NCBI GenBank assembly: GCA_902613795.1
Contig: CACMIP010000002.1
Location: forward strand, 1-64,000
Length of the DNA: 64,000 bases
Reading direction: 5' to 3'
Source: an uncultured OCS116 cluster bacterium
Lineage (GTDB): Bacteria; Pseudomonadota; Alphaproteobacteria; Rhizobiales; TMED25
The notes under the pieces are model-generated. The model was not told where the DNA came from. It did no database searches and saw only the letters and a program-made list of their open reading frames with translations. The position numbers and the translations under genes were made by a program. This document shows positions 1-64,000 of this stretch, in pieces (position 1 is the stretch's first letter; every line of letters starts with the position of its first letter).

Positions 1-1
1 T

Positions 2-904
2 GATAAAATCTTAGCAAAATTAAATAAAAGTGCGATTGTGATTGGCCAAATGGATCCTTACGTGAGCCCAACTGAAATGGATGAGTATACTAAATATGGA
101 CATCAGCTTTTCTCGATGGAACTAATGCCTCGTATTACCAGAGCTCAATCTATGGACGTACTGTCATCCCAATCAAATCTTGCTGGATATAAAGCAGTAA
201 TTGACAGTACAGCAGAATACAAGAAAGCTATTCCAATGATGATGACTGCTGCTGGGACAATAGCACCCGCAAAAATATTTATAATGGGCGTAGGGGTAGC
301 TGGACTTCAGGCTATTGCGACAGCAAGGAGATTGGGTGGTATCGTGACAGCCACTGATGTAAGACCAGCTACAAAAGAGCAAGTAGAGTCACTTGGGGCT
401 AAGTTTATAGCCGTTGAAGACGAAGAGTTTAAGGCCGCTGAGACTGCAGCAGGTTATGCAAAGGAAATGTCAAAAGAGTATCAAGAGAAACAGAGCCAGC
501 TTGTTTCAGAACATATTAAAAACCAAGATATTGTTATAACAACAGCCTTGATACCTGGAAGAAAAGCTCCAATACTTATTACCAAGAAAATGGTTGAAAC
601 AATGAAAGAAGGTTCAGTCATAGCTGACCTTGCAACCGAAAGAGGTGGTAATGTAGAAATTGCACAACCTGGGAAAAATATAATGCACAACGGAGTTGCG
701 ATTCTAGGCTCAGAAAATTTCGCAAGGCTTCTACCAACAGATGCATCGAATCTATATGCACAGAATGTATTGAAGTTCTTGGATGAAATAATTGACTATG
801 AAAATAAACAATTATCAATAAATTATGATGATGAGATAATCAAGGGAATTCTAATTTCAAGGGATGGTAAATTAGTGCACCCAATGTACCAGAAAGGAGA
901 GTAA
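2..904 (+). CDS. pntAA: NAD(P) transhydrogenase subunit alpha part 1 (PntAA), 5' truncated by window edge
   Basis: This is the soluble NAD(H)-binding domain I of proton-translocating transhydrogenase, which uses the proton motive force to reduce NADP+ with NADH. The frame is open to the window edge; the GTG at 38 is internal, because the residues before it continue the family sequence, so the true start lies outside. Visible hallmarks are PRITRAQSMD near the start, a Rossmann GVGVAGLQA loop near bases 287-313 followed by TATDVRP, and DLATERGGN. The gene stops at 904, two bases before the next gene. In alphaproteobacteria the alpha chain is commonly split in two genes, as here. Identification is secure; only the 5' end is missing. 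Confidence 0.96.
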   Translation, partial: DKILAKLNKSAIVIGQMDPYVSPTEMDEYTKYGHQLFSMELMPRITRAQSMDVLSSQSNLAGYKAVIDSTAEYKKAIPMMMTAAGTIAPAKIFIMGVGVAGLQAIATARRLGGIVTATDVRPATKEQVESLGAKFIAVEDEEFKAAETAAGYAKEMSKEYQEKQSQLVSEHIKNQDIVITTALIPGRKAPILITKKMVETMKEGSVIADLATERGGNVEIAQPGKNIMHNGVAILGSENFARLLPTDASNLYAQNVLKFLDEIIDYENKQLSINYDDEIIKGILISRDGKLVHPMYQKGE

Positions 905-906
905 TT

Positions 907-1284
907 ATGGCAATGGAAAAGACAATGACCGAAATTGTTGATATGGCGCATAATGTAGGATTAATGGGAACAGTAGATCCATTAATGTATAAGTTTGCAA
1001 TATTTATTCTTGCTATTTTTATTGGTTACTACGTAATTTGGAGCGTTACTCCTGCCTTGCATACACCACTTATGTCGGTAACAAATGCTATCTCATCTGT
1101 TATTATTGTAGGCGCTCTTTTGTCTCTTGGGGCAGAATTTATTGAAGGTCAAACAAGCCTAACAAATTTCTATATTGCAAAGGGCTTTGGTTTTGTTGCC
1201 CTTATACTTGCATCTATCAATATATTTGGTGGCTTTTTTGTTACGTATCGAATGCTATCAATGTACAAAAAGAAGGTAAAATAA
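907..1284 (+). CDS. pntAB: NAD(P) transhydrogenase subunit alpha part 2 (PntAB), membrane part
   Basis: A 125-residue inner-membrane protein corresponding to the C-terminal membrane segment of a full-length PntA. Three hydrophobic helices are visible at about residues 28-47, 54-75 and 93-116. They build the proton channel together with the membrane half of PntB. A good ribosome site (AAAGGAGAG) overlaps the end of the upstream gene, and the start follows that stop by two bases, so translation is probably coupled. Function is inferred from family and operon position between pntAA and pntB. Confidence 0.95.
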   Translation: MAMEKTMTEIVDMAHNVGLMGTVDPLMYKFAIFILAIFIGYYVIWSVTPALHTPLMSVTNAISSVIIVGALLSLGAEFIEGQTSLTNFYIAKGFGFVALILASINIFGGFFVTYRMLSMYKKKVK

Positions 1285-1285
1285 C

Positions 1286-2680
1286 GTGTCTGCTAATTTA
1301 ATTTCATTCTTATACTTAATTTCGGGGATATTTTTTATTCTAGCTCTGAGGGGATTATCAAATCCTGAATCTGCAAGAATGGGGAATTATTTTGGTATAA
1401 TTGGTATGGTCATAGCGGCCTTCACGACACTTTTCATATCACCGCCAGGTGGTATAGATTTGTTATTGCTTCTGGGAGGCCTGTTAATTGGGGGTACAAT
1501 TGGTCTAGTTATTGCTAAGAAGATTGCAATGACGGCTATGCCACAACTTGTTGCGGCATTCCATTCTCTGGTTGGTCTTGCCGCCGTGCTGGTTGCATCT
1601 GCAGCATTGTATGTTCCTTCATCGATGGGCATAGGTACGGTTGGTGATATACACTTAGCAAGCTTAATTGAGATGGGACTTGGTGTGATAATTGGAGCCA
1701 TAACTTTTTCGGGTTCTATTATTGCATTTCTTAAATTACAAGGTTTGATGTCTGGGTCTCCAATAGTATTTCCAAAACAGCATCTTTTAAATCTTATCAT
1801 AGCCATTTGTATTGTGTCACTTTTGGTTGTGTTTACCATAACTGAGTCTCATTCAATCTATTGGACTATAGTGTTATTATCGTTCCTCATTGGTTTTTTG
1901 ATTATTATACCAATCGGGGGTGCCGATATGCCTGTTGTTGTATCAATGCTCAACTCATATTCAGGTTGGGCTGCCGCAGGTATTGGGTTCACGCTAGGAA
2001 ACATTGCTCTTATTATAACAGGCGCATTAGTTGGTTCCTCAGGCGCAATATTATCCTACATCATGTGCAAGGGAATGAATCGGTCGTTTTTCAACGTTAT
2101 ACTTGGGGGTTTTGGCGGTGAAACTTCTTCAGAAAGTGCAGGCAGTACAGAAAATAGACCAGTTAAGCAAGGGTCTGCAGATGATGCTGCTTTTATTATG
2201 AAAAATGCAGGCTCTGTAATAATTGTGCCTGGTTACGGTATGGCAGTGGCGCAAGCGCAGCACGCTCTTCGTGAGATGGTTGATATATTAAAAGACTCAG
2301 GAGTAAATGTCTCTTATGCTATTCATCCGGTAGCTGGAAGAATGCCCGGACACATGAATGTCTTATTAGCTGAAGCTCAAGTTCCTTATGATGAAGTATT
2401 TGAATTAGAAGATATAAATTCTCAGTTCAATCAAACTGATGTTACCTTCGTGATTGGTGCAAATGACGTCACAAACCCGGCAGCAAAAACCGATACAAGC
2501 AGTCCTATTTATGGGATGCCTATATTAGATGTTGAAAGATCCGGTACAATCTTATTCCTAAAAAGATCTCTTGCCTCAGGATATGCTGGCGTTGAAAATG
2601 AGCTATTTTTTAGAGATAACACAATGATGCTATTTGGTGATGCGAAGAAAATGGTAGAGGATATTGTTAAAGCCTTTTAG
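1286..2680 (+). CDS. pntB: NAD(P) transhydrogenase subunit beta (PntB)
   Basis: 464 residues, a normal length for PntB. The first ~270 residues are a string of hydrophobic helices (membrane domain II). The C-terminal ~190 residues are the NADP(H)-binding domain III, with VPGYGMAVAQAQ, HPVAGRMPGHMNV, GANDVTNPAA and the KRSLASGYAGVEN segment. Translation starts at GTG 1286, one base after the pntAB stop; no better ATG exists nearby. It completes the three-gene transhydrogenase operon. Its last 14 bases overlap the 3' end of the opposing TPR lipoprotein gene, so there is no room for a terminator between them. Confidence 0.97.
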   Translation: MSANLISFLYLISGIFFILALRGLSNPESARMGNYFGIIGMVIAAFTTLFISPPGGIDLLLLLGGLLIGGTIGLVIAKKIAMTAMPQLVAAFHSLVGLAAVLVASAALYVPSSMGIGTVGDIHLASLIEMGLGVIIGAITFSGSIIAFLKLQGLMSGSPIVFPKQHLLNLIIAICIVSLLVVFTITESHSIYWTIVLLSFLIGFLIIIPIGGADMPVVVSMLNSYSGWAAAGIGFTLGNIALIITGALVGSSGAILSYIMCKGMNRSFFNVILGGFGGETSSESAGSTENRPVKQGSADDAAFIMKNAGSVIIVPGYGMAVAQAQHALREMVDILKDSGVNVSYAIHPVAGRMPGHMNVLLAEAQVPYDEVFELEDINSQFNQTDVTFVIGANDVTNPAAKTDTSSPIYGMPILDVERSGTILFLKRSLASGYAGVENELFFRDNTMMLFGDAKKMVEDIVKAF

Positions 2681-3503
2681 CCCGTTTTATTATTATTAAT
2701 TCCTTTTTCGCTCTGGCATTATTGCGCTCTTCGGATAAAATCTTTTCATAATCTTTTATAGCATCTTCAATCTTATTCAAACTCTTGAGAATGTCAGCTC
2801 TGATAAAAAGTGCAGGTACTAAACTTGGATCATGGTTAAGAACTTGGTTTAAATCATCCAACGCATTATGCAGTCTTCCAAGTTGATGATAGGATAAAGA
2901 CCTATAGTATAAAGCTGTCACATTATTTGGTTTTTGACTTATAGAATAATCAAAATCCTGTACCGCATCAGCGTGCAATTTGTATCTTTGTTTAATTTTT
3001 CCTCGCATCTGGTAGGCTAAGAAATTTTTATTATTATATTTTATTGCACTATCCAAATCGCCTAATGCCAATTTTGAGTTATTAATGCCATCATAATATT
3101 TCGCCCTACTATAATACGCGTCAGAATAAAATGGGTTTATAGCCAATGACATATCAAAATCAGATAAAGCCTGCTCAAAGTTACCCAATAAATAATAAGC
3201 TTCTCCTCTATAGTTGAAAGCTTCAAATGCACTAGGATCCTGACTTAGTACAATATTAAAGCTATCAATCGCCTCGGTGAAATTATTATACCGCATATAC
3301 TCTTTACCCAATAATATATAGAGATCTAAATTTTTCTCATCATTATGAAGGGCTGATTTTATTGATAGAATATTTTTCTCTTTGCTCTGACTTTGATTAA
3401 AAGTTGGGTTTGTTTGACTTTGCAGCATGGTATTGTTAGAGGCCACACAACCTTTTAGTAGGATTAAAACACAAATCATTAAGACAAATTTATTTCTAGT
3501 CAT
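2667..3503 (-). CDS. TPR-repeat lipoprotein (NlpI-like)
   Basis: 278 residues. A short N-terminal signal sequence ends in LLKGC, a lipobox with the lipidated cysteine at residue 19 (lysine at -2 is slightly unusual). The rest is about six tetratricopeptide repeats with the pattern of alternating small and aromatic residues (for example AFEAFNYRGEAYYLLGNFE and SDAYYSRAKYYDG). It is therefore likely a membrane-anchored scaffold for protein-protein contacts in the periplasm, in the manner of NlpI, but the partner cannot be read from sequence. It is the last gene of the long minus-strand run, and its 3' end overlaps pntB. Confidence 0.85.
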   Translation of the reverse strand: MTRNKFVLMICVLILLKGCVASNNTMLQSQTNPTFNQSQSKEKNILSIKSALHNDEKNLDLYILLGKEYMRYNNFTEAIDSFNIVLSQDPSAFEAFNYRGEAYYLLGNFEQALSDFDMSLAINPFYSDAYYSRAKYYDGINNSKLALGDLDSAIKYNNKNFLAYQMRGKIKQRYKLHADAVQDFDYSISQKPNNVTALYYRSLSYHQLGRLHNALDDLNQVLNHDPSLVPALFIRADILKSLNKIEDAIKDYEKILSEERNNARAKKELIIIKRAKRL

Positions 3504-3584
3504 ATAACAGTGGCTAACCTAGATTAATAGGTTCCTATTATTAAATACACTGCTTGATTATAATTTGTGGGTGTTAATATCTAT

Positions 3585-3797
3585 TTAAAAAATACTTGAA
3601 CCATCTCGGAGTAGTTTTTTTCTCGCGAGCTTTCGGCCACGCCTAATTGCTTCAGCTTTTTCTCGCGCACGCTTTTCAGATGGCTTTTCATAATGATTTC
3701 TGAGTTTCATTTCCCTAAAAATACCCTCTCTTTGCATTTTCTTTTTTAATGCTTTCAGAGCCTGATCAACGTTATTGTCTCTTACGGTTACTTGCAA
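3585..3797 (-). CDS. rpsU: 30S ribosomal protein S21
   Basis: Small, very basic protein of the 30S platform, matching alphaproteobacterial S21 ([20 protein letters not shown], then a Lys/Arg-rich C terminus). Two TTG codons could start it. The upstream one at 3809 would use the bases TTGGAG as codons; the second at 3797 has GGAG six bases ahead of it and gives an N terminus of the usual S21 type (MQVTVRDNN). I therefore choose 3797, giving 70 residues. Either way the start codon is TTG, which may hold expression down for a ribosomal protein. A 100-base AT-rich leader separates it from purK. Confidence 0.93.
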
Positions 3798-3897
3798 AAT
3801 CTTCTCCAATTTAGAAAATTATATATAGATAATTCCCTTACTTATAACTTATTATATATTTTTGTAAACACAAATAGAACTTCTTGTTCAATATTTA

Positions 3898-4962
3898 TTA
3901 ATATTTAAATTCTTCAAGAAAATTAACGTGCCCCATTTTTCGTCCCATTTTTGTTTCAGTCTTTCCATAAATATATATTTTTTCATTTTTTGAGCTATTC
4001 TTATCTTTCCAAATATTGACGTCGTCACCTATCAGATTGAGCATTTTTGTCTTAAAAATTAATTTTGGATTTAGTATCTTTAATTGTGATATAGCTCTAA
4101 TATGTTGTTCAAATTGTGATATGTCAGCTCCATCAAGAGTCCAATGGCCTGAATTATGAACTCTCGGCGCTATCTCATTTACTAATATAGAATTATCTTT
4201 TAATACAAAGAACTCTATTGCTAAGACACCAATATAATTTAGATTTTTAATCATTTTTTTTGATATTTCATATAGAGTATTCTCGGTCTTCTGATCAATA
4301 GATGCAGGAACACATGAGGTATTAAGTATGTGGTTTTTATGGATATTTTCAGAAGGGGGGTAAGTAAAAGTATTACCATGAGTATCACGTGCTGATATTG
4401 TTGACACTTCAATGGCAAAATCAACAAACTCTTCTAGGATACATGGTCTATTGCCAAATTCTTTAAATGCCTGTTCAGCCTCGCTTTTCGTATTTATTAC
4501 TCTTTGCCCTTTACCATCATATCCAAGCTGACGCGTCTTAATTACACTTTTTTTATCATAATTCCAATGCGAAAGATCTGAGATGTTTACGACATCAGTA
4601 TACTCATTTGTGGCTATATGATTTTCAACACAAAAATCTTTTTCCATTAAACGATCTTGGCTAATTTTAATAGCGTCAGAAGAAGGAAATAACTTACCCG
4701 ATTTTGCAATAAAATTTATTGTGTTTTGAGGGATATTCTCAAATTCAATTGTTATATAATCTACACTCTTTATGAATTGAACTAAAATTTGTTTATCATT
4801 ATACTCTGCAATAGTTTGATTAGTTGCGAACTTAAAGGCAGGGCTTTCATGATCTGGGCAATAAATATTTGTCTCAAAGCCAATATTTTTTGCAGCCTCG
4901 GCTAGCAACATTCCAAGTTGACCACCTCCAAATATGCCGATAGTTTTCTTTTCGTGGGTCAT
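3898..4962 (-). CDS. purK: N5-carboxyaminoimidazole ribonucleotide synthase (PurK)
   Basis: ATP-grasp enzyme of purine synthesis: it carboxylates AIR with bicarbonate and ATP to N5-CAIR, the substrate of PurE. 354 residues, normal length. The N-terminal [12 protein letters not shown] loop, the central ATP-grasp region ([20 protein letters not shown]) and [14 protein letters not shown] near the C terminus are all visible. The start overlaps the purE stop by four bases (ATGA type), so the two are translationally coupled. Confidence 0.97.
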
Positions 4963-5432
4963 TTAGGGATTTTATCTATCGACTCTGTTTGTTTATTTCT
5001 ATATGACTTCAGCATCAAAGCCAATTTTTCATCGTTTATTGATAATATCGATATTGCCAATAGTGCTGCATTTGTAGAACCAGATGTTCCAATTGCAAGA
5101 GTTCCAACAGGTATGCCTTTAGGCATCTGTACAATAGACAAAAGACTATCAACGCCATTTAATAAGTTTGACTCAATAGGAACACCTAAAACAGGCAATG
5201 TTGTAATAGAGGCGACCATACCAGGGAGGTGAGCGGAACCACCTGCTCCAGCGATTATTATAGAATAATTTTTTTCTGCATCTTTTGCAAAACCATACAA
5301 CCTCTCAGGGGTTCTATGTGCGGAAATAATTAACGTGTCGTAATTTTGTTCAAATTCATCAAGAATATTTGCCGCAAACTTCATTGTCTCCCAATCTGAC
5401 TGTGAGCCCATGATTATCGCTATCTTATTCAT
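4959..5432 (-). CDS. purE: 5-(carboxyamino)imidazole ribonucleotide mutase (PurE)
   Basis: 157 residues, class I PurE. It moves the carboxyl group of N5-CAIR to give CAIR in de novo purine synthesis. The phosphate-binding [10 protein letters not shown] loop, the SAHRTP motif with the catalytic histidine and [12 protein letters not shown] are present. It lies 16 bases downstream of a TSUP permease gene and overlaps purK by four bases. The pairing with purK shows that the organism uses the bacterial two-step carboxylation route. Confidence 0.97.
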
Positions 5433-5448
5433 CTATCACACTCCAATA

Positions 5449-6201
5449 TTAAACTAATATATTTGTGAAGCCGTCATATATAAGTTTTATACTCACTAAA
5501 AATAACAGAATATAAATTATTTCATAGAATATTTTTGTTGGTAGCTTCCTTACAATCCAGATACCTAAAAATGTAAAGATCAGCGATATTGGAAATAATA
5601 ATACTGAGGTCGTAATTGTCGTCTTATTCATTTCACCCAACATCATAAATGGAATTATTTTGAGTAAATTGTTCATCCAGAAAAATATCATAAAAGTTCC
5701 AGCATATGTTCTCTGATTGAGCCTGAGAGGCAAAAGATACATTTGGTATGGAGGTGCGCCCGTCAATGTAACAAAGCTTGTAAAGCCTGTGATGCTCCCC
5801 CAAATCGTGCCTCTCACTACGCTGTGTCCTTGTGGTTGTTTCTCCTTAGTATTTCTCCAGTGGGATATGGTGAAAGATATTGCAATAAGACCTATGATTA
5901 TTCTAACCCAGTTTGGATTAACTTGTGAAACCAAAATTGCACCGATTACGATGCCGATAATTGATGTTGGGATTGTTATCAATAGTGTAATTTTATCAAA
6001 CGATTTTCTGTACGTCCAAACTGCAACTAGGTCCAATATTAATAATATTGGCATGAGTACAGCTGCGGCTTGCATCGGAGATGCAACGATTGCCATTAAT
6101 GGCACTGCAAGAACGCCAAGTCCTGTAAGTCCCCCCTTAGATAATCCAATTAGAATTACAGAGGGAATAGCCATAGCATAAAATAATGGATCAATTATCA
6201 T
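5449..6201 (-). CDS. TSUP (TauE/SafE) family membrane permease
   Basis: 250 residues with about eight hydrophobic helices in the arrangement of the TSUP family, which includes sulfite and sulfoacetate exporters and other organic-anion carriers. The N-terminal half-repeat IGLSKGGLTGLGVLAVP carries the conserved glycine-rich turn, and GSITGFTSFVTLTGAPP marks the second repeat. Substrate cannot be told from sequence, and the neighbours (purE, trcR) give no hint. A second, clearly different TSUP protein lies at 41615-42364. Confidence 0.85.
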   Translation of the reverse strand: MIIDPLFYAMAIPSVILIGLSKGGLTGLGVLAVPLMAIVASPMQAAAVLMPILLILDLVAVWTYRKSFDKITLLITIPTSIIGIVIGAILVSQVNPNWVRIIIGLIAISFTISHWRNTKEKQPQGHSVVRGTIWGSITGFTSFVTLTGAPPYQMYLLPLRLNQRTYAGTFMIFFWMNNLLKIIPFMMLGEMNKTTITTSVLLFPISLIFTFLGIWIVRKLPTKIFYEIIYILLFLVSIKLIYDGFTNILV

Positions 6202-6246
6202 CGAGAGACATATATAAGGTTTTATTAAAAAGAGTTATGCTTTTAA

Positions 6247-6834
6247 TTAATCAGGTGTATCTGCAGTTGACTGAATTGTTTTATTTTCTTTTTGCGCTTC
6301 TCGTTCAACTCTTTTTGATGCTCTCAGAACCAATTTATCAAGTTCTATTTGAGAGCAAAGACCCAGAACAACTGGGTCCTGTGGTTGTATATTTCCAATG
6401 TTCCAATGTGTTCTATTTCTGATAGCCTCAATTGTTGATTTTGTTGTACCAACAAGCCGAATTACCTCGCTATCTTTCAATTCAGAATGATTTCTCACGA
6501 GCCATGCAATTGCAGCGGGTCTGTCTTGTCTCCTTGATAAGGGTGTATATTTTTTTTGTTTTTTTGTTGTAGTCTCAGGTAGCTCAACAATTGTTTGATT
6601 TAGTTTCAGTGTGTGTTCACTATTTTGTTCTGCAGCCTCAAGTTCTGCCCTTGTTAATTCACCAGACATTATGGGATCCATTCCCCTTATCCCTTGAGCA
6701 ACGTCACCATCGGCAATTCCCTTAATTTCGAGAGGGTGTAATCTACAGAATTCAGCTATCTGATCAAAAGTTAAGGCTGTGTTCTCAACTAGCCAAACAG
6801 CTGTTGCTTTTGGCATTAGAGGTGTTTGTACCAT
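6247..6834 (-). CDS. trcR: DUF1013 family regulator (TrcR-like)
   Basis: 195 residues of the DUF1013 family, restricted to Alphaproteobacteria and annotated in reference databases as the cell-cycle transcriptional regulator TrcR. Two helix-turn-helix-like segments are visible: VWLVENTALTFDQIAEFCRL at about residues 13-32 and AIAWLVRNHSELKDSEVIRL in the second half, followed by GTTKSTIEAIRNRTHWN. A basic linker (TTKKQKKYTPLSRRQDR) separates them. Together with ctrA and chpT this suggests that part of the alphaproteobacterial cell-cycle control system is kept. Family identity is firm; the precise role here is inferred. Confidence 0.85.
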   Translation of the reverse strand: MVQTPLMPKATAVWLVENTALTFDQIAEFCRLHPLEIKGIADGDVAQGIRGMDPIMSGELTRAELEAAEQNSEHTLKLNQTIVELPETTTKKQKKYTPLSRRQDRPAAIAWLVRNHSELKDSEVIRLVGTTKSTIEAIRNRTHWNIGNIQPQDPVVLGLCSQIELDKLVLRASKRVEREAQKENKTIQSTADTPD

Positions 6835-6912
6835 AATTTACTCCAAATTGTCGGTTTATAGAATATTAATATACTAATATTGATTTTGTTTCTATAGATA
6901 TTCGAAATTATT

Positions 6913-7890
6913 TTATTCTCTAGTTAGTATAATTTTTCCGAAATGCTCGCCGCTTTTCATTAATTCATGCGCTTTATCTGCCTCCTCGAGTAAAAAACTT
7001 TTGTCAATAATTGGTTTTATATTACCCAGATTTAATAAGGGCAAGATTTTTGATTCTATATCATTTGCAATTGCAGCTTTGTACTCTAAATTTTTTGGAC
7101 GTAGGACTGATCCTGTATGAGACAAGCTCTTTCTCATAATTTGGGAAAGATCAATATTACAAAGGTGCCCTTTTAAATATGCAATCTGAATAATTCGAGC
7201 ATTCATAGCTGACAAGGAATAATTTTTATTTGTATAGTCACCACCAACGATATCTAGAGTTATATCTATTTTATTATATCTGGAGTTCTTAATTTCCTCA
7301 TAGAAATCTTGATTTTTATAATTCACGACAAAATCTGCACCAATCTCATAGCATTTTTTGCGCTTATCTTCACTGCTTGTTGTGGTTATGACATTTGCGC
7401 CAAATTTTTTTGATATCTGTATAGCTGTTGTCCCAATGCCACTTGAACCACCATGGATAAGAACATTCTCATTTGGCCTCAGTTTGCCAATTCGAAATAA
7501 ATTATTCCATACTGTAAAATAAGTCTCAGGTATTCCTGCCGCTTCTACAAACGATAGATTTTCTGGCATTGGTAAGGTAAGTTCTTGGTTTGCCAGACAA
7601 TACTCAGCATAGCCACCACCCCCGAGGAGTGCAATTACCTTATCACCTTTTTTAAATTTTTTAACTCCCGATCCCACTTCTCTGATAATACCAGAAACTT
7701 CTAGTCCTGGGTGATCTGGGGATCCTTTTGGAGGTGGATGAAGTCCATATCTTTGCAATATATCGGGTCTGTTGACGCCACTTGCTTTCACTTCAATTAA
7801 TACATCACCCTCATTCGGAGCAGGAACATCTTTTTCGGTCAGAATAAGTTTACTATTCTTACCATGATTGACTATATCTATTACTTTCAT
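6913..7890 (-). CDS. Zinc-free NAD(P)H:quinone oxidoreductase (PIG3-like MDR family)
   Basis: 325 residues of the medium-chain dehydrogenase/reductase superfamily without the structural zinc cysteines. The N-terminal GroES-like domain reads KASGVNRPDILQRYG, then HPGLEVSGII. The Rossmann part has HGGSSGIGTTAIQISKKFGA, the nucleotide loop with a Gly-Ile-Gly turn, followed by TTTSSEDK, typical of NADPH specificity in the TP53I3/PIG3 group. It likely reduces quinones or enones using NADPH. It sits just upstream of trcR, a neighbourhood I recall from other alphaproteobacteria. Confidence 0.88.
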   Translation of the reverse strand: MKVIDIVNHGKNSKLILTEKDVPAPNEGDVLIEVKASGVNRPDILQRYGLHPPPKGSPDHPGLEVSGIIREVGSGVKKFKKGDKVIALLGGGGYAEYCLANQELTLPMPENLSFVEAAGIPETYFTVWNNLFRIGKLRPNENVLIHGGSSGIGTTAIQISKKFGANVITTTSSEDKRKKCYEIGADFVVNYKNQDFYEEIKNSRYNKIDITLDIVGGDYTNKNYSLSAMNARIIQIAYLKGHLCNIDLSQIMRKSLSHTGSVLRPKNLEYKAAIANDIESKILPLLNLGNIKPIIDKSFLLEEADKAHELMKSGEHFGKIILTRE

Positions 7891-7934
7891 TAGAAATGTT
7901 ATCTGTGGCGTAAACTTGATTTATAATTATAAAA

Positions 7935-8159
7935 TTATTTACTTATCAGGCCTTCAAATTTTTTATTAAATTTACTCACCCTTCCGCCCCTATCAAGTAT
8001 TTGCTGAGAACCGCCAGTCCATGCAGGATGACTGGTTGGATCGATATCTAATGTTAGAGTATCACCATCCGCCCCGTACGTTGAATGCGTTTCATACTTG
8101 GTACCGTCAGTCATGACAACCTCTATTTTATGGTAATCTGGATGACCTTGTTTTTTCAT
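7935..8159 (-). CDS. rpmE: 50S ribosomal protein L31 (cysteine-free type)
   Basis: 74 residues. [20 protein letters not shown] and [13 protein letters not shown] match alphaproteobacterial L31. The zinc-binding cysteines of the E. coli C+ form are absent, as is usual in this class. The C-terminal [16 protein letters not shown] extension is also typical. It follows the OmpA/MotB-like gene by 71 bases. Confidence 0.95.
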
Positions 8160-8230
8160 TTTACTTACTCATAAATTTATATCTTGATTATATACAATAA
8201 TACAACAAACATCACAAGTCCAAAATTGTC

Positions 8231-9715
8231 CTAACTCTCGGTGAGTTTTATTTCAATTCGTCTATTTTTCCTATATGCTATCTCGTTATCTCCGGTTTCA
8301 AGTGGCATAAACTCACCCCTGCCAGTTGCAGCAAGTCTATTAGGCGGAATCCCCGTTTTTATGAGGAAGTCTACGACTGAAATCGCCCTAGCAGCTGATA
8401 ATTCCCAATTTGACTCATATCTGGAATTTCTGATTGGGACTCTATCCGTATGCCCATCGATCCTAAGTATCCAATTTATCTCTTGTGGTATTTCATTTAT
8501 AAGGTCTTGGATAGCTACGGATAGCTTTGCGAGCTGTCTTTGTCCTTCAATTCCTATATTTGCCTCCCCACTTTCGAAAAGTACTTCCGACTGGAATACA
8601 AACCTGTCACCAATAATTTTAATATCATCCCGGTTACCAATTATTTCCTTAAGCTTACCGAAAAATTCAGATCTATATTCGGATAATTCTTTTACTCTTT
8701 GCGCCAATGCAACATTTAATCTCTTCCCCAAGTCTGCTATTCTTGCTTGCTGATCAATATCTCTTTTTTCAGACGCATCAAGAAGAGCTTGTAGTGCCTG
8801 TATTTGCGTCTTTAGCTCAGAAATTTGAATATTTAGAATTTGTACTTCATTGCCAGATGATTTTGCTTTTTGACCTGTAGATAATAAAATCGATTTTAAT
8901 TTTTCAAGTTTTTCACTATTTTCAATTTCTTTTTTTCTAAGATCAATAATTATTTGCTCATTATCTTGAATTACTTTTTCTTGATCTATTGATGCGATGT
9001 CCATATTTAATTTATCTGTTTTTAGCTCAGTCAAGAGGTTATTTTGGGTTTCATTTTTTTTCCTCAAATCGATAATCACCTTTTCTTTATTTTCTAGATC
9101 CAAACCTAAATCATCTACATTATTTTGTAGATTAGCTATTTGAACCTCAAAATTACTAATCTTCTCTGAATTATTTTCGAGTTGTAGGTCTTTTATTTTA
9201 AGTAGTGATGCGAGCTGATTTTTTTCAGATACTAGTTTAATTATTTTTTCACTTCTAAGAGCAGACTCATCTCTTTTTTCTTCGAAAAGCACGATTTTCT
9301 TATCCAACTCATCCTGTAAGATAATTAGTCTGCTATTATAATCGTCTTTAAGAGCAATAATTTCATCTTGTAGAATTATCACATCATCTTTGGCTTTTTC
9401 GAGCTGGATATTCAATCCTTCATTTTTTAATCCAAGATTTATTATATCTTGTTCCAGAACCTGAATTCTGTTAATAAATTCTTCATTTTGGGTTTGCTCC
9501 AGGGACAACAGAAGCGACAGTTCATTAAGTTGATCTTGCAAATCAGATAAAGCATCATCCTTTGATGATATTTCTGTTGATAGAAAAAATTGAGATAAAA
9601 TAAATACTGTCAGTAAAAATATTATGACTAATAAAATAGTAGCCATTGCATCGACAAATCCTGGCCAATAATTTGCTGTATTGCTGTTATTTGGTCGTGT
9701 AGTACTTCTGGGCAT
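8231..9715 (-). CDS. MotB/OmpA-like membrane protein with long coiled coil
   Basis: 494 residues in three parts. One transmembrane helix at about residues 17-45 contains YWPGFVDAMATILL, with an aspartate placed like the proton-carrying Asp of MotB. Residues ~50-345 are a very long Leu/Ile/Glu/Lys heptad-rich coiled coil. Residues ~370-494 are an OmpA-like peptidoglycan-binding domain (DGHTDRVPI, NWELSAARA, GRGEFMP, RKNRRIEIKL). It follows the MotA/ExbB-like gene by 34 bases, and the two are predicted to form a proton-driven complex anchored to peptidoglycan. No flagellar gene is near, so it is not a classical stator. Proteins of this pairing are found beside efp in many alphaproteobacteria, and their role is not established to my knowledge. 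Confidence 0.85.
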   Translation of the reverse strand: MPRSTTRPNNSNTANYWPGFVDAMATILLVIIFLLTVFILSQFFLSTEISSKDDALSDLQDQLNELSLLLSLEQTQNEEFINRIQVLEQDIINLGLKNEGLNIQLEKAKDDVIILQDEIIALKDDYNSRLIILQDELDKKIVLFEEKRDESALRSEKIIKLVSEKNQLASLLKIKDLQLENNSEKISNFEVQIANLQNNVDDLGLDLENKEKVIIDLRKKNETQNNLLTELKTDKLNMDIASIDQEKVIQDNEQIIIDLRKKEIENSEKLEKLKSILLSTGQKAKSSGNEVQILNIQISELKTQIQALQALLDASEKRDIDQQARIADLGKRLNVALAQRVKELSEYRSEFFGKLKEIIGNRDDIKIIGDRFVFQSEVLFESGEANIGIEGQRQLAKLSVAIQDLINEIPQEINWILRIDGHTDRVPIRNSRYESNWELSAARAISVVDFLIKTGIPPNRLAATGRGEFMPLETGDNEIAYRKNRRIEIKLTES

Positions 9716-9749
9716 GGTTAATACTGATTTTTATGGTTAAAAAAAATTT

Positions 9750-10697
9750 CTATTTCTTTTTAACTTCGTCAATTATTTTTTTTTGGAGCTTATTCTGCTC
9801 ACTCAATAGTTTACTCATGTCTTTGTTTTGCTGCTCAATTGAGTTTAATACAGTTTTGAGTTCGCTATGTTTATCTACGCTTTCACTATTTAATGCCTTT
9901 TCTAATTCAACGAGGATTGAGTTCATATCTTTTAAATTTCTGTTAAGGTAGAAATTCATTTTACTGTCAGATCTTTCATCATTAATTTCAGTCACCGTGG
10001 ATAGCCATTCCTCGAGTTCATTGTAAAATCTATTTTGAGCTTGGTTATATAAAAGATCAAAGAAGCCGAGAATTAATGATCCAGAAAGGCCAAATAATGA
10101 AGATGAAAAGGCAACGCCCATTCCAGACAGGGGTTTTTCAAGACCTAATTTTAATTCTTCAAACATTATCGAGGCTTCACCTGTTCCAATTTTAAGTGTA
10201 CCAATAGTTTGCCCAATTGAGTCAACAGTGAGTAATAGACCCCAAAATGTTCCAAGCAAGCCAAGAAAGATCAACAAACCAATCATATATCTTGAGTATT
10301 CTCTTGACTCATCAAGTCTAAAAGAGATTGAGTCCAGTATAGATCTCATTGATGTTGCGGAGAGAGTAATTTCGTATTTATGATCCAGCATCATGGTTGC
10401 CATTGGTGCAAGTAATGATGGCGGTGCGCCAATATCCGCGTGGTAGTCACCATTTTGAAAATTATTAACCCATTTTACCTCGCGGAACAATCTTATTGTC
10501 AACCACAAAATATATATTATTCCAAAGCCAAGAACTGAACTAATAACTGTATTAATAACAGGGTTAGTTTGGAATGCTTTTGTTAGATCCTCTTGAATTA
10601 ATAATATGAAAAATAAGATTAAAAAAATGAAGATTAGCATCCGAAATAAGTAAATTCTTGGATGCGTGAAGTTTCTAGAAACAGGAATATCAGTCAT
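9750..10697 (-). CDS. MotA/TolQ/ExbB-family proton channel protein
   Basis: 315 residues. Two helices lie near the N terminus (about residues 17-36 and 48-68). A cytoplasmic stretch follows, then the two conserved MotA/ExbB helices: YMIGLLIFLGLLGTFWGLLL at about 140-160 and a Gly/Ser-rich helix LSGMGVAFSSSLFGLSGSL at about 190-210. The C-terminal ~90 residues are charged and coiled-coil-like. It is distinct from the TolQ at 23850 and forms a pair with the downstream coiled-coil OmpA protein. Likely an inner-membrane proton channel that powers an envelope process; substrate unknown. Confidence 0.85.
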   Translation of the reverse strand: MTDIPVSRNFTHPRIYLFRMLIFIFLILFFILLIQEDLTKAFQTNPVINTVISSVLGFGIIYILWLTIRLFREVKWVNNFQNGDYHADIGAPPSLLAPMATMMLDHKYEITLSATSMRSILDSISFRLDESREYSRYMIGLLIFLGLLGTFWGLLLTVDSIGQTIGTLKIGTGEASIMFEELKLGLEKPLSGMGVAFSSSLFGLSGSLILGFFDLLYNQAQNRFYNELEEWLSTVTEINDERSDSKMNFYLNRNLKDMNSILVELEKALNSESVDKHSELKTVLNSIEQQNKDMSKLLSEQNKLQKKIIDEVKKK

Positions 10698-10728
10698 CGC
10701 TACAAATTCCCCTAATACTATTCTTGAG

Positions 10729-11514
10729 CTACTCTTTGATTAAATTGTCGTATATTTTTTGGTTGGATACAATAAAATAATTTTTTTGTGACTTTCCTTT
10801 AAAGCTTAGCCTATTAATCTCCCCGCCAGACTCTTCTAAAATTAGTAGGGCTGCTATTAACGAGTGCTTACTTTCATTATGACCAATAAAGCAGTTTAAT
10901 GCGCCATTAGACACCATACATACCTCAAGTGATATTGCGCCCATTTGACGTATTGAATTAACGGAGTTCAAATATTTTAAAAAAATATCATCTATATCGT
11001 TGTTAAAGAGATCGAGGCGTTCATCAATTGATATCATTGCATTATCGGCACTCACTTCATTAGATACGCTCATTCGATTATTATTGTATCTCGCAGAAAT
11101 CCCCTTTTCACCAATAAAAACCTCGTCTGAGATTGGATTATACACGATGCTATTTTGAACAATGCCTTCTTTTATGTGGGCAATTGTTATAGAAAATAAT
11201 GGGATCCCTCGCGTAAAATTCATTTCACCCTCAAGAGCATTAATTATGAAAGAGTTTTTTGGGAAAGAAGCTGTCTCAAAATCATTTTTTGAGATATTAG
11301 TTATTGGAATAAATTCATAACCATTTTTTGAATATTTTGCCTTAAGTTCGTCAATTATGTAAAACTCTACCCTGCTTTTACTTTTTTGAACAAATTCATT
11401 TATCGACTTTTTAGAGTTTTGTAAGTGTTGGAGTTCACCAAAATCACGGCGATATATTTTTGCAACATTTCTGACAATTGCATTGAGAACATTTGTATTT
11501 GGTAGATAGCTCAT
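10729..11514 (-). CDS. Inositol-monophosphatase-like protein lacking metal ligands (probable pseudoenzyme)
   Basis: 261 residues with the length and overall pattern of the IMPase superfamily, but the active site is eroded. Where family members have IIDPLDGTTNF, this protein has IINALEGEMNF (residues 90-100), so the first metal aspartate is Asn92, the second is Glu95, and the catalytic threonine is Glu97. The WDxAAG motif reads KHSLIA before LLILEESGG, losing the third aspartate. No GEE glutamate pair is visible upstream. The fold signature is otherwise kept, so it is not simply decaying; the reading frame is intact. It lies four bases after efp and 31 before the MotA-like gene. Contrast the intact cysQ at 43054. 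Confidence 0.8.
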   Translation of the reverse strand: MSYLPNTNVLNAIVRNVAKIYRRDFGELQHLQNSKKSINEFVQKSKSRVEFYIIDELKAKYSKNGYEFIPITNISKNDFETASFPKNSFIINALEGEMNFTRGIPLFSITIAHIKEGIVQNSIVYNPISDEVFIGEKGISARYNNNRMSVSNEVSADNAMISIDERLDLFNNDIDDIFLKYLNSVNSIRQMGAISLEVCMVSNGALNCFIGHNESKHSLIAALLILEESGGEINRLSFKGKSQKNYFIVSNQKIYDNLIKE

Positions 11515-11518
11515 TAAA

Positions 11519-12082
11519 TTAGTCAGCCCGCTTTACATAAGTCATTTCATTCGTATCAACTATGATTATGTCATCGTTATTAATGAAAGGTGGTACTGTA
11601 ACTCTTATATCATTTTCTAAAATTGCTGGCTTCGATGATGAAGCTGCAGTCTGACCTTTGATGGAGGGCTCCGTATTAATTACTTTTAACGAGACTGTTT
11701 CGGGTAAAATAACACTTACTGGGCTGCCCTCATATAGCTCAACCTCAACAATCATGCCTTCTTTTAGGAATGATTTTTTTTCATCTAATATACTCTGATT
11801 TACTGATATTTGTTCGTATGTATTACTATTCATAAATATAAGCTCACTATCACTTGAGTATAAAAATTGATAGCTTTCGGAGTCTATTCTTACTCTCTCA
11901 ACTATCTCATCTGCGCGGAATCTCTCATTCAACTTTGTGTTATCCATTATAGATTTCATCTCTACCTGATTAAATGCACCGCCCTTACCAGGTTTCACAG
12001 CTTGCGTTTTAGTGACAACAAATAGTGATCCCTTATGTTCCAATACGTTACCTATCTTAATTTGATTTCCGTTTATTTTCAT
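11519..12082 (-). CDS. efp: Elongation factor P
   Basis: 187 residues, the three-beta-barrel translation factor that relieves ribosome stalling at polyproline stretches. The modification loop KPGKGGAF places the target lysine at residue 33, which fits the EpmAB-type beta-lysylation class; epmA and epmB are not in this window. The C-terminal VTVPPFINNDDIIIVDTN is the standard ending. It heads the group efp, IMPase-like, MotA-like and MotB-like genes, separated from the first of these by four bases. Confidence 0.97.
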   Translation of the reverse strand: MKINGNQIKIGNVLEHKGSLFVVTKTQAVKPGKGGAFNQVEMKSIMDNTKLNERFRADEIVERVRIDSESYQFLYSSDSELIFMNSNTYEQISVNQSILDEKKSFLKEGMIVEVELYEGSPVSVILPETVSLKVINTEPSIKGQTAASSSKPAILENDIRVTVPPFINNDDIIIVDTNEMTYVKRAD

Positions 12083-12141
12083 CTCATCCTCTATTTGTTA
12101 ACGACAGTTCTTGTCAATGATTTATATCTTCGACTTGATAC

Positions 12142-13101
12142 TTATTTCATAAACTTTGGCATACGTAAATAAGTAATGCTGTAATCATTCATACGTGGTC
12201 TAAAACTTTCAAATTTGTCAACTGCAGCTTTCCTATGACTAGAGGATAATGTACTCATATTCATATCCAATTCAACATCAGTTACGCCAAGTTGCTTTGC
12301 TAACAAATAATATTCATACGCCTTAACATCGTTTTTTACTGTTCCAATACCATAATAATACATGGTCGCTAACTGTTGTAATGCTGGTGGATAAGCCTTT
12401 TGTGCTGCTCTTTCAAGCCATATAATAGCAATTTTTTCATCTTTCTTAATTCCAATCTCATTTAAAATCATCATTGCATAATCATATTCGGCTTCTGTGT
12501 AACCTTGGTCAGCAAATTCAAACATCATTAGAGCAGCATTTTTTTTATCAATTTTTGTTCCAATACCATTCAGCTTATATTCAATGAGAGAATACTTTGC
12601 TAACTCAATTTCTTTACTGGCATCAGTCATATATTCATAAGCCACTGACTCATTAGGTGGAACATTTATTCCATACCTATGAAAAATTGAGAGATAATAT
12701 TTTGCGTGAGATGATAAAAATTTATCACTGCTATTTTTCAATTCATAAAAATAATTATATGATTTTATGTAGTCAATTTTATTGTGAAAAAGTACTTCTG
12801 CTATTTCAAACTTTGAATTTTGATCACCTTTTTTAATGGACTCTTCATACCATTCGTTCGCAGAATCGATGTCTCCATTTCTTATAAATTTTTTTGCTAA
12901 CCAATAAGCCCACTTTTGTTCGCCATGAGTATTGTATAACTCTATTGCTTCATAGATTTCATTATTATTTAACAATGTTTTGAATTTATCATTTGGGATA
13001 TCAGCAAATACTGAAGTAAAACATATAAGAAAAGCACCGAGTATCAGGAAGATCTTTTTTGAGTCTAATACTCTGTTTATTTTTCTAAATGTTCTGACCA
13101 T
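12142..13101 (-). CDS. Secreted Sel1-repeat (TPR-like) protein
   Basis: 319 residues. A long N-terminal basic stretch precedes the hydrophobic signal KIFLILGAFLICFTSVFA, with likely cleavage after the final Ala (about residue 33). Sel1-like repeats follow, clearest as AEYDYAMMILNEIG and ALQQLATMYYYGIGTVKND. Such proteins act as scaffolds in the periplasm or at the membrane. The start overlaps the 3' end of fba by 25 bases, and no internal ATG lies before the signal, so the overlap is probably real. Specific function not recognised. Confidence 0.78.
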   Translation of the reverse strand: MVRTFRKINRVLDSKKIFLILGAFLICFTSVFADIPNDKFKTLLNNNEIYEAIELYNTHGEQKWAYWLAKKFIRNGDIDSANEWYEESIKKGDQNSKFEIAEVLFHNKIDYIKSYNYFYELKNSSDKFLSSHAKYYLSIFHRYGINVPPNESVAYEYMTDASKEIELAKYSLIEYKLNGIGTKIDKKNAALMMFEFADQGYTEAEYDYAMMILNEIGIKKDEKIAIIWLERAAQKAYPPALQQLATMYYYGIGTVKNDVKAYEYYLLAKQLGVTDVELDMNMSTLSSSHRKAAVDKFESFRPRMNDYSITYLRMPKFMK

Positions 13102-14099
13102 TCGCCTTTTGTGGCCAAACTATTCATGTAAGCTCTGTGCCTGAAAGCTTGCTGAGCTTCCGCCATATTTTCATCTTTTCCACCCCAAGCAATTAATGCG
13201 CTTTGCTGGAGAGCTCTTCCATAAGAAAAACTTAAATTGATATCAAAATCTTTTATTTTGTTCATAATTGATAAATGCTTGGTCGCGTCGATATCATTTT
13301 GTCCTCCTGAGAGGAAGCATGCGCCGGGAACGTTATCAGGCATGTGATCTTTGAGGCATTTAAGTGTTTGTTCTGCAATCTCAAATCCAGATGGTTGGTT
13401 TGGTGAATGTATACCAGCTATTACCATATTTGGTTTTAGTATGATGCCTTTCAGGTCAACACTCGCTTTTGTTAATTCATCAAATACTATGTCTAATGTT
13501 TTTGATGTGACCTCGTAACATTTTTCGATTGTGTGTTTTGATGTATCGCCATCCATCAATATTTCGGGCTCAATTATTGGAACAAGGCTATTTTCTTGAC
13601 ATAATGCAGCGTATCTTGCAAGTGCATCAGCATTTGCTTGGATTGCATAGTCTGTTGGTGTTTTATCAGTAATACTAATAACCGCTCTCCATTTTGCGAA
13701 TGATGCACCAAGTTGTGCATATTCCGTAAGCCGCCCTCTCAGCCCATCCAACCCTTCTGTAACAGTTTCATCTTTAAGGAGTGCTAAAGGCTTTGCTCCA
13801 GTATCAACTTTGATACCTATCAAAGTATCGGTTGCGATTAGTAAATCAATCAATTTCTCTCCATTTTTACAATCCTGTCGTATTGTTTCATCATACAAAA
13901 TGACACCAGATATGTAGCTTTCCATTGCGTCCGTTGTTCGGAAGAGCATCTCCCTGTAATTTCTCCTATTTTCAGGCGTGCTTTGAAGATTAATTTGATC
14001 AAATCTTTTTGTAATAGTTGCCGTGCTCTCGTCTGCGGCTAAAATACCTTTTCCATTTTCAACTAATTTTTCAGCAATCTGATGTAAAATATTTTTCAT
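13077..14099 (-). CDS. fba: Fructose-bisphosphate aldolase class I
   Basis: 340 residues of the class I, Schiff-base, animal/plant-like aldolase family (NGKGILAADESTATITKRF, the signature N-terminal motif). The catalytic lysine lies in LKGIILKPNMVIAG, and CFLSGGQNDIDATKHL is the conserved C-terminal loop. It cleaves fructose 1,6-bisphosphate reversibly to triose phosphates. It is the fourth gene of tkt-gap-pgk-fba, a common alphaproteobacterial arrangement that ties lower glycolysis/gluconeogenesis to the pentose phosphate pathway. Confidence 0.95.
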   Translation of the reverse strand: MKNILHQIAEKLVENGKGILAADESTATITKRFDQINLQSTPENRRNYREMLFRTTDAMESYISGVILYDETIRQDCKNGEKLIDLLIATDTLIGIKVDTGAKPLALLKDETVTEGLDGLRGRLTEYAQLGASFAKWRAVISITDKTPTDYAIQANADALARYAALCQENSLVPIIEPEILMDGDTSKHTIEKCYEVTSKTLDIVFDELTKASVDLKGIILKPNMVIAGIHSPNQPSGFEIAEQTLKCLKDHMPDNVPGACFLSGGQNDIDATKHLSIMNKIKDFDINLSFSYGRALQQSALIAWGGKDENMAEAQQAFRHRAYMNSLATKGEWSEHLEK

Positions 14100-14124
14100 T
14101 ATTAAATACCCAAGCCGATTGGCA

Positions 14125-15303
14125 TTAATGCTTATTTAAAATTGCTTCTACAGCTGGCAAATCCTTTCCTTCAAGCCACTGTAAAAATGCTCCTCCACCT
14201 GTTGAAACATGTGTATAGTCTTCATATGTCCCAGCAATATTAATTCCATATATGGTATCTCCACCACCCACAACCACTTTCGAATTTTTATCTTTGCATC
14301 TCAGAGCTAATTCTTTTGCGACAGCAACCGTTGATTGGTCGAAGGGTTTGTATTCGATGGCTCCCAGCGGACCATTCCATATTACGGTATTTGCATCGGA
14401 GATTTCATCCATAATAATTCTAGATGATTCAACTCCAAGGTCAAGAATCATGTCATCAATTTCGATTTCATCCAAAATTTTATTTTTCGCACCTGGGTAA
14501 TCACCTAATTTTTTTGATACCTTAGCGTCAATGGGAAGAATTAATTTAACATTTTCCATCTTAGCTGAATTCATTATACCATTGGCAATATCAATACAAC
14601 TCGCCTCATATAGTGATGAGCCAATATTATTTGAGGTGGCCTTAAGAAATGTATTCGCCATAGCTCCACCGATTATAATTTTATCAACGTTTCTTATCAA
14701 ACTCTCGAGGAGTTTAATTTTAGTTGAAATTTTTGATCCACCAATGATTGCAACAACTGGATTTGTCGGATGAGAAAATACATCATCGAGAGCTAAAATT
14801 TCTTTTTTCATACAAAGCCCGAAAAAACTTGGTAGAAATTTAGGGAGCCCGCTTAAAGATGCATGTTTCCTGTGGGAAGCGGCGAATGCATCGTTTACAT
14901 ATACTTGTCCCATTTTACTAAGTTCTTCTGCAAACCTATTATCATTTAGTTCCTCTTGTGGAAAGAATCTTATATTTTCGAATAAAAATATTTCCTCTTC
15001 ATGTCTTGCTATGTCTTCATCAAGTCTGTTAATAAATTTAACATTTTTATTTATTTTTTTTTCTAATTCCCTCGCAATCGGCTCCATTGATAAAGAAATA
15101 TCGATCTTACCTTTTGGGCGTCCCCTATGTGTAATGATAATTATTTTAGCTCCCATTTTTAGGAGCGCATTGATAGTTGGAATAGACTCATCAATCCTGG
15201 TCGTGTCAACAACGACTTTATCATTTGTTGGGACATTGTAGTCTGTTCGTAATAGGACTATTTTATTTTTAAGATTTTCATCTTGAAAGCTCTTTATTTG
15301 CAT
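14125..15303 (-). CDS. pgk: Phosphoglycerate kinase
   Basis: 392 residues, full length. LRTDYNVPTND and HRGRPKG form the substrate-binding N lobe; IGGSKISTKIKLLESL and VGGGDTIY with STGGGAFLQWLEGKDLP form the nucleotide lobe. The Ala of the usual GGAK is Ser here, a mild change. It interconverts 1,3-bisphosphoglycerate plus ADP with 3-phosphoglycerate plus ATP. It is 15 bases downstream of gap, in the same operon. Confidence 0.97.
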   Translation of the reverse strand: MQIKSFQDENLKNKIVLLRTDYNVPTNDKVVVDTTRIDESIPTINALLKMGAKIIIITHRGRPKGKIDISLSMEPIARELEKKINKNVKFINRLDEDIARHEEEIFLFENIRFFPQEELNDNRFAEELSKMGQVYVNDAFAASHRKHASLSGLPKFLPSFFGLCMKKEILALDDVFSHPTNPVVAIIGGSKISTKIKLLESLIRNVDKIIIGGAMANTFLKATSNNIGSSLYEASCIDIANGIMNSAKMENVKLILPIDAKVSKKLGDYPGAKNKILDEIEIDDMILDLGVESSRIIMDEISDANTVIWNGPLGAIEYKPFDQSTVAVAKELALRCKDKNSKVVVGGGDTIYGINIAGTYEDYTHVSTGGGAFLQWLEGKDLPAVEAILNKH

Positions 15304-15318
15304 AAGATTAATCCATCA

Positions 15319-16329
15319 TCAGGGAAGTCTGCTGATATGTTTTGCCATATCACACATTCTTTGTGAAAATCCCCATTCGTTATCGTACCACGCCATAACC
15401 CTTACTAATTTTTTATTTGTAACCCGAGTTTGATCTAATGCGATAACTGCTGAATGGCTATCGTGATTTATATCAACTGATACAAGCTTATCATTTGTAG
15501 CACTTAGAATATTTTGGAACTGATTTTTTGAAGCTTGGACAAGAATTTCGTTGATCTGATTTATACTGGTATCTTTATTTGTTGTAAATTTTAAATCGAT
15601 CACCGATACATTTGGTATTGGAACCCGCATGGCAATTCCATCTATTTTTCCTTTCAACTGAGGAATCACCTCACCAACTGAAATTGCAGCTCCAGTTGTT
15701 GTTGGAATAATTGATTGCGCAGCTGATCTTGAGCGATATAAATCTTTGTGATTTCTGTCCAGTGTAGGTTGATCACCCGTGTAGGAGTGAATTGTTGTCA
15801 TAAAAGCAGTATCAATTCCTACTGTATCATTAAGCACCATTGCCAGAGGGGCGAGGGCATTTGTTGTACAAGAAGCATTTGATATTACCTTATGATCGGG
15901 TTTGATTTCTAAATGATTTACTCCAAAAACTGCTGTTATATCCACACCTTTTGCAGGTGCCGATACGAGTACTTTTTTTGCGCCAGCATTAATATGCTTA
16001 ATAGATAATTTTTTATCATTAAACTTACCTGTACACTCAAGTACTAAATCAATATCAAGTTCGCCCCATGGTATATCTTTCGGATCCTTAGACGAAAATT
16101 TTTTTATTTGTTTTTTATTTATATTAAATAAATCGGAGTTTATTTTTTCTATTTCATCTGCTAACACCCCGTGTATTGAGTCATATTTCAGGAGGTGCAA
16201 ATTTGTTTCAACCGGAGCTGAGTCATTGATTGCTAACAAATCAATTTCATGAGAGTGATCACTAATTATTGCGCGCGCTACATTCCTTCCGATACGACCA
16301 AAACCGTTTATTGCTACTTTTATTGTCAT
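15319..16329 (-). CDS. gap: Glyceraldehyde-3-phosphate dehydrogenase
   Basis: 336 residues. The NAD-binding loop INGFGRIGRNVARA starts at residue 7, and the active-site SNASCTTNALAPLA places the catalytic cysteine at residue 154. SYTGDQPTLD and WYDNEWGFSQRM are the other invariant stretches. It catalyses phosphorylating oxidation of glyceraldehyde 3-phosphate, reversibly. It lies between tkt (16 bases upstream) and pgk. Confidence 0.97.
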   Translation of the reverse strand: MTIKVAINGFGRIGRNVARAIISDHSHEIDLLAINDSAPVETNLHLLKYDSIHGVLADEIEKINSDLFNINKKQIKKFSSKDPKDIPWGELDIDLVLECTGKFNDKKLSIKHINAGAKKVLVSAPAKGVDITAVFGVNHLEIKPDHKVISNASCTTNALAPLAMVLNDTVGIDTAFMTTIHSYTGDQPTLDRNHKDLYRSRSAAQSIIPTTTGAAISVGEVIPQLKGKIDGIAMRVPIPNVSVIDLKFTTNKDTSINQINEILVQASKNQFQNILSATNDKLVSVDINHDSHSAVIALDQTRVTNKKLVRVMAWYDNEWGFSQRMCDMAKHISRLP

Positions 16330-16345
16330 TTCTTAAGCCAACTTT

Positions 16346-18334
16346 TTATTTGCTATTTAAGATTACATCTATTATGCGTTCTTTGGTAATATTAAAATTT
16401 TTATACAAGTCTTTATATGGCCCGCTAGCTCCAAATGTTGACATCCCGATAAATATTCCATTTTCCCTCAATATTTTATCCCAACCCTGAGAAACTCCTG
16501 CCTCCACCACTATATTACAAGTGGCGTTACTTATTATGTTTTCTTTGAAGTCATTATCTTGCGAATTGAAATAATCCAGACAAGGCACTGAGTAAACGCT
16601 AATTTCTTTGTTTAACCTTGACAATTCTTGGTAAGCTTCAATCGCAATATTCACTTCAGAGCCAGATGCAAATATTGCAAATTCAGGTTTTTTTGAATTG
16701 GATTCTACACAATATGCACCATTTTTACAGGGGTTATATTTTGATTCTAGATCAAGACTATGCCTAAATTCATTCAGATTTTGCCTTGATAGAGCCATCA
16801 AGCTTGGTCCAGTTTTATTTTCTAGTACCAATTCCCAACACTCAACGGTCTCGATAGCTGATCCTGGACGAAATACACTCACATTTGGTATTGCTCTTAG
16901 ACTTGACAGCTGTTCTATTGGCTGATGTGTTGGGCCATCTTCACCCAACCCGATGGAGTCATGTGTTAATACATAAATCACTTGTTGTTGCATCAAAGCC
17001 GCTAATCTGATAGCGGGCCGACAATAATCAGAGAAAATAAGAAAAGTTCCCCCATATGGAATAAATCCTCCATGCAAGGATACCCCATTCATTATTGCGC
17101 CCATTGCGTGCTCTCTTATTCCATAATGAATATATCTACCGTATGCCTCAGCTGTAACAGAATTAATATTATCTGTTTTTGTATTATTTGAGCCTGTCAA
17201 ATCTGCAGATCCACCAAGAGTGATTGCTGTAGCATCGTTAATATATTTTAGACAAATCTCAGACGCTTTCCTTGTTGCTATGCTTTGGGGCTCATCCCTC
17301 AGATCTACCTTAAGTTCATTCAATTTTGCAAATACACTGGGGTGTATAAATTTTTCAATTTGATCTTTAAACTCTTTTTTTACGCTTGGCGGCGATTTTT
17401 GGAGTTTATCTTTCCAAATTTTTTTCTGTTTCTGTCCTTTGATACCAACGTTCCTCCACATTTTTAGAACTTCTGCAGGTATCTGGAATTTTGAATACTT
17501 AATACCAAGTTCTTTTCTGGTTAGATCATACTCATCTTGACCAAGTGGTGATCCGTGAACACTGGCGGTTCCCTGTTTATTGGGTGATCCATATCCAATT
17601 ATTGTTCTGCATAAAATCATTGTGGGCTTATCTGATGAGTTTGAGTCTTCAATCGCTTTAAAAATTTCTTTTGTATTATGACCGTTGATTTCAGTGACAT
17701 TCCAGCCAGAAGCTTCAAATCTTTTTATTTGATTTGTCGAGTCAGTTTTTGCAATGGGTCCATCTATTGAAATATTGTTACTATCAAATAGAAGAGTGAG
17801 TTTTTTCAATTTCAGGTGACCGGCAAGACTTATAGCCTCTTGGGAAATTCCTTCCATTAAATCACCGTCACCGGCCATAACAAATGTCTTATGATTTACT
17901 AAATCCCTTCCAAATTTATCAGATAATAATTTTTCAGATAAGGCCATTCCAACTGCATTGGCTAGGCCTTGGCCCAAGGGTCCAGTCGTAGTTTCAATAC
18001 CTTTTGCATGACCATATTCTGGATGTCCCGCTGTTTTGGATCCTAGTTGCCTAAAGCTCTTGATTTCATCAAGTGTCATATCCTCGTATCCAAGCAAATA
18101 TAACAAGGAATAAAGTAGCATAGATCCATGTCCGCCTGATAGAATGAAACGATCACGATTGATCCAATCAGGATCTTTTGCATCAAAATTTAGGAATTCA
18201 CTAAATAATACTGTTGCAACATCAGCCATCCCAAGAGGCAAGCCCGGATGGCCACTATTTGCAGTTTCAATTGCGTCAATTGATAGTGCTCTTATAGCAT
18301 TAGCCATTTCATAGTGATTAATTTGATTTGACAT
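16346..18334 (-). CDS. tkt: Transketolase
   Basis: 662 residues, full length. The TPP-binding motif GDGDLMEGISQEA and the downstream NNISIDG lie in the first third. The pyrimidine-binding domain has EHAMGAIMNGVSLHGG, and LTHDSIGLGEDGPTHQPIEQ is the classic transketolase loop. It moves two-carbon units between sugar phosphates in the pentose phosphate pathway. It is the first gene of the tkt-gap-pgk-fba operon, and its promoter should lie in the 241-base divergent region 18335-18575. Confidence 0.97.
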   Translation of the reverse strand: MSNQINHYEMANAIRALSIDAIETANSGHPGLPLGMADVATVLFSEFLNFDAKDPDWINRDRFILSGGHGSMLLYSLLYLLGYEDMTLDEIKSFRQLGSKTAGHPEYGHAKGIETTTGPLGQGLANAVGMALSEKLLSDKFGRDLVNHKTFVMAGDGDLMEGISQEAISLAGHLKLKKLTLLFDSNNISIDGPIAKTDSTNQIKRFEASGWNVTEINGHNTKEIFKAIEDSNSSDKPTMILCRTIIGYGSPNKQGTASVHGSPLGQDEYDLTRKELGIKYSKFQIPAEVLKMWRNVGIKGQKQKKIWKDKLQKSPPSVKKEFKDQIEKFIHPSVFAKLNELKVDLRDEPQSIATRKASEICLKYINDATAITLGGSADLTGSNNTKTDNINSVTAEAYGRYIHYGIREHAMGAIMNGVSLHGGFIPYGGTFLIFSDYCRPAIRLAALMQQQVIYVLTHDSIGLGEDGPTHQPIEQLSSLRAIPNVSVFRPGSAIETVECWELVLENKTGPSLMALSRQNLNEFRHSLDLESKYNPCKNGAYCVESNSKKPEFAIFASGSEVNIAIEAYQELSRLNKEISVYSVPCLDYFNSQDNDFKENIISNATCNIVVEAGVSQGWDKILRENGIFIGMSTFGASGPYKDLYKNFNITKERIIDVILNSK

Positions 18335-18575
18335 ATTTGTATGCTTTTTTTAAAGAAAACCTGCCTTTTTTTTATAATTCAATAAAAAACTTTATCAAAC
18401 AATATTTACATCCTAGTTAGTATTTCCTGTTTAAAATACCCATGAAAAGCATTGATTTAGTTGGAAATCTTATTTTTTTTTTATTGCTTTTTGCTCTTCA
18501 TTAATATTATATTTCTATGGGGACAATGTTTTCAACAGAAGTGCAGTGTTAATTACTAATTGTGTGGGATTATAA

Positions 18576-18896
18576 ATGAGCCAATATAATTTGAAAAATG
18601 AAGTTGACTTAAATAATCAAAATCTCGACGGTATAAGCCCACGACTTGCATCTGCATTAGAAAAATTACACACAGCAATTGACGAACTAAAAAAAAATAG
18701 AGATTTATCTTGGTCTCAAGCAAATGATACCACTGATATGTCAGATGAAATAAAGAAGCTTAATGATGAAAATATAGGACTGCTCCATAAGCTAGAAGAA
18801 TTAAAACAAAAAAATAATAAACTGAAGGGTGCTAATCAGGAAGTAGAGACAAGAATCTCTGAAATGATTAAAATGTATCGTAATTTCTTAAAATAG
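18576..18896 (+). CDS. DUF4164-like small coiled-coil protein
   Basis: 106 residues, almost entirely hydrophilic heptad pattern from about residue 20 to 100 (EIKKLNDENIGLLHKLEELK and neighbours), with no signal or membrane helix. A small coiled-coil gene of the DUF4164 type commonly precedes zapA in alphaproteobacteria, and this gene is 36 bases upstream of zapA. The position suggests a cytosolic partner in cell division, but no function can be read directly. Confidence 0.72.
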   Translation: MSQYNLKNEVDLNNQNLDGISPRLASALEKLHTAIDELKKNRDLSWSQANDTTDMSDEIKKLNDENIGLLHKLEELKQKNNKLKGANQEVETRISEMIKMYRNFLK

Positions 18897-18932
18897 AGAA
18901 TTTATTTCTATGTAATGTTTGTGTAATTCAAA

Positions 18933-19289
18933 ATGGGTAAAGTCACAGTAAATATCAATAACAGGACTTTTCAAATTGCCTGTGAAGATGGAGAGGAGGC
19001 CAGACTTAAGGAGCTTGCCTCTTTTTTTTCACGGCACGTTGATCAGTTACAGGGAAGATTCGGCCATATTGGAGATGCCAGAATATATGTGATGGCAGGA
19101 CTATTGATTGCCGATAAGCTATCCGATGCATTATCGCAAATTGAAGAGATCCAAAATGATGTTCAGCAGCTACAAAAAAAGAATGACATGTTCAAGGAGG
19201 ATAGCCATTCCTTAGAAGAATTACTTCTTACAGATATTGAGCTGCTTACAAATAAATTAAACGAAATAAGTAAATCATTATCTTCCTAA
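18933..19289 (+). CDS. zapA: Cell division protein ZapA
   Basis: 118 residues. The N-terminal beta strand VTVNINNRTFQIACEDGEE and the following LKELASFFSRHVDQL are typical of ZapA, which tetramerises and bundles FtsZ filaments at the division site. The C-terminal half is a coiled coil (SQIEEIQNDVQQLQKKND). The order zapA, 6S RNA, formyl-THF cyclo-ligase downstream is also the classic arrangement, which strengthens the call. Confidence 0.92.
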   Translation: MGKVTVNINNRTFQIACEDGEEARLKELASFFSRHVDQLQGRFGHIGDARIYVMAGLLIADKLSDALSQIEEIQNDVQQLQKKNDMFKEDSHSLEELLLTDIELLTNKLNEISKSLSS

Positions 19290-19324
19290 AAATAGATTCA
19301 AATTTTATTTTTCAAATTAAATGA

Positions 19325-19330
19325 TATAAT
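19325..19330 (+). promoter_or_regulatory. -10 box of the 6S RNA promoter
   Basis: A perfect TATAAT lies six bases upstream of the first base of the 6S closing stem (19337), the right spacing for transcription to begin at about 19335-19337. No convincing -35 hexamer is visible at 16-18 bases upstream; the region is A/T runs. The assignment rests on the position relative to the RNA. Confidence 0.6.
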
Positions 19331-19334
19331 TTAA

Positions 19335-19482
19335 GTGGCTATGCGACTCGTGAGATGACTATTCCTGGCGCCATAGCAATTCAATTGGGAGCTAACACTG
19401 ATTTAGATCGTGGTCTTTATCATTTGGTGCCCACCTATTTATTAGGAGCCAAGGATTGCCAAATCCACGGTCGTGTGGCTTG
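19335..19482 (+). ncRNA. ssrS: 6S RNA (SsrS)
   Basis: The 211-base gap between zapA and the formyl-THF cyclo-ligase gene is where 6S RNA lies in many proteobacteria. The sequence folds as a long rod: 19337-19347 pairs with 19470-19480 (11 pairs, with wobbles), continued by 19349-19352 with 19466-19469 after one bulged base. A large asymmetric bubble follows (19353-19375 on the 5' side). Beyond it come 19376-19382 with 19453-19459 (7 pairs), 19385-19388 with 19449-19452 and 19392-19395 with 19442-19445. This closing stem, central bubble and terminal arm is the 6S architecture that mimics an open promoter and binds sigma-70 RNA polymerase. Pairings were made by eye. Confidence 0.82.
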
Positions 19483-19500
19483 AAATCGTGGGTATAAAAT

Positions 19501-20061
19501 TTGAGCTTAGAAAGTACAAAATTTGAGAAATCTCAACTTAGGGCTAATGCACTAAAGAATATGAGACTAATCAAGCCATCTGAAAAGTTATTTTATGAGA
19601 AGAAGCTTGTAGAAATGAATTTAAGTTTTTTGGGATCAAGTCAGACCATTGCTGGGTATTATCCTATCAATAATGAATTAAATATCTTACCGCTTCTTCA
19701 GCTCCTTTCGTCAATTGGTTATCAAATTGCTCTTCCATGTATTACCGAAAAGAAAATCCTGGATTTTAGAATATGGAATATGAAAAAAACACTTGTGAAG
19801 AATCGTCATAAAATTTATGAACCAGTCGATGGGATACTAACTATCCCAGAAATTGTATTGGTACCAGGACTCTTTTTCGATAAGAGTTTTCATCGATTAG
19901 GATATGGCGGTGGTTTTTATGATAGGACTATTCAGCATTTTAGACAAAAAGATAATACTAAATTTATTGGTGTCTGCTACCCAGAGCAAATTATACCAAA
20001 ATTACCTCGTGCAGAACATGATCAAAAGCTTGATTTTCTGGTTAATTTAGATGAAATATAA
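19501..20061 (+). CDS. 5-formyltetrahydrofolate cyclo-ligase
   Basis: 186 residues. It converts 5-formyl-THF to 5,10-methenyl-THF using ATP. The motif LGYGGGFYDRTI and the preceding LVPGLFFDKSFHR are the family signature; the N-terminal KSQLRANALKNMR corresponds to the conserved basic helix. The start is TTG at 19501; the first ATG (codon 21) would cut the conserved helix. It lies immediately after the 6S RNA, and co-transcription as a precursor is likely, as in E. coli ssrS-ygfA. Confidence 0.9.
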   Translation: MSLESTKFEKSQLRANALKNMRLIKPSEKLFYEKKLVEMNLSFLGSSQTIAGYYPINNELNILPLLQLLSSIGYQIALPCITEKKILDFRIWNMKKTLVKNRHKIYEPVDGILTIPEIVLVPGLFFDKSFHRLGYGGGFYDRTIQHFRQKDNTKFIGVCYPEQIIPKLPRAEHDQKLDFLVNLDEI

Positions 20062-20096
20062 TTTAGTAAATGCATAATCTTAAATTGGAAATATAA

Positions 20097-20909
20097 ATGC
20101 GGGTATTGTTTATTGGTGACATAGTCGGAGAGTCTGGAAGAAGAGTTGTGACCCAAAATCTCACAAGAATTAGGGATAGATATAAACTTGATTTTGTAAT
20201 AGCAAATGGCGAAAACTCAGCATCAGGATTTGGAATAACAGAAAAAATTATGCACGGGTTAATCGACTCTGGTGTCGATGTAATCACGTCCGGGAATCAT
20301 ATTTGGGACCAAAAAGACACACTGATTTATATTGACAGAGAGACTCGATTGTTGCGACCCGCCAATTATCCTATGGGAACTCCCGGTAAAGGTTCATTCT
20401 TGTATAAAGCTAAAAATGGTGAGCAGATACTGGTCATCAACATAATGGGTAGAGTCTTTATGAATCCTCTGGATGATCCGTTTAGAATAATTGATGATAT
20501 TATAGATAACAACGGCTTAAATAATGTTGTTGATGCAATCTTTGTTGATTTTCATGCAGAAGCAACATCAGAGAAGTTAGCAATGGGATATTATTTAGAC
20601 GGGAGGGTGAGTATGGTTGCTGGCACACATACACATATTCCAACATCTGATGCAAGAATTTTAAGCAAAGGAACAGGTTATATCTCTGATGTTGGTATGA
20701 GTGGGGATTATGACTCAATCTTGGGTTTTGATAAACAAAACCCACTCGAAAAATTTATTTCAGGGATTCCAAGTGGACGATTTATCCCAGCAAAGGGAGA
20801 TGGCACATTCTCTGGTATATTATTTGAGACAAATAGCGACGGTTTAATCTCAAATATTTCACCAATTAAATTCGGAGGAATTTTTGATGATGAATTACCA
20901 GATTTTTGA
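20097..20909 (+). CDS. YmdB-family metallophosphoesterase (TIGR00282 type)
   Basis: 270 residues. Metal-binding motifs are visible in order: FIGDIVGESGRR (Asp), NGENSASGFG (Asn-Gly-Glu-Asn), SGNHIWDQKD (Asn-His), VDFHAEATSEK and GTHTHIPTSDA (His-x-His). The B. subtilis relative YmdB is a phosphodiesterase affecting biofilm and cyclic nucleotides. Substrate in this organism is unknown. The position after the cyclo-ligase gene (35 bases) is shared by many alphaproteobacteria. Confidence 0.88.
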   Translation: MRVLFIGDIVGESGRRVVTQNLTRIRDRYKLDFVIANGENSASGFGITEKIMHGLIDSGVDVITSGNHIWDQKDTLIYIDRETRLLRPANYPMGTPGKGSFLYKAKNGEQILVINIMGRVFMNPLDDPFRIIDDIIDNNGLNNVVDAIFVDFHAEATSEKLAMGYYLDGRVSMVAGTHTHIPTSDARILSKGTGYISDVGMSGDYDSILGFDKQNPLEKFISGIPSGRFIPAKGDGTFSGILFETNSDGLISNISPIKFGGIFDDELPDF

Positions 20910-20957
20910 ACATTAAATTAACTTATCGAGTGTAGGGTAGGGAAAAAGGATATTTAA

Positions 20958-21692
20958 ATGGCAGGACACTCAAAATTTAAAAATATACAATATCGCAAGG
21001 GTGCTCAAGATAAGAAAAGAGCAAAAATGTTTTCAAAGCTGGCAAAGGAGATAACAGTTGCTGCAAAGCTGGGCCTGCCTGATCCTGGAATGAATCCAAG
21101 ATTAAGATCGGCAATTCAAGCCGCAAGAGCGCAAAATATGCCAAAAGATAATATTGAACGTGCGGTAAAGAAAAGCCAAGATGCTGGCGGGGCAAACTTT
21201 GATGAGGTTCGCTATGAGGGTTTTGGTCCCGGCGGGACTGGCTTTATAATAGAAACGCTAACTGATAATAAGAATAGAACTGCAGGGGATATTAGATCAA
21301 TATTCACAAAGTGTGGTGGAAATCTAGCTGAGACAGGCTCTGTATCCTTTCTTTTTAGTAAGGTAGGCCTAATTGAGTTTGACCGATCTAAGTCAAGCGA
21401 AGATGAAATAATTGAGTCATCGATTGATCAAGGAGCCGAAGATTGTGATATTTCCCATGATAGCTATGAAATTTATTGTCAACCGTCAGATTTACACTCA
21501 TTAGGTGAAAGGCTAGAAAAGAAATTTGGTGATGCAAATTTAATGAAAATAATTTGGAAGCCTGAAAATAATGTTGTTATTGATAAGGACACTTTTACAA
21601 AAATTGATCGCTTGATAGAATTACTTGATGACAATGATGATGTTCAAGAAATTTATTTTAATTTCGATATACCGGATGATTATATTTCATGA
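20958..21692 (+). CDS. yebC: YebC/PmpR-family DNA-binding/translation regulator
   Basis: 244 residues. The N-terminal MAGHSKFKNIQYRKGAQDKK and the following AQNMPKDNIERAVKK are near-invariant in the family; YEGFGPGGTGFIIETLTDN marks the second domain. Members have been described as transcription regulators and, in some bacteria, as factors that relieve ribosome stalling. It lies 18 bases upstream of ruvC, the usual yebC-ruvCAB order. Confidence 0.95.
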   Translation: MAGHSKFKNIQYRKGAQDKKRAKMFSKLAKEITVAAKLGLPDPGMNPRLRSAIQAARAQNMPKDNIERAVKKSQDAGGANFDEVRYEGFGPGGTGFIIETLTDNKNRTAGDIRSIFTKCGGNLAETGSVSFLFSKVGLIEFDRSKSSEDEIIESSIDQGAEDCDISHDSYEIYCQPSDLHSLGERLEKKFGDANLMKIIWKPENNVVIDKDTFTKIDRLIELLDDNDDVQEIYFNFDIPDDYIS

Positions 21693-21710
21693 ATAAAGAA
21701 GATATGCATA

Positions 21711-22208
21711 ATGTTAAAAAAAATTATTGGAATTGACCCTGGCCTAATACATACGGGTTGGGGGCTTATAACTGTTGAGGGAAACTTAATTAAACATATT
21801 GATCATGGTTTAATAAAAGTTAAAACAGGCCAAGACCTCTCAGATAGACTCCATGATATACACAGAGATTTGTCGTTGGTTTTGAGTAATTTTTTACCCG
21901 ATGAGGCCGCCTTAGAGCAAACATTTGTCAATAACAATGCTCTTTCAAGTCTCAAGCTTGGGCACGCAAGAGGCGCAATAATGCTATCACTGTCAATGAT
22001 GAACATTAAATGCTTCGAGTATGCTCCAAATCAGATAAAAAAAAGTATCGTTGGAAAAGGCCATGCAGATAAAAATCAGATTGCTCATATGGTTAATATC
22101 CTTCTCTCAAAAAAAATTAATGGCACCTCTGATGTTTCGGATGCGTTAGCAATTGCAATTACACATGCAAATCACAGGCATAATAATATAGCGAAGGCAA
22201 TTGCATGA
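21711..22208 (+). CDS. ruvC: Holliday junction resolvase RuvC
   Basis: 165 residues. The RNase-H-fold endonuclease cuts Holliday junctions as a dimer. Acidic catalytic residues are visible in IGIDPGLIHTGWG (Asp), AALEQTFVNNNALSSL (Glu) and DVSDALAIAITHA (Asp pair). The stop overlaps the ruvA start by four bases (ATGA), so expression is coupled. Confidence 0.96.
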   Translation: MLKKIIGIDPGLIHTGWGLITVEGNLIKHIDHGLIKVKTGQDLSDRLHDIHRDLSLVLSNFLPDEAALEQTFVNNNALSSLKLGHARGAIMLSLSMMNIKCFEYAPNQIKKSIVGKGHADKNQIAHMVNILLSKKINGTSDVSDALAIAITHANHRHNNIAKAIA

Positions 22209-22783
22209 TTGCAAAAATTAAAGGTAATGTTGAAGCAGTTAATGGTAATCAAGTAATTGTTGATGTGAATGGTTTGGGATATGAGGTATTGTGCCCAGAC
22301 AGATCAATTAATGCAATCGAAAAGAACAAATTTATTTCACTATATATTCAAACAATTTTGCGGGACGATACAATCAATCTTTATGGTTTTTTATCTCTTG
22401 AGGAGAAAAAGGCATTCTCAACTTTGCAGACTGTTCAAGGAGTTGGTGCAAAATTAGCTATGACTATTATAGGCTTCTTTTCAGTTGAAGAACTTGGAAA
22501 TCATATTGGAAGTGGAGATGAAAAATCAATTTGTTCAGCTCCTGGCGTAGGTGCAAAAGTTGCAAAAAGGATAATTACTGAACTGAAAGATGCTTACTCA
22601 GATCAATCAAATAATTATGATAATGAAGCTCTTGCAAAACGGAATAGTATAAATTCAGCCCTGATAAACCTTGGTTATAGTCGAACGGAAGCATTAAGCC
22701 TTATCCAAAAAATAAAGAGTGATATTAATGACGGAGCAAGTATCGAAGACCTCATTAAAGAAGCCCTTAGGAGATCCGATTAA
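22205..22783 (+). CDS. ruvA: Holliday junction branch migration protein RuvA
   Basis: 192 residues. The N-terminal OB domain ([20 protein letters not shown]), two helix-hairpin-helix motifs ([14 protein letters not shown] and [18 protein letters not shown]) and the C-terminal three-helix domain that touches RuvB are all present. It overlaps ruvC by four bases and ruvB by one (TAATG). Confidence 0.96.
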
Positions 22784-23751
22784 TGGATAATGATATCAGA
22801 ATTTATCGACCCAGGTTACTTGATCAATTTATAGGTCAAAACTTAGTCAGAAAAAATTTAGAAGTTTTCATTCAATCTGCAAAAGAACGCGAAAGTAGCC
22901 TCGATCATGTACTCTTGGCTGGGCCACCTGGACTTGGGAAGACCACCTTAGCAAATATTATTGCGAACGAGCTAAACGTAAATATCAGAGTTACATCAGG
23001 ACCACTTATAACAAAGGCTGGAGATCTTGCGGCGATACTTAGCAATATGGAGCAGAATGATGTACTCTTTATAGATGAAATACACAGACTGAGTAACAGT
23101 GTAGAAGAGGTACTTTATGCCGCAATGGAGGACTATGTCCTTGATATACTTATTGGTGAAGGCCCCGCCGCGAAGTCAGTTAGGATTGAACTTTCTCCTT
23201 TCACGCTGATTGGCGCAACAACAAGGCTTGGTTTGATTTCCAATCCATTGAGGGAGAGATTTGGGATACCAATAACACTCGATTTTTATAAAACTGAAGA
23301 TCTTGCAATGGTGGTTAAAAAAGCTGCCCATGAGTTGGCTATAATAATTGACGACGCTTCAGCGAGAGAAATTGCTGCAAGATCGAGGGGAACCCCAAGA
23401 ATTGCAAATAGATTACTTCGAAGAGTTCACGATTATTCTGTATACAATAAACTAGATGGTATTAATGTTGATCTTACACGACTGTCTTTGAAAGAACTTG
23501 AAGTAGATGATATTGGGCTCAACTCGCTTGATTATAGGTACCTCGAGTGCATTATAGAAAATTATGACGGTGGACCTGCTGGAGTTGACTCAATTGCTGC
23601 TTCAATGGGAGAAGCACGTGACGTCTTAGAGGACGTAGTTGAGCCCTATTTGATACAAAGAGGATTAATAAATAGGACACCTCGAGGTCGTTTGTTGTCA
23701 AAAAAATCTGCAGAAGATATAAAAAATAGACTAAATCAAATACGCAAATGA
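22783..23751 (+). CDS. ruvB: Holliday junction helicase RuvB
   Basis: 322 residues, slightly short. The AAA+ motor has Walker [19 protein letters not shown], Walker [12 protein letters not shown], sensor [19 protein letters not shown] and the C-terminal winged helix ([10 protein letters not shown]). It drives branch migration with RuvA. In many alphaproteobacteria ybgC follows and then tolQ; here tolQ follows directly. Confidence 0.97.
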
Positions 23752-23772
23752 CAAAATCTGGTCATATTTTTA
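23748..23772 (+). terminator. Weak intrinsic terminator candidate after ruvB
   Basis: ATGAC at 23748-23752, which includes the ruvB stop, pairs with GTCAT at 23761-23765 around an 8-base loop and is followed by ATTTTTAG. The stem is only five pairs with two G-C, so strength is doubtful. It sits between ruvB and the tolQ promoter region. Confidence 0.3.
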
Positions 23773-23849
23773 GTCTATCTTTGATTTTAATTTATATTTA
23801 ATATTATTATTAGAGCATTACATAACAATATGAGGTAAATGGTTAACTT

Positions 23850-24587
23850 ATGGATGAATCACTAGTCACAACTGACCTCAGTTTGATGGGCCTCTTTTCC
23901 GAGGCAGACCTGGTTGTAAAATTGGTTATGCTCGGACTTATGATCGCCTCTGTAATCTCGTGGGCAATTATATTTGAGAAATTAATTTTAATTAAATTAG
24001 TAAACCGTAATGCTATAAAATTTTATCGAGATTTTTGGAGCAGCAATATAAATGATATCGATGCCGCTTATCGGAATTCAAGAAATAACCCAATGGCTAA
24101 AATATTCAATGCAGGAATAAAGGAATGGAATACGACTTTCAAAATACATAAGAATATGTCGATTGATGGGGTCAAAGGAAGAATTGAGAAGGCCATGAAT
24201 GTACAGATGAACATAGAATTAGATAAACTTGAAAAGAAATTATTATTTCTGGCTTCTGTAGGTTCAACAGCCCCTTTCATTGGTCTTTTTGGAACGGTAT
24301 ATGGGATAATGAATAGTTTTTCAGCAATTGCTACCTCAAAAAGCACGAACCTTACTGTTGTAGCCCCTGGAATTGCGGAGGCGCTATTCGCAACAGCCAT
24401 TGGGTTATTTGCAGCCATACCAGCTGTTATGTTTTATAATAAAATATCAAGCGATATTGCGCGTGTGACTTCGAATCTTGAAAATTTTAGTGATGAATTT
24501 ATCAACTACTTTAGTCGTCAAATTGATGCTCAAATGGTAGCTGATGATGTTGATGACAACTACCAAACTGATGAAGACGAGTTTTAA
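23850..24587 (+). CDS. tolQ: Tol-Pal system proton channel TolQ
   Basis: 245 residues. One N-terminal helix at about residues 22-44 (VVKLVMLGLMIASVISWAI) and two helices in the second half: LASVGSTAPFIGLFGTVYGI and GIAEALFATAIGLFAAIPAV, the hallmarks of TolQ/ExbB. With TolR it uses the proton gradient to drive TolA, constricting the outer membrane at division. It starts the five-gene tolQRAB-pal set. The best GAGG ribosome site lies 14 bases upstream of the ATG, farther than usual. Confidence 0.95.
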   Translation: MDESLVTTDLSLMGLFSEADLVVKLVMLGLMIASVISWAIIFEKLILIKLVNRNAIKFYRDFWSSNINDIDAAYRNSRNNPMAKIFNAGIKEWNTTFKIHKNMSIDGVKGRIEKAMNVQMNIELDKLEKKLLFLASVGSTAPFIGLFGTVYGIMNSFSAIATSKSTNLTVVAPGIAEALFATAIGLFAAIPAVMFYNKISSDIARVTSNLENFSDEFINYFSRQIDAQMVADDVDDNYQTDEDEF

Positions 24588-24601
24588 GATTTTGCAAAAT
24601 A

Positions 24602-25036
24602 ATGGCAACAAATATAAAAACATTACCAAATAATAGAAGAAGAAGCAGAAAGAATAACCCAATTTCTGATATTAATGTAACACCCCTTGTTGATGTCATG
24701 CTCGTACTACTGATCGTTTTTATGGTAACTGCACCATTACTAACAGTTGGCGTTCCAATTGAGCTTCCAAAAACTGCGGCAAAGCAAATGACTGATGACA
24801 ATGAGCCTTTAACTATCACAATTGACAAGGACAGCAAAATTTATATTCAAGAAATGGAGATAGATTTTGATGACTTAACCGAAAAACTTGAGGCGATAGG
24901 GCAGAGTAACTTTGATCAAAAAATTTATATCAATGGTGATAAAGATATTAGTTATGAAGTCTTAATGAAAGTAATGGCTAAGATTAGTTCTTCCGGCTAT
25001 ACATCAATCGGATTAGTTACCGATATAGAGTCTTAA
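24602..25036 (+). CDS. tolR: Tol-Pal system protein TolR
   Basis: 144 residues. The single membrane helix contains NVTPLVDVMLVLLIVFMV with the proton-carrying aspartate at residue 30, followed by VGVPIELPKT and a periplasmic ExbD/TolR domain. It pairs with TolQ, 14 bases upstream, and precedes TolA by one base. Confidence 0.96.
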   Translation: MATNIKTLPNNRRRSRKNNPISDINVTPLVDVMLVLLIVFMVTAPLLTVGVPIELPKTAAKQMTDDNEPLTITIDKDSKIYIQEMEIDFDDLTEKLEAIGQSNFDQKIYINGDKDISYEVLMKVMAKISSSGYTSIGLVTDIES

Positions 25037-25037
25037 T

Positions 25038-25868
25038 ATGTTAGCCAAACCAATATCTATATCAGTTATATTACATCTACTATTTGTTATAATTATAATA
25101 ACAGGTCTGCCATCATTCGATAGCCTTGAAGAGAGCCCAATGTCCATTGTTGAAATCGAGCTTATTAATAGTCTTCCAGTAATTACACAAGAAATTATAG
25201 AGGATGACACTAAAGAAGAGTCCTCATCCAATAAAAAAAAATATAGTGCGACACCCAACGTTAAACCATCTATGAGGAGTGAAGAGTCAAAAAATATGAG
25301 TATACTTGAAAATGAGGAGCTAATTGAGAAAACTACTAACGCTGAACAGCAAGAAGATGAAAATATCATGGAGTTTTTTTCTACACCCGAAATTAAGCCT
25401 GAATTGAACAAAATTAATGACAAATTATTAACTAATTTGGATTACGATGAAAATAAGAAGGAAACAGATAAAGTCACAGCGCTGCTCGATAAATTTCCTG
25501 ATGAGAGAGATGTTGGGGAAATGATTGAAAACAAACCACAAGAGAAAAATTTAACGTCAGATAATATTATTACGGCGGGTGAGATATCAAATATGCGAAG
25601 TCAAATAGAGATGTGCTGGAATCCACCTGTGGGAGTGCGCGGTGCTGCAAGCCAAAGAGTACAAGTGATCATTGCGCTCAATAAAGATGGTACAATATCG
25701 AATGTAGAGCCTGTCACAAGAGACTTAAAAGGAAGCAGGGAAGTGGCAATTGGTGCTGCAGTAAGAGCTGTGTTGAGCTGCGCACCATATGAGTTTCCAA
25801 TTGAAAAATATGAATTATGGAAAGAGATAAAGTTTACTTTTGATCCAAGAAATATGTTGGGTGGATAA
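25038..25868 (+). CDS. tolA: TolA/TonB-like energy transducer
   Basis: 276 residues. An N-terminal helix ([16 protein letters not shown], about residues 7-22) anchors it. The middle ~150 residues are acidic and low-complexity, without the long Ala/Lys helix of E. coli TolA. The C-terminal domain, from about residue 180, reads [17 protein letters not shown] and [16 protein letters not shown], typical of the TolA/TonB C-terminal fold. It is shorter than enterobacterial TolA but its place between tolR and tolB settles the call. Confidence 0.85.
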
Positions 25869-25869
25869 T

Positions 25870-27183
25870 ATGATAAATCGAATGCACAGACTCTTCTTCT
25901 CATTATTTTTCTTACTATTTTATTCAACTGTCTCACAGGGCGCCCTTGAAATAGATGTCACAGAGGGAAACCTCAGACCAATGCCGATTGCAATAACCAC
26001 GGTTATTGATAAACAAAATGAGCAGCTTGGTCTTGGTCTGGATATAACAAAAGTGATTGCTAGTGATCTTGGTAGTTCTGGTTTATTTTATCCTATAAAT
26101 CCAAAAGCATTCCTTGATGAAGTTAACTCTGTGGATCGGAGTCCCAATTTTAATTCATGGCGAGTAGTTAATGCTGAGGCTTTATTCACCGCTGAGCTAA
26201 TTTATGACAATGAAAGATACAGAATAAACTACAAGCTCTGGGATACTTTCTCAGAGAAGTCCCTCGAAGCTAATTATTTAGTTTTTTCAAAAAATAAATG
26301 GAGAAACGTGGCGCACATGATTGCTGATACAATTTATACACGCCTGACGGATGAGAAGGGTTATTTTGACACACAAATTGCCTTTATTGCGGAGAGTGGG
26401 CCCAAGACGGAAAGAATAAAAAGACTGGCAATAATGGATCAGGATGGTCAAAATCCCGTATTATTGACATCAGGTAAAGACCTTGTATTGACTCCTAGAT
26501 TCAGTCCAAACGGTAAAGAGCTTGTATATTTGTCATATAGAAATGGTCAACCTCAGGTATATATTTATGATATTCAATCAAAACAAACGTATGTGGTTGG
26601 AACATTTCCTGGCATAACATTTGCCCCTAGATTCTCCCCTGACGGAAAAAAAATCATCATGAGCTTACAAGAGGGAGTAGGATCGAACTTATTTGAGATG
26701 GATTTGAGCAATTTTGATAGAAAGAGGTTAACTAATACGTCTGATATCAACACAGCTCCCAGCTACTCGCCTGACTCAAGTAATATTGTATTTGAGTCAG
26801 ATAAGTCAGGCACGCAGCAGTTATATGTGATGGATGCTAATGGAAATAATGTAAGAAGAATTAGCTTTGGAACCGGAAGTTACTCCACACCTGTTTGGTC
26901 TCCAAGAGGTGATTACATTGCATTTACAAAGATTTCTAAGGGTAGATTTATGATTGGTGTGATGTTTACAGATGGAAGTGGTGAGAGGATCATCACAGAT
27001 GGCTTCCACAATGAAGGCCCCACATGGGCTCCAAACGGAAGAGTTTTAATGTTTTTTCGTGAGTCGCCAGGAGAAGGTGGCGGGCCAATGATTTATTCTG
27101 TTGATATCACAGGATATAATGAGAGAAAAATTGACACACCAGGCTATGCATCTGACCCATCATGGTCCGCATTAATGAATTAA
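25870..27183 (+). CDS. tolB: Tol-Pal system beta-propeller TolB
   Basis: 437 residues. The frame is open from 25840, but the ATG at 25870 gives a proper signal peptide ([18 protein letters not shown], cleavage likely before ALEIDV) and lies just after the tolA stop. An N-terminal domain is followed by five PD40/WD40-like blades ([51 protein letters not shown] and others). This periplasmic protein binds Pal and TolA. Confidence 0.95.
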
Positions 27184-27281
27184 AATATCTGATTTACATT
27201 TTTTTTTAAACATTACATCATTTGTTAACATTTACATGATAACTTTAGGGATCATTACTATTTTTAAAGAGGAAATTAACA

Positions 27282-27791
27282 ATGGTATATAAAAAAGCAT
27301 TTAATCTTTCCGTGACTTTTTTATTAATCTTCATCCTTACGGGCTGTTCATCCACACGAAAAAACGTTGAACAGATCTTATTCGGAGGAGGAAATAATAA
27401 TGAAGCTGAAATAGTCTCAAATGCTATTCCTGGATCTTCCCAAGACTTCACAGTAAATGTTGGAGACCGTGTATTTTTTGCAACAAATTCAACAAGTTTA
27501 GATGATGATGCAAAAGCGATACTAGAAAGGCAAGCTTCTTGGTTAGAATTATATCCTGAAATTAGTATCATTGTTGAAGGACACGCCGATGAGAGGGGTA
27601 CACGAGAGTACAATATTGCGCTTAGCGCCAAAAGAGCTGATATTGCTGTAGCATACCTCGAAAGTCTTGGTATAGCCAGTGATAGAGTCGAAACGGTTCC
27701 TTATGGAAAAGAGAGACCAGTCGCTGCCTGCTCATCTGAAGCTTGTTGGTCACAAAACAGACGAGCTGTGTCTGTAGTCAACATTGAGTAA
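27282..27791 (+). CDS. pal: Peptidoglycan-associated lipoprotein Pal
   Basis: 169 residues. A lipoprotein signal ends in LTGC, with the lipidated cysteine at residue 22, and an OmpA-like peptidoglycan-binding domain follows (VEGHADERGTREYNIALSAK, then QNRRAVSV). A good GAGGAAA ribosome site precedes the ATG. It anchors the outer membrane to the wall as the partner of TolB. The cpoB (ybgF) gene that usually follows is absent; tilS comes next after 106 bases. Confidence 0.96.
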   Translation: MVYKKAFNLSVTFLLIFILTGCSSTRKNVEQILFGGGNNNEAEIVSNAIPGSSQDFTVNVGDRVFFATNSTSLDDDAKAILERQASWLELYPEISIIVEGHADERGTREYNIALSAKRADIAVAYLESLGIASDRVETVPYGKERPVAACSSEACWSQNRRAVSVVNIE

Positions 27792-27897
27792 TTAGGAATT
27801 ATCAACTAGATATTTTAGCCACTATAATATATCATTTACTACCAAATTAGTTTTGGAATAACCTCTAAATTGAAAAATTTAATGATATTCGTTAATT

Positions 27898-29193
27898 ATG
27901 GTAAATGATAACAAATTTCCCCTCACAGATAGCAGAGTTTGTGGTTTATTTTCTAGCTATATAAATCATGAAAGGATTGCATTAGCAGTCTCGGGTGGGC
28001 GCGATAGCATGGCGTTAATGTATTTGGTATATCGTTGGAAAGCCCACCTAGCAATAAATATTGAGATTGAAGTTCTCACAGTTAACCATAATCTGCGGAA
28101 GGCCGCCGAAGATGAATCTCGATTTGTTAAAAAAATTGCTAAAAATTACGGCTTCAGGCATAAAGTGCTGACATGGGAACACGAACACATCGAGACCTCT
28201 ATTCAAGAGAAAGCACGAAACGCAAGATATCAGCTCATGCTGGATTATGCCAGAAAGGAGAATATTGATACAATTTTGACCGCTCACACCTCCGACGATA
28301 ATATTGAAACATTTATTATGCGTCTTGCGAAGGGGAGTGGTCTGGATGGACTTAAATCAATTAATAAAATTCGACACGAGGATGGAATTCAGATACACAG
28401 GCCAATACTCTCATTATCTCGTTCATTGACAACTGAAATCCTCAGATCAACAGGTAATGAATGGGTGGATGATCCAACAAACGAAGATGATAACTTTGAG
28501 AGGATTAAAATTAGAAATAATATTAGCTCCTTATCCTCTGTTAATATATCATCCGAACATTTAAAAAAAACAATACAACGTTTGGCTAGGGCTAATGAGT
28601 CAATTAGTTTTTTTGCCAACTCAGTGGCACAAGAGTTAGTTGAATTAAGTGAGTTGGGGCATGCCGATGTTGATTTCGATAAATTACGTAATTACCCAAA
28701 AGAGATAATTTTAAGGGTATTTGCAAAGGCCTTAACAGATATTAATGGGGGTACTGTATCCCTCTCATCATTGGAAGCGGTATTTGCAGATTTAATCAAA
28801 ACGCAGAGAAGCAAGACCCTCAATGGCTGTCAAATAATACCAAAGAAGAATAATTTTATCATTGTAAGAGAGAATAGGGGGATAAGTCCCGTTGAAATAA
28901 AAATAAACGAACGTATCTCTTGGGACGGTAGATTTGATGTGCATCTCAAATCATGTGACAAAACAAACATTATTATTGACCAGATTGGAAATGCAGATGA
29001 TCTTCGAAAAATGATTGATGGGACACCTTTTCAAAGTATGCCAAAGTATGTATTGAGAACGCTGCCCGGTGGATTCATAAAAGATAAGCTTGTATTACTG
29101 CCAAACACACACAATATATATAATAGTGGATATTTAGATGTTAAATTTAGAATCAGTGATAAAAAAAATTCTCAAAAATTAGGTAGGAGTTAA
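27898..29193 (+). CDS. tilS: tRNA(Ile)-lysidine synthase
   Basis: 431 residues. The ATP-PPi loop [15 protein letters not shown] is near the N terminus, with [16 protein letters not shown] and [21 protein letters not shown] following. It puts lysine on C34 of tRNA-Ile(CAT), so that the anticodon reads AUA. The C-terminal part is less conserved. It stops two bases before the TTG start of ftsH. Confidence 0.93.
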
Positions 29194-29195
29194 AA

Positions 29196-31124
29196 TTGGG
29201 TGGTTTTAGAAATATAGTAATATGGCTCGTCATCGGATTACTAATGATGGCTTTATATAATGTATTCCAGACTTCTAATGAAACAAGAGGGGTGAGTGAA
29301 GTAAGCTACACCACTCTCATTTCAGAAGTCTCTGGAGGGAATGTACGGGATGTTGAAATATCCGGTGATGAAATAACGGGAACTTTCAATGATGGTTCTA
29401 GGTTTCATTCCTATTCACCTGAGGACCCTCAATTCATAGAGAGATTAAATGAACAAGGCGTAATAATAAATGTCAAGCCGGTAAGGCAGAGTGCACTATT
29501 TTCAATTTTTGTTTCATGGTTCCCAATGCTGTTACTCATTGCAGTTTGGATATTTTTTCTTAAACAAATGCAAGGCGGTGGACGTGGTGCTATGGGTTTC
29601 GGTAAATCGAAGGCAAAACTACTCAACGAAAAGAAAGGCAAAGTCACCTTTAATGATGTTGCAGGAATCGATGAGGCAAAGGAAGATCTTGAAGAAATTG
29701 TTGAATTTTTAAAAGACCCGCGTAAGTTTCAATATTTGGGTGGTAAAATCCCAAAAGGTGCACTACTTGTTGGGCCTCCAGGTACAGGTAAAACACTATT
29801 AGCTCGGGCTATAGCTGGTGAAGCTGGTGTACCTTTTTTTACAATTTCTGGTTCAGATTTTGTTGAAATGTTCGTTGGTGTTGGAGCCAGTAGAGTACGT
29901 GATATGTTTGAACAAGCAAAAAGAAGTGCGCCATGCATCATATTCATAGATGAGATAGATGCCGTTGGAAGACATAGAGGCGCAGGACTAGGCGGAGGTA
30001 ATGATGAAAGAGAGCAAACATTAAATCAACTGCTGGTTGAAATGGATGGTTTTGAAGAAAATGAAGGAATAATATTGATTGCGGCAACTAACAGACCGGA
30101 TGTTTTAGATCCAGCATTATTAAGACCTGGTAGATTCGACAGACAAGTAGTTGTTCCAAATCCCGACATAATTGGACGTGAGAAGATTCTAAAAGTACAC
30201 GTCAGAAAAGTAAAATTATCTGATGAAATAAATTTAAAAGTTATAGCTAGAGGAACCCCAGGGTTCTCTGGAGCTGATCTTGCAAATCTTGTTAACGAAG
30301 CTGCACTACTGGCAGCTCGAAGAGGAAAAAGACTAATCACTCAAGATGAATTTGAAGACGCAAAAGACAAAGTAATGATGGGTTCTGAGCGTCGGACGCT
30401 TGTAATGTCTGATGACGAAAAGAAATTGACTGCATATCACGAGGCAGGACATGCTCTTGTTGCAGTAAAGCAAAAAGCATCAGATCCTATTCACAAAGCC
30501 ACAATAATTCCAAGAGGACGAGCCCTAGGTATGGTCATGCGTTTGCCAGAAAGAGACCAGTTGTCTATGACCAGAGAGAAACTCAAAGCCGATCTTGCCG
30601 TTGCTATGGGCGGAAGGGCTGCTGAGGAACTGATTTTCGGTGACGAAAAAGTAACTTCAGGCGCACAATCTGATATCAAGATGGCAACAAACATGGCAAG
30701 GGCGATGGTTACACAATTCGGTATGAGTGATATTTTAGGACCACTTTCATATGGCAATAATGAAGATGAAGTCTTTCTTGGTTATTCCGTTGCAAAAACA
30801 CAGAATTTATCAGAAGAAACACAAAAAATTGTTGACTCTGAAATACATAAGCTTGTAGATGGCGGTCATAAAGCTGCAACAGAAATCGTTATTGAATATA
30901 AAAAGGAACTCGAGATTATTGCTGAAGGCCTGCTTGAATATGAGACTTTGACCGGCGATGAGATATTAGACCTATTAAAAGGGAAGCATCCAGATAGACC
31001 TGATACGGATGAAACAGAAGAGCCACCAAGTGATCCAACTGCTGTACCAACTGAGAGTGCAGAAAAAAAATCATCGAGTAAGGCAAAAAAAACCCAGAAA
31101 ATGAAGCCGCAAACACAGCCATAA
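29196..31124 (+). CDS. ftsH: ATP-dependent zinc metalloprotease FtsH
   Basis: 642 residues. Two membrane helices (residues ~5-22 and ~102-122) flank a periplasmic domain. The AAA+ motor has [30 protein letters not shown] and RPGRFDRQ, and the zinc protease motif [11 protein letters not shown] lies near residue 420. The start is TTG at 29196, preceded by AGGTAGGAG; this gives the standard N terminus ([15 protein letters not shown]). It degrades membrane proteins and, in many proteobacteria, RpoH and LpxC. The C-terminal tail is low-complexity. Confidence 0.97.
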
Positions 31125-31162
31125 ATCATTCATTATTAATTAAACTTTAGGGATAGTTTTAT

Positions 31163-32509
31163 ATGAATGCTAAAAAATATTTTGGTACAGATGGGATTAG
31201 AGGGGTTGCAAATCAACATCCCATTACAGCTGAAGTTGCTCTGCAGATTGGAATTGCTACTGGATTATTCATATCAAAAGATAAAACGGCTAAAAGAGTA
31301 ATAATTGCCAAAGACACAAGGCTATCAGGCTATATGCTGGAGTCTTCACTCACTTCTGGTTTAACTTCAGTTGGGTTAGATGTTTTTTTGGTTGGACCAA
31401 TGCCAACCCCTGCGGTGTCGATGCTCATTAAGTCAATGAGGGCGGATCTTGGCATTATGATTTCAGCATCACACAACACATATGAATATAACGGTATTAA
31501 GATATTTGGTCCAGATGGATATAAACTTGACGATATGGACGAATCTGAAATTGAAGGTATATTAGGAAATATCGATAGCTATGACCTCAGCTCGAGAATG
31601 GTTGGGAAGGCAAAAAGGATCGACGACGCTCAAGCTCGTTATATTGAGTATGTCAAGGGTACTCTGGATAAAGATATTAGCTTTGATGGTATTAAAGTAG
31701 TCATTGATAGCGCTCATGGAGCGGCCTATAAGGTGGCACCATTGGCTTTGTGGGAGCTTGGCGCAGAGGTAATTTCAATTGGAGATAGTCCTAATGGGAA
31801 GAATATTAATCACGAGTATGGATCAACCTCACTTGGTAATTTAAAAAAAGCGGTCAGTAATCATAAAGCAGACATTGGGATTGCCCTTGATGGAGATGCA
31901 GATAGAATAATCGTGATTGATGAGAGGGGAAATATCGTTGATGGTGACGCACTTTTGGCTATTATTGCAACTGATTGGAAAAAATTAGGTAAACTAAAAA
32001 AAAATTCAGTCGTTGCTACAATTTTATCAAACATAGGCTTGGAGTCCTACTTGTCACAAGAAGAAATGAAACTATTTAGAACAAATGTTGGAGATAGGTA
32101 TGTCTCACAGTTTATGAGAGAAAACGGGTATAACATTGGTGGTGAGCAGTCTGGACATATTATCATTGCTGACTACTCAACAACAGGGGACGGATTGTTG
32201 GCCGCCATACAGATATTATCCATTATGAAAAAAAGTAAAAAGAAGATTAGTGCGCTTGCCCGCCTTATCAAAATTGTTCCCCAAATTCAAAAGAATTACA
32301 AAATTAGCGACTATGAAAAGATTAATACCGACGATGTAGATGAAATACACCGAATAGGACAAGAAAGAATTAGAGAAAAAGGTAGGATATTGGTTCGTCT
32401 GTCTGGAACAGAGCCACTAATCAGAGTCATGGGTGAGTCTCAAGATAAAAAATATTTAAATGAGACATTGGACTATTTAATGGATTTAATCGAAAGGCGT
32501 TTTAATTAG
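31163..32509 (+). CDS. glmM: Phosphoglucosamine mutase
   Basis: 448 residues. KKYFGTDGIRGVANQHPI starts the protein; the active serine lies in GIMISASHNTYEYNGIK, the metal loop is LDGDADRII, and RLSGTEPLIRVM closes the phosphate site. It makes glucosamine 1-phosphate for UDP-GlcNAc, feeding peptidoglycan and LPS. The ftsH-glmM order is typical. Its 3' end overlaps the opposing EamA gene by eight bases. Confidence 0.96.
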   Translation: MNAKKYFGTDGIRGVANQHPITAEVALQIGIATGLFISKDKTAKRVIIAKDTRLSGYMLESSLTSGLTSVGLDVFLVGPMPTPAVSMLIKSMRADLGIMISASHNTYEYNGIKIFGPDGYKLDDMDESEIEGILGNIDSYDLSSRMVGKAKRIDDAQARYIEYVKGTLDKDISFDGIKVVIDSAHGAAYKVAPLALWELGAEVISIGDSPNGKNINHEYGSTSLGNLKKAVSNHKADIGIALDGDADRIIVIDERGNIVDGDALLAIIATDWKKLGKLKKNSVVATILSNIGLESYLSQEEMKLFRTNVGDRYVSQFMRENGYNIGGEQSGHIIIADYSTTGDGLLAAIQILSIMKKSKKKISALARLIKIVPQIQKNYKISDYEKINTDDVDEIHRIGQERIREKGRILVRLSGTEPLIRVMGESQDKKYLNETLDYLMDLIERRFN

Positions 32510-33398
32510 CAAGCTTATTTGAGCCAATCCTCGTGAGAACAATGCCCGCAAGAATAACAAACATTCCAATAATCTGGTAAAGATGAATATCTTCTTTTAG
32601 CAAGAAGCTCCCAAGAATAACAACATAAACCGGTAAAACATAATGTGTAAGCGACACGAATGTTGGGCCTGCAACCTTTGTAAGATTAAACATAACCATG
32701 CTTGCCATTGCGGTTGAGAAAACCCCCATCAATAATACTGATATGAATGAAATATCAAAAATTTCAATAACTGGGGGACCTTCCAACAACATTGCGGTAA
32801 TAAACGCGAAACTTGATGCAAACAAGAAGCTGCCCGATGTTTTTTGCATTAATGTAATATTTGGCATGACATTTACAGCTATGTTTTGGATTGAATAACC
32901 AATTGCTGCAAGTAATATCGCAATCTGCGATAGCATCTTAAAGTCATTAGATGTTATTAAAGTGTTCGGTTTTTCAAATAGTAGAATGTACAGGCCTGCA
33001 AAGCCAATGATTACGCCAAAGAGCTTCAGGCTATTTAATTTCTCATCGGGAACAAGAAAATGAGCAGCAAGAACTGTAAACAAGGGACCGATTCCAAATA
33101 GAATACCTCCAATATTCGTATCTAAATATTGAGTTCCCCAGCAGATAAGAAAGAAAGGAAAAAATGCTGTCATACCTATCAAAGCAAGCCAGGCCCAATT
33201 CACAATACCAGTTGGCAAAGTCTCGCCTCTTAATTTTAAAATAGAATATATTATCACGAACCCAATAGAGAGTCTGAGTGAGACAATCCATAAAGGGCTG
33301 AAATCATCTAGAGCATACTTTGTTAATGCAAATGTAGAACCCCAAAATACAACTAAAAGGGATAAATAAAACCAGTTCATAAGAGATGAATTTTTCAT
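32502..33398 (-). CDS. EamA/DMT-family transporter
   Basis: 298 residues with ten predicted hydrophobic helices in two EamA repeats (LVVFWGSTFALTKYAL opens the first; VFSTAMASMVMFNLTKVAGP lies in the second). The family exports metabolites, often amino acids or nucleosides. Substrate is not indicated. It reads away from serC and ends inside glmM by eight bases. Confidence 0.88.
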   Translation of the reverse strand: MKNSSLMNWFYLSLLVVFWGSTFALTKYALDDFSPLWIVSLRLSIGFVIIYSILKLRGETLPTGIVNWAWLALIGMTAFFPFFLICWGTQYLDTNIGGILFGIGPLFTVLAAHFLVPDEKLNSLKLFGVIIGFAGLYILLFEKPNTLITSNDFKMLSQIAILLAAIGYSIQNIAVNVMPNITLMQKTSGSFLFASSFAFITAMLLEGPPVIEIFDISFISVLLMGVFSTAMASMVMFNLTKVAGPTFVSLTHYVLPVYVVILGSFLLKEDIHLYQIIGMFVILAGIVLTRIGSNKLAN

Positions 33399-33510
33399 AA
33401 GATAAAAAAAATAGTAAGAATGAACTTACTGATTATGCCTAAATTTAATACATGTCAAATTAATTAACTTTATAATTGATAAATGTAAAGTTTTGCAGTA
33501 TTAAAGAAAT

Positions 33511-33555
33511 GGGACAGCTCTCCCCAACGAGAGTCAACTATCTGGAAGGGTAGAG
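33511..33555 (+). promoter_or_regulatory. serC RNA motif (leader candidate)
   Basis: The 45 bases before the serC start are much richer in G+C than their AT-rich flank and fold into two hairpins. Hairpin 1 is CTCTC (33518-33522) with GAGAG (33529-33533), 6-base loop, plus a G-U pair outside. Hairpin 2 is CTATC (33538-33542) with GGTAG (33549-33553) around TGGAAG. The Shine-Dalgarno bases GGAAGGG lie in the loop and 3' arm of hairpin 2, five bases from the ATG at 33559. A conserved serC RNA motif has been described upstream of serC-serA operons in alphaproteobacteria, and position and shape fit. Ligand or mode of control is unknown to me. Confidence 0.65.
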
Positions 33556-33558
33556 AAA

Positions 33559-34713
33559 ATGACAAATAAACCAACAAATAAAACAAATAGACCACTATTT
33601 TCATCTGGTCCATGTGCAAAATTTCCAAATTGGCAAATCAATAAAATAGAAACATCTATTTTAGGTAGATCTCATAGGGCTAAAAAGCCAAAAGATTTTA
33701 TTAACTACTCAGTTGAGCTAACCTCGGAGTTACTTGAGATACCTAAAGACTACAAAGTCGCAATTGTACCCGCATCTGATACTGGGGCATTTGAGATGGC
33801 AATGTGGAACTTTTTGGGACATATACCTGTTGATGTTTTTGCTTGGGAGTCTTTCGGTAAGGGATGGGTAACCGACATTATCAAACAGTTGGGCCTTGAA
33901 GATGCGAATGTGATAGAAGCAGATTACGGAATTTTACCAGATCTGCAGTCAGCAAATTCTGACAATGATATTGTTTTTACTTTAAACGGAACAACCTCAG
34001 GAGTTAGAGTCCCTAACCTGAATTGGATAAAAGATAGCAGGAAAGGCATAACATTATGTGACGCTACATCTGGTCTATTTGCCCAAAAAGTTGATTGGAG
34101 CAAGTTGGACGTAACAACATTTTCCTGGCAGAAGGTTCTTGGGGGAGAGGCGCAGCATGGCATGATAATTCTCTCACCAAAAGCAATTGATAGATTAAAT
34201 GAATACAGTCCCAGTTGGCCTTTGCCAAAAATATTTAGAATAAAAAAATCTGGTATAATTGACCAGAGTATCTTTTCTGGATCAACAATTAACACGCCTT
34301 CACTTCTATGTGTTGCTGATTATGTTGCTGCCCTTGAGTGGGCACGTGAAATAGGTGGGTTAAATAAGTTAATTGAAATTGCTGACAATAATCTTCAAAT
34401 TATAAAAGATTGGGTCTCTGAAACAGATTGGATAAAATTTTTAGCAAAAGAAGAGTCAACCATATCAAACACATCTGTTTGCCTTGAGTTTTCATCAAAA
34501 AGCCCAAATGGTGATGAAATCGATACATCAAAATTATCAAAGACAATCCAAAATATGCTTGAAGAGGAAGAGGTCGCTTTTGATATTGGGGCTTACAGAG
34601 ACGCGCCACCTGGGTTAAGAATATGGACGGGAGCAACAATTGAACCATCAGATATTTCAATATTGCTAGAATGGATTAATTGGGCGTATTTTGTAGCAAT
34701 AGAAAAGAACTAA
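33559..34713 (+). CDS. serC: Phosphoserine aminotransferase
   Basis: 384 residues of the alphaproteobacterial/plant-unlike subtype. The N terminus FSSGPCAKFPNWQ and SHRAKKPKDFINYSVELT mark the family. The PLP lysine is in TFSWQKVLGGEAQHGM. It transaminates 3-phosphohydroxypyruvate to phosphoserine with glutamate. It is followed by serA after 22 bases and preceded by the structured leader above, which probably controls both genes. Confidence 0.95.
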   Translation: MTNKPTNKTNRPLFSSGPCAKFPNWQINKIETSILGRSHRAKKPKDFINYSVELTSELLEIPKDYKVAIVPASDTGAFEMAMWNFLGHIPVDVFAWESFGKGWVTDIIKQLGLEDANVIEADYGILPDLQSANSDNDIVFTLNGTTSGVRVPNLNWIKDSRKGITLCDATSGLFAQKVDWSKLDVTTFSWQKVLGGEAQHGMIILSPKAIDRLNEYSPSWPLPKIFRIKKSGIIDQSIFSGSTINTPSLLCVADYVAALEWAREIGGLNKLIEIADNNLQIIKDWVSETDWIKFLAKEESTISNTSVCLEFSSKSPNGDEIDTSKLSKTIQNMLEEEEVAFDIGAYRDAPPGLRIWTGATIEPSDISILLEWINWAYFVAIEKN

Positions 34714-34735
34714 AATAAACAGGGAAAATATTAAA

Positions 34736-36319
34736 ATGCCTAAAGTACTTGTATCAGATAAGCTCAGCGAAGAGTCTGTGAAAATATTCAAAGATAAGAA
34801 TATTGACGTGGACTATTTACCTGATATCGGAAAAGACAAAGAAAAATTAGCAGAAATCATCAAAAGCTATGACGGTTTAGCAATTAGATCAGCAACAAAA
34901 GTAACGGATAAAATTCTAAGTAATGCAAAAAACTTAAAAGTAATTGGCAGAGCCGGAATTGGTGTAGATAATGTTGATATTGAAACTGCAACCACTAATG
35001 GTGTCATTGTTATGAATACACCATTTGGCAACTCAGTAACAACTGCAGAGCACGCAATTACCTTGATGATGTCACTTGCAAGACAAATACCGCAAGCCGA
35101 TACATCAACAAAGAACAGTCTCTGGGAAAAATCAAAATTTATGGGCGTTGAAATTACCGGGAAGACTCTTGGTGTCATTGGCTGTGGAAATATTGGTACC
35201 ATCGTAATTGATCGTGCCAAGGGTTTAAAAATGAAAGTGATTGGCTATGATCCCTATCTAACCGAAGAGAGGGCTGAGTCAATGGCAATTGAAAAAGTTG
35301 AATTAAAAGAGTTATTTTCAAGGTCAGACTTTATAACAATTCATACACCGCTTACAGAGCAAACAAAAAATATTATTAATACCGAAAGTATAAAACAAAT
35401 GAAATCATCAGTACGCATAATAAATTGTGCGCGTGGTGGTCTTGTGGATGAAGATGCCCTCCTGGAAGCGCTGAATAACGGTAAGATAGCTGGTGCTGCC
35501 ATCGATGTATATCAAGAGGAGCCAGCGAAAGATAACCCATTATTTGGAAATGAAAAAATAATATGTACGCCGCACCTAGGCGCATCCACCTCTGAGGCAC
35601 AGGAGAAGGTAGCTGTACAGATTGCCGAACAGATGAGTGACTTTCTTCTAACAGGTGCAATCACTAATGCCATAAATTTCCCATCTGTCTCTGCTGAAGA
35701 AGCAACCTCCATGGAACCATATTTGATTTTAGCAAAAAATCTTGGATCTTTTGCGGGGCAAATAACAGAAAGCGCACTAAAAAGTGCAAAGATAGAGTAT
35801 GTTGGCAGTATTGCTGATATGAATGTTGAGTCTTTAACATCAACAATTATTTCAGGTTTATTAAAGCCTTTATTAGAGGATATAAATATGGTGAACTCTC
35901 TATCAATCGCAAAGCAAAGAGGTATCAAGATCGAACAAATAAAAAAAGAGAGCAGTGGTATCTATGGCTCATATATAAGACTTATTGTAGAGTCTGAAAG
36001 ACAAGAGAGATCTGTAGCGGGTGCTGTTTTTTCCGATGGTTCGGCAAGAATCATTCAAATAAAAGGCATAGATATGGAAGCTAAATTCGCAAAACATATG
36101 ATATATATAACAAATAATGATACGCCAGGTTTAGTTGGAAAAATTGGACACTGCCTCGGATCACAAGGTGTGAATATAGCTAATTTTAATTTAGGGAGAG
36201 ATAAAATTGGTGGTAACGTTATTGAGTTGATTGAAGTTGACTCTCCAGTAGACGATTCTGTACTAGATAAATTGACTCAAATAGAAGACATCGTGCAAGT
36301 AAAAAAATTAAATTTTTAA
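34736..36319 (+). CDS. serA: D-3-phosphoglycerate dehydrogenase
   Basis: 527 residues, the long form. RAGIGVDNVDIETAT, the Rossmann loop GVIGCGNIGTIVIDRAKG, CARGGLVDEDAL and CTPHLGASTSEAQEKVA (catalytic histidine) form the catalytic half. An intervening ASB-like domain and a C-terminal ACT domain (YITNNDTPGLVGKIGHCLG) follow. The ACT domain is the usual serine sensor in this family. It oxidises 3-phosphoglycerate in the first step of serine synthesis. Confidence 0.96.
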   Translation: MPKVLVSDKLSEESVKIFKDKNIDVDYLPDIGKDKEKLAEIIKSYDGLAIRSATKVTDKILSNAKNLKVIGRAGIGVDNVDIETATTNGVIVMNTPFGNSVTTAEHAITLMMSLARQIPQADTSTKNSLWEKSKFMGVEITGKTLGVIGCGNIGTIVIDRAKGLKMKVIGYDPYLTEERAESMAIEKVELKELFSRSDFITIHTPLTEQTKNIINTESIKQMKSSVRIINCARGGLVDEDALLEALNNGKIAGAAIDVYQEEPAKDNPLFGNEKIICTPHLGASTSEAQEKVAVQIAEQMSDFLLTGAITNAINFPSVSAEEATSMEPYLILAKNLGSFAGQITESALKSAKIEYVGSIADMNVESLTSTIISGLLKPLLEDINMVNSLSIAKQRGIKIEQIKKESSGIYGSYIRLIVESERQERSVAGAVFSDGSARIIQIKGIDMEAKFAKHMIYITNNDTPGLVGKIGHCLGSQGVNIANFNLGRDKIGGNVIELIEVDSPVDDSVLDKLTQIEDIVQVKKLNF

Positions 36320-37618
<1,299 letters not shown>

Positions 37619-37650
37619 GCTGTAAAATTAAAGTTAATGATATAAATAAT

Positions 37651-38151
37651 ATGGAAGATATAACAGAAAAAAGGGACTATAGCTATATAGCAAAATTTTT
37701 TCACTGGGGATTTGTTATTTTGTTTATATATGGACTCATTAAACAAGTTCAGGATATCGAACAGCTAGAAAATCCTTCCCTACTAAGGTTTGAAGTTCTT
37801 TTTGCATCCGTGTTCGTAATATTGCTTCTTGTGAGATTTATTTATATGAAAAGAACCCAAAAGACTTCACTGCCTGAACATACTCCAAAATTACAAAAAA
37901 TTGCAGCGAAAACAGTACATTATGGGATGTATTTTACACTGGCTGCTATTCCCTTATCTGGTATGCTAATTGGTTTGTTATTCTGGTTTGGTCTTCAAGA
38001 TGGACTTATAATTGAGTCAGTTGTAACACTTCATGAAATATCGATAGATTTGATCTATATTTTAATAGGAATTCATATTTCCGCAGCATTATTTCATAGG
38101 ATTAAACGAGACGGAGTTTGGTCTTCAATGGTACCATTCTTGAAAGAGTAG
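37651..38151 (+). CDS. Cytochrome b561 family membrane protein
   Basis: 166 residues with four hydrophobic helices. Histidines suitable as heme ligands lie in KFFHWGFVILF (residue 18), KTVHYGMYFTL, VTLHEISIDLI and IGIHISAALFHRI, the cytochrome b561 pattern. It probably transfers electrons between the quinone pool and a periplasmic acceptor, for example in superoxide oxidation. It is 32 bases after purA and seven before an MFS gene. Confidence 0.85.
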   Translation: MEDITEKRDYSYIAKFFHWGFVILFIYGLIKQVQDIEQLENPSLLRFEVLFASVFVILLLVRFIYMKRTQKTSLPEHTPKLQKIAAKTVHYGMYFTLAAIPLSGMLIGLLFWFGLQDGLIIESVVTLHEISIDLIYILIGIHISAALFHRIKRDGVWSSMVPFLKE

Positions 38152-38157
38152 ATAATT

Positions 38158-39360
38158 ATGATTGAATTTTTTAGGAAGAATCACAATTATTTACAGGCAG
38201 GTTTTTTTCTCACATTCGCCGCAAGCATAGGACAGACATTTTATTTTGCATTATATGCTGGAAATATTAGAGAAGAACTTACATTATCACATGGTTTGTA
38301 TGGAGGATTGTATACTATCGCAACCTTGATGAGTGCGATTACGATGCTCTACACTGGTAAAATGGTAGATTATATCAAGGTACGATATTTATCTTTTGTA
38401 ATACTTATCTTTTTAGGCCTTTCATCAATCGCATTCTCATTAATTAATTCTGCTATTTTTCTGTTGATTGTATTTTATCTTCTCAGGATAACGGGGCAGG
38501 GAATGTCAACGCACATTTCATCAACTTTTATTGCAAAGACTTTTACAACTATGAGAGGCAAGGCTGTTGCCGTGACGGTACTAGGGAGGGCTTTTGGGGA
38601 GATGGTAATGCCATTAACAGCATTGTTACTAATTGCTTTTTACGGTTGGAGGCAAGCGTGGATTATTACCGGGGTCTTTATATTATTTATTCTTGCCCCA
38701 TACGTTTTCTATCTTTTAAAAGACAGAGAAGTCTATGAGCCTGACATTGAAAATACATCTGATAAAAATAAAAACTCAAAGATTCAATATCGTAGGAAGG
38801 ATGTGCTAAATAGTGGCTATTTTTATTTAATTTTAGCTGCTGTATTAGCGCCCCCATTCGTGCTGACTGGTATATTTTTTCATTCTTATCATTTGATGAC
38901 CATAAAGGATTGGTCTATTGAAATATACGCCCTCACAATGCCGGTATTTTCAATACTACTGATGATTTTTGTACTAATATCTGGCTGGGCTGTCGATAAA
39001 TGGAGCGCTAAAGACCTAACAAAATTTTTCCTACTACCTCTTGTTATAGGCTGCATCTGTCTAGCATATGGAAAAAGTGAGTCTACAATGGTAATATTCA
39101 TGATGTTTGCAGGTATCACCTCTGGTTTTGCTACATCTATTGCAGGCTCCCTTTGGGCCGAACTTTATGGAACAAAATATTTAGGCGAGATAAAATCAGT
39201 TGTAACCTCTGGTGTTATAGCATCCACAGCCTTATCGCCCGGATTAATGGGTTATCTTATCGATCGAGATATCAGCATTGAAAGCCAAGTAATTGTGGTG
39301 GCAATATATATGATGCTATTGACAGGTCTTATGACCTTCAGAGGCTCGAAAACAGCTTAA
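38158..39360 (+). CDS. MFS transporter
   Basis: 400 residues with twelve predicted helices. The segment ITMLYTGKMVDYIKVRYLSF resembles the loop 2-3 signature, and the second half repeats the pattern at SGWAVDKWSAKDLTKFF. No substrate indicator. The 3' end overlaps the opposing rpoH by four bases. Confidence 0.85.
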   Translation: MIEFFRKNHNYLQAGFFLTFAASIGQTFYFALYAGNIREELTLSHGLYGGLYTIATLMSAITMLYTGKMVDYIKVRYLSFVILIFLGLSSIAFSLINSAIFLLIVFYLLRITGQGMSTHISSTFIAKTFTTMRGKAVAVTVLGRAFGEMVMPLTALLLIAFYGWRQAWIITGVFILFILAPYVFYLLKDREVYEPDIENTSDKNKNSKIQYRRKDVLNSGYFYLILAAVLAPPFVLTGIFFHSYHLMTIKDWSIEIYALTMPVFSILLMIFVLISGWAVDKWSAKDLTKFFLLPLVIGCICLAYGKSESTMVIFMMFAGITSGFATSIAGSLWAELYGTKYLGEIKSVVTSGVIASTALSPGLMGYLIDRDISIESQVIVVAIYMMLLTGLMTFRGSKTA

Positions 39361-40211
39361 TTGGTTCGACTTATGAAACTTTTGACTTTTTCAAAGGCCT
39401 TACTTTCGATCTGACGTACTCTTTCCCTGCTGATTCCAAATCTTTGGCTGAGTTCTTCTAATGTTTTTGAGTCTTCATCTATTCTTCTGGAGATGAAGAT
39501 TGATTTCTCTCTTTCGTTCAGACAGCTTAGTGAGTCGTATAATTGTTTTCTTCTTTTATCCATCTCATCACTGACTACAAGAGAAGTTTCTTGGTTTTGA
39601 CTTTCATCAACGAGAAAATCTTGCCACTGGCCGTCACCTTCGTCTGATATTTGCGTGTTCAAAGATGAGTCACCGCCTAACCTTCTATTCATGTCAACAA
39701 CATCGGTTTCTGTCACGCCAAGGTTCTCTGCAATATGTGCGATTTGTTCTGGTTTTAAATCGCCTTCTTCCAGGGCCTGAATGTTATTTTTGATTTTTCT
39801 TAAGTTGAAAAATAGTTTCTTTTGGTTCGCGGTCGTACCCATTTTTACAAGACTCCATGAGCGCAGTACGTATTCTTGAATTGCTGCTTTAATCCACCAT
39901 ATAGCATATGTTGCAAGCCTGAACCCTCTATCGGGATCAAATCTTTTTACTGCCTGCATCAAACCGATATTTCCTTCAGCGATAATATCGCTCAATGGCA
40001 AGCCGTAGCCTTTATAACCCATTGAGATTTTAGCGACTAGTCTCAAATGACTTGTTACTAGCCTGTGTGCAGCATCAGTATCACCATCGGCATTTAGGCT
40101 CTTAGATAGGTTTTTCTCTTCCTCAAGAGTAAGAAGAGGAAATTTTTTTATTTCTTTTAGGTACAGTCCCAGACTGTCTTCACTAGCAATAATTGGTATT
40201 GAACCATACAT
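39357..40211 (-). CDS. rpoH: RNA polymerase sigma-32 factor RpoH
   Basis: 284 residues. Region 2 reads RFDPDRGFRLATYAIWWIKA, and the RpoH box, which is specific for heat-shock sigma factors, is QKKLFFNLRKIK. Region 4 has ERVRQIESKAFEKVK. It directs transcription of chaperone and protease genes. It lies 59 bases after rluD in the same direction. FtsH, encoded at 29196, is the protease that degrades RpoH in E. coli; whether this holds here is inference. Confidence 0.95.
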   Translation of the reverse strand: MYGSIPIIASEDSLGLYLKEIKKFPLLTLEEEKNLSKSLNADGDTDAAHRLVTSHLRLVAKISMGYKGYGLPLSDIIAEGNIGLMQAVKRFDPDRGFRLATYAIWWIKAAIQEYVLRSWSLVKMGTTANQKKLFFNLRKIKNNIQALEEGDLKPEQIAHIAENLGVTETDVVDMNRRLGGDSSLNTQISDEGDGQWQDFLVDESQNQETSLVVSDEMDKRRKQLYDSLSCLNEREKSIFISRRIDEDSKTLEELSQRFGISRERVRQIESKAFEKVKSFISRTN

Positions 40212-40270
40212 TTAATATGTATCCTTGTTTTTAATCAAAATTTGAGTGAACACAATAAAATACTACTTAT

Positions 40271-41272
40271 TTATATTTCTGACAATACATTTTTTAACAT
40301 ATTTAAATCATCAGGCAATTTCGACTCAAACTTCATAAGTTCATCACTTATGGGATGTCTAAAGGATAACTTTGAAGAATGTAATGCGTGTCGATCAATT
40401 TTAAGTTGCTTTCGATGTTCATCACTAAGTAGCTTCAACTTGGTATTGTATCCTTTACCGTATTTTTGGTCACAAATAACTGGGTGCCCGATATGTTCCA
40501 GGTGCACTCGTATTTGATGTGTTCTACCCGTATATAATTTACAACGTATCTGTGAGATTAAAGGATCATTTTTGTGATTATATACTTTCTCTAACACCTT
40601 GTAGGTAGTTATTGCTAGCTTCCCATTTTTAGTATTTTTAGTTACCATCATTTTTGTTTTATCACGATCATTTCTTGTGATTTTAGTTTCGATTTTACCT
40701 GATCTCGTTTTTGGCACACCCCAAACTAAGGCATCGTAAATTCTCTCAAGGTCACCACTTTTTCCGTGATCCATAAATTGTCTTGATAGATTATTATGCG
40801 CCAAATCATTTTTTGCTATAATCATGAGCCCACTTGTATTTTTATCTAATCGATGAACGATTCCTGGTCTTTTTTGCCCACCGATACCTGAGAGTGAACT
40901 ACCGCAATGATGCAGTATTGCATTAACAAGTGTTCCAGTTTTGTTACCAGCGCCAGGATGGACGACAAGATCTGATTGCTTATCAATAACTAATATATGA
41001 TCGTCTTCATATATAACATTTAATAGGATATTCTCCGGTTCAAGGGTCTCTTCAATTGGTTCCGGAAGTATAATTTTAATTTTTTCGTTATCTCCAGTAA
41101 GTTTAATTTTCTTTAAGGTTACAACTTCGTCATTTAAAAAAATATACCCATTTGTAATTAGATTTGAAATTCTTTGTCTGCTTAATTCTGAATTTTGGCT
41201 GATGAATTGATCTATTCTTTTGCCGCCATCAGTTTTATTTGTTATAAGATTAAGTAATTTATTATTTACCAT
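40271..41272 (-). CDS. rluD: Ribosomal large subunit pseudouridine synthase, RluD type
   Basis: 333 residues from the ATG at 41272; the frame stays open upstream to 41326, but that extension overlaps the divergent gene and has no family similarity. An N-terminal S4 domain (KRIDQFISQNSELSRQRISN) is followed by the synthase domain with HRLDKNTSGLMIIAK, which holds the catalytic aspartate. RluD-type enzymes modify helix 69 of 23S rRNA. It is followed by rpoH. Confidence 0.93.
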   Translation of the reverse strand: MVNNKLLNLITNKTDGGKRIDQFISQNSELSRQRISNLITNGYIFLNDEVVTLKKIKLTGDNEKIKIILPEPIEETLEPENILLNVIYEDDHILVIDKQSDLVVHPGAGNKTGTLVNAILHHCGSSLSGIGGQKRPGIVHRLDKNTSGLMIIAKNDLAHNNLSRQFMDHGKSGDLERIYDALVWGVPKTRSGKIETKITRNDRDKTKMMVTKNTKNGKLAITTYKVLEKVYNHKNDPLISQIRCKLYTGRTHQIRVHLEHIGHPVICDQKYGKGYNTKLKLLSDEHRKQLKIDRHALHSSKLSFRHPISDELMKFESKLPDDLNMLKNVLSEI

Positions 41273-41283
41273 TAACTTTAGCC

Positions 41284-41613
41284 ATGGAAGAGATCGAAAA
41301 TATTGATCAAAATATAAAATCCACAAGGGTGCTCAAGATTGCCATATTCATTATGACATTGTTACTCATTATTGGTTTTTGTGTTGTTTTTATAACAATT
41401 GGGCATCGATTATCAAATAACACATTAAACAATGAAGAAGTTAGCCTATTAGATAATAAGATTGCTATTGAACCAAGTCAAGATGTCATATCTGTTACAA
41501 GTGACGGTAAAAGTTTAATAATTACAACGAGTGATGTATCCGGGAGTTATATTATTTATAATATTGACAAAAAAACAAATAAAATTATCTCAACGATAAG
41601 ATTTGAAAAATAA
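41284..41613 (+). CDS. DUF6476-like small membrane protein
   Basis: 109 residues. One transmembrane helix at about residues 17-43 (VLKIAIFIMTLLLIIGFCVV), a short linker and a C-terminal extracytoplasmic domain of beta type ending in YNIDKKTNKIISTIRFEK. Its size, layout and position beside rluD resemble the DUF6476 proteins of other alphaproteobacteria. It diverges from rluD, with 11 bases between the two start codons. Function unknown. Confidence 0.68.
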   Translation: MEEIENIDQNIKSTRVLKIAIFIMTLLLIIGFCVVFITIGHRLSNNTLNNEEVSLLDNKIAIEPSQDVISVTSDGKSLIITTSDVSGSYIIYNIDKKTNKIISTIRFEK

Positions 41614-41630
41614 TCTAGATTAAATCTAGA
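41614..41630 (-). terminator. Possible terminator for the TSUP gene
   Basis: A perfect inverted repeat, TCTAGAT-TAA-ATCTAGA, spans the stop codon of the minus-strand TSUP gene. On the minus strand it is followed by TTATTTTT, as an intrinsic terminator would be. The stem has only seven pairs, mostly A-T, and the loop is three bases. Confidence 0.4.
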
Positions 41631-42364
41631 CCTCTCATAACTAGCAATAGTGAAGAAATAGAGCATATTGATAAAATATATGGCTTCAATATTTTGCTCG
41701 TATAAGCTAATAAAAATTTAGATGTGTAAGATGCAAAAAAGAGGGGTGGCAGCATTAAAAAACCATAAATGATATGATATTCTTTTATCACACCAACCGA
41801 GATCAGTATTATAAAAGAAACTAAACTTCCTATTGTAAAAAATAAATTATTATTTGCCCTAACAATAGATGGATTTTCGTTTTGGTATATTATTCCCATC
41901 GGTGCGCCCCCAACGCCGACTATTGTACCGAGAATACCGGAGGCTGTTCCCGCGAAGAAATGATTACGTGAGTTTTGGGAAATTCTTTTTACTGTTACAG
42001 CACTGACTAGAATTGATACCAATAATACTAATCCAATAATTATTTCAATTTTACCTGATGCGACAATATATGCCGCTATCCATCCAGCTAAAATAGAGCC
42101 AAATATACGTCCGCTAATTGATGGCCTAAATGTTTTCCATTGAATATCTTTAAAATATCTGATGCTTGGAAAGAGTGCAGCAAAAAAACCAAGAAAAACA
42201 ATAGTAGATGGAATTAGATATGGATCAAGTAAAGCCAGAAAAGGGGCCGCTATCATCCCCCATCCCATTCCAAAAAGACTTTGTGCGCTTGACGCAATAT
42301 ACACAATGAAAAAGGCTAATAAAACCTCCGAAAAGGCTATTTGTGAGAAAAACGCATCTATCAT
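41615..42364 (-). CDS. TSUP (TauE/SafE) family membrane permease
   Basis: 249 residues with about eight helices. YIASSAQSLFGMGWGMIAAP and GTASGILGTIVGVGGAPMGI are the two glycine-rich half-repeat signatures of TSUP carriers. It is only distantly like the TSUP protein at 5449, so the two probably carry different anions. It is the next gene downstream of the DUF1134 gene (15-base gap). Confidence 0.85.
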   Translation of the reverse strand: MIDAFFSQIAFSEVLLAFFIVYIASSAQSLFGMGWGMIAAPFLALLDPYLIPSTIVFLGFFAALFPSIRYFKDIQWKTFRPSISGRIFGSILAGWIAAYIVASGKIEIIIGLVLLVSILVSAVTVKRISQNSRNHFFAGTASGILGTIVGVGGAPMGIIYQNENPSIVRANNNLFFTIGSLVSFIILISVGVIKEYHIIYGFLMLPPLFFASYTSKFLLAYTSKILKPYILSICSISSLLLVMRGLDLI

Positions 42365-42379
42365 TTATCTAAAATGTAT

Positions 42380-42991
42380 CTAAAAAGGAAGCCACTTTGG
42401 ATTTTCAGAGAATTTGATGTATCCGACGTTTGCACCCATTCTGAGACCGGCACCTGTTTTAATTGTCGCAATTGTAACGCCACCCCTGTTATAGACACTT
42501 CCTCCAAGGCCGCCAACTACATAAGCTGTACCATTCGTTCCAGGGAACCTCCTGTGCACATCACTCATATTATCCATGTTGTAGATAAGAAACATAACAC
42601 GAGACCCATCGCCACCATAATCAACTCCAATACTTGGTCCTTGCCAATATATTTTTTCTTCTCCAAGATTTTTTGTAGTTATGGTACCTTCGCCATATGT
42701 GAGACCAGCTATGATAGCTCCGCTTGCTTCCTCGCCAATTATGTAAGCGTCAGGCCTGCCAAATGCAGAAAATAATGTTTCAACAGCTGTACCCAGTCCT
42801 TCTGTCGCCGTACCAAAAAAATCGTGTCCTGCAAGTACAAGTTCACTAACTTTGAAACCATCAGAATTATCTGATGAATTTGGCTCATCATACCATTCAG
42901 CACTTGTATTAAATGAGGTGAATGTAACAAAAATAATACCAAACAGTAAAACTAATATATTTTTTCTAATATTTCTCATCTCGCCACCCAT
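42380..42991 (-). CDS. eipA: DUF1134 envelope protein, EipA-like
   Basis: 203 residues. A signal peptide (hydrophobic core ILVLLFGIIFVTFTSFNTSA) precedes the mature domain, with SGAIIAGLTYGEGTI, GPSIGVDYGGDGSRVMFLIY and GGLGGSVYNRGGV, characteristic of DUF1134. In Brucella this family member (EipA) is a periplasmic protein needed for envelope integrity. Two ATGs are possible (42991 and 42979); the signal peptide is intact either way. Confidence 0.88.
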   Translation of the reverse strand: MGGEMRNIRKNILVLLFGIIFVTFTSFNTSAEWYDEPNSSDNSDGFKVSELVLAGHDFFGTATEGLGTAVETLFSAFGRPDAYIIGEEASGAIIAGLTYGEGTITTKNLGEEKIYWQGPSIGVDYGGDGSRVMFLIYNMDNMSDVHRRFPGTNGTAYVVGGLGGSVYNRGGVTIATIKTGAGLRMGANVGYIKFSENPKWLPF

Positions 42992-43053
42992 GAATTTAGA
43001 ACTGATAATATTTTACAATAATCCGTAATAAGTAAAAGAAAAAAATTACAAAA

Positions 43054-43857
43054 TTATTTCAATAAGAACTCTTTTTGTCTTATATTTGCCAGTGACACAA
43101 ACCCATCACTATTTAAGAAGTTCGGTTTATTGTAATCAAATTCATTAAGATTAATATCAAAGAATGCCCCACCGGCGCCTTCCAAGATTACCTGCCCCGC
43201 CGCCGTGTCCCATTCATAACATGGCTCAAGCCTGATATATAGGTCTGCCAAACCTTCTGCCAACAAACCAAATTTGAGGGCTGAACCACAGGGCTTTATT
43301 TGATTAATACCGTATTGGTCTATAATACCCTGCATTTTTTTTGATGGAATTGATCTACTGTGAAACATGACCTCGGTTTTCGCATGTTGTCTTGTTCTTA
43401 TTTCAATAGCATCATTGTTGTTTGATAATTTATAGGATTTTAGATTATTATAAGAGAAATAAATATCATTGAATGCAGGTGCGTTTATGACACCGAGGAC
43501 AGGTTTATTGTTCTCAACTAATGCAATATTTATTGTGAACTCACCATTTTTCTTGATGAATTCGCGTGTCCCATCAATAGGATCAATCAAAAAAAAACAA
43601 TTTGATTTTATTTTATTTTCTTCTTCAAAGTATTTTTCTTCTGAAATTAAATCTACACCGGGTTCAATCTTTGATATTTCGTGCAAAATTATATCTTCAG
43701 AAATCCTGTCTGCCTCAGTTACGGGTGATTTATCTTTTTTGTAGTTTATTTCAAAATTTGTGTCGTATATCTTCATGATTTCCAATGCAGACTTTTTTGA
43801 TATATTTATGAGCTCGTGAGCCAGTTTTTTATGTAAGTTTTGATTACTATTTTTCAT
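43054..43857 (-). CDS. cysQ: 3'(2'),5'-bisphosphate nucleotidase (CysQ-like)
   Basis: 267 residues from the ATG at 43857; a TTG at 43872 in the same frame would add five residues and looks less likely. All metal motifs of the family are intact: DLISEE (Glu pair), FLIDPIDGTREFI (Asp-x-x-Asp-Gly-Thr) and YEWDTAAGQVILEGAGG. It probably hydrolyses PAP to AMP during sulfate assimilation. It serves as a useful in-window contrast to the degenerate IMPase-like protein at 10729. Confidence 0.9.
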   Translation of the reverse strand: MKNSNQNLHKKLAHELINISKKSALEIMKIYDTNFEINYKKDKSPVTEADRISEDIILHEISKIEPGVDLISEEKYFEEENKIKSNCFFLIDPIDGTREFIKKNGEFTINIALVENNKPVLGVINAPAFNDIYFSYNNLKSYKLSNNNDAIEIRTRQHAKTEVMFHSRSIPSKKMQGIIDQYGINQIKPCGSALKFGLLAEGLADLYIRLEPCYEWDTAAGQVILEGAGGAFFDINLNEFDYNKPNFLNSDGFVSLANIRQKEFLLK

Positions 43858-43960
43858 AACTTTGGGTAACAATTAATTTTTTATACTAATATTTTAATAG
43901 ACTATGTATAATCTGAATATTAATTAATTATGTATATTTGCATATAGATTCAATTTAAAA

Positions 43961-44590
43961 ATGTCAAATTTAGACTTATTTTCACTGCTCAGTAGAAAGA
44001 TCTTTCATGATCTCATAAATCCTGCATCAGCTGCTCTAAATGGCATGGAATTACTAAAATATAATTTAGCTAACACTGATGCTCAAATACAGGAGGATGA
44101 GACTTTCCAACTTCTTGATATGAGTATTAAAAAAATAACAGCACAGATTACATTCTTTCGTTTTTGCTATTCTAATCCAACAAGTGCAAAAAATGAGAAT
44201 GTGTCAATTAATTTCGTTAACAACATAATTGATGATTATATAAGTTTCACAAGACTCAAAATTACATATAGCAACGATCTTCAACAGTTGAATCAAAAGC
44301 ATGCAATACTGCTCGCCAATACTATAATGGTTCTTCAGAGTCTATTTCCTCAGGGTGCCGAAATAAATTATGAATTAATTGACGCAGACACTTATATAAT
44401 TCGAGTTAACAATCCAACTGGGAAGATAAACGCAGAGATATTGGAAGATCTTCATGTTCGAGAATCGGATAATATAAAAAATATTCAAGTCAGATATTTA
44501 AATGAATTGACAAGCATTTATGGGATAAAATACGAAGTAATTTCTGGCGAAGACAACGTGACTTCAATTAATTTTTGCAATACAAATTAG
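43961..44590 (+). CDS. chpT: Histidine phosphotransferase ChpT
   Basis: 209 residues. The phosphorylated histidine is expected at residue 16 in [20 protein letters not shown], the ChpT/DUF2328 dimerisation helix. The C-terminal half is a degenerate HATPase-like domain without clear ATP-binding boxes, as usual for ChpT. In Caulobacter it passes phosphate from CckA to CtrA and CpdR. Here it lies tail-to-tail with ctrA, overlapping by four bases; cckA is not in the window. Confidence 0.85.
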
Positions 44591-45282
44591 GCTGACTCGA
44601 GCAGCTCAGTAGGATCCCGCAAAACGTAACCTCTACCCCATACTGTCTCTATGTAGTTTTCATCATCAGATGCTTGCATGAGTTTTTTTCTGAGCTTACA
44701 TATGAACACGTCGATTATCTTCAATTCTGGCTCATCCATGCCCCCATAGAGGTGATTCAAAAACATTTCTTTTGTGAGAGTGGTCCCCTTTCGAAGTGAT
44801 AATAGTTCGAGCATCTGATATTCTTTTCCTGTGAGATGAACTCTTTTTCCACTAACTTCGACTGTCTTTGAGTCGAGGTTTACATCTAATCGCCCAGTTG
44901 AAATTATTGATTGAGCATGACCGCGAGAGCGTCGAATAATTGCGCTAATTCTTGCAACTAACTCCTCTTTTTGAAATGGCTTTGTGAGATAATCGTCAGC
45001 GCCAAAACCAAAACCTTTAACTTTATTTTCCATAGCACTGTGTCCAGTTAAGATTAGAACTGGAGTCTCTATCTTTTGCGTTCTTAGGTTTTTTAACACG
45101 TCATAGCCACTCATATCAGGAAGATCTATATCTAACAAGATTAAATCATAATCATATAACTTACCAAGATCTATACCTTCTTCCCCTAAATCAGTTACAT
45201 CAACTTTGAAATTTTCTGATTTGAGCATCAGTTCAATACTGTGTGATGTAGTCTGATCATCCTCTATTAGAAGTATTCTCAT
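44587..45282 (-). CDS. ctrA: Cell-cycle response regulator CtrA
   Basis: 231 residues. The receiver domain has acidic residues at 7-9 and the phosphorylated Asp51 in [15 protein letters not shown], with TKPF near residue 100. The OmpR-type winged helix is nearly that of Caulobacter CtrA ([40 protein letters not shown]). The protein ends in LLESA, not in the Ala-Ala that targets Caulobacter CtrA to ClpXP. A 256-base upstream region separates it from yajQ. Confidence 0.96.
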
Positions 45283-45538
45283 ATTAATCTCACTAATTTA
45301 TTTGCAAATAAAAAACGAATCACTTCAGTAATTCATAATATAAGGTTATCTTTTATAGAAATGCTATCAAGAATTTTGTGCAATTTTTTTGGAAAACACT
45401 CAGATATAAACAAAAAAATTAGATAAATTCTATCTTAAGTGGTTGAAAAAAATAGAAATTAGAAGTCATTCTAATAGTTATTGTCATTATCAATAATAAA
45501 TACTATATACATAAATATAGTAACAACCGAGTGTGTAA

Positions 45539-46024
45539 ATGCCAACCTTTGATATAGTCTCTAAATTTGATCCATCGGAAGTTGATAACGCAATACAAAA
45601 TTTAAAACGTGAGATCAGCCAACGTTACGATTTTAAGAACTCAAATTCACAAATTGAATTTGAGAAAGATCAAATAACTATAACTACCGATGATGATTAT
45701 AAGCTTACCCAATTACAGGAGATACTGAAGGTTCAAATTACAAAAAGAGGGATTGATGCAAAAGCATTAGACATGGGAAAAGTTGAGATCTCTGCGGGTC
45801 AGTCTGTCCGGCAATCTATAACAATGATACAAGGTATAGATAGAGAAATTGCAAAAGATATAATTAAAATTATCAAAGACTCAAAAATTAAGGTCCAAGT
45901 CTCAATACAAGGAGATGAGTTGAGGGTGAATGGCAAAAAAAGAGATGATCTTCAACAAACAATAACCTTGCTAAAAACACAGAACTTTAATTTGCCTCTG
46001 CAATTTATTAATTTCCGTGATTAA
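45539..46024 (+). CDS. yajQ: YajQ family nucleotide-binding protein
   Basis: 161 residues, full length. MPTFDIVSKFDPSEVDNAIQ at the start and SQRYDFKNSNSQIEF are conserved; the core has two ferredoxin-like domains. Members bind nucleotides, and some have been reported as cyclic-di-GMP receptors. It precedes mnmA by 21 bases. Confidence 0.93.
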   Translation: MPTFDIVSKFDPSEVDNAIQNLKREISQRYDFKNSNSQIEFEKDQITITTDDDYKLTQLQEILKVQITKRGIDAKALDMGKVEISAGQSVRQSITMIQGIDREIAKDIIKIIKDSKIKVQVSIQGDELRVNGKKRDDLQQTITLLKTQNFNLPLQFINFRD

Positions 46025-46045
46025 CCAAAAAGAAATGGTAAAGCC

Positions 46046-47191
46046 TTGGATAATAAAGATATAAATTTATTTAATATTAAAAAAACAAAAAGGGTCGTAG
46101 TGGCCATGTCAGGTGGTGTTGACTCTTCCGTTGCTGCTGCAGTTTGTGCGAGGCAGGGTTATGATGTAGTTGGGGTAACTTTACAATTATACACTAGCGA
46201 TAATGTATCTCGAAAAAAAGGATCGTGTTGTGCTGGGCAAGATATTTACGACGCAAAAAAAGTAGCAGAAAAAGTTGGTATCAAACATTATGTACTTGAT
46301 TATGAAGAACAATTTAAGTCCGAGGTAATAGATGATTTTGCTGAGTCATATGCAAATGGACAAACGCCCATTCCTTGCGTTCGTTGCAACGAAAAAATAA
46401 AATTTGGTGATTTGTATGAAACAGCAAGGCAACTAGGAGCATCAAGTTTAATTACTGGCCATTATGTATCTAATAAATTAATTAACGGGGAAAGAGGTTT
46501 ATTTAGAGCAAGGGATATTAATAAAGATCAAAGTTATTTCATGTTCACGCTTAAAAAGGCACAACTTGAATATATCAAATTTCCTCTCGGTGACCTTACC
46601 AAATCTGAAACACGGAAGATCGCGAAAGAACTTGATTTAGTTACTTCGGATAAACCAGAAAGTCAAGATATCTGCTTTGTGCAGAGCGGTAACTATGTAA
46701 ATTTAATAAATACACTCAAGCCAAACTCGAATATAAAAGGTAACCTGATTGATACGACTGGGAATATTGTTGGCGAGCATGCCGGAATTATGAATTTTAC
46801 AATTGGGCAAAGACGAGGCATTGGTTATATTAATGGTGAGCCAAATTATGTAATAGATATTGATCACGAGAGAAATAATGTCACAATTGGACCAAAAGAG
46901 GCTCTTGCAATAAATCAAATTTCCCTAAAAAACTTAAATTGGCTGGGACCTGAAAAAGGTATGGATGATGAGAAAGAGTTAACAGTCTACGTTAAAATTA
47001 GGTCAACATCTGAACCAGTGCCTGCAATTATCATTAAAAGTGCAGATAATGCCAAAGTATTATTCAAAAATCCAGAATTTGGTGTTGCACCAGGGCAAGC
47101 ATGTGTAATCTATGAATCTCATAAAAACATGGCAAGAGTGCTTGGAGGTGGATGGATAATCAAGGATAAGACTCAAAATTTAAATTCATAA
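46046..47191 (+). CDS. mnmA: tRNA-specific 2-thiouridylase MnmA
   Basis: 381 residues. The PP-loop VAMSGGVDSSVAAA is near residue 20; the catalytic cysteines lie in PCVRCNEKIKFG and QDICFVQSGNY. It thiolates U34 of tRNAs for Lys, Glu and Gln. The start is TTG at 46046, the only start codon before the conserved PP-loop in this frame. Confidence 0.95.
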   Translation: MDNKDINLFNIKKTKRVVVAMSGGVDSSVAAAVCARQGYDVVGVTLQLYTSDNVSRKKGSCCAGQDIYDAKKVAEKVGIKHYVLDYEEQFKSEVIDDFAESYANGQTPIPCVRCNEKIKFGDLYETARQLGASSLITGHYVSNKLINGERGLFRARDINKDQSYFMFTLKKAQLEYIKFPLGDLTKSETRKIAKELDLVTSDKPESQDICFVQSGNYVNLINTLKPNSNIKGNLIDTTGNIVGEHAGIMNFTIGQRRGIGYINGEPNYVIDIDHERNNVTIGPKEALAINQISLKNLNWLGPEKGMDDEKELTVYVKIRSTSEPVPAIIIKSADNAKVLFKNPEFGVAPGQACVIYESHKNMARVLGGGWIIKDKTQNLNS

Positions 47192-47249
47192 ATTTATATA
47201 CAATCACACTGTAATGAAGTATTAATTTAGAAGATTTTCTAACTGTGAT

Positions 47250-47326
47250 GGCGGAGTAGCTCAGTTGGTTAGAGCAGAGGAATCATAATCCTTGTGTCGG
47301 GGGTTCAAGTCCCTCCTCCGCTACCA
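47250..47326 (+). tRNA. tRNA-Met(CAT), elongator
   Basis: 77 bases with encoded CCA (47324-47326). The acceptor stem is GGCGGAG with CTCCGCT, the D stem GCTC with GAGC, and the anticodon stem GAGGA (47277-47281) with TCCTT. The seven-base loop ATCATAA has anticodon CAT at 47284-47286, and the T arm carries GGTTCAAGTCC. The anticodon stem lacks the three G-C pairs of initiator tRNA and the acceptor starts with a paired G, so it is an elongator. Ile2 (lysidine-modified CAT) is a less likely alternative. Confidence 0.95.
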
Positions 47327-47344
47327 AATTAATTATTTAAGTGA

Positions 47345-48547
47345 ATGTATTCAATACTAAAAGATTTACGTGGAATAGAAAACGTTAAACCCTTATCCAT
47401 TGTTAGTGCTGGACATGGAGTCACGCACTGGGTAAATGGAATATTCATTGTCTTACTACCATTTATTGCGCAAGACCTGTCACTTACATACACAACCACT
47501 GGCAGCATGGTGACTATTTTTTTTATTGCAGCTGTTGCTGTAACAATCATAAGTGGTCCTGTTATCGATATCTCAAAAAAATATATACTAGCGCAATTCT
47601 TATGTTTGATATCAGGAGCATTGGCGCTTTTATTAATGAGCGGTGCTACAAGTACTTTGATTCTGGCAACAGCAGCAGTTTTCATTGGTATCTGTGTTAG
47701 TGGGTGGCATACGCCCTCAATACCATATTTATCCCTTTTGTATAATAAAAATAGAGGCTTAGCCCTATCATTACACACAGTCGGTGCAAGTCTTGGAGAT
47801 GGGATTGCGCCACCAATAGCAGGACTAATTATGCTGGTTCTGTCGTGGCAACAAACCTCCCTCTTATTGGCTATGCCGGTTGCCTTCATGGCTTTTTATG
47901 TTTTGAGGTCACTGCCTCAAATAAGAGCTGATCAGGATACAGAAGATAATTCTACTGGCAAGTATAACTATTGGGAAGGGCTCAAAGGTCTCTTATCAAA
48001 CAAAGATATGCTTATATTATGTATACTTGCTGGATTGTGGTCAATGACACAAAATGGACTTGTTGTTTTCCTGCCTTTATATTTGGTAGGTGAAATGCAA
48101 TCAAGTCCTGTACTAGTTGGATTTGCATTGTTTTCTATACAACTTGGCGCAGTTTTTGGAGGACCAATAGTCGGCACTTTATCTGATCGGGTGGGCAGAA
48201 GACCTGTGGTTATATACTCGTTAATAATTTCTGCAATAGTATTAATAATCATACCTCTGCTTGAAAATGTTTATTTATTTATACTGATGTCCTCCCTTGC
48301 CGGTTGTTCGCTCTATTCAATACGGCCAGTTATTCATAGCTGGACCATGGATATATCAGCAGGTCAAACCTCTGGTAGTGCGATTAGTATGTTATTTACC
48401 GCGCAGGCAGCCCTGACTGGCTTGATACCAATAATTGGAGGTTTAACTGCAGATATATTTGGGCTAAAATTAGTTTTTGTATTATTAACGCTAACAAGTA
48501 TCTTAGCATTGATATTGTCATTTCTAATGCCAAAGAGAGCAATTTGA
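47345..48547 (+). CDS. MFS transporter (paralogue 1)
   Basis: 400 residues, twelve predicted helices. The first helix region has VSAGHGVTHWVNGIFIVLLP, and the loop 8-9 signature is GTLSDRVGRRPVVI. It is clearly related to the MFS protein at 49332, with which it brackets an HpaI-type aldolase gene (12-base gap). The context suggests uptake of an organic acid metabolised by the aldolase, which is inference. Confidence 0.87.
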   Translation: MYSILKDLRGIENVKPLSIVSAGHGVTHWVNGIFIVLLPFIAQDLSLTYTTTGSMVTIFFIAAVAVTIISGPVIDISKKYILAQFLCLISGALALLLMSGATSTLILATAAVFIGICVSGWHTPSIPYLSLLYNKNRGLALSLHTVGASLGDGIAPPIAGLIMLVLSWQQTSLLLAMPVAFMAFYVLRSLPQIRADQDTEDNSTGKYNYWEGLKGLLSNKDMLILCILAGLWSMTQNGLVVFLPLYLVGEMQSSPVLVGFALFSIQLGAVFGGPIVGTLSDRVGRRPVVIYSLIISAIVLIIIPLLENVYLFILMSSLAGCSLYSIRPVIHSWTMDISAGQTSGSAISMLFTAQAALTGLIPIIGGLTADIFGLKLVFVLLTLTSILALILSFLMPKRAI

Positions 48548-48559
48548 GTTTAAATAATC

Positions 48560-49327
48560 ATGATCAATGAAACCAAAAATAAATTAGCGAATAATGAGCT
48601 CACACTTGGGGTTGGAATTGTACAGTCTAGAGTTGTTGAAGTTGTACCATTAATGAAAACAGCAGGTTTTGACTGGCTTTTTCTTGATCTGGAGCATGGC
48701 GCATTAACTACTGACACAGTTTCGCAAATGTCTGCAATGGCGCTAAAAACAGGTTTGACACCAATTGTCAGAATACCAATTAATGGATATACAATGGTCT
48801 CGAGAATACTTGATAACGGTGCGATGGGTATTGTATTACCGCATGTTGAAACACCAGAAGAGGCAGCGAAATTAGTTGATATTGCAAAATTTCAACCAGA
48901 AGGATCTCGTGGCGTTGGCGGGGGTATCGTTCAATATGATTATCGCAGTGTTGATCTATCGGAAGCAACCCAAGAGTTAAACTCAGAAACAATGCTCATT
49001 GCTATGGTTGAAACCCCGGCCGCAATTGAGTCAATTGATGAGATAGCATCCGTTGATGGGATTGATGTTATAATGATTGGTACAAATGATCTAGCAATGG
49101 CTAGTGGTTGTCCGCAGGATTTTGGAAATCCAAAAATACAAAAATTTTATGAAAAAACTGCATTGGCTTGTAAAAAATATAACAAATGGCTTGGCTCTGG
49201 GGGCGTAAAAGACGAAAAAGCGGCAAAGAATTATATAGAAATGGGAGCTAATTTCTTTCTTGCGGGACAGGATATTGGTTTCTTGCTGTCCGCTTCAAAA
49301 GATAGAGTTGACCGACTCAAAAGTTAA
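48560..49327 (+). CDS. HpcH/HpaI family aldolase
   Basis: 255 residues. FDWLFLDLEHGALTTDTVSQ and GIVLPHVETPEEA with IAMVETPAAIESID are the class II, metal-dependent 2-keto-3-deoxy acid aldolase signature (metal-binding Glu and Asp; catalytic His in LEHG). The family splits 4-hydroxy-2-oxo acids to pyruvate or glyoxylate-type products plus an aldehyde. The true substrate is open: hydroxy-ketoheptanedioate or a 2-keto-3-deoxy sugar acid. Confidence 0.88.
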   Translation: MINETKNKLANNELTLGVGIVQSRVVEVVPLMKTAGFDWLFLDLEHGALTTDTVSQMSAMALKTGLTPIVRIPINGYTMVSRILDNGAMGIVLPHVETPEEAAKLVDIAKFQPEGSRGVGGGIVQYDYRSVDLSEATQELNSETMLIAMVETPAAIESIDEIASVDGIDVIMIGTNDLAMASGCPQDFGNPKIQKFYEKTALACKKYNKWLGSGGVKDEKAAKNYIEMGANFFLAGQDIGFLLSASKDRVDRLKS

Positions 49328-49331
49328 AATA

Positions 49332-50561
49332 ATGGATATTGTAAAAAATATTTTAAAGCCACAAATGCCATCAATTCTAGTCGCTGCTGGCCACGGTGGT
49401 ACACATTGGGTTAATGCTGCAATATATATTCTGTTACCATATATTATTTTAGATCTTGGTCTAAGCTATACTCAGGCAGGTTTAATTATGACTGTATTTC
49501 ACTTCTCTACTTTCTTTGCAAACGCAATAAGTGGACCGTTAGTGGATTTACGTGGGAAGGAAAAATATTCAAACTTCCAAGCATATTCACTCTTGACTGG
49601 CGGAATAGCAATGGTGCTTATGAGCATGTCTTCAACGATATATTCACTATTTATTAGCGTCGCTATGATAGGGGTTTGTATAAGTCTTTGGCATCCTGCG
49701 GCTATTACATATTTATCTGTAAATTATCCAGAAAATAGAGGTTTTGTTTTATCAATCCACAGCATTGGGGCAAGCTTGGGTGATGCATTATCACCGCTGC
49801 TTGCTGCATTTTTTCTCACATATGTAACAATTAATGGAAGTAATTTATCTTGGAACACAACCTCAATACTCTTATCTTTGCCACTTTTTATATTAGTGCT
49901 GATAATTATTTTCTTTTTGAACGATAAGAAAAATAGTAATCAAGAAATCAATGGCGAAAAAGATGATAATTATTTTGCGGACTTGAAGCTTTTACTCGTG
50001 AATATTCAATTAATCCCATTATTTCTAGTTGCAGGAGTAAGGACCGTTACGCAAAATGGTGTACTTATTTTTATGCCCTTATATCTTGTTGCAAATGAAG
50101 GCGCCAGTGCTGCAGTTATTGGAGCTTCGTTGTTCTCAATGCAAATGGGTGGCTTAATTTCAGGACCCATCGCTGGTTATTTATCGGACAAGCATGGAAG
50201 AAAAATTATTGCTATCTCTTCTCTCCTAGTTTCAGGAGCTTTGGTACCATTTTATCCACTAATTAGTAGCAATATATTAATTATATTATTATCAGCAGTA
50301 ATTGGTTTTGCGATTTATGCTGGGCGGCCAGTTGTCCAAGGTTGGGCACTTGATATTGCACCCTCCAAAACTTCTGGTAGTGTTATAAGTCTTTTATTCA
50401 TGATGCAGGTTGGTTCGGCAGCACTCTTTGCAATGATTGCAGGTATTATTGCGGATAGGTATGGTTTGGCGATAATTTTTATTATCTTATCTGCAGTATG
50501 CATAATTACATTAGTAATTGCCTCTCTCATACCATCATCAAAAACAATTAAAATTAGCTAA
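49332..50561 (+). CDS. MFS transporter (paralogue 2)
   Basis: 409 residues from the ATG at 49332; the frame is open from 49260 but that extension runs inside the aldolase gene. VAAGHGGTHWVNAAIYILLP matches the first helix of the paralogue at 47345, and GYLSDKHGRKIIAI is its loop 8-9 signature. The gene starts four bases after the aldolase stop, and ends three bases before the opposing glyoxalase gene. Confidence 0.87.
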   Translation: MDIVKNILKPQMPSILVAAGHGGTHWVNAAIYILLPYIILDLGLSYTQAGLIMTVFHFSTFFANAISGPLVDLRGKEKYSNFQAYSLLTGGIAMVLMSMSSTIYSLFISVAMIGVCISLWHPAAITYLSVNYPENRGFVLSIHSIGASLGDALSPLLAAFFLTYVTINGSNLSWNTTSILLSLPLFILVLIIIFFLNDKKNSNQEINGEKDDNYFADLKLLLVNIQLIPLFLVAGVRTVTQNGVLIFMPLYLVANEGASAAVIGASLFSMQMGGLISGPIAGYLSDKHGRKIIAISSLLVSGALVPFYPLISSNILIILLSAVIGFAIYAGRPVVQGWALDIAPSKTSGSVISLLFMMQVGSAALFAMIAGIIADRYGLAIIFIILSAVCIITLVIASLIPSSKTIKIS

Positions 50562-50564
50562 TGT

Positions 50565-50981
50565 TTATATTGTGCGCGTATCTAAATCAACAATTTCAAT
50601 CTTGTAGCCGTCAGGATCCTCGATAAAAGCTATATGGGTCGTACCATGTTTTACGGGGCCTGGTTTGCGTGGTATATTGACTCCTGCGGCCTCAAGCTTA
50701 TCACAAATATCGTATATGCCTCTTACTCCTAAGGCAATATGCCCATATGCTGTCCCAATTTCATAGTCTTCATCCTGTTCCCAATTATATGTTAACTCTA
50801 AAACAGCGTGCGTATCTTCAGGTCCATAGCCAACAAACACATTAGTATATTTTGCTTCAGGGACTTCCCTTTTTCTGAGCAGTGTCATCCCCAAAAATTT
50901 AGTATAAAAATCAATTGATTTATCTAAATCCCTGACTCTAAGCATCGTATGTAACATCTGAAATTCCGTATTATCAACCAT
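50565..50981 (-). CDS. gloA: Lactoylglutathione lyase (glyoxalase I)
   Basis: 138 residues of the VOC superfamily. Metal ligands of glyoxalase I are in place: His in [12 protein letters not shown], Glu in [11 protein letters not shown], His in AYGHIALGV and Glu in YKIEIVDL. It converts the glutathione hemithioacetal of methylglyoxal to S-lactoylglutathione. A strong ribosome site, TTTGGAGGTG, precedes the ATG. Confidence 0.92.
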
Positions 50982-51083
50982 TTAAACACCTCCAAAGAAT
51001 TAAAAAATATTTTGATATCTTACTATTAATACATTAGCATTAAAACACTAATCATTTTTGAATATATTAAAAGGTAAATAGTG

Positions 51084-51818
51084 ATGGATAATGCAATATG
51101 GGCAATTTGGTATGACTTAGAAGATAATAATGACCAAGAATACTTCGATTGGATACACAATGATTATCTTCCTTTCATTCAATCAAAAACCGGTTGCTTG
51201 TGGGCTGCGCATTATAAAGCTGGGGCAAATGAAGGAACTGGAATGAAAGCAATAAGAGATAATTTACCAAGAGCAAATGATGATATTGGCCAAGGATCAC
51301 AATATATACAGCTGATTGGTGCTGCATCTATTGCTACACTTACAGGAAATGAAAAGTTTGTAAATAACAGAGGTATTTCTCATCCGGCCCAACTAAAAAA
51401 ACGTAAAGGTATGCGCGAATGTTTATTTCAAGTTGTATCAAGAGTGGATGGCCCTGAAACTAATCTAAAAACACCAGGAACAACACCAGGACCTGTGATA
51501 CAAATGGGAAGTTTTCGAACAAAAACTATTGATGATGAGTTTGATGTTTGTTCATGGTATACACAACACAGACTTCCTGCGATTGCAAGGCTTTCCGGAT
51601 GTATAGCTGCTAGGACAATGCTTTGTGCCGCAGGATGGGCCAAATTCTCAGTTTTATATGAGTTTACTTCTTTGGAAGATCGAAGAAAGAATTTTGAAGA
51701 AAAACATGAAGCTATGGGTTTAACTGATGATAAATGGACACACAAGATTCATAATTATACCGTTCATGCGCCAGGATCACCATCTGTGGCAGAGAGATTG
51801 TGGCCTCCGGTCTCATAA
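51084..51818 (+). CDS. Two-repeat ferredoxin-like (dimeric alpha-beta barrel type) protein
   Basis: 244 residues from the ATG at 51084 (GTG at 51081 is the alternative). The two halves look like copies of one small domain: DWIHNDYLPFIQSKTGCLWA near residue 23 and SWYTQHRLPAIARLSGCIAA near residue 160 share Trp, His, Leu-Pro and Gly-Cys-x-x-Ala at the same spacing. Such folds appear in EthD-like and monooxygenase-like dimeric barrels. No catalytic motif is recognised. The gene is followed 16 bases later by a GMC oxidoreductase and probably works with it. Confidence 0.72.
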   Translation: MDNAIWAIWYDLEDNNDQEYFDWIHNDYLPFIQSKTGCLWAAHYKAGANEGTGMKAIRDNLPRANDDIGQGSQYIQLIGAASIATLTGNEKFVNNRGISHPAQLKKRKGMRECLFQVVSRVDGPETNLKTPGTTPGPVIQMGSFRTKTIDDEFDVCSWYTQHRLPAIARLSGCIAARTMLCAAGWAKFSVLYEFTSLEDRRKNFEEKHEAMGLTDDKWTHKIHNYTVHAPGSPSVAERLWPPVS

Positions 51819-51834
51819 TTGGGAGTTCAGGAAA

Positions 51835-53538
51835 ATGTTTGATTATATAATTGTTGGGGGAGGATCAGCTGGTTCAGTCCTTGCAAATAGGCTAACCTCT
51901 AATTCAAAAAATAAAGTTTTATTATGTGAAGCTGGTCCTGACACTCCACCAGGAAAGGTTCCAGAACAAATTTTAGATACATATCCTGGTTATGCCTATC
52001 TTGATAAAAGATTTCATTGGACAGAGCTGAAGGTTAGTACCGAAGTTAAGTCTCATAACATGAAGGATGAAGATCAAATTCCACTCAGGAAATATGAACA
52101 AGCAAGGGTACTTGGAGGTGGCTCGTCTATAAACGGTTTAGTTGCGAATAGGGGCGCGCCAAACGATTACAGCATTTGGGAGGAAAGAGGAGCAAAAGGT
52201 TGGTCATGGGATGACGTACTCCCATATTTCAAGAAAGTAGAAAAGGATACAGATTTTCAAGGTCCATTTCATGGTAATGATGGAAATATACCTGTCAGCC
52301 GAATTTTTCCTGATATCTGGAATGGTCATGCTAAAGCATCTGCATCTGCATTTGAAGAGGCAGGATTCAAATACCTTGAAGATCAAAATGGAAAGTTTGA
52401 GGATGGCTATTTTCCTGTAACTGGCTCATTCATATACGAGAGAAGGGTTTCAGCAGCAATGGGCTATCTGACACAAGGTATCCGAAATCGCAAGAATCTA
52501 ACAATAATGACCGAGTCATTCGTTAAAGAAATTCTTTTTGATGGAAAAAAATGTATCGGTGTAATGGTCAGAATTGAAGGCAAAGATAAGAAATTTTTTG
52601 CAAAAGAAATAATATTAAGTTCAGGTGCAATTCATTCCCCAGCCCATTTGATGAGGGCAGGAATTGGCCCCGCAATGGACCTCAAAGATAAGGGCATAAA
52701 TGTACTAAAGAATCTTGGTGGTGTCGGACAGAGGCTAATGGATCATCCGTCAATTAATATTGCCTCATTTATAAAACCTGAGGCACGAATTAATGAATAT
52801 TCAAGACGACATCTTCTTGTTGGCATGCGTTATTCATCTGGCCTTAAGAATATTCCAAAAGGTGACATGTACGTAGCGGTGTGTTCAAAGACGGCTTGGC
52901 ATTCAATTGGTGATCAATTAGCGGCATTTATTTTATTTGTAAATAGAACCTACTCTGAGACAGGTCAAGTAAGATTGAGTACCACAGATCCGAACGATGA
53001 GCCAATTGTTGAGTTTAATTTACTTTCCGACGAGAGGGATCTCATTCGTCTGATGGAAGGCTTTCGTAAAATGGTTTTAATCCAACAAACTGAGTCATTT
53101 CAGAGGATCTCCAAAGAGGTCTTTGCTGCAGTTTATGGTGATAAGGTGAGGCAGGTTGGAAAGGTTAATTTACAAAATAAATTACTCACAAAGGTCTTCT
53201 CAAAAATGCTTGATGGGCCGGATGCGTTGAGGAGGTATTTGCTGAATAAATTTGTTATCGAAGCCCCTGAATTATCAATACTGATGTCAGATGACGAAGT
53301 TTTATCAGATTTTATTAAAAAATCAACCGTTGGTGTGTGGCATGCATCATGCACCTGTAGAATGGGTGTCAAAACTGATAAAATGGCTGTTACTGATAAT
53401 GAGGGTCGAGTGCATGGAATAGATGGTTTGAGGGTTGTTGATGCATCAATTTTTCCTATCGTACCATGCGCAAACCTAAATTTCCCAACCCTTATGACTG
53501 CAGAAAAGATTTCAGAAAAGATACTTGCCTCAAATTAA
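51835..53538 (+). CDS. GMC-family FAD-dependent oxidoreductase
   Basis: 567 residues from the ATG at 51835; an upstream open frame to 51727 lies inside the previous gene. The FAD loop is DYIIVGGGSAGSVLANRL, and GGGSSINGLVANRGAPNDY is the GMC signature 1. Near the C terminus VWHASCTCRMG carries the catalytic-histidine segment, and NLNFPTLMTAEKI stands where choline-dehydrogenase-like enzymes have NTNAPT. It oxidises an alcohol, not identifiable here. It ends one base before the opposing hydrolase gene. Confidence 0.9.
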   Translation: MFDYIIVGGGSAGSVLANRLTSNSKNKVLLCEAGPDTPPGKVPEQILDTYPGYAYLDKRFHWTELKVSTEVKSHNMKDEDQIPLRKYEQARVLGGGSSINGLVANRGAPNDYSIWEERGAKGWSWDDVLPYFKKVEKDTDFQGPFHGNDGNIPVSRIFPDIWNGHAKASASAFEEAGFKYLEDQNGKFEDGYFPVTGSFIYERRVSAAMGYLTQGIRNRKNLTIMTESFVKEILFDGKKCIGVMVRIEGKDKKFFAKEIILSSGAIHSPAHLMRAGIGPAMDLKDKGINVLKNLGGVGQRLMDHPSINIASFIKPEARINEYSRRHLLVGMRYSSGLKNIPKGDMYVAVCSKTAWHSIGDQLAAFILFVNRTYSETGQVRLSTTDPNDEPIVEFNLLSDERDLIRLMEGFRKMVLIQQTESFQRISKEVFAAVYGDKVRQVGKVNLQNKLLTKVFSKMLDGPDALRRYLLNKFVIEAPELSILMSDDEVLSDFIKKSTVGVWHASCTCRMGVKTDKMAVTDNEGRVHGIDGLRVVDASIFPIVPCANLNFPTLMTAEKISEKILASN

Positions 53539-53539
53539 T

Positions 53540-54670
53540 TCATGATAGTTTTTCAGAGAGCCATTCAAACGAAGCGGCAGCCCAATGATCCTGATACTTG
53601 AATGCGCAATGCCCAGCATCTGGGTAAATGCGAGCCTCTCTTCCATGAGGTGGGCCGTTCTCCAACATAAAGTAGATATTTCCAATAGGCGCAAGATGGT
53701 CTTTTTTACCATTAATTAGAAGCATTGGCTGATTTATCTTATCAAGTATACCAAGACTACTCAATGACCATTTTTCAAATAACATCTGCTCTTTTTCTAC
53801 GGTCCAAGGTGGAAAAGATGGGGGGTCTCCTTTCTGCCCAAAGACATGCTGTGCTCGATCATTCCGTGCTTTTACAAAATTATTCATTTCCTCTTCTGTC
53901 ATCTTGTAACCGAAGGGATGCCCTGCATTTGCAACTATAGCTTTGACCATATCGGGATAGGATCCTGCGAGTTGTACGACAGAATAGCCTCCTCTGCTTA
54001 TACCAAAGGCGCCTATCTTATTTTCATCAACTTCAGGTCTACCTGCAAGGTAATCGATAGCCGCCATCCAAGCTGATACTGACTCTGGCTCCCATGGAAA
54101 TGGATTTTCTCCTGTGGCGGGCCCATCCATGACAAGCGATGCTAGACCATTATCAATGGCATGCTGTGAAGCCCAACCTCTATCCTCCTTAAACATGTCA
54201 GCTCCACACATGATGAGAACTGCAGCAGTTTTTTCAGCCCCTTTTGGGCACCTGTAATGACATGTTATTTCCTTGTCACCACAACGGACTTTAACTATTT
54301 CAACTTTGGGCTCAAGTAGCTCGCATGCTTTTCTGTAAACCCTTGAGCATTCAGCGCTAATTTTTTTTTTATTCTCGGTAATCTCACCTGGATATCTTGC
54401 AATAGATAGGTACGTCTTTGCTAGCATAAACTCATTATATGCTTTCTGTTGGTTGTTTTCCTTGATGAATTCGTCACCCTTCTTTTCATGTGCACCAGCA
54501 ACTTTACTCCATATTGGTATCCAAGACTCTTCAGTCGTACTCTTTATCTTACTAACCGCGGACACAAGTTCGTCTACATCAGTTAGCATAGGCATCCACC
54601 TTCTGTAGAACCCTCCATACTCGACAGCATATGGATTCTCTCCTGCGCTAAATTTAATTTGATCTCCCAT
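53540..54670 (-). CDS. Alpha/beta hydrolase (FrsA/DUF1100-like esterase)
   Basis: 376 residues. An N-terminal helical region of about 130 residues precedes an alpha/beta hydrolase core with the nucleophile elbow GAFGISRGGYS (Ser in GISRGG), an acid in LLINGKKDHLAP and the histidine in IYPDAGHCAF. The layout resembles FrsA-type and related carboxyl or carbonyl hydrolases with an N-terminal cap. No signal peptide, so it is cytosolic. Substrate unknown. Confidence 0.82.
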   Translation of the reverse strand: MGDQIKFSAGENPYAVEYGGFYRRWMPMLTDVDELVSAVSKIKSTTEESWIPIWSKVAGAHEKKGDEFIKENNQQKAYNEFMLAKTYLSIARYPGEITENKKKISAECSRVYRKACELLEPKVEIVKVRCGDKEITCHYRCPKGAEKTAAVLIMCGADMFKEDRGWASQHAIDNGLASLVMDGPATGENPFPWEPESVSAWMAAIDYLAGRPEVDENKIGAFGISRGGYSVVQLAGSYPDMVKAIVANAGHPFGYKMTEEEMNNFVKARNDRAQHVFGQKGDPPSFPPWTVEKEQMLFEKWSLSSLGILDKINQPMLLINGKKDHLAPIGNIYFMLENGPPHGREARIYPDAGHCAFKYQDHWAAASFEWLSEKLS

Positions 54671-54764
54671 TTACAAAGCCTATTGTGTATATATAATTAA
54701 ATATATATTTATTTAACAAAAAAATAAATGTACAAAATAAAGAAATACAGGGGATTTATTCATC

Positions 54765-55760
54765 ATGAGAGCAGCGGTAATTGGTCTAGGTTGGTGGGGT
54801 AAACAAATAATAAAATGCCTCAATCAGAGCAAAAAAATTGATATAACGCATGCTTTTGATCCTCAAATAAGTAAGGATGACCCAGTTTTTTCCGAATTCT
54901 CAGTTGACCCGAGTTTAAATTTTGACGCAATAATAGAAAGTCCATCTATTGATGCTGTCATTTTGGCAACACCAAATCAATTTCATGAAGAGCAAGTAAT
55001 CTCTGCGGCAAACAGAGGAAAGCAGGTATTTTGTGAAAAACCAGTTGCCTTAAAATATGAGAGCATTAAGAGAATGGCTTCCGCTTGCAAAAAAAATGGT
55101 ATTATTCTTGGTGTCGGCCATGAGCGACGATGGGAGCCCGCAATGGTCAAGCTCAGAGACATGCTTGATGAAGGTATGCTTGGAGAAATCTTGCATATGG
55201 AGACAAATTTTAGTCACGATATTTTTATGAAGCTTGACAGGGATAACTGGAGGTTGGACCCAAAATCTGCTCCAGCCGGTGGAATGACCGCTCTTGGGAT
55301 ACATTTATCCGATTTTTTTGTGTCTTTCCTGGGATCGGCAAAGACTGTTTATGCAAAAACTGGTTCAATAGTCTTGGAGCATCCAAAAAAAGATACATTA
55401 TCGGTGAATATAAGGTTTAAAAATAATGTCACTGCGTCACTCGCTGTCATGATATCGACTCCATTTTATGGTCGGTTTACTGTGTTTGGTGAAAAAGGTT
55501 GGGTAGAAATCAGGGAAGTATCAAATGTTGATTTTGACGATCCAGCTGAATTTATCTATTGCGATAAACATGGCAAAAGAGTGGTTGAAGAACACCCGGT
55601 TGTAAATACCGTTAAATTGAATTTCGAAGAATGGGCAGACGCGGTTGCAGGTCGTTCCACATATCGTATAAATATAGATGAAGTAGTATCAAATGTTCAA
55701 ATATTAGAGTCTATAATTAATTCTGCTGAAAAAAATGAAATTATTAAAATAGCAAATTAA
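54765..55760 (+). CDS. Gfo/Idh/MocA family oxidoreductase
   Basis: 331 residues. The NAD-binding loop AVIGLGWWGKQIIKCL, the conserved VFCEKPVAL with the catalytic lysine, and the C-terminal beta-sheet domain (GGMTALGIHLSDFF) mark the family, which oxidises or reduces sugars and cyclitols. It heads a tight operon: the E1 alpha gene starts eight bases downstream. The context suggests it acts on the first carbohydrate-like intermediate, which is inference. Confidence 0.9.
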   Translation: MRAAVIGLGWWGKQIIKCLNQSKKIDITHAFDPQISKDDPVFSEFSVDPSLNFDAIIESPSIDAVILATPNQFHEEQVISAANRGKQVFCEKPVALKYESIKRMASACKKNGIILGVGHERRWEPAMVKLRDMLDEGMLGEILHMETNFSHDIFMKLDRDNWRLDPKSAPAGGMTALGIHLSDFFVSFLGSAKTVYAKTGSIVLEHPKKDTLSVNIRFKNNVTASLAVMISTPFYGRFTVFGEKGWVEIREVSNVDFDDPAEFIYCDKHGKRVVEEHPVVNTVKLNFEEWADAVAGRSTYRINIDEVVSNVQILESIINSAEKNEIIKIAN

Positions 55761-55768
55761 TTGATGAA

Positions 55769-56770
55769 ATGATGTCCATCAAGAATTACGTAAATAATCT
55801 GTCTGATGAAGACCTAAAAAGAATATATAAAAAAATGCTCATGATTAGGAAGTGTGAAGAGCATTTGGGAGAGGCCACAAAAAATGGAGCCTTTCCAGGT
55901 GCCGTTCATCTTTATATTGGTCAAGAGGCAATTGCGGTACCTTTGTGTGATCAGTTGAATGACTCTGATTGGATATCGAGTACACACAGGGGCCATGGAC
56001 ATTTCATCGCAAAAGGTGGAGACGTTAAAAAAATGATGGCTGAAATTTACGGAAAGTCGACGGGAATATGTGGGGGTAAAGGTGGCTCCATGCATGTTGC
56101 TGATTTCAAAAAGGGAATAATTGGAGCAAATGGTGTTGTTGCAGGCGGTATGGGATTAGCTGTAGGTGCAGCCCTGGCATCTAAAATGGATGGTAACGGA
56201 GCCGTTTCAATAATTTTTTTTGGGGATGGTGCAGCAAACCAGGGCGTTTTAATGGAGGCCATGAATATATGTTCATTGTGGAACTTACCAATGATATTTA
56301 TGTGTGAAAATAACCAATATTCAGAGTTTACTCACACATCGGAGGTAACATCTGGAAAGATTATTGATAGGGCTGAACCTTTTGGTATTCCAAAATATGA
56401 AGTTGATGGAAATAACGCTGTTGATGTTTGGCAAGCTGCTTATCAGGCAGTTCAGAGGGGGCGAAATGATGAAGGCCCATCATTCATTGAAGCGCATACA
56501 TACAGGCAACGTGGGCATGTTGAATTTGAATATACATTTTTGTCGCGAACTTACCGAGATCAGAACGAGGTTGAGTTATGGAAAACAAATGAAAAAGACC
56601 CAATATTGAGGCTTGAGTCATACTTTATAGAACATAATAAATATTCTGGAGATGATATTGAAAAAATTCAGAAGGAGGTTCAGGACGAAGTTGATGATGC
56701 AGTAAAATTTGCAATTGAAAGCCCAGAGCCAGATATTTCCAGTGCCATGGTGCATATGATAGAGAGATAA
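55769..56770 (+). CDS. Thiamine-dependent 2-oxoacid dehydrogenase E1 alpha subunit
   Basis: 333 residues. STHRGHGHFIAKGG and IYGKSTGICGGKGGSMH are typical E1 alpha stretches; the TPP motif runs from FFGDGAANQGVLMEAMN to ENNQYSEF. It resembles the E1 alpha of acetoin and branched-chain complexes rather than that of the housekeeping pyruvate dehydrogenase. It decarboxylates a 2-oxo acid and passes the acyl group to a lipoyl domain with E1 beta. The true substrate cannot be read. Confidence 0.9.
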   Translation: MMSIKNYVNNLSDEDLKRIYKKMLMIRKCEEHLGEATKNGAFPGAVHLYIGQEAIAVPLCDQLNDSDWISSTHRGHGHFIAKGGDVKKMMAEIYGKSTGICGGKGGSMHVADFKKGIIGANGVVAGGMGLAVGAALASKMDGNGAVSIIFFGDGAANQGVLMEAMNICSLWNLPMIFMCENNQYSEFTHTSEVTSGKIIDRAEPFGIPKYEVDGNNAVDVWQAAYQAVQRGRNDEGPSFIEAHTYRQRGHVEFEYTFLSRTYRDQNEVELWKTNEKDPILRLESYFIEHNKYSGDDIEKIQKEVQDEVDDAVKFAIESPEPDISSAMVHMIER

Positions 56771-56773
56771 GCA

Positions 56774-57748
56774 ATGTCCAAGCAAAGAATGATGCCAGCA
56801 ATAAATCTAGCATTACAAGAAGAAATGAAAAGAGATAATAAAGTTATCCTATACGGAGAGGATGCCGGTATTTCACTTTTAGGGCAGACAACAGGTCTTC
56901 AAGAAAATTTTGGTAAAGACAGGGTCAGAGACACGCCAATCTGTGAGAATATTATGACCGGTATGGCTGTTGGTGCTGCGGCAGCTGGATACCGACCAAT
57001 TTGCCATCTTTTATATGGAAACTTTATATATACAGGGTTTGACTCAATAGCCAACCAAGCAGCAAAATTAAAGTATATGACAGCCGGCCAAGTAAAATTA
57101 CCTGTAGTTTATATGGCAGTTATCGGTGGCGGGAGGTCTGCGGCTGCACAACACTCGGATATACCTTATCCCGCTTTGATGAACTTAGGTGGTGTAAAGG
57201 TTGTTGTGCCGTCAAACTCTAGAACAGCTAAAGGCTTATTGAAGTCTGCGATCAGGGATGATAATCCAGTATTTTATTTAACTGCAGCTGGTGGTGGCCG
57301 ACCAGAGGAAGTACCAGATGATGATAATTATTTAATACCAATTGGGAAATCAGAAGTAATAAACCAAGGAAATGATGTTACAATTATATCAATTGGTTCA
57401 ATGACACTAAAAGCTCTGCAAGCAACAAAAAAACTTAACGATAAAGGTATAGGAGTTGACTTAATTGACCTCTTATCATTAGTGCCAATTGACGAGGATA
57501 CAATCATAAATTCATTAAAGAAAACAGGAAGAGTGGTCATTGTTGATGAGGCTCGTGACATATGTAGTGCGGCAAGCCATATATCGGCCATCTTATCTGA
57601 TAAGGCATTCAAATATCTAAAATCACCTATAAAAAGAGTTACGGTAAAAGATGTCGCAATTCCATACTCACCCATCCTAGAAAGCCACGTAATACCTGAT
57701 GTTGCCGATATTGTGAATTGTATTGAAGAATTATTGGAGTTAAATTAG
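56774..57748 (+). CDS. Thiamine-dependent 2-oxoacid dehydrogenase E1 beta subunit
   Basis: 324 residues. The N-terminal INLALQEEMKRDNKVILYGE and CENIMTGMAVGAAAAGYRP are the TPP-pyrimidine-binding part, and GRVVIVDEARDICSAASHI is the conserved transketolase C-domain stretch. Where many E1 beta chains have a Glu after NPVxxL, this one reads NPVFYLTAAGGG, a sign of altered substrate contact. It starts three bases after E1 alpha and ends two bases before the lipoyl protein. Confidence 0.9.
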   Translation: MSKQRMMPAINLALQEEMKRDNKVILYGEDAGISLLGQTTGLQENFGKDRVRDTPICENIMTGMAVGAAAAGYRPICHLLYGNFIYTGFDSIANQAAKLKYMTAGQVKLPVVYMAVIGGGRSAAAQHSDIPYPALMNLGGVKVVVPSNSRTAKGLLKSAIRDDNPVFYLTAAGGGRPEEVPDDDNYLIPIGKSEVINQGNDVTIISIGSMTLKALQATKKLNDKGIGVDLIDLLSLVPIDEDTIINSLKKTGRVVIVDEARDICSAASHISAILSDKAFKYLKSPIKRVTVKDVAIPYSPILESHVIPDVADIVNCIEELLELN

Positions 57749-57750
57749 CC

Positions 57751-57990
57751 ATGGAAAGAATAGTTAAAATGCCTAGAATGGGCATGAATGTTGATGAAGG
57801 TACAATCGTTGAGTGGCATGTAAAAGAAGGTCAGAGTTTTTCAAAGGGTGATGCCCTATATTCCATCGAGACCGATAAGACAACTGCTGAGATAGAAGCA
57901 CCCTGTGACGGTGTTTTAAATAAAATTCATGCAAATACTGGTGACGATATATCTGTCGGTGACCAGATATGCTCTATTACAGAGACCTAA
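57751..57990 (+). CDS. Free-standing lipoyl-domain protein
   Basis: 79 residues, just one lipoyl domain. IVKMPRMGMNVDEGTIVEWH opens it, and the lipoylated lysine is residue 43 in SIETDKTTAEIEAPCDG. In normal 2-oxoacid dehydrogenases this domain is the N terminus of an E2 of 400 or more residues; here no peripheral-binding or acyltransferase domain follows, and the reading frame ends cleanly in a stop codon. It could be a mobile acyl or electron carrier for the E1 encoded directly upstream. Confidence 0.92.
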   Translation: MERIVKMPRMGMNVDEGTIVEWHVKEGQSFSKGDALYSIETDKTTAEIEAPCDGVLNKIHANTGDDISVGDQICSITET

Positions 57991-58029
57991 TTATCAAAAA
58001 TACTATTGTTAATATCAATATGTCCCAGC

Positions 58030-59415
58030 ATGCAATCTAGTCCAAAAAATACCTTTATGTATCATTATATGGATACATTCCGTATGGGTTTTCCAATAAT
58101 TATTGCTAGGACATCAATTCTGATTATGGTTACAATTGATGCAATAATGACGGGCTGGGCAGGGCCAGATCAACTCGCATATCTGGGGATTGGACTAGCT
58201 CCAGTAATTGCGCTTATGGTTATTTTTATTGGCGCACTAAACGCGACAGTCGTTCTTGCATCACAATCAATTGGAGCAAATGAAAGACACAAAGTTGGTT
58301 CTATTTGGTACTCTGCTATGATCCATAGTATCTTATTTTCAATTATCTCTATCTTTTTATCTTTTTTCTTTGAAGATTTTTTTCTAATTACAGGGCAAGA
58401 GCTTAATATTGCAGAGGAAGGCGCACGAGTTTCGCTAGTGTTTGCATACGGAATTCCTGGGATGTTATTTTTTGTAACAACAAACCTTATTTTAGAAGCA
58501 ATGGGTTACCAAAAAGCAGGTATGTATGCCATGATTTTTGTCAATATACTAAATGTAATCTTAAATGGCATCTTCATACTGTCATGGGGCTCATTTTATA
58601 GTGGAGGTGGGGCGTATGAAGCGATCGTAATCTCATCAATATTAAGATGGACAGCATTTTTTATGACCTTAATTTACCTTGTTTATATATCAAAGAAGAA
58701 TGGTGATGTATTTAAGATGAAAAAAAACTTTTTAGATATTAAAGAGAATATGTTTACTTTAAAATCAAGTATATCTGAGAAATTTAGAAAAATAGCGCTT
58801 CCAATGGCATTGTTGCAAGGCGTTGAAGTAATTGCCTTTGCAGCAGTTGTATTTATTGCGGGATGGTTTGGATCAGCTGCACTTGCTGCGCACCATGCAA
58901 CTTACACTGTTGTGAATCTAATATATATGAGTGCAATTGGAGTAGCTGGTGCTACCTCTATCAGGGTTGGTGTTGCGGTTGGTCAGCAATCAGTCAGCGA
59001 TACGAAAAGAGCAGGGTTAATGGGTATGCTGGTTGCTTTTTCAATAACGCTCCCAATATCTGTTTTTACACTCATTAATCCTGATGTGATTGCACGAGTT
59101 TTCTTTGATAACCCAGAGATGATTTTGATGACTCAGAAAATAATATTTTTTGTAGGATTTCTATTTGTTTTTGACACTTTGATGGCAGTTTCACTAGGTG
59201 CATTGAGAGGTACTGGAGATGTATGGGTGCCATTTATTATATTATCTGTCTGTTTCTGGATTTTTGGAATACCGCTTTCATACTTCTTTGCTATCACACT
59301 TGATTTTGGATTGATTGGATTATGGATTGGAATTGGTATTGGAATTATAAGTTCATTATTGATTCTCGCACCAAGATTTTATATAATTTCCTCATCTCCA
59401 ATACAAAGATTATAA
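58030..59415 (+). CDS. MATE family multidrug/toxin efflux protein
   Basis: 461 residues from the ATG at 58030 (an open frame reaches back to TTG 58006). Twelve helices in two repeats, with IDAIMTGWAGPDQLAYLGIG near the start and VAGATSIRVGVAVGQQSVSD in the second half, both typical of MATE carriers. It exchanges cations for exported organic compounds. It sits in the operon 39 bases after the lipoyl gene, which suggests export of a toxic intermediate. Confidence 0.87.
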   Translation: MQSSPKNTFMYHYMDTFRMGFPIIIARTSILIMVTIDAIMTGWAGPDQLAYLGIGLAPVIALMVIFIGALNATVVLASQSIGANERHKVGSIWYSAMIHSILFSIISIFLSFFFEDFFLITGQELNIAEEGARVSLVFAYGIPGMLFFVTTNLILEAMGYQKAGMYAMIFVNILNVILNGIFILSWGSFYSGGGAYEAIVISSILRWTAFFMTLIYLVYISKKNGDVFKMKKNFLDIKENMFTLKSSISEKFRKIALPMALLQGVEVIAFAAVVFIAGWFGSAALAAHHATYTVVNLIYMSAIGVAGATSIRVGVAVGQQSVSDTKRAGLMGMLVAFSITLPISVFTLINPDVIARVFFDNPEMILMTQKIIFFVGFLFVFDTLMAVSLGALRGTGDVWVPFIILSVCFWIFGIPLSYFFAITLDFGLIGLWIGIGIGIISSLLILAPRFYIISSSPIQRL

Positions 59416-59426
59416 GATTGTCATTT

Positions 59427-60314
59427 ATGAGATTTCCAATAATAGATAGCCATCATCACATATGGAAGCAATCAGACTTAGATTGGCTTCAGGGTGAAAT
59501 ACAGCCAAGAATATTTGGGGATTATACTCCGATTAAAAAAGACTATCTCATCGATGACTTTATTGAAGATGTTGTAGATTTTGGAGTGGAGCAGTCAGTT
59601 TATATTCAATGCAATTGGCCAATCGATAAATATCATGAAGAGGCAAAGTTTGTTGATGACTCTTTTAATAATTCAGGTTGGCCAAACGCGTTTATTGGAT
59701 ATTGTAATTTATTAGATCCAAATGCTCCTGAGATGCTGGATAAATTATTTGACTATCCTCTGACGAGGGGCATAAGAATGCAGCTTCATTGGCATGAACG
59801 TGAATTATATTCATTTGCATCTGCGCCAGATATTATGGAGGATTCAATATTTAATAATAATTTTGAGTATTTGGCTAAAAAAGAGTCAATTTTTGAATTA
59901 CAAGTTTTTCAAAGTCAATTGAGTCACACAAAAAATCTTTTGAAAAGGTTTCCCGAAACAACATTTGTTCTTCAGCATGCAGGTATGCCGCATGACTTAT
60001 CGGATAGCGGTTGGGCTGAATGGAATGCATTTATGGAAAGTCTTGCTGAATATGACAATCTTTTCATTAAACTTTCAGGATTGGGAACATTTATTAATAA
60101 AAATGACCCTGAGTTTATATCAAATATTGTTCAGAAAGTTTTAGCAAACTATCCATCAGATAGATGTTTGTTTGGATCGAATTTCCCGATTGAAAAAATC
60201 TGGTGTAATTACGGTGATCTGATCAATGCATTCCGAATGGCAACGCGTAAATTACCAATTGCTGATCAGAAAAATATTTTTCATAATACAGCAAGCAAAG
60301 TTTATGGGATTTAG
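59427..60314 (+). CDS. Amidohydrolase_2 family hydrolase (lactonase-like)
   Basis: 295 residues from the ATG at 59427; the frame extends back to 59322 within the MATE gene, but the family sequence starts at FPIIDSHHHIW. That segment holds the first metal histidines, VLQHAGMPHDLSD a further one, and CLFGSNFPIEKIW is the C-terminal signature. Relatives are sugar-acid lactonases and decarboxylases. It is 11 bases after the MATE gene and one base from the opposing MFS gene. Confidence 0.87.
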   Translation: MRFPIIDSHHHIWKQSDLDWLQGEIQPRIFGDYTPIKKDYLIDDFIEDVVDFGVEQSVYIQCNWPIDKYHEEAKFVDDSFNNSGWPNAFIGYCNLLDPNAPEMLDKLFDYPLTRGIRMQLHWHERELYSFASAPDIMEDSIFNNNFEYLAKKESIFELQVFQSQLSHTKNLLKRFPETTFVLQHAGMPHDLSDSGWAEWNAFMESLAEYDNLFIKLSGLGTFINKNDPEFISNIVQKVLANYPSDRCLFGSNFPIEKIWCNYGDLINAFRMATRKLPIADQKNIFHNTASKVYGI

Positions 60315-60315
60315 A

Positions 60316-61527
60316 TTATCTTGTGCCGAATATTATAACAGGGCGATCCTTGATTGGGTAATGTAGTAAAGCTGCAAGCAAACCGAGTAAAACGGAAAAC
60401 CACCACATAATGTTATAATCACCAGTTAAATCAAAAATCCATCCGCCCATCCACGAACTTACGAACCCACCTAATTGATGGCTGAAAAATACAATTCCAT
60501 ATAGCATCGACATATATTTAGGTCCAAAAAAGGTTGCAACAAGGCCACTTGTCAATGGGACAGTGCCTAACCACAAGACGCCAAGAACAAAGGTAAAAAT
60601 TAATGTTGATATTACAGTGATCGGTGTAATTATGTAGATTATGAATGCTAGGGCTCTGAGTGCATACAAAGCTACAAGTACATCATTTTTTTTGTATTTG
60701 TCACCTAAGCGACCGGCTAATGCTACACCAAAAATATTTGCAAAACCAATCAAAGCGAGTGAAGTCGTAGCCACATTCGCCGGCAGTGACATATCTGAAA
60801 TAAAAGCAGGCAGATGAGCGACAATGAAATTCACATGAAATCCACAAATGAAAAAACCACACACTAGCAATAGGAAGTTTTTTGATTTCAGTGCATGACT
60901 TAATACCTCACTTAGTCTCTCACCGGCGTCATTAGTCTGGTTTTTTTGATCAGTTATTTTATCATGTGGTACCAGTCCGTAAACTAGAGGTATCATAACC
61001 AAGGAAATTGCGGCAAGCCCAAATAAAGCTCCCGACCAACCAAATGATTGAATGAAAGTACCTGTAACGGGAACGCCTAAAAACATCCCTATTGAACCAC
61101 CCATTGTTGTCAAACCTAGGGCGGTACCTCTTTTTTCAGGTGGTGCAAACTTTCCAACTGCACCTAGAATTACTGTAAAGCCCAATCCGGATAGTCCAGA
61201 TCCTACAATTATTCCGCCAAGTAGTAATTCCTGAGGGGAGGCTGAATTTGACAAAATCAAAATACCACCCGAATAAAATAATGCACCAACTATAGCAACT
61301 CTTTTTAAACCAAATTTATCAGCTAGTGCCCCTGTAAATGGAGCAAGGACGCCCCAAAGAAGATTCACAAGTCCAATTGAAAGAGCAAAAGTCTCTCTTC
61401 CGATCTGCAGTGTTGTACTAATTGGCTCCAGAAAAAGTCCAAATGATTGCCTGATACCAACTGCAATGGCAAGAATTAGGCCGCCGCATATAATTTTAAT
61501 TTGTAAAGGCGTTAATCCCTTAGTCAT
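60316..61527 (-). CDS. MFS transporter, monocarboxylate-type
   Basis: 403 residues, twelve predicted helices. IAVGIRQSFGLFLEPISTTL and GVLAPFTGALADKFGLKRVA resemble the MFS family of monocarboxylate/oxalate-formate-like carriers. VALAGRLGDKYKKNDVLVAL is the second loop signature. It overlaps the metallophosphoesterase gene upstream by eight bases. Substrate not identified. Confidence 0.86.
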   Translation of the reverse strand: MTKGLTPLQIKIICGGLILAIAVGIRQSFGLFLEPISTTLQIGRETFALSIGLVNLLWGVLAPFTGALADKFGLKRVAIVGALFYSGGILILSNSASPQELLLGGIIVGSGLSGLGFTVILGAVGKFAPPEKRGTALGLTTMGGSIGMFLGVPVTGTFIQSFGWSGALFGLAAISLVMIPLVYGLVPHDKITDQKNQTNDAGERLSEVLSHALKSKNFLLLVCGFFICGFHVNFIVAHLPAFISDMSLPANVATTSLALIGFANIFGVALAGRLGDKYKKNDVLVALYALRALAFIIYIITPITVISTLIFTFVLGVLWLGTVPLTSGLVATFFGPKYMSMLYGIVFFSHQLGGFVSSWMGGWIFDLTGDYNIMWWFSVLLGLLAALLHYPIKDRPVIIFGTR

Positions 61528-62416
61528 AAGTTTTACTCATTAAGATTTGTGTTTTAAACTTTTTAGTTTGCATGATGTAGCTGCGACGATACACCTTAAG
61601 ACTCCATTTGTCATTTACTTTGTCAATATGATATTTAAAGAATGATAGTTTACCCTGGTTCGCTCGAGAGGTTGATGGAGCACCAAGGCAGGGTATATTA
61701 ACTTCTTTTAGAGATATTTTTTTTTGACTTTCGGTATGTAAGTGACCGTGCAATATCAAATTTATATTAAATTCATTGAGTATTTTAATTAATGAGTTCT
61801 TATTGAGCAGGCCTTTAAAGTTTAGAAAACCGAATTCATGCAAAGGGTGATGTAATAGTATTATTATGAAATAATTATCTTTTGACAATGAATGTAATAT
61901 CTCTGTTATGGCGTCTAATTGTGTTTCGGAGATACGCCCCCAAGACATTAGGGGTGGGGACACAACAGCAGTTGAAATTCCAATGATTGCAATGTCGTTA
62001 AATAATTTTAGATATGGAAAGGGTGACGCTTGAGTATCATCATGGTTGCTTTCTGTGTATCGTCGCAGTATATACATTGAGTCTTCATAATTACATTTTA
62101 CGTAATTATCATGGTTCCCAGGTATAATCGATAGCTTATCTTTCGGGAAGTAACTTCCTAAGAAATCACTGGCCAACTCGAACTCACTGCGAAGTGACAA
62201 ATTGACTATATCCCCTGTCAAAATTGTATGGCCATCAGAATTTTTTAATATATCATCGAATATTATTTTGAGATTTTCAATGTCATGAATTTTTTTTCTG
62301 TTTGATGAATGATTAATAAAACCGAACAATCTCTTATTCAGTAAATCACTAAAACTCGGCTGAACTGTTATTGGAAGATGTATGTCTGAAATGTGGGATA
62401 TAATCATATTATGCAC
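61520..62416 (-). CDS. Calcineurin-like metallophosphoesterase
   Basis: 298 residues. All family motifs are present in order: ISDIHLPI (Asp-x-His), LTGDIVNLSL (Gly-Asp), PGNHDNYV (Gly-Asn-His-Asp), LLHHPLHEFG and ILHGHLHTES (Gly-His-x-His). No signal peptide. Start may be ATG 62416 or 62407. Similar to cAMP phosphodiesterase or UDP-diacylglucosamine hydrolase-type proteins, but the substrate cannot be told. Confidence 0.86.
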   Translation of the reverse strand: MHNMIISHISDIHLPITVQPSFSDLLNKRLFGFINHSSNRKKIHDIENLKIIFDDILKNSDGHTILTGDIVNLSLRSEFELASDFLGSYFPKDKLSIIPGNHDNYVKCNYEDSMYILRRYTESNHDDTQASPFPYLKLFNDIAIIGISTAVVSPPLMSWGRISETQLDAITEILHSLSKDNYFIIILLHHPLHEFGFLNFKGLLNKNSLIKILNEFNINLILHGHLHTESQKKISLKEVNIPCLGAPSTSRANQGKLSFFKYHIDKVNDKWSLKVYRRSYIMQTKKFKTQILMSKTYD

Positions 62417-62439
62417 ATTTATGTATACTTCTTTTGGTC

Positions 62440-62901
62440 CTAGCGGAATAGGTATTTTTGATGGTAATTTTCGGCTTCAAAGAAGGTCACATTTTCGTAA
62501 AGAATAGTTGAAATCGGATTATTGTAGCGCTTTGATGTGTTGAGAGCATCAATGGCATTTTTGGCAATCTCGATGTATGGCTCATAATCCGTAAATATAC
62601 AAGATCTGTATTGCGTTCCAATGTCAACACCTTGTCTATTGATTTGAGTTGGATCATGAATATCCCAAAAGATATCCAGTAGCTTATTAAAATCAATTAT
62701 ATTTGTATCAAACTCAACTTTTACAACTTCAGCATGGCCCGTTTGACCCGAACAAACCTCTGCGTAGGTAGGGTTTTCTGTGGTACCGCCTGCATAACCA
62801 ACTTTTGTGCTTATGACACCGTCTGTTCTGTGGAATATCATCTCAGGATGCCAGAAACATCCTGAACCGAGTAGAACAATATTCGCATTATTTTTATCCA
62901 T
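62440..62901 (-). CDS. msrA: Peptide-methionine (S)-S-oxide reductase MsrA
   Basis: 153 residues. The catalytic cysteine is in GSGCFWHPEMIF (residue 15), with VGYAGGTTENPTYAEVCSG and TQYRSCIFTDY following. It repairs oxidised methionine. The start codon abuts the stop of the glutathionyl-hydroquinone reductase gene with no gap, which suggests a two-gene redox operon. Confidence 0.95.
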   Translation of the reverse strand: MDKNNANIVLLGSGCFWHPEMIFHRTDGVISTKVGYAGGTTENPTYAEVCSGQTGHAEVVKVEFDTNIIDFNKLLDIFWDIHDPTQINRQGVDIGTQYRSCIFTDYEPYIEIAKNAIDALNTSKRYNNPISTILYENVTFFEAENYHQKYLFR

Positions 62902-63876
62902 TTAATTGCCTCTATTATGCGGTTGAGTAAAATCAAATGCGGGTCCAGCTGCAACGACACCACTTGGATTTATTGTTTCATGACTGCCATAGTAATGGAG
63001 CTTACTGTATTCGTCATCGTAAGTATCGGAAATACCTGGATATTGATACAACTCTTTCGCATAGTTGTACAGATTATCGTACTCCTTGATTTTTTTCTTA
63101 TTACATTTAAAGTGTCCGTGATAGACGCTATCGAATCTCAATAGTGTTGGCAATAACCTCCAGTCAGATTCTGTTATTTCATCGCCGATTAAATATTTTT
63201 GGTGGGACAATATACTATCTAATTTATCTAATCCGAGAAAAAGTGTTTCAATTGCTTCATTATATGCTTCTTGAGTTGTTGCGAATCCGGATCTGTAAAC
63301 ACCATTATTTATATTTTGATAAATATAGTCATTCATGTCGTCTATCGCAGTTCTTTTTGCTTCGGGATAATAATTACCAGGATTTGCTCCAATATCATCA
63401 AATTCTGAATTAAACATTCTAATTATATCAGCTGATTCATTGTTAACTATGGTTGATGTTTTTTTATCCCAAAGCAAGGGAACAGTTACTCTACCTGAAT
63501 AGTTTTGGTCTTCTTTTAGATATACCTCATATAAATATTTTTTATTATTCACACTATCTGCAATAACACCCTGTCCATCATCAAATGTCCATCCATGTGA
63601 ACGCATTATGGCATTGACGACAGAGATTGAAATTATATCCTCTAATCCCTTAATAGCACGAAAAATCAGGGTTCTGTGAGCCCATGGACAAGCCCAGGAT
63701 ACATAAAGATGATATCTATCTTTCTCTGCTTTAAAACCATCTTTGCCCGACGGCCCTGCTGCACCATCTTTTGTTATCCAATTTCGATAAATTGATGGCT
63801 TGCGCACATAACGACCTTTTGTCTCCTTGGTGTTATGCCATTGATCGATCCATTTACCATTCTCTAATCTGCCCAT
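62902..63876 (-). CDS. Glutathionyl-hydroquinone reductase (YqjG/ECM4 type)
   Basis: 324 residues. The active-site YVSWACPWAHRTLIFRAIKG has the cysteine that distinguishes this xi-class glutathione transferase from ordinary GSTs, and VPLLWDKKTSTIVNNESADI is the glutathione-binding loop. The C-terminal helical domain ends in HGHFKCNKKKI and YHYG. It reduces glutathionyl-hydroquinones to hydroquinones. Paired with msrA downstream. Confidence 0.93.
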   Translation of the reverse strand: MGRLENGKWIDQWHNTKETKGRYVRKPSIYRNWITKDGAAGPSGKDGFKAEKDRYHLYVSWACPWAHRTLIFRAIKGLEDIISISVVNAIMRSHGWTFDDGQGVIADSVNNKKYLYEVYLKEDQNYSGRVTVPLLWDKKTSTIVNNESADIIRMFNSEFDDIGANPGNYYPEAKRTAIDDMNDYIYQNINNGVYRSGFATTQEAYNEAIETLFLGLDKLDSILSHQKYLIGDEITESDWRLLPTLLRFDSVYHGHFKCNKKKIKEYDNLYNYAKELYQYPGISDTYDDEYSKLHYYGSHETINPSGVVAAGPAFDFTQPHNRGN

Positions 63877-64000
63877 GAAGCGACATCCTTGTACAAAATA
63901 ATTAGTTGTAGTATTTTTAGCATTTTTATTTTATTAATGCCATCAGAACGTTAATTATACCGCGCTATTTTAGAGTAATTTCAATATGAAGATGAATGAT

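Follow-up and report, generated by a model that had tools for sequence, protein, structure and literature searches.

The closest described systems to the gene pair analysed here are ZorAB of the Zorya system, TolQR/ExbBD, and the flagellar stator MotAB. Flagellar stators (FIT group) carry a torque interface of at least four helices between TM2 and TM3 of their A subunit (PMC12505986). The pair consists of a MotA/ExbB-fold channel subunit (A) and a MotB-like partner (B). With TolQR/ExbBD, it has in common the channel fold, the logic of an ion motor, and the motifs in helices 3 and 4, but its B subunit is a long rod with an OmpA domain and not of the short TolR/ExbD type, and a separate TolQRAB-Pal system is encoded in the same window (the whole stretch of 64,000 nucleotides that was analysed). 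B resembles its flagellar counterpart in the membrane aspartate and the MotB/MotS-like OmpA domain, whereas A is devoid of the torque interface and matches no MotA model, and the genome lacks flagella. The likeness to ZorAB comprises both subunits, because the family of A is recognized by ZorA models and B combines a membrane aspartate with an OmpA wall-binding domain; the pair differs from ZorAB in the missing ZorC, ZorD, and ZorE, the short tail of A, the long coil in B, the conserved core locus, and a score below the ZorA cut-off. B is also a member (378.2 bits; cut-off 305) of the NCBIfam family NF006543 (PRK09039, “peptidoglycan -binding protein”), which is known by name only. Judging by their titles, the papers in the searched literature that carry the identifier do not deal with the function of this family. 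The sequence-only reading knew of no assigned role for the pair, and no published function or paper was found in the literature searched.

The window stems from an uncultured marine bacterium of the OCS116 cluster, whose genome (1.32 Mb in 10 contigs) is 97% complete. The order of genes on the minus strand is pgk, fructose-bisphosphate aldolase, a Sel1-repeat protein (12142..13101), elongation factor P (efp, 11519..12082), an IMPase-fold protein (10729..11514; 261 aa), A (9750..10697; 315 aa), B (8231..9715; 494 aa), and bL31; the names pgk, aldolase, and bL31 were assigned from the sequence. The intergenic gaps from the Sel1 gene to that of B amount to 59, 4, 31, and 34 nt. The earlier placement of three genes close behind efp is therefore accurate, as are their coordinates and domain calls. 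Efp is a conserved operon neighbor, and the Sel1-repeat protein is a conserved upstream neighbor in the order to which the window belongs.

Subunit A barely exceeds the cut-off of Pfam family MotA_ExbB (PF01618; 23.9 bits against 22.9), and TolQ is the only other match to this family in the entire genome. Its AlphaFold model (pLDDT 85) shows four long helices (residues 14–33, 46–81, 114–167, and 175–235), one short helix (97–105) in the loop between TM2 and TM3, and a C-terminal helical tail (247–314) that is longer in most other members. A Foldseek search with this model was led by ExbB (2e-3), ZorA (3e-3), and TolQ, with flagellar MotA only at rank 45 (0.07); the top fold match (ExbB/ZorA) is weak (E = 2e-3, TM ~0.4). 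The Pfam and fold searches agree with the original call of a MotA/ExbB-type channel. Residues G149, T150, F151, and S200 are invariant in the aligned members.

A match to characterized flagellar MotAB or TolQR/ExbBD had been named as evidence that would speak against a separate system. The NCBIfam models of TolQ, ExbB, and MotA match none of the 52 aligned members of the A family, and the probabilities of alignment between the A profile and single TolQ, ExbB, and MotA sequences are low (14–48%); a PDB sequence search with the same profile returned coiled coils only. The ZorA models of PADLOC match all 52 members (best 1e-18); among the E. coli controls, no ZorA model recognizes MotA or ExbB, and TolQ reaches only 0.005. 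Against the NCBIfam model of ZorA, A scores 21.6 bits and does not reach the curated cut-off of 100, and neither ZorC and ZorD nor ZorE are encoded beside the locus, whose neighbors are efp, the IMPase fold, Sel1, bL31, and the cell-cycle regulator TrcR (6247–6834; PF06242); the same is true of the upstream genes of relatives. Because of the low score and the missing effectors, membership in a Zorya system was rejected, and ZorA was retained as the nearest relative of A. B matches the model of ZorB3 (2.7e-20). The pair is, by sequence, closer to ZorA/ZorB than to MotAB.

Subunit B carries a membrane helix with the motif WPGFVDA, in which Asp22 is invariant (40 sequences), followed by a long coiled coil and an OmpA-type peptidoglycan-binding domain (residues ~372–491; PF00691, 55.8 bits). 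This domain matches the wall-binding domains of MotS and MotB (1e-26) and has retained D424 and R443. AlphaFold predicts helices at 18–148, 156–241, and 251–359 and then the OmpA fold, with ~315 helical residues outside the membrane, which bears out the initial description of a MotB-like protein with a membrane aspartate, a long coiled coil, and an OmpA domain. If they formed one straight helix, these residues would measure ~47 nm and exceed the usual periplasm. The rod of B in the window has two weak heptad zones (~106–150 and 211–245), and helix breaks of low confidence in the AlphaFold model (149–155 and 242–250) are located near the end of each.

The rod length, counted in residues between the WPG motif of the membrane helix and the GDRF motif in the wall domain, varies between 163 and 636, with 201 as the commonest value. 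Relative to 201, the lengths fall at 0 mod 7 in 54 of 82 loci, at 3 or 4 in 23, and elsewhere in 5 (chi-square p = 2e-38), a figure that is inflated by related sequences; among the 51 distinct lengths, the remainder is 0 in 28 cases and 3 or 4 in 18, and the control moduli 4, 5, 6, and 8–11 give no signal (p > 0.2). Lengths at 3 or 4 mod 7 are as would arise from stammers, stutters, or hendecads. Reference members hold a single heptad register over ~150 residues in one case and 250 residues in another. The number of heptads, inspected for the parity preference of a hairpin rod, shows none (16 even and 16 odd distinct lengths), so single heptads are added; this agrees with a parallel rod but still allows bends. 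The heptad-stepped insertions and deletions show that the coiled-coil rod is real; they are not in themselves evidence of torque transmission, and whole-heptad indels are favored by any coiled coil.

Among 192 alphaproteobacterial genomes, A is present in 131 and B in 130; both occur together in 127, B alone in 3, A alone in 4, and neither in 58 (p = 2e-40), which leaves about a third of the sampled genomes without the pair. In a sample of 120 neighborhoods (nearly one per family), the gene of A lies directly upstream of that of B in 102 of 114 loci. Where at least 6 kb of upstream sequence were available (96 loci), the motor genes are preceded by an IMPase gene in 76 cases and by efp in 70. 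The recurrence near efp in other Alphaproteobacteria, as stated in the sequence-only reading, thus proved true, the linkage to the IMPase gene is conserved, and the association of the locus is confirmed beyond chance. The same order recurs among the best 80 named loci, a set biased to close relatives, with representatives of Rhizobiales, Rhodospirillales, Kiloniellales, Azospirillum, Acetobacteraceae, and SAR116.

Several reduced genomes (0.7–1.4 Mb) have kept both A and B although the genes are unlinked; the two are present but non-adjacent at seven loci from seven, mostly reduced, genomes, and the pair is retained even in sampled genomes of 0.7–1.0 Mb. That unlinked genes persist in reduced genomes speaks for retention of the pair by virtue of its function and not by synteny alone. 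Within the genus, A and efp are under equal constraint (dN/dS of 0.064 and 0.063, respectively). Beyond Alphaproteobacteria, full-length B occurs in few genomes of a phylum sample, five of them with more than 390 bits, and these PRK09039 proteins are possibly the result of transfers.

The absence of a flagellar link, already suspected from the window, is evident also at the genome level. The genome does not encode FlhA, and B and FlhA are distributed independently among the 192 genomes (both in 80, B only in 50, FlhA only in 34, neither in 28; p = 0.43). A role as flagellar stator was rejected because FlhA is missing here and in 50 of the 130 B-positive genomes and because A has a single short helix at the position of the torque interface. 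That the window has its own TolQR, which makes the motor a second channel pair, is corroborated by a complete tolQ-tolR-tolA-tolB-pal cluster (23850–27791) ~15 kb from the motor genes. TolQ is present in 183 of the 192 genomes. The distance between Tol-Pal and the motor is 7.7–42 kb in 48 of the 56 genomes that have both on one contig, which identifies the motor as a chromosomal neighbor of Tol-Pal.

The IMPase-fold protein (PF00459; 78.6 bits, cut-off 27) has the fold of SuhB/inositol monophosphatase, and its orthology is indicated by position and sequence; its best match in the PDB is the SuhB structure 3LUZ from Bartonella. The difference lies in the metal ligands, which are lost in the family of the window: the usual sites E-E, DPLDGT, and WD are replaced by S-K, NALEGE, and KH, so that the description as a phosphatase fold without metal ligands holds for all three. 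The ligands are lost in 14 of 14 genomes of the same genus and family but retained in all other sampled members of the order; most alphaproteobacteria possess an intact IMPase of the SuhB type. Partial or full losses are found also in SAR116 (two loci) and at three further loci, and the loss in other marine lineages at the same locus looks like a repeated formation of pseudoenzymes. The dN/dS of 0.13 within the genus indicates purifying selection and documents that the pseudoenzyme is maintained; a decaying IMPase pseudogene was rejected on the same ground and because the relatives searched have no in-gene stop codons.

In E. coli, SuhB is an rRNA transcription factor (PMC4807359; PMC6614801), and the growth defect of suhB mutants is unlinked to the loss of IMPase activity (PMC4807359). 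Together with the match to 3LUZ and the presence of CysQ as the only other IMPase-family gene in the genome, this makes a SuhB scaffold the simplest reading of the pseudo-IMPase, and probably the right one. The best-known partner of SuhB is the C-terminal repeat of NusA. A search for this AR repeat (TIGR01954) gave no match in the whole genome, and binding of the protein to the NusA repeat is therefore not supported. SuhB enters the complex also without AR2 (PMC6614801); the missing repeat weakens the scaffold reading but is not decisive.

At 59 loci, the genes of the IMPase and A are separated by that of an exported protein that comprises the motif V.VDL..LD, a Pro-rich linker (14% Pro), and an OmpA domain, which exceeded the Pfam cut-off in all six cases tested. 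This protein is present in most lineages other than that of the window, where a search for it or for another third component in the genome yielded only a weak match to Pal (E 0.07). In 13 of 16 genomes that encode the Pro-rich protein but no motor, its gene is likewise found behind that of the IMPase, so that efp, IMPase, and OmpA protein form the core of the operon and the motor is a frequent, non-essential extension. Runs of PPP occur in 37 of the 59 Pro-rich OmpA proteins but in only 1 of 121 MotB-like ORFs, with efp nearby. EF-P relieves polyproline stalling, and a translational link between efp and the PPP-rich protein is possible.

It is very probable that A and B constitute an ion-driven motor of this superfamily. 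That this motor has a housekeeping function in the envelope and acts on the wall, separately from flagella and Tol-Pal, is given a probability of about 0.5; synteny can be inherited without function. A and B would form a 5:2-type motor in the inner membrane of alphaproteobacteria, in which ions would probably move between Asp22 in the dimer of B and polar residues in helices 3 and 4 of A, and the ion flow would drive a rotation of A relative to B. Along its long coiled coil and via the OmpA domain, B would then convey movement or anchorage to the peptidoglycan, and the outcome might be a support of wall growth or a coordination of outer membrane and wall. The IMPase-like neighbor would be the SuhB of this genome, which has lost catalysis and may be kept as a scaffold in the cytoplasm, presumably for gene expression, without being part of the motor.

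The kinship with ZorA and ZorB, the nearest relatives in sequence, would also accommodate an envelope sensor that works inwards in a Zorya-like manner, with B gripping or sensing the peptidoglycan, the ion flow turning the A ring, and the C-terminal tail of A signaling to a cytoplasmic partner. We consider this unlikely, though deserving of some weight: the tail (247–314) is longer in most other members, but it is short compared with that of ZorA, no gene for ZorC, ZorD, ZorE, or another effector adjoins the locus, and the constraint on length and phase resides in the periplasmic subunit. A static wall tether that performs no ion-driven work could likewise consist of a long rod with a wall-binding domain; it is improbable in view of the invariant membrane aspartate, the conserved motif in the channel helices of A, and the near-perfect co-occurrence of A and B. 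Even less credit is due to a flagellar stator or a remnant of Zorya defence, despite the distant homology to both, because 50 of the 130 B-positive genomes lack flagella, the one short helix of A contrasts with the torque interface of four to five helices in flagellar MotA, and a core locus that is conserved in two thirds of the genomes does not resemble a defence island.

The pseudo-IMPase might also belong to the motor as a genuine subunit or regulate it, with all three genes encoding one machine, as the tight spacing (4 and 31 nt) and the upstream IMPase gene in 76 of 96 loci would allow. This, too, has a low probability, since the protein has a cytoplasmic enzyme fold without a membrane element, is catalytic in most lineages, and remains with efp in genomes that lack the motor. 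The claim that a metal-free phosphatase belongs to a three-protein module was not upheld: almost every other lineage has the full set of ligands, the efp–IMPase pair persists where the motor is missing, and a further IMPase of the SuhB type is absent from the genome. An independent role as SuhB is therefore likelier than one as a motor part.

If the housekeeping motor works on the wall, it would be a further component of envelope growth in a class to which rhizobia and major groups of marine bacteria belong. The apparently ion-driven pair is kept by most sampled alphaproteobacteria, often beside the Pro-rich wall-binding protein and near Tol-Pal, and its kinship with ZorAB makes it a candidate housekeeping source of the phage-defence motor. 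A far-reaching and quite speculative extension would regard the pair as a third class of alphaproteobacterial envelope motor, a housekeeping ZorAB type whose heptad-stepped periplasmic drive shaft keeps the helix phase from the membrane to the wall domain and from which the Zorya defence motors arose. The conversion of SuhB to a pseudoenzyme offers a natural means of telling which functions of SuhB depend on catalysis.

In Rhizobium, the locus is directly preceded by a Sel1 gene, which in turn follows a gene of the thiE type. Going by the gene numbering of Sinorhizobium meliloti, the Sel1 gene of the locus might conceivably be rgsF, and the Sel1-repeat protein upstream of efp in the window may be the counterpart of its product. 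RgsF (SMc03995) is a periplasmic Sel1 protein and a polar growth factor of S. meliloti; a knockout was unobtainable, its depletion rounds the cells, and it was recovered, along with TolQ and TolR, in a pull-down with RgsA (PMC7327166). In a dozen of the best 80 named loci, the gene of TrcR is located less than 10 kb from the motor.
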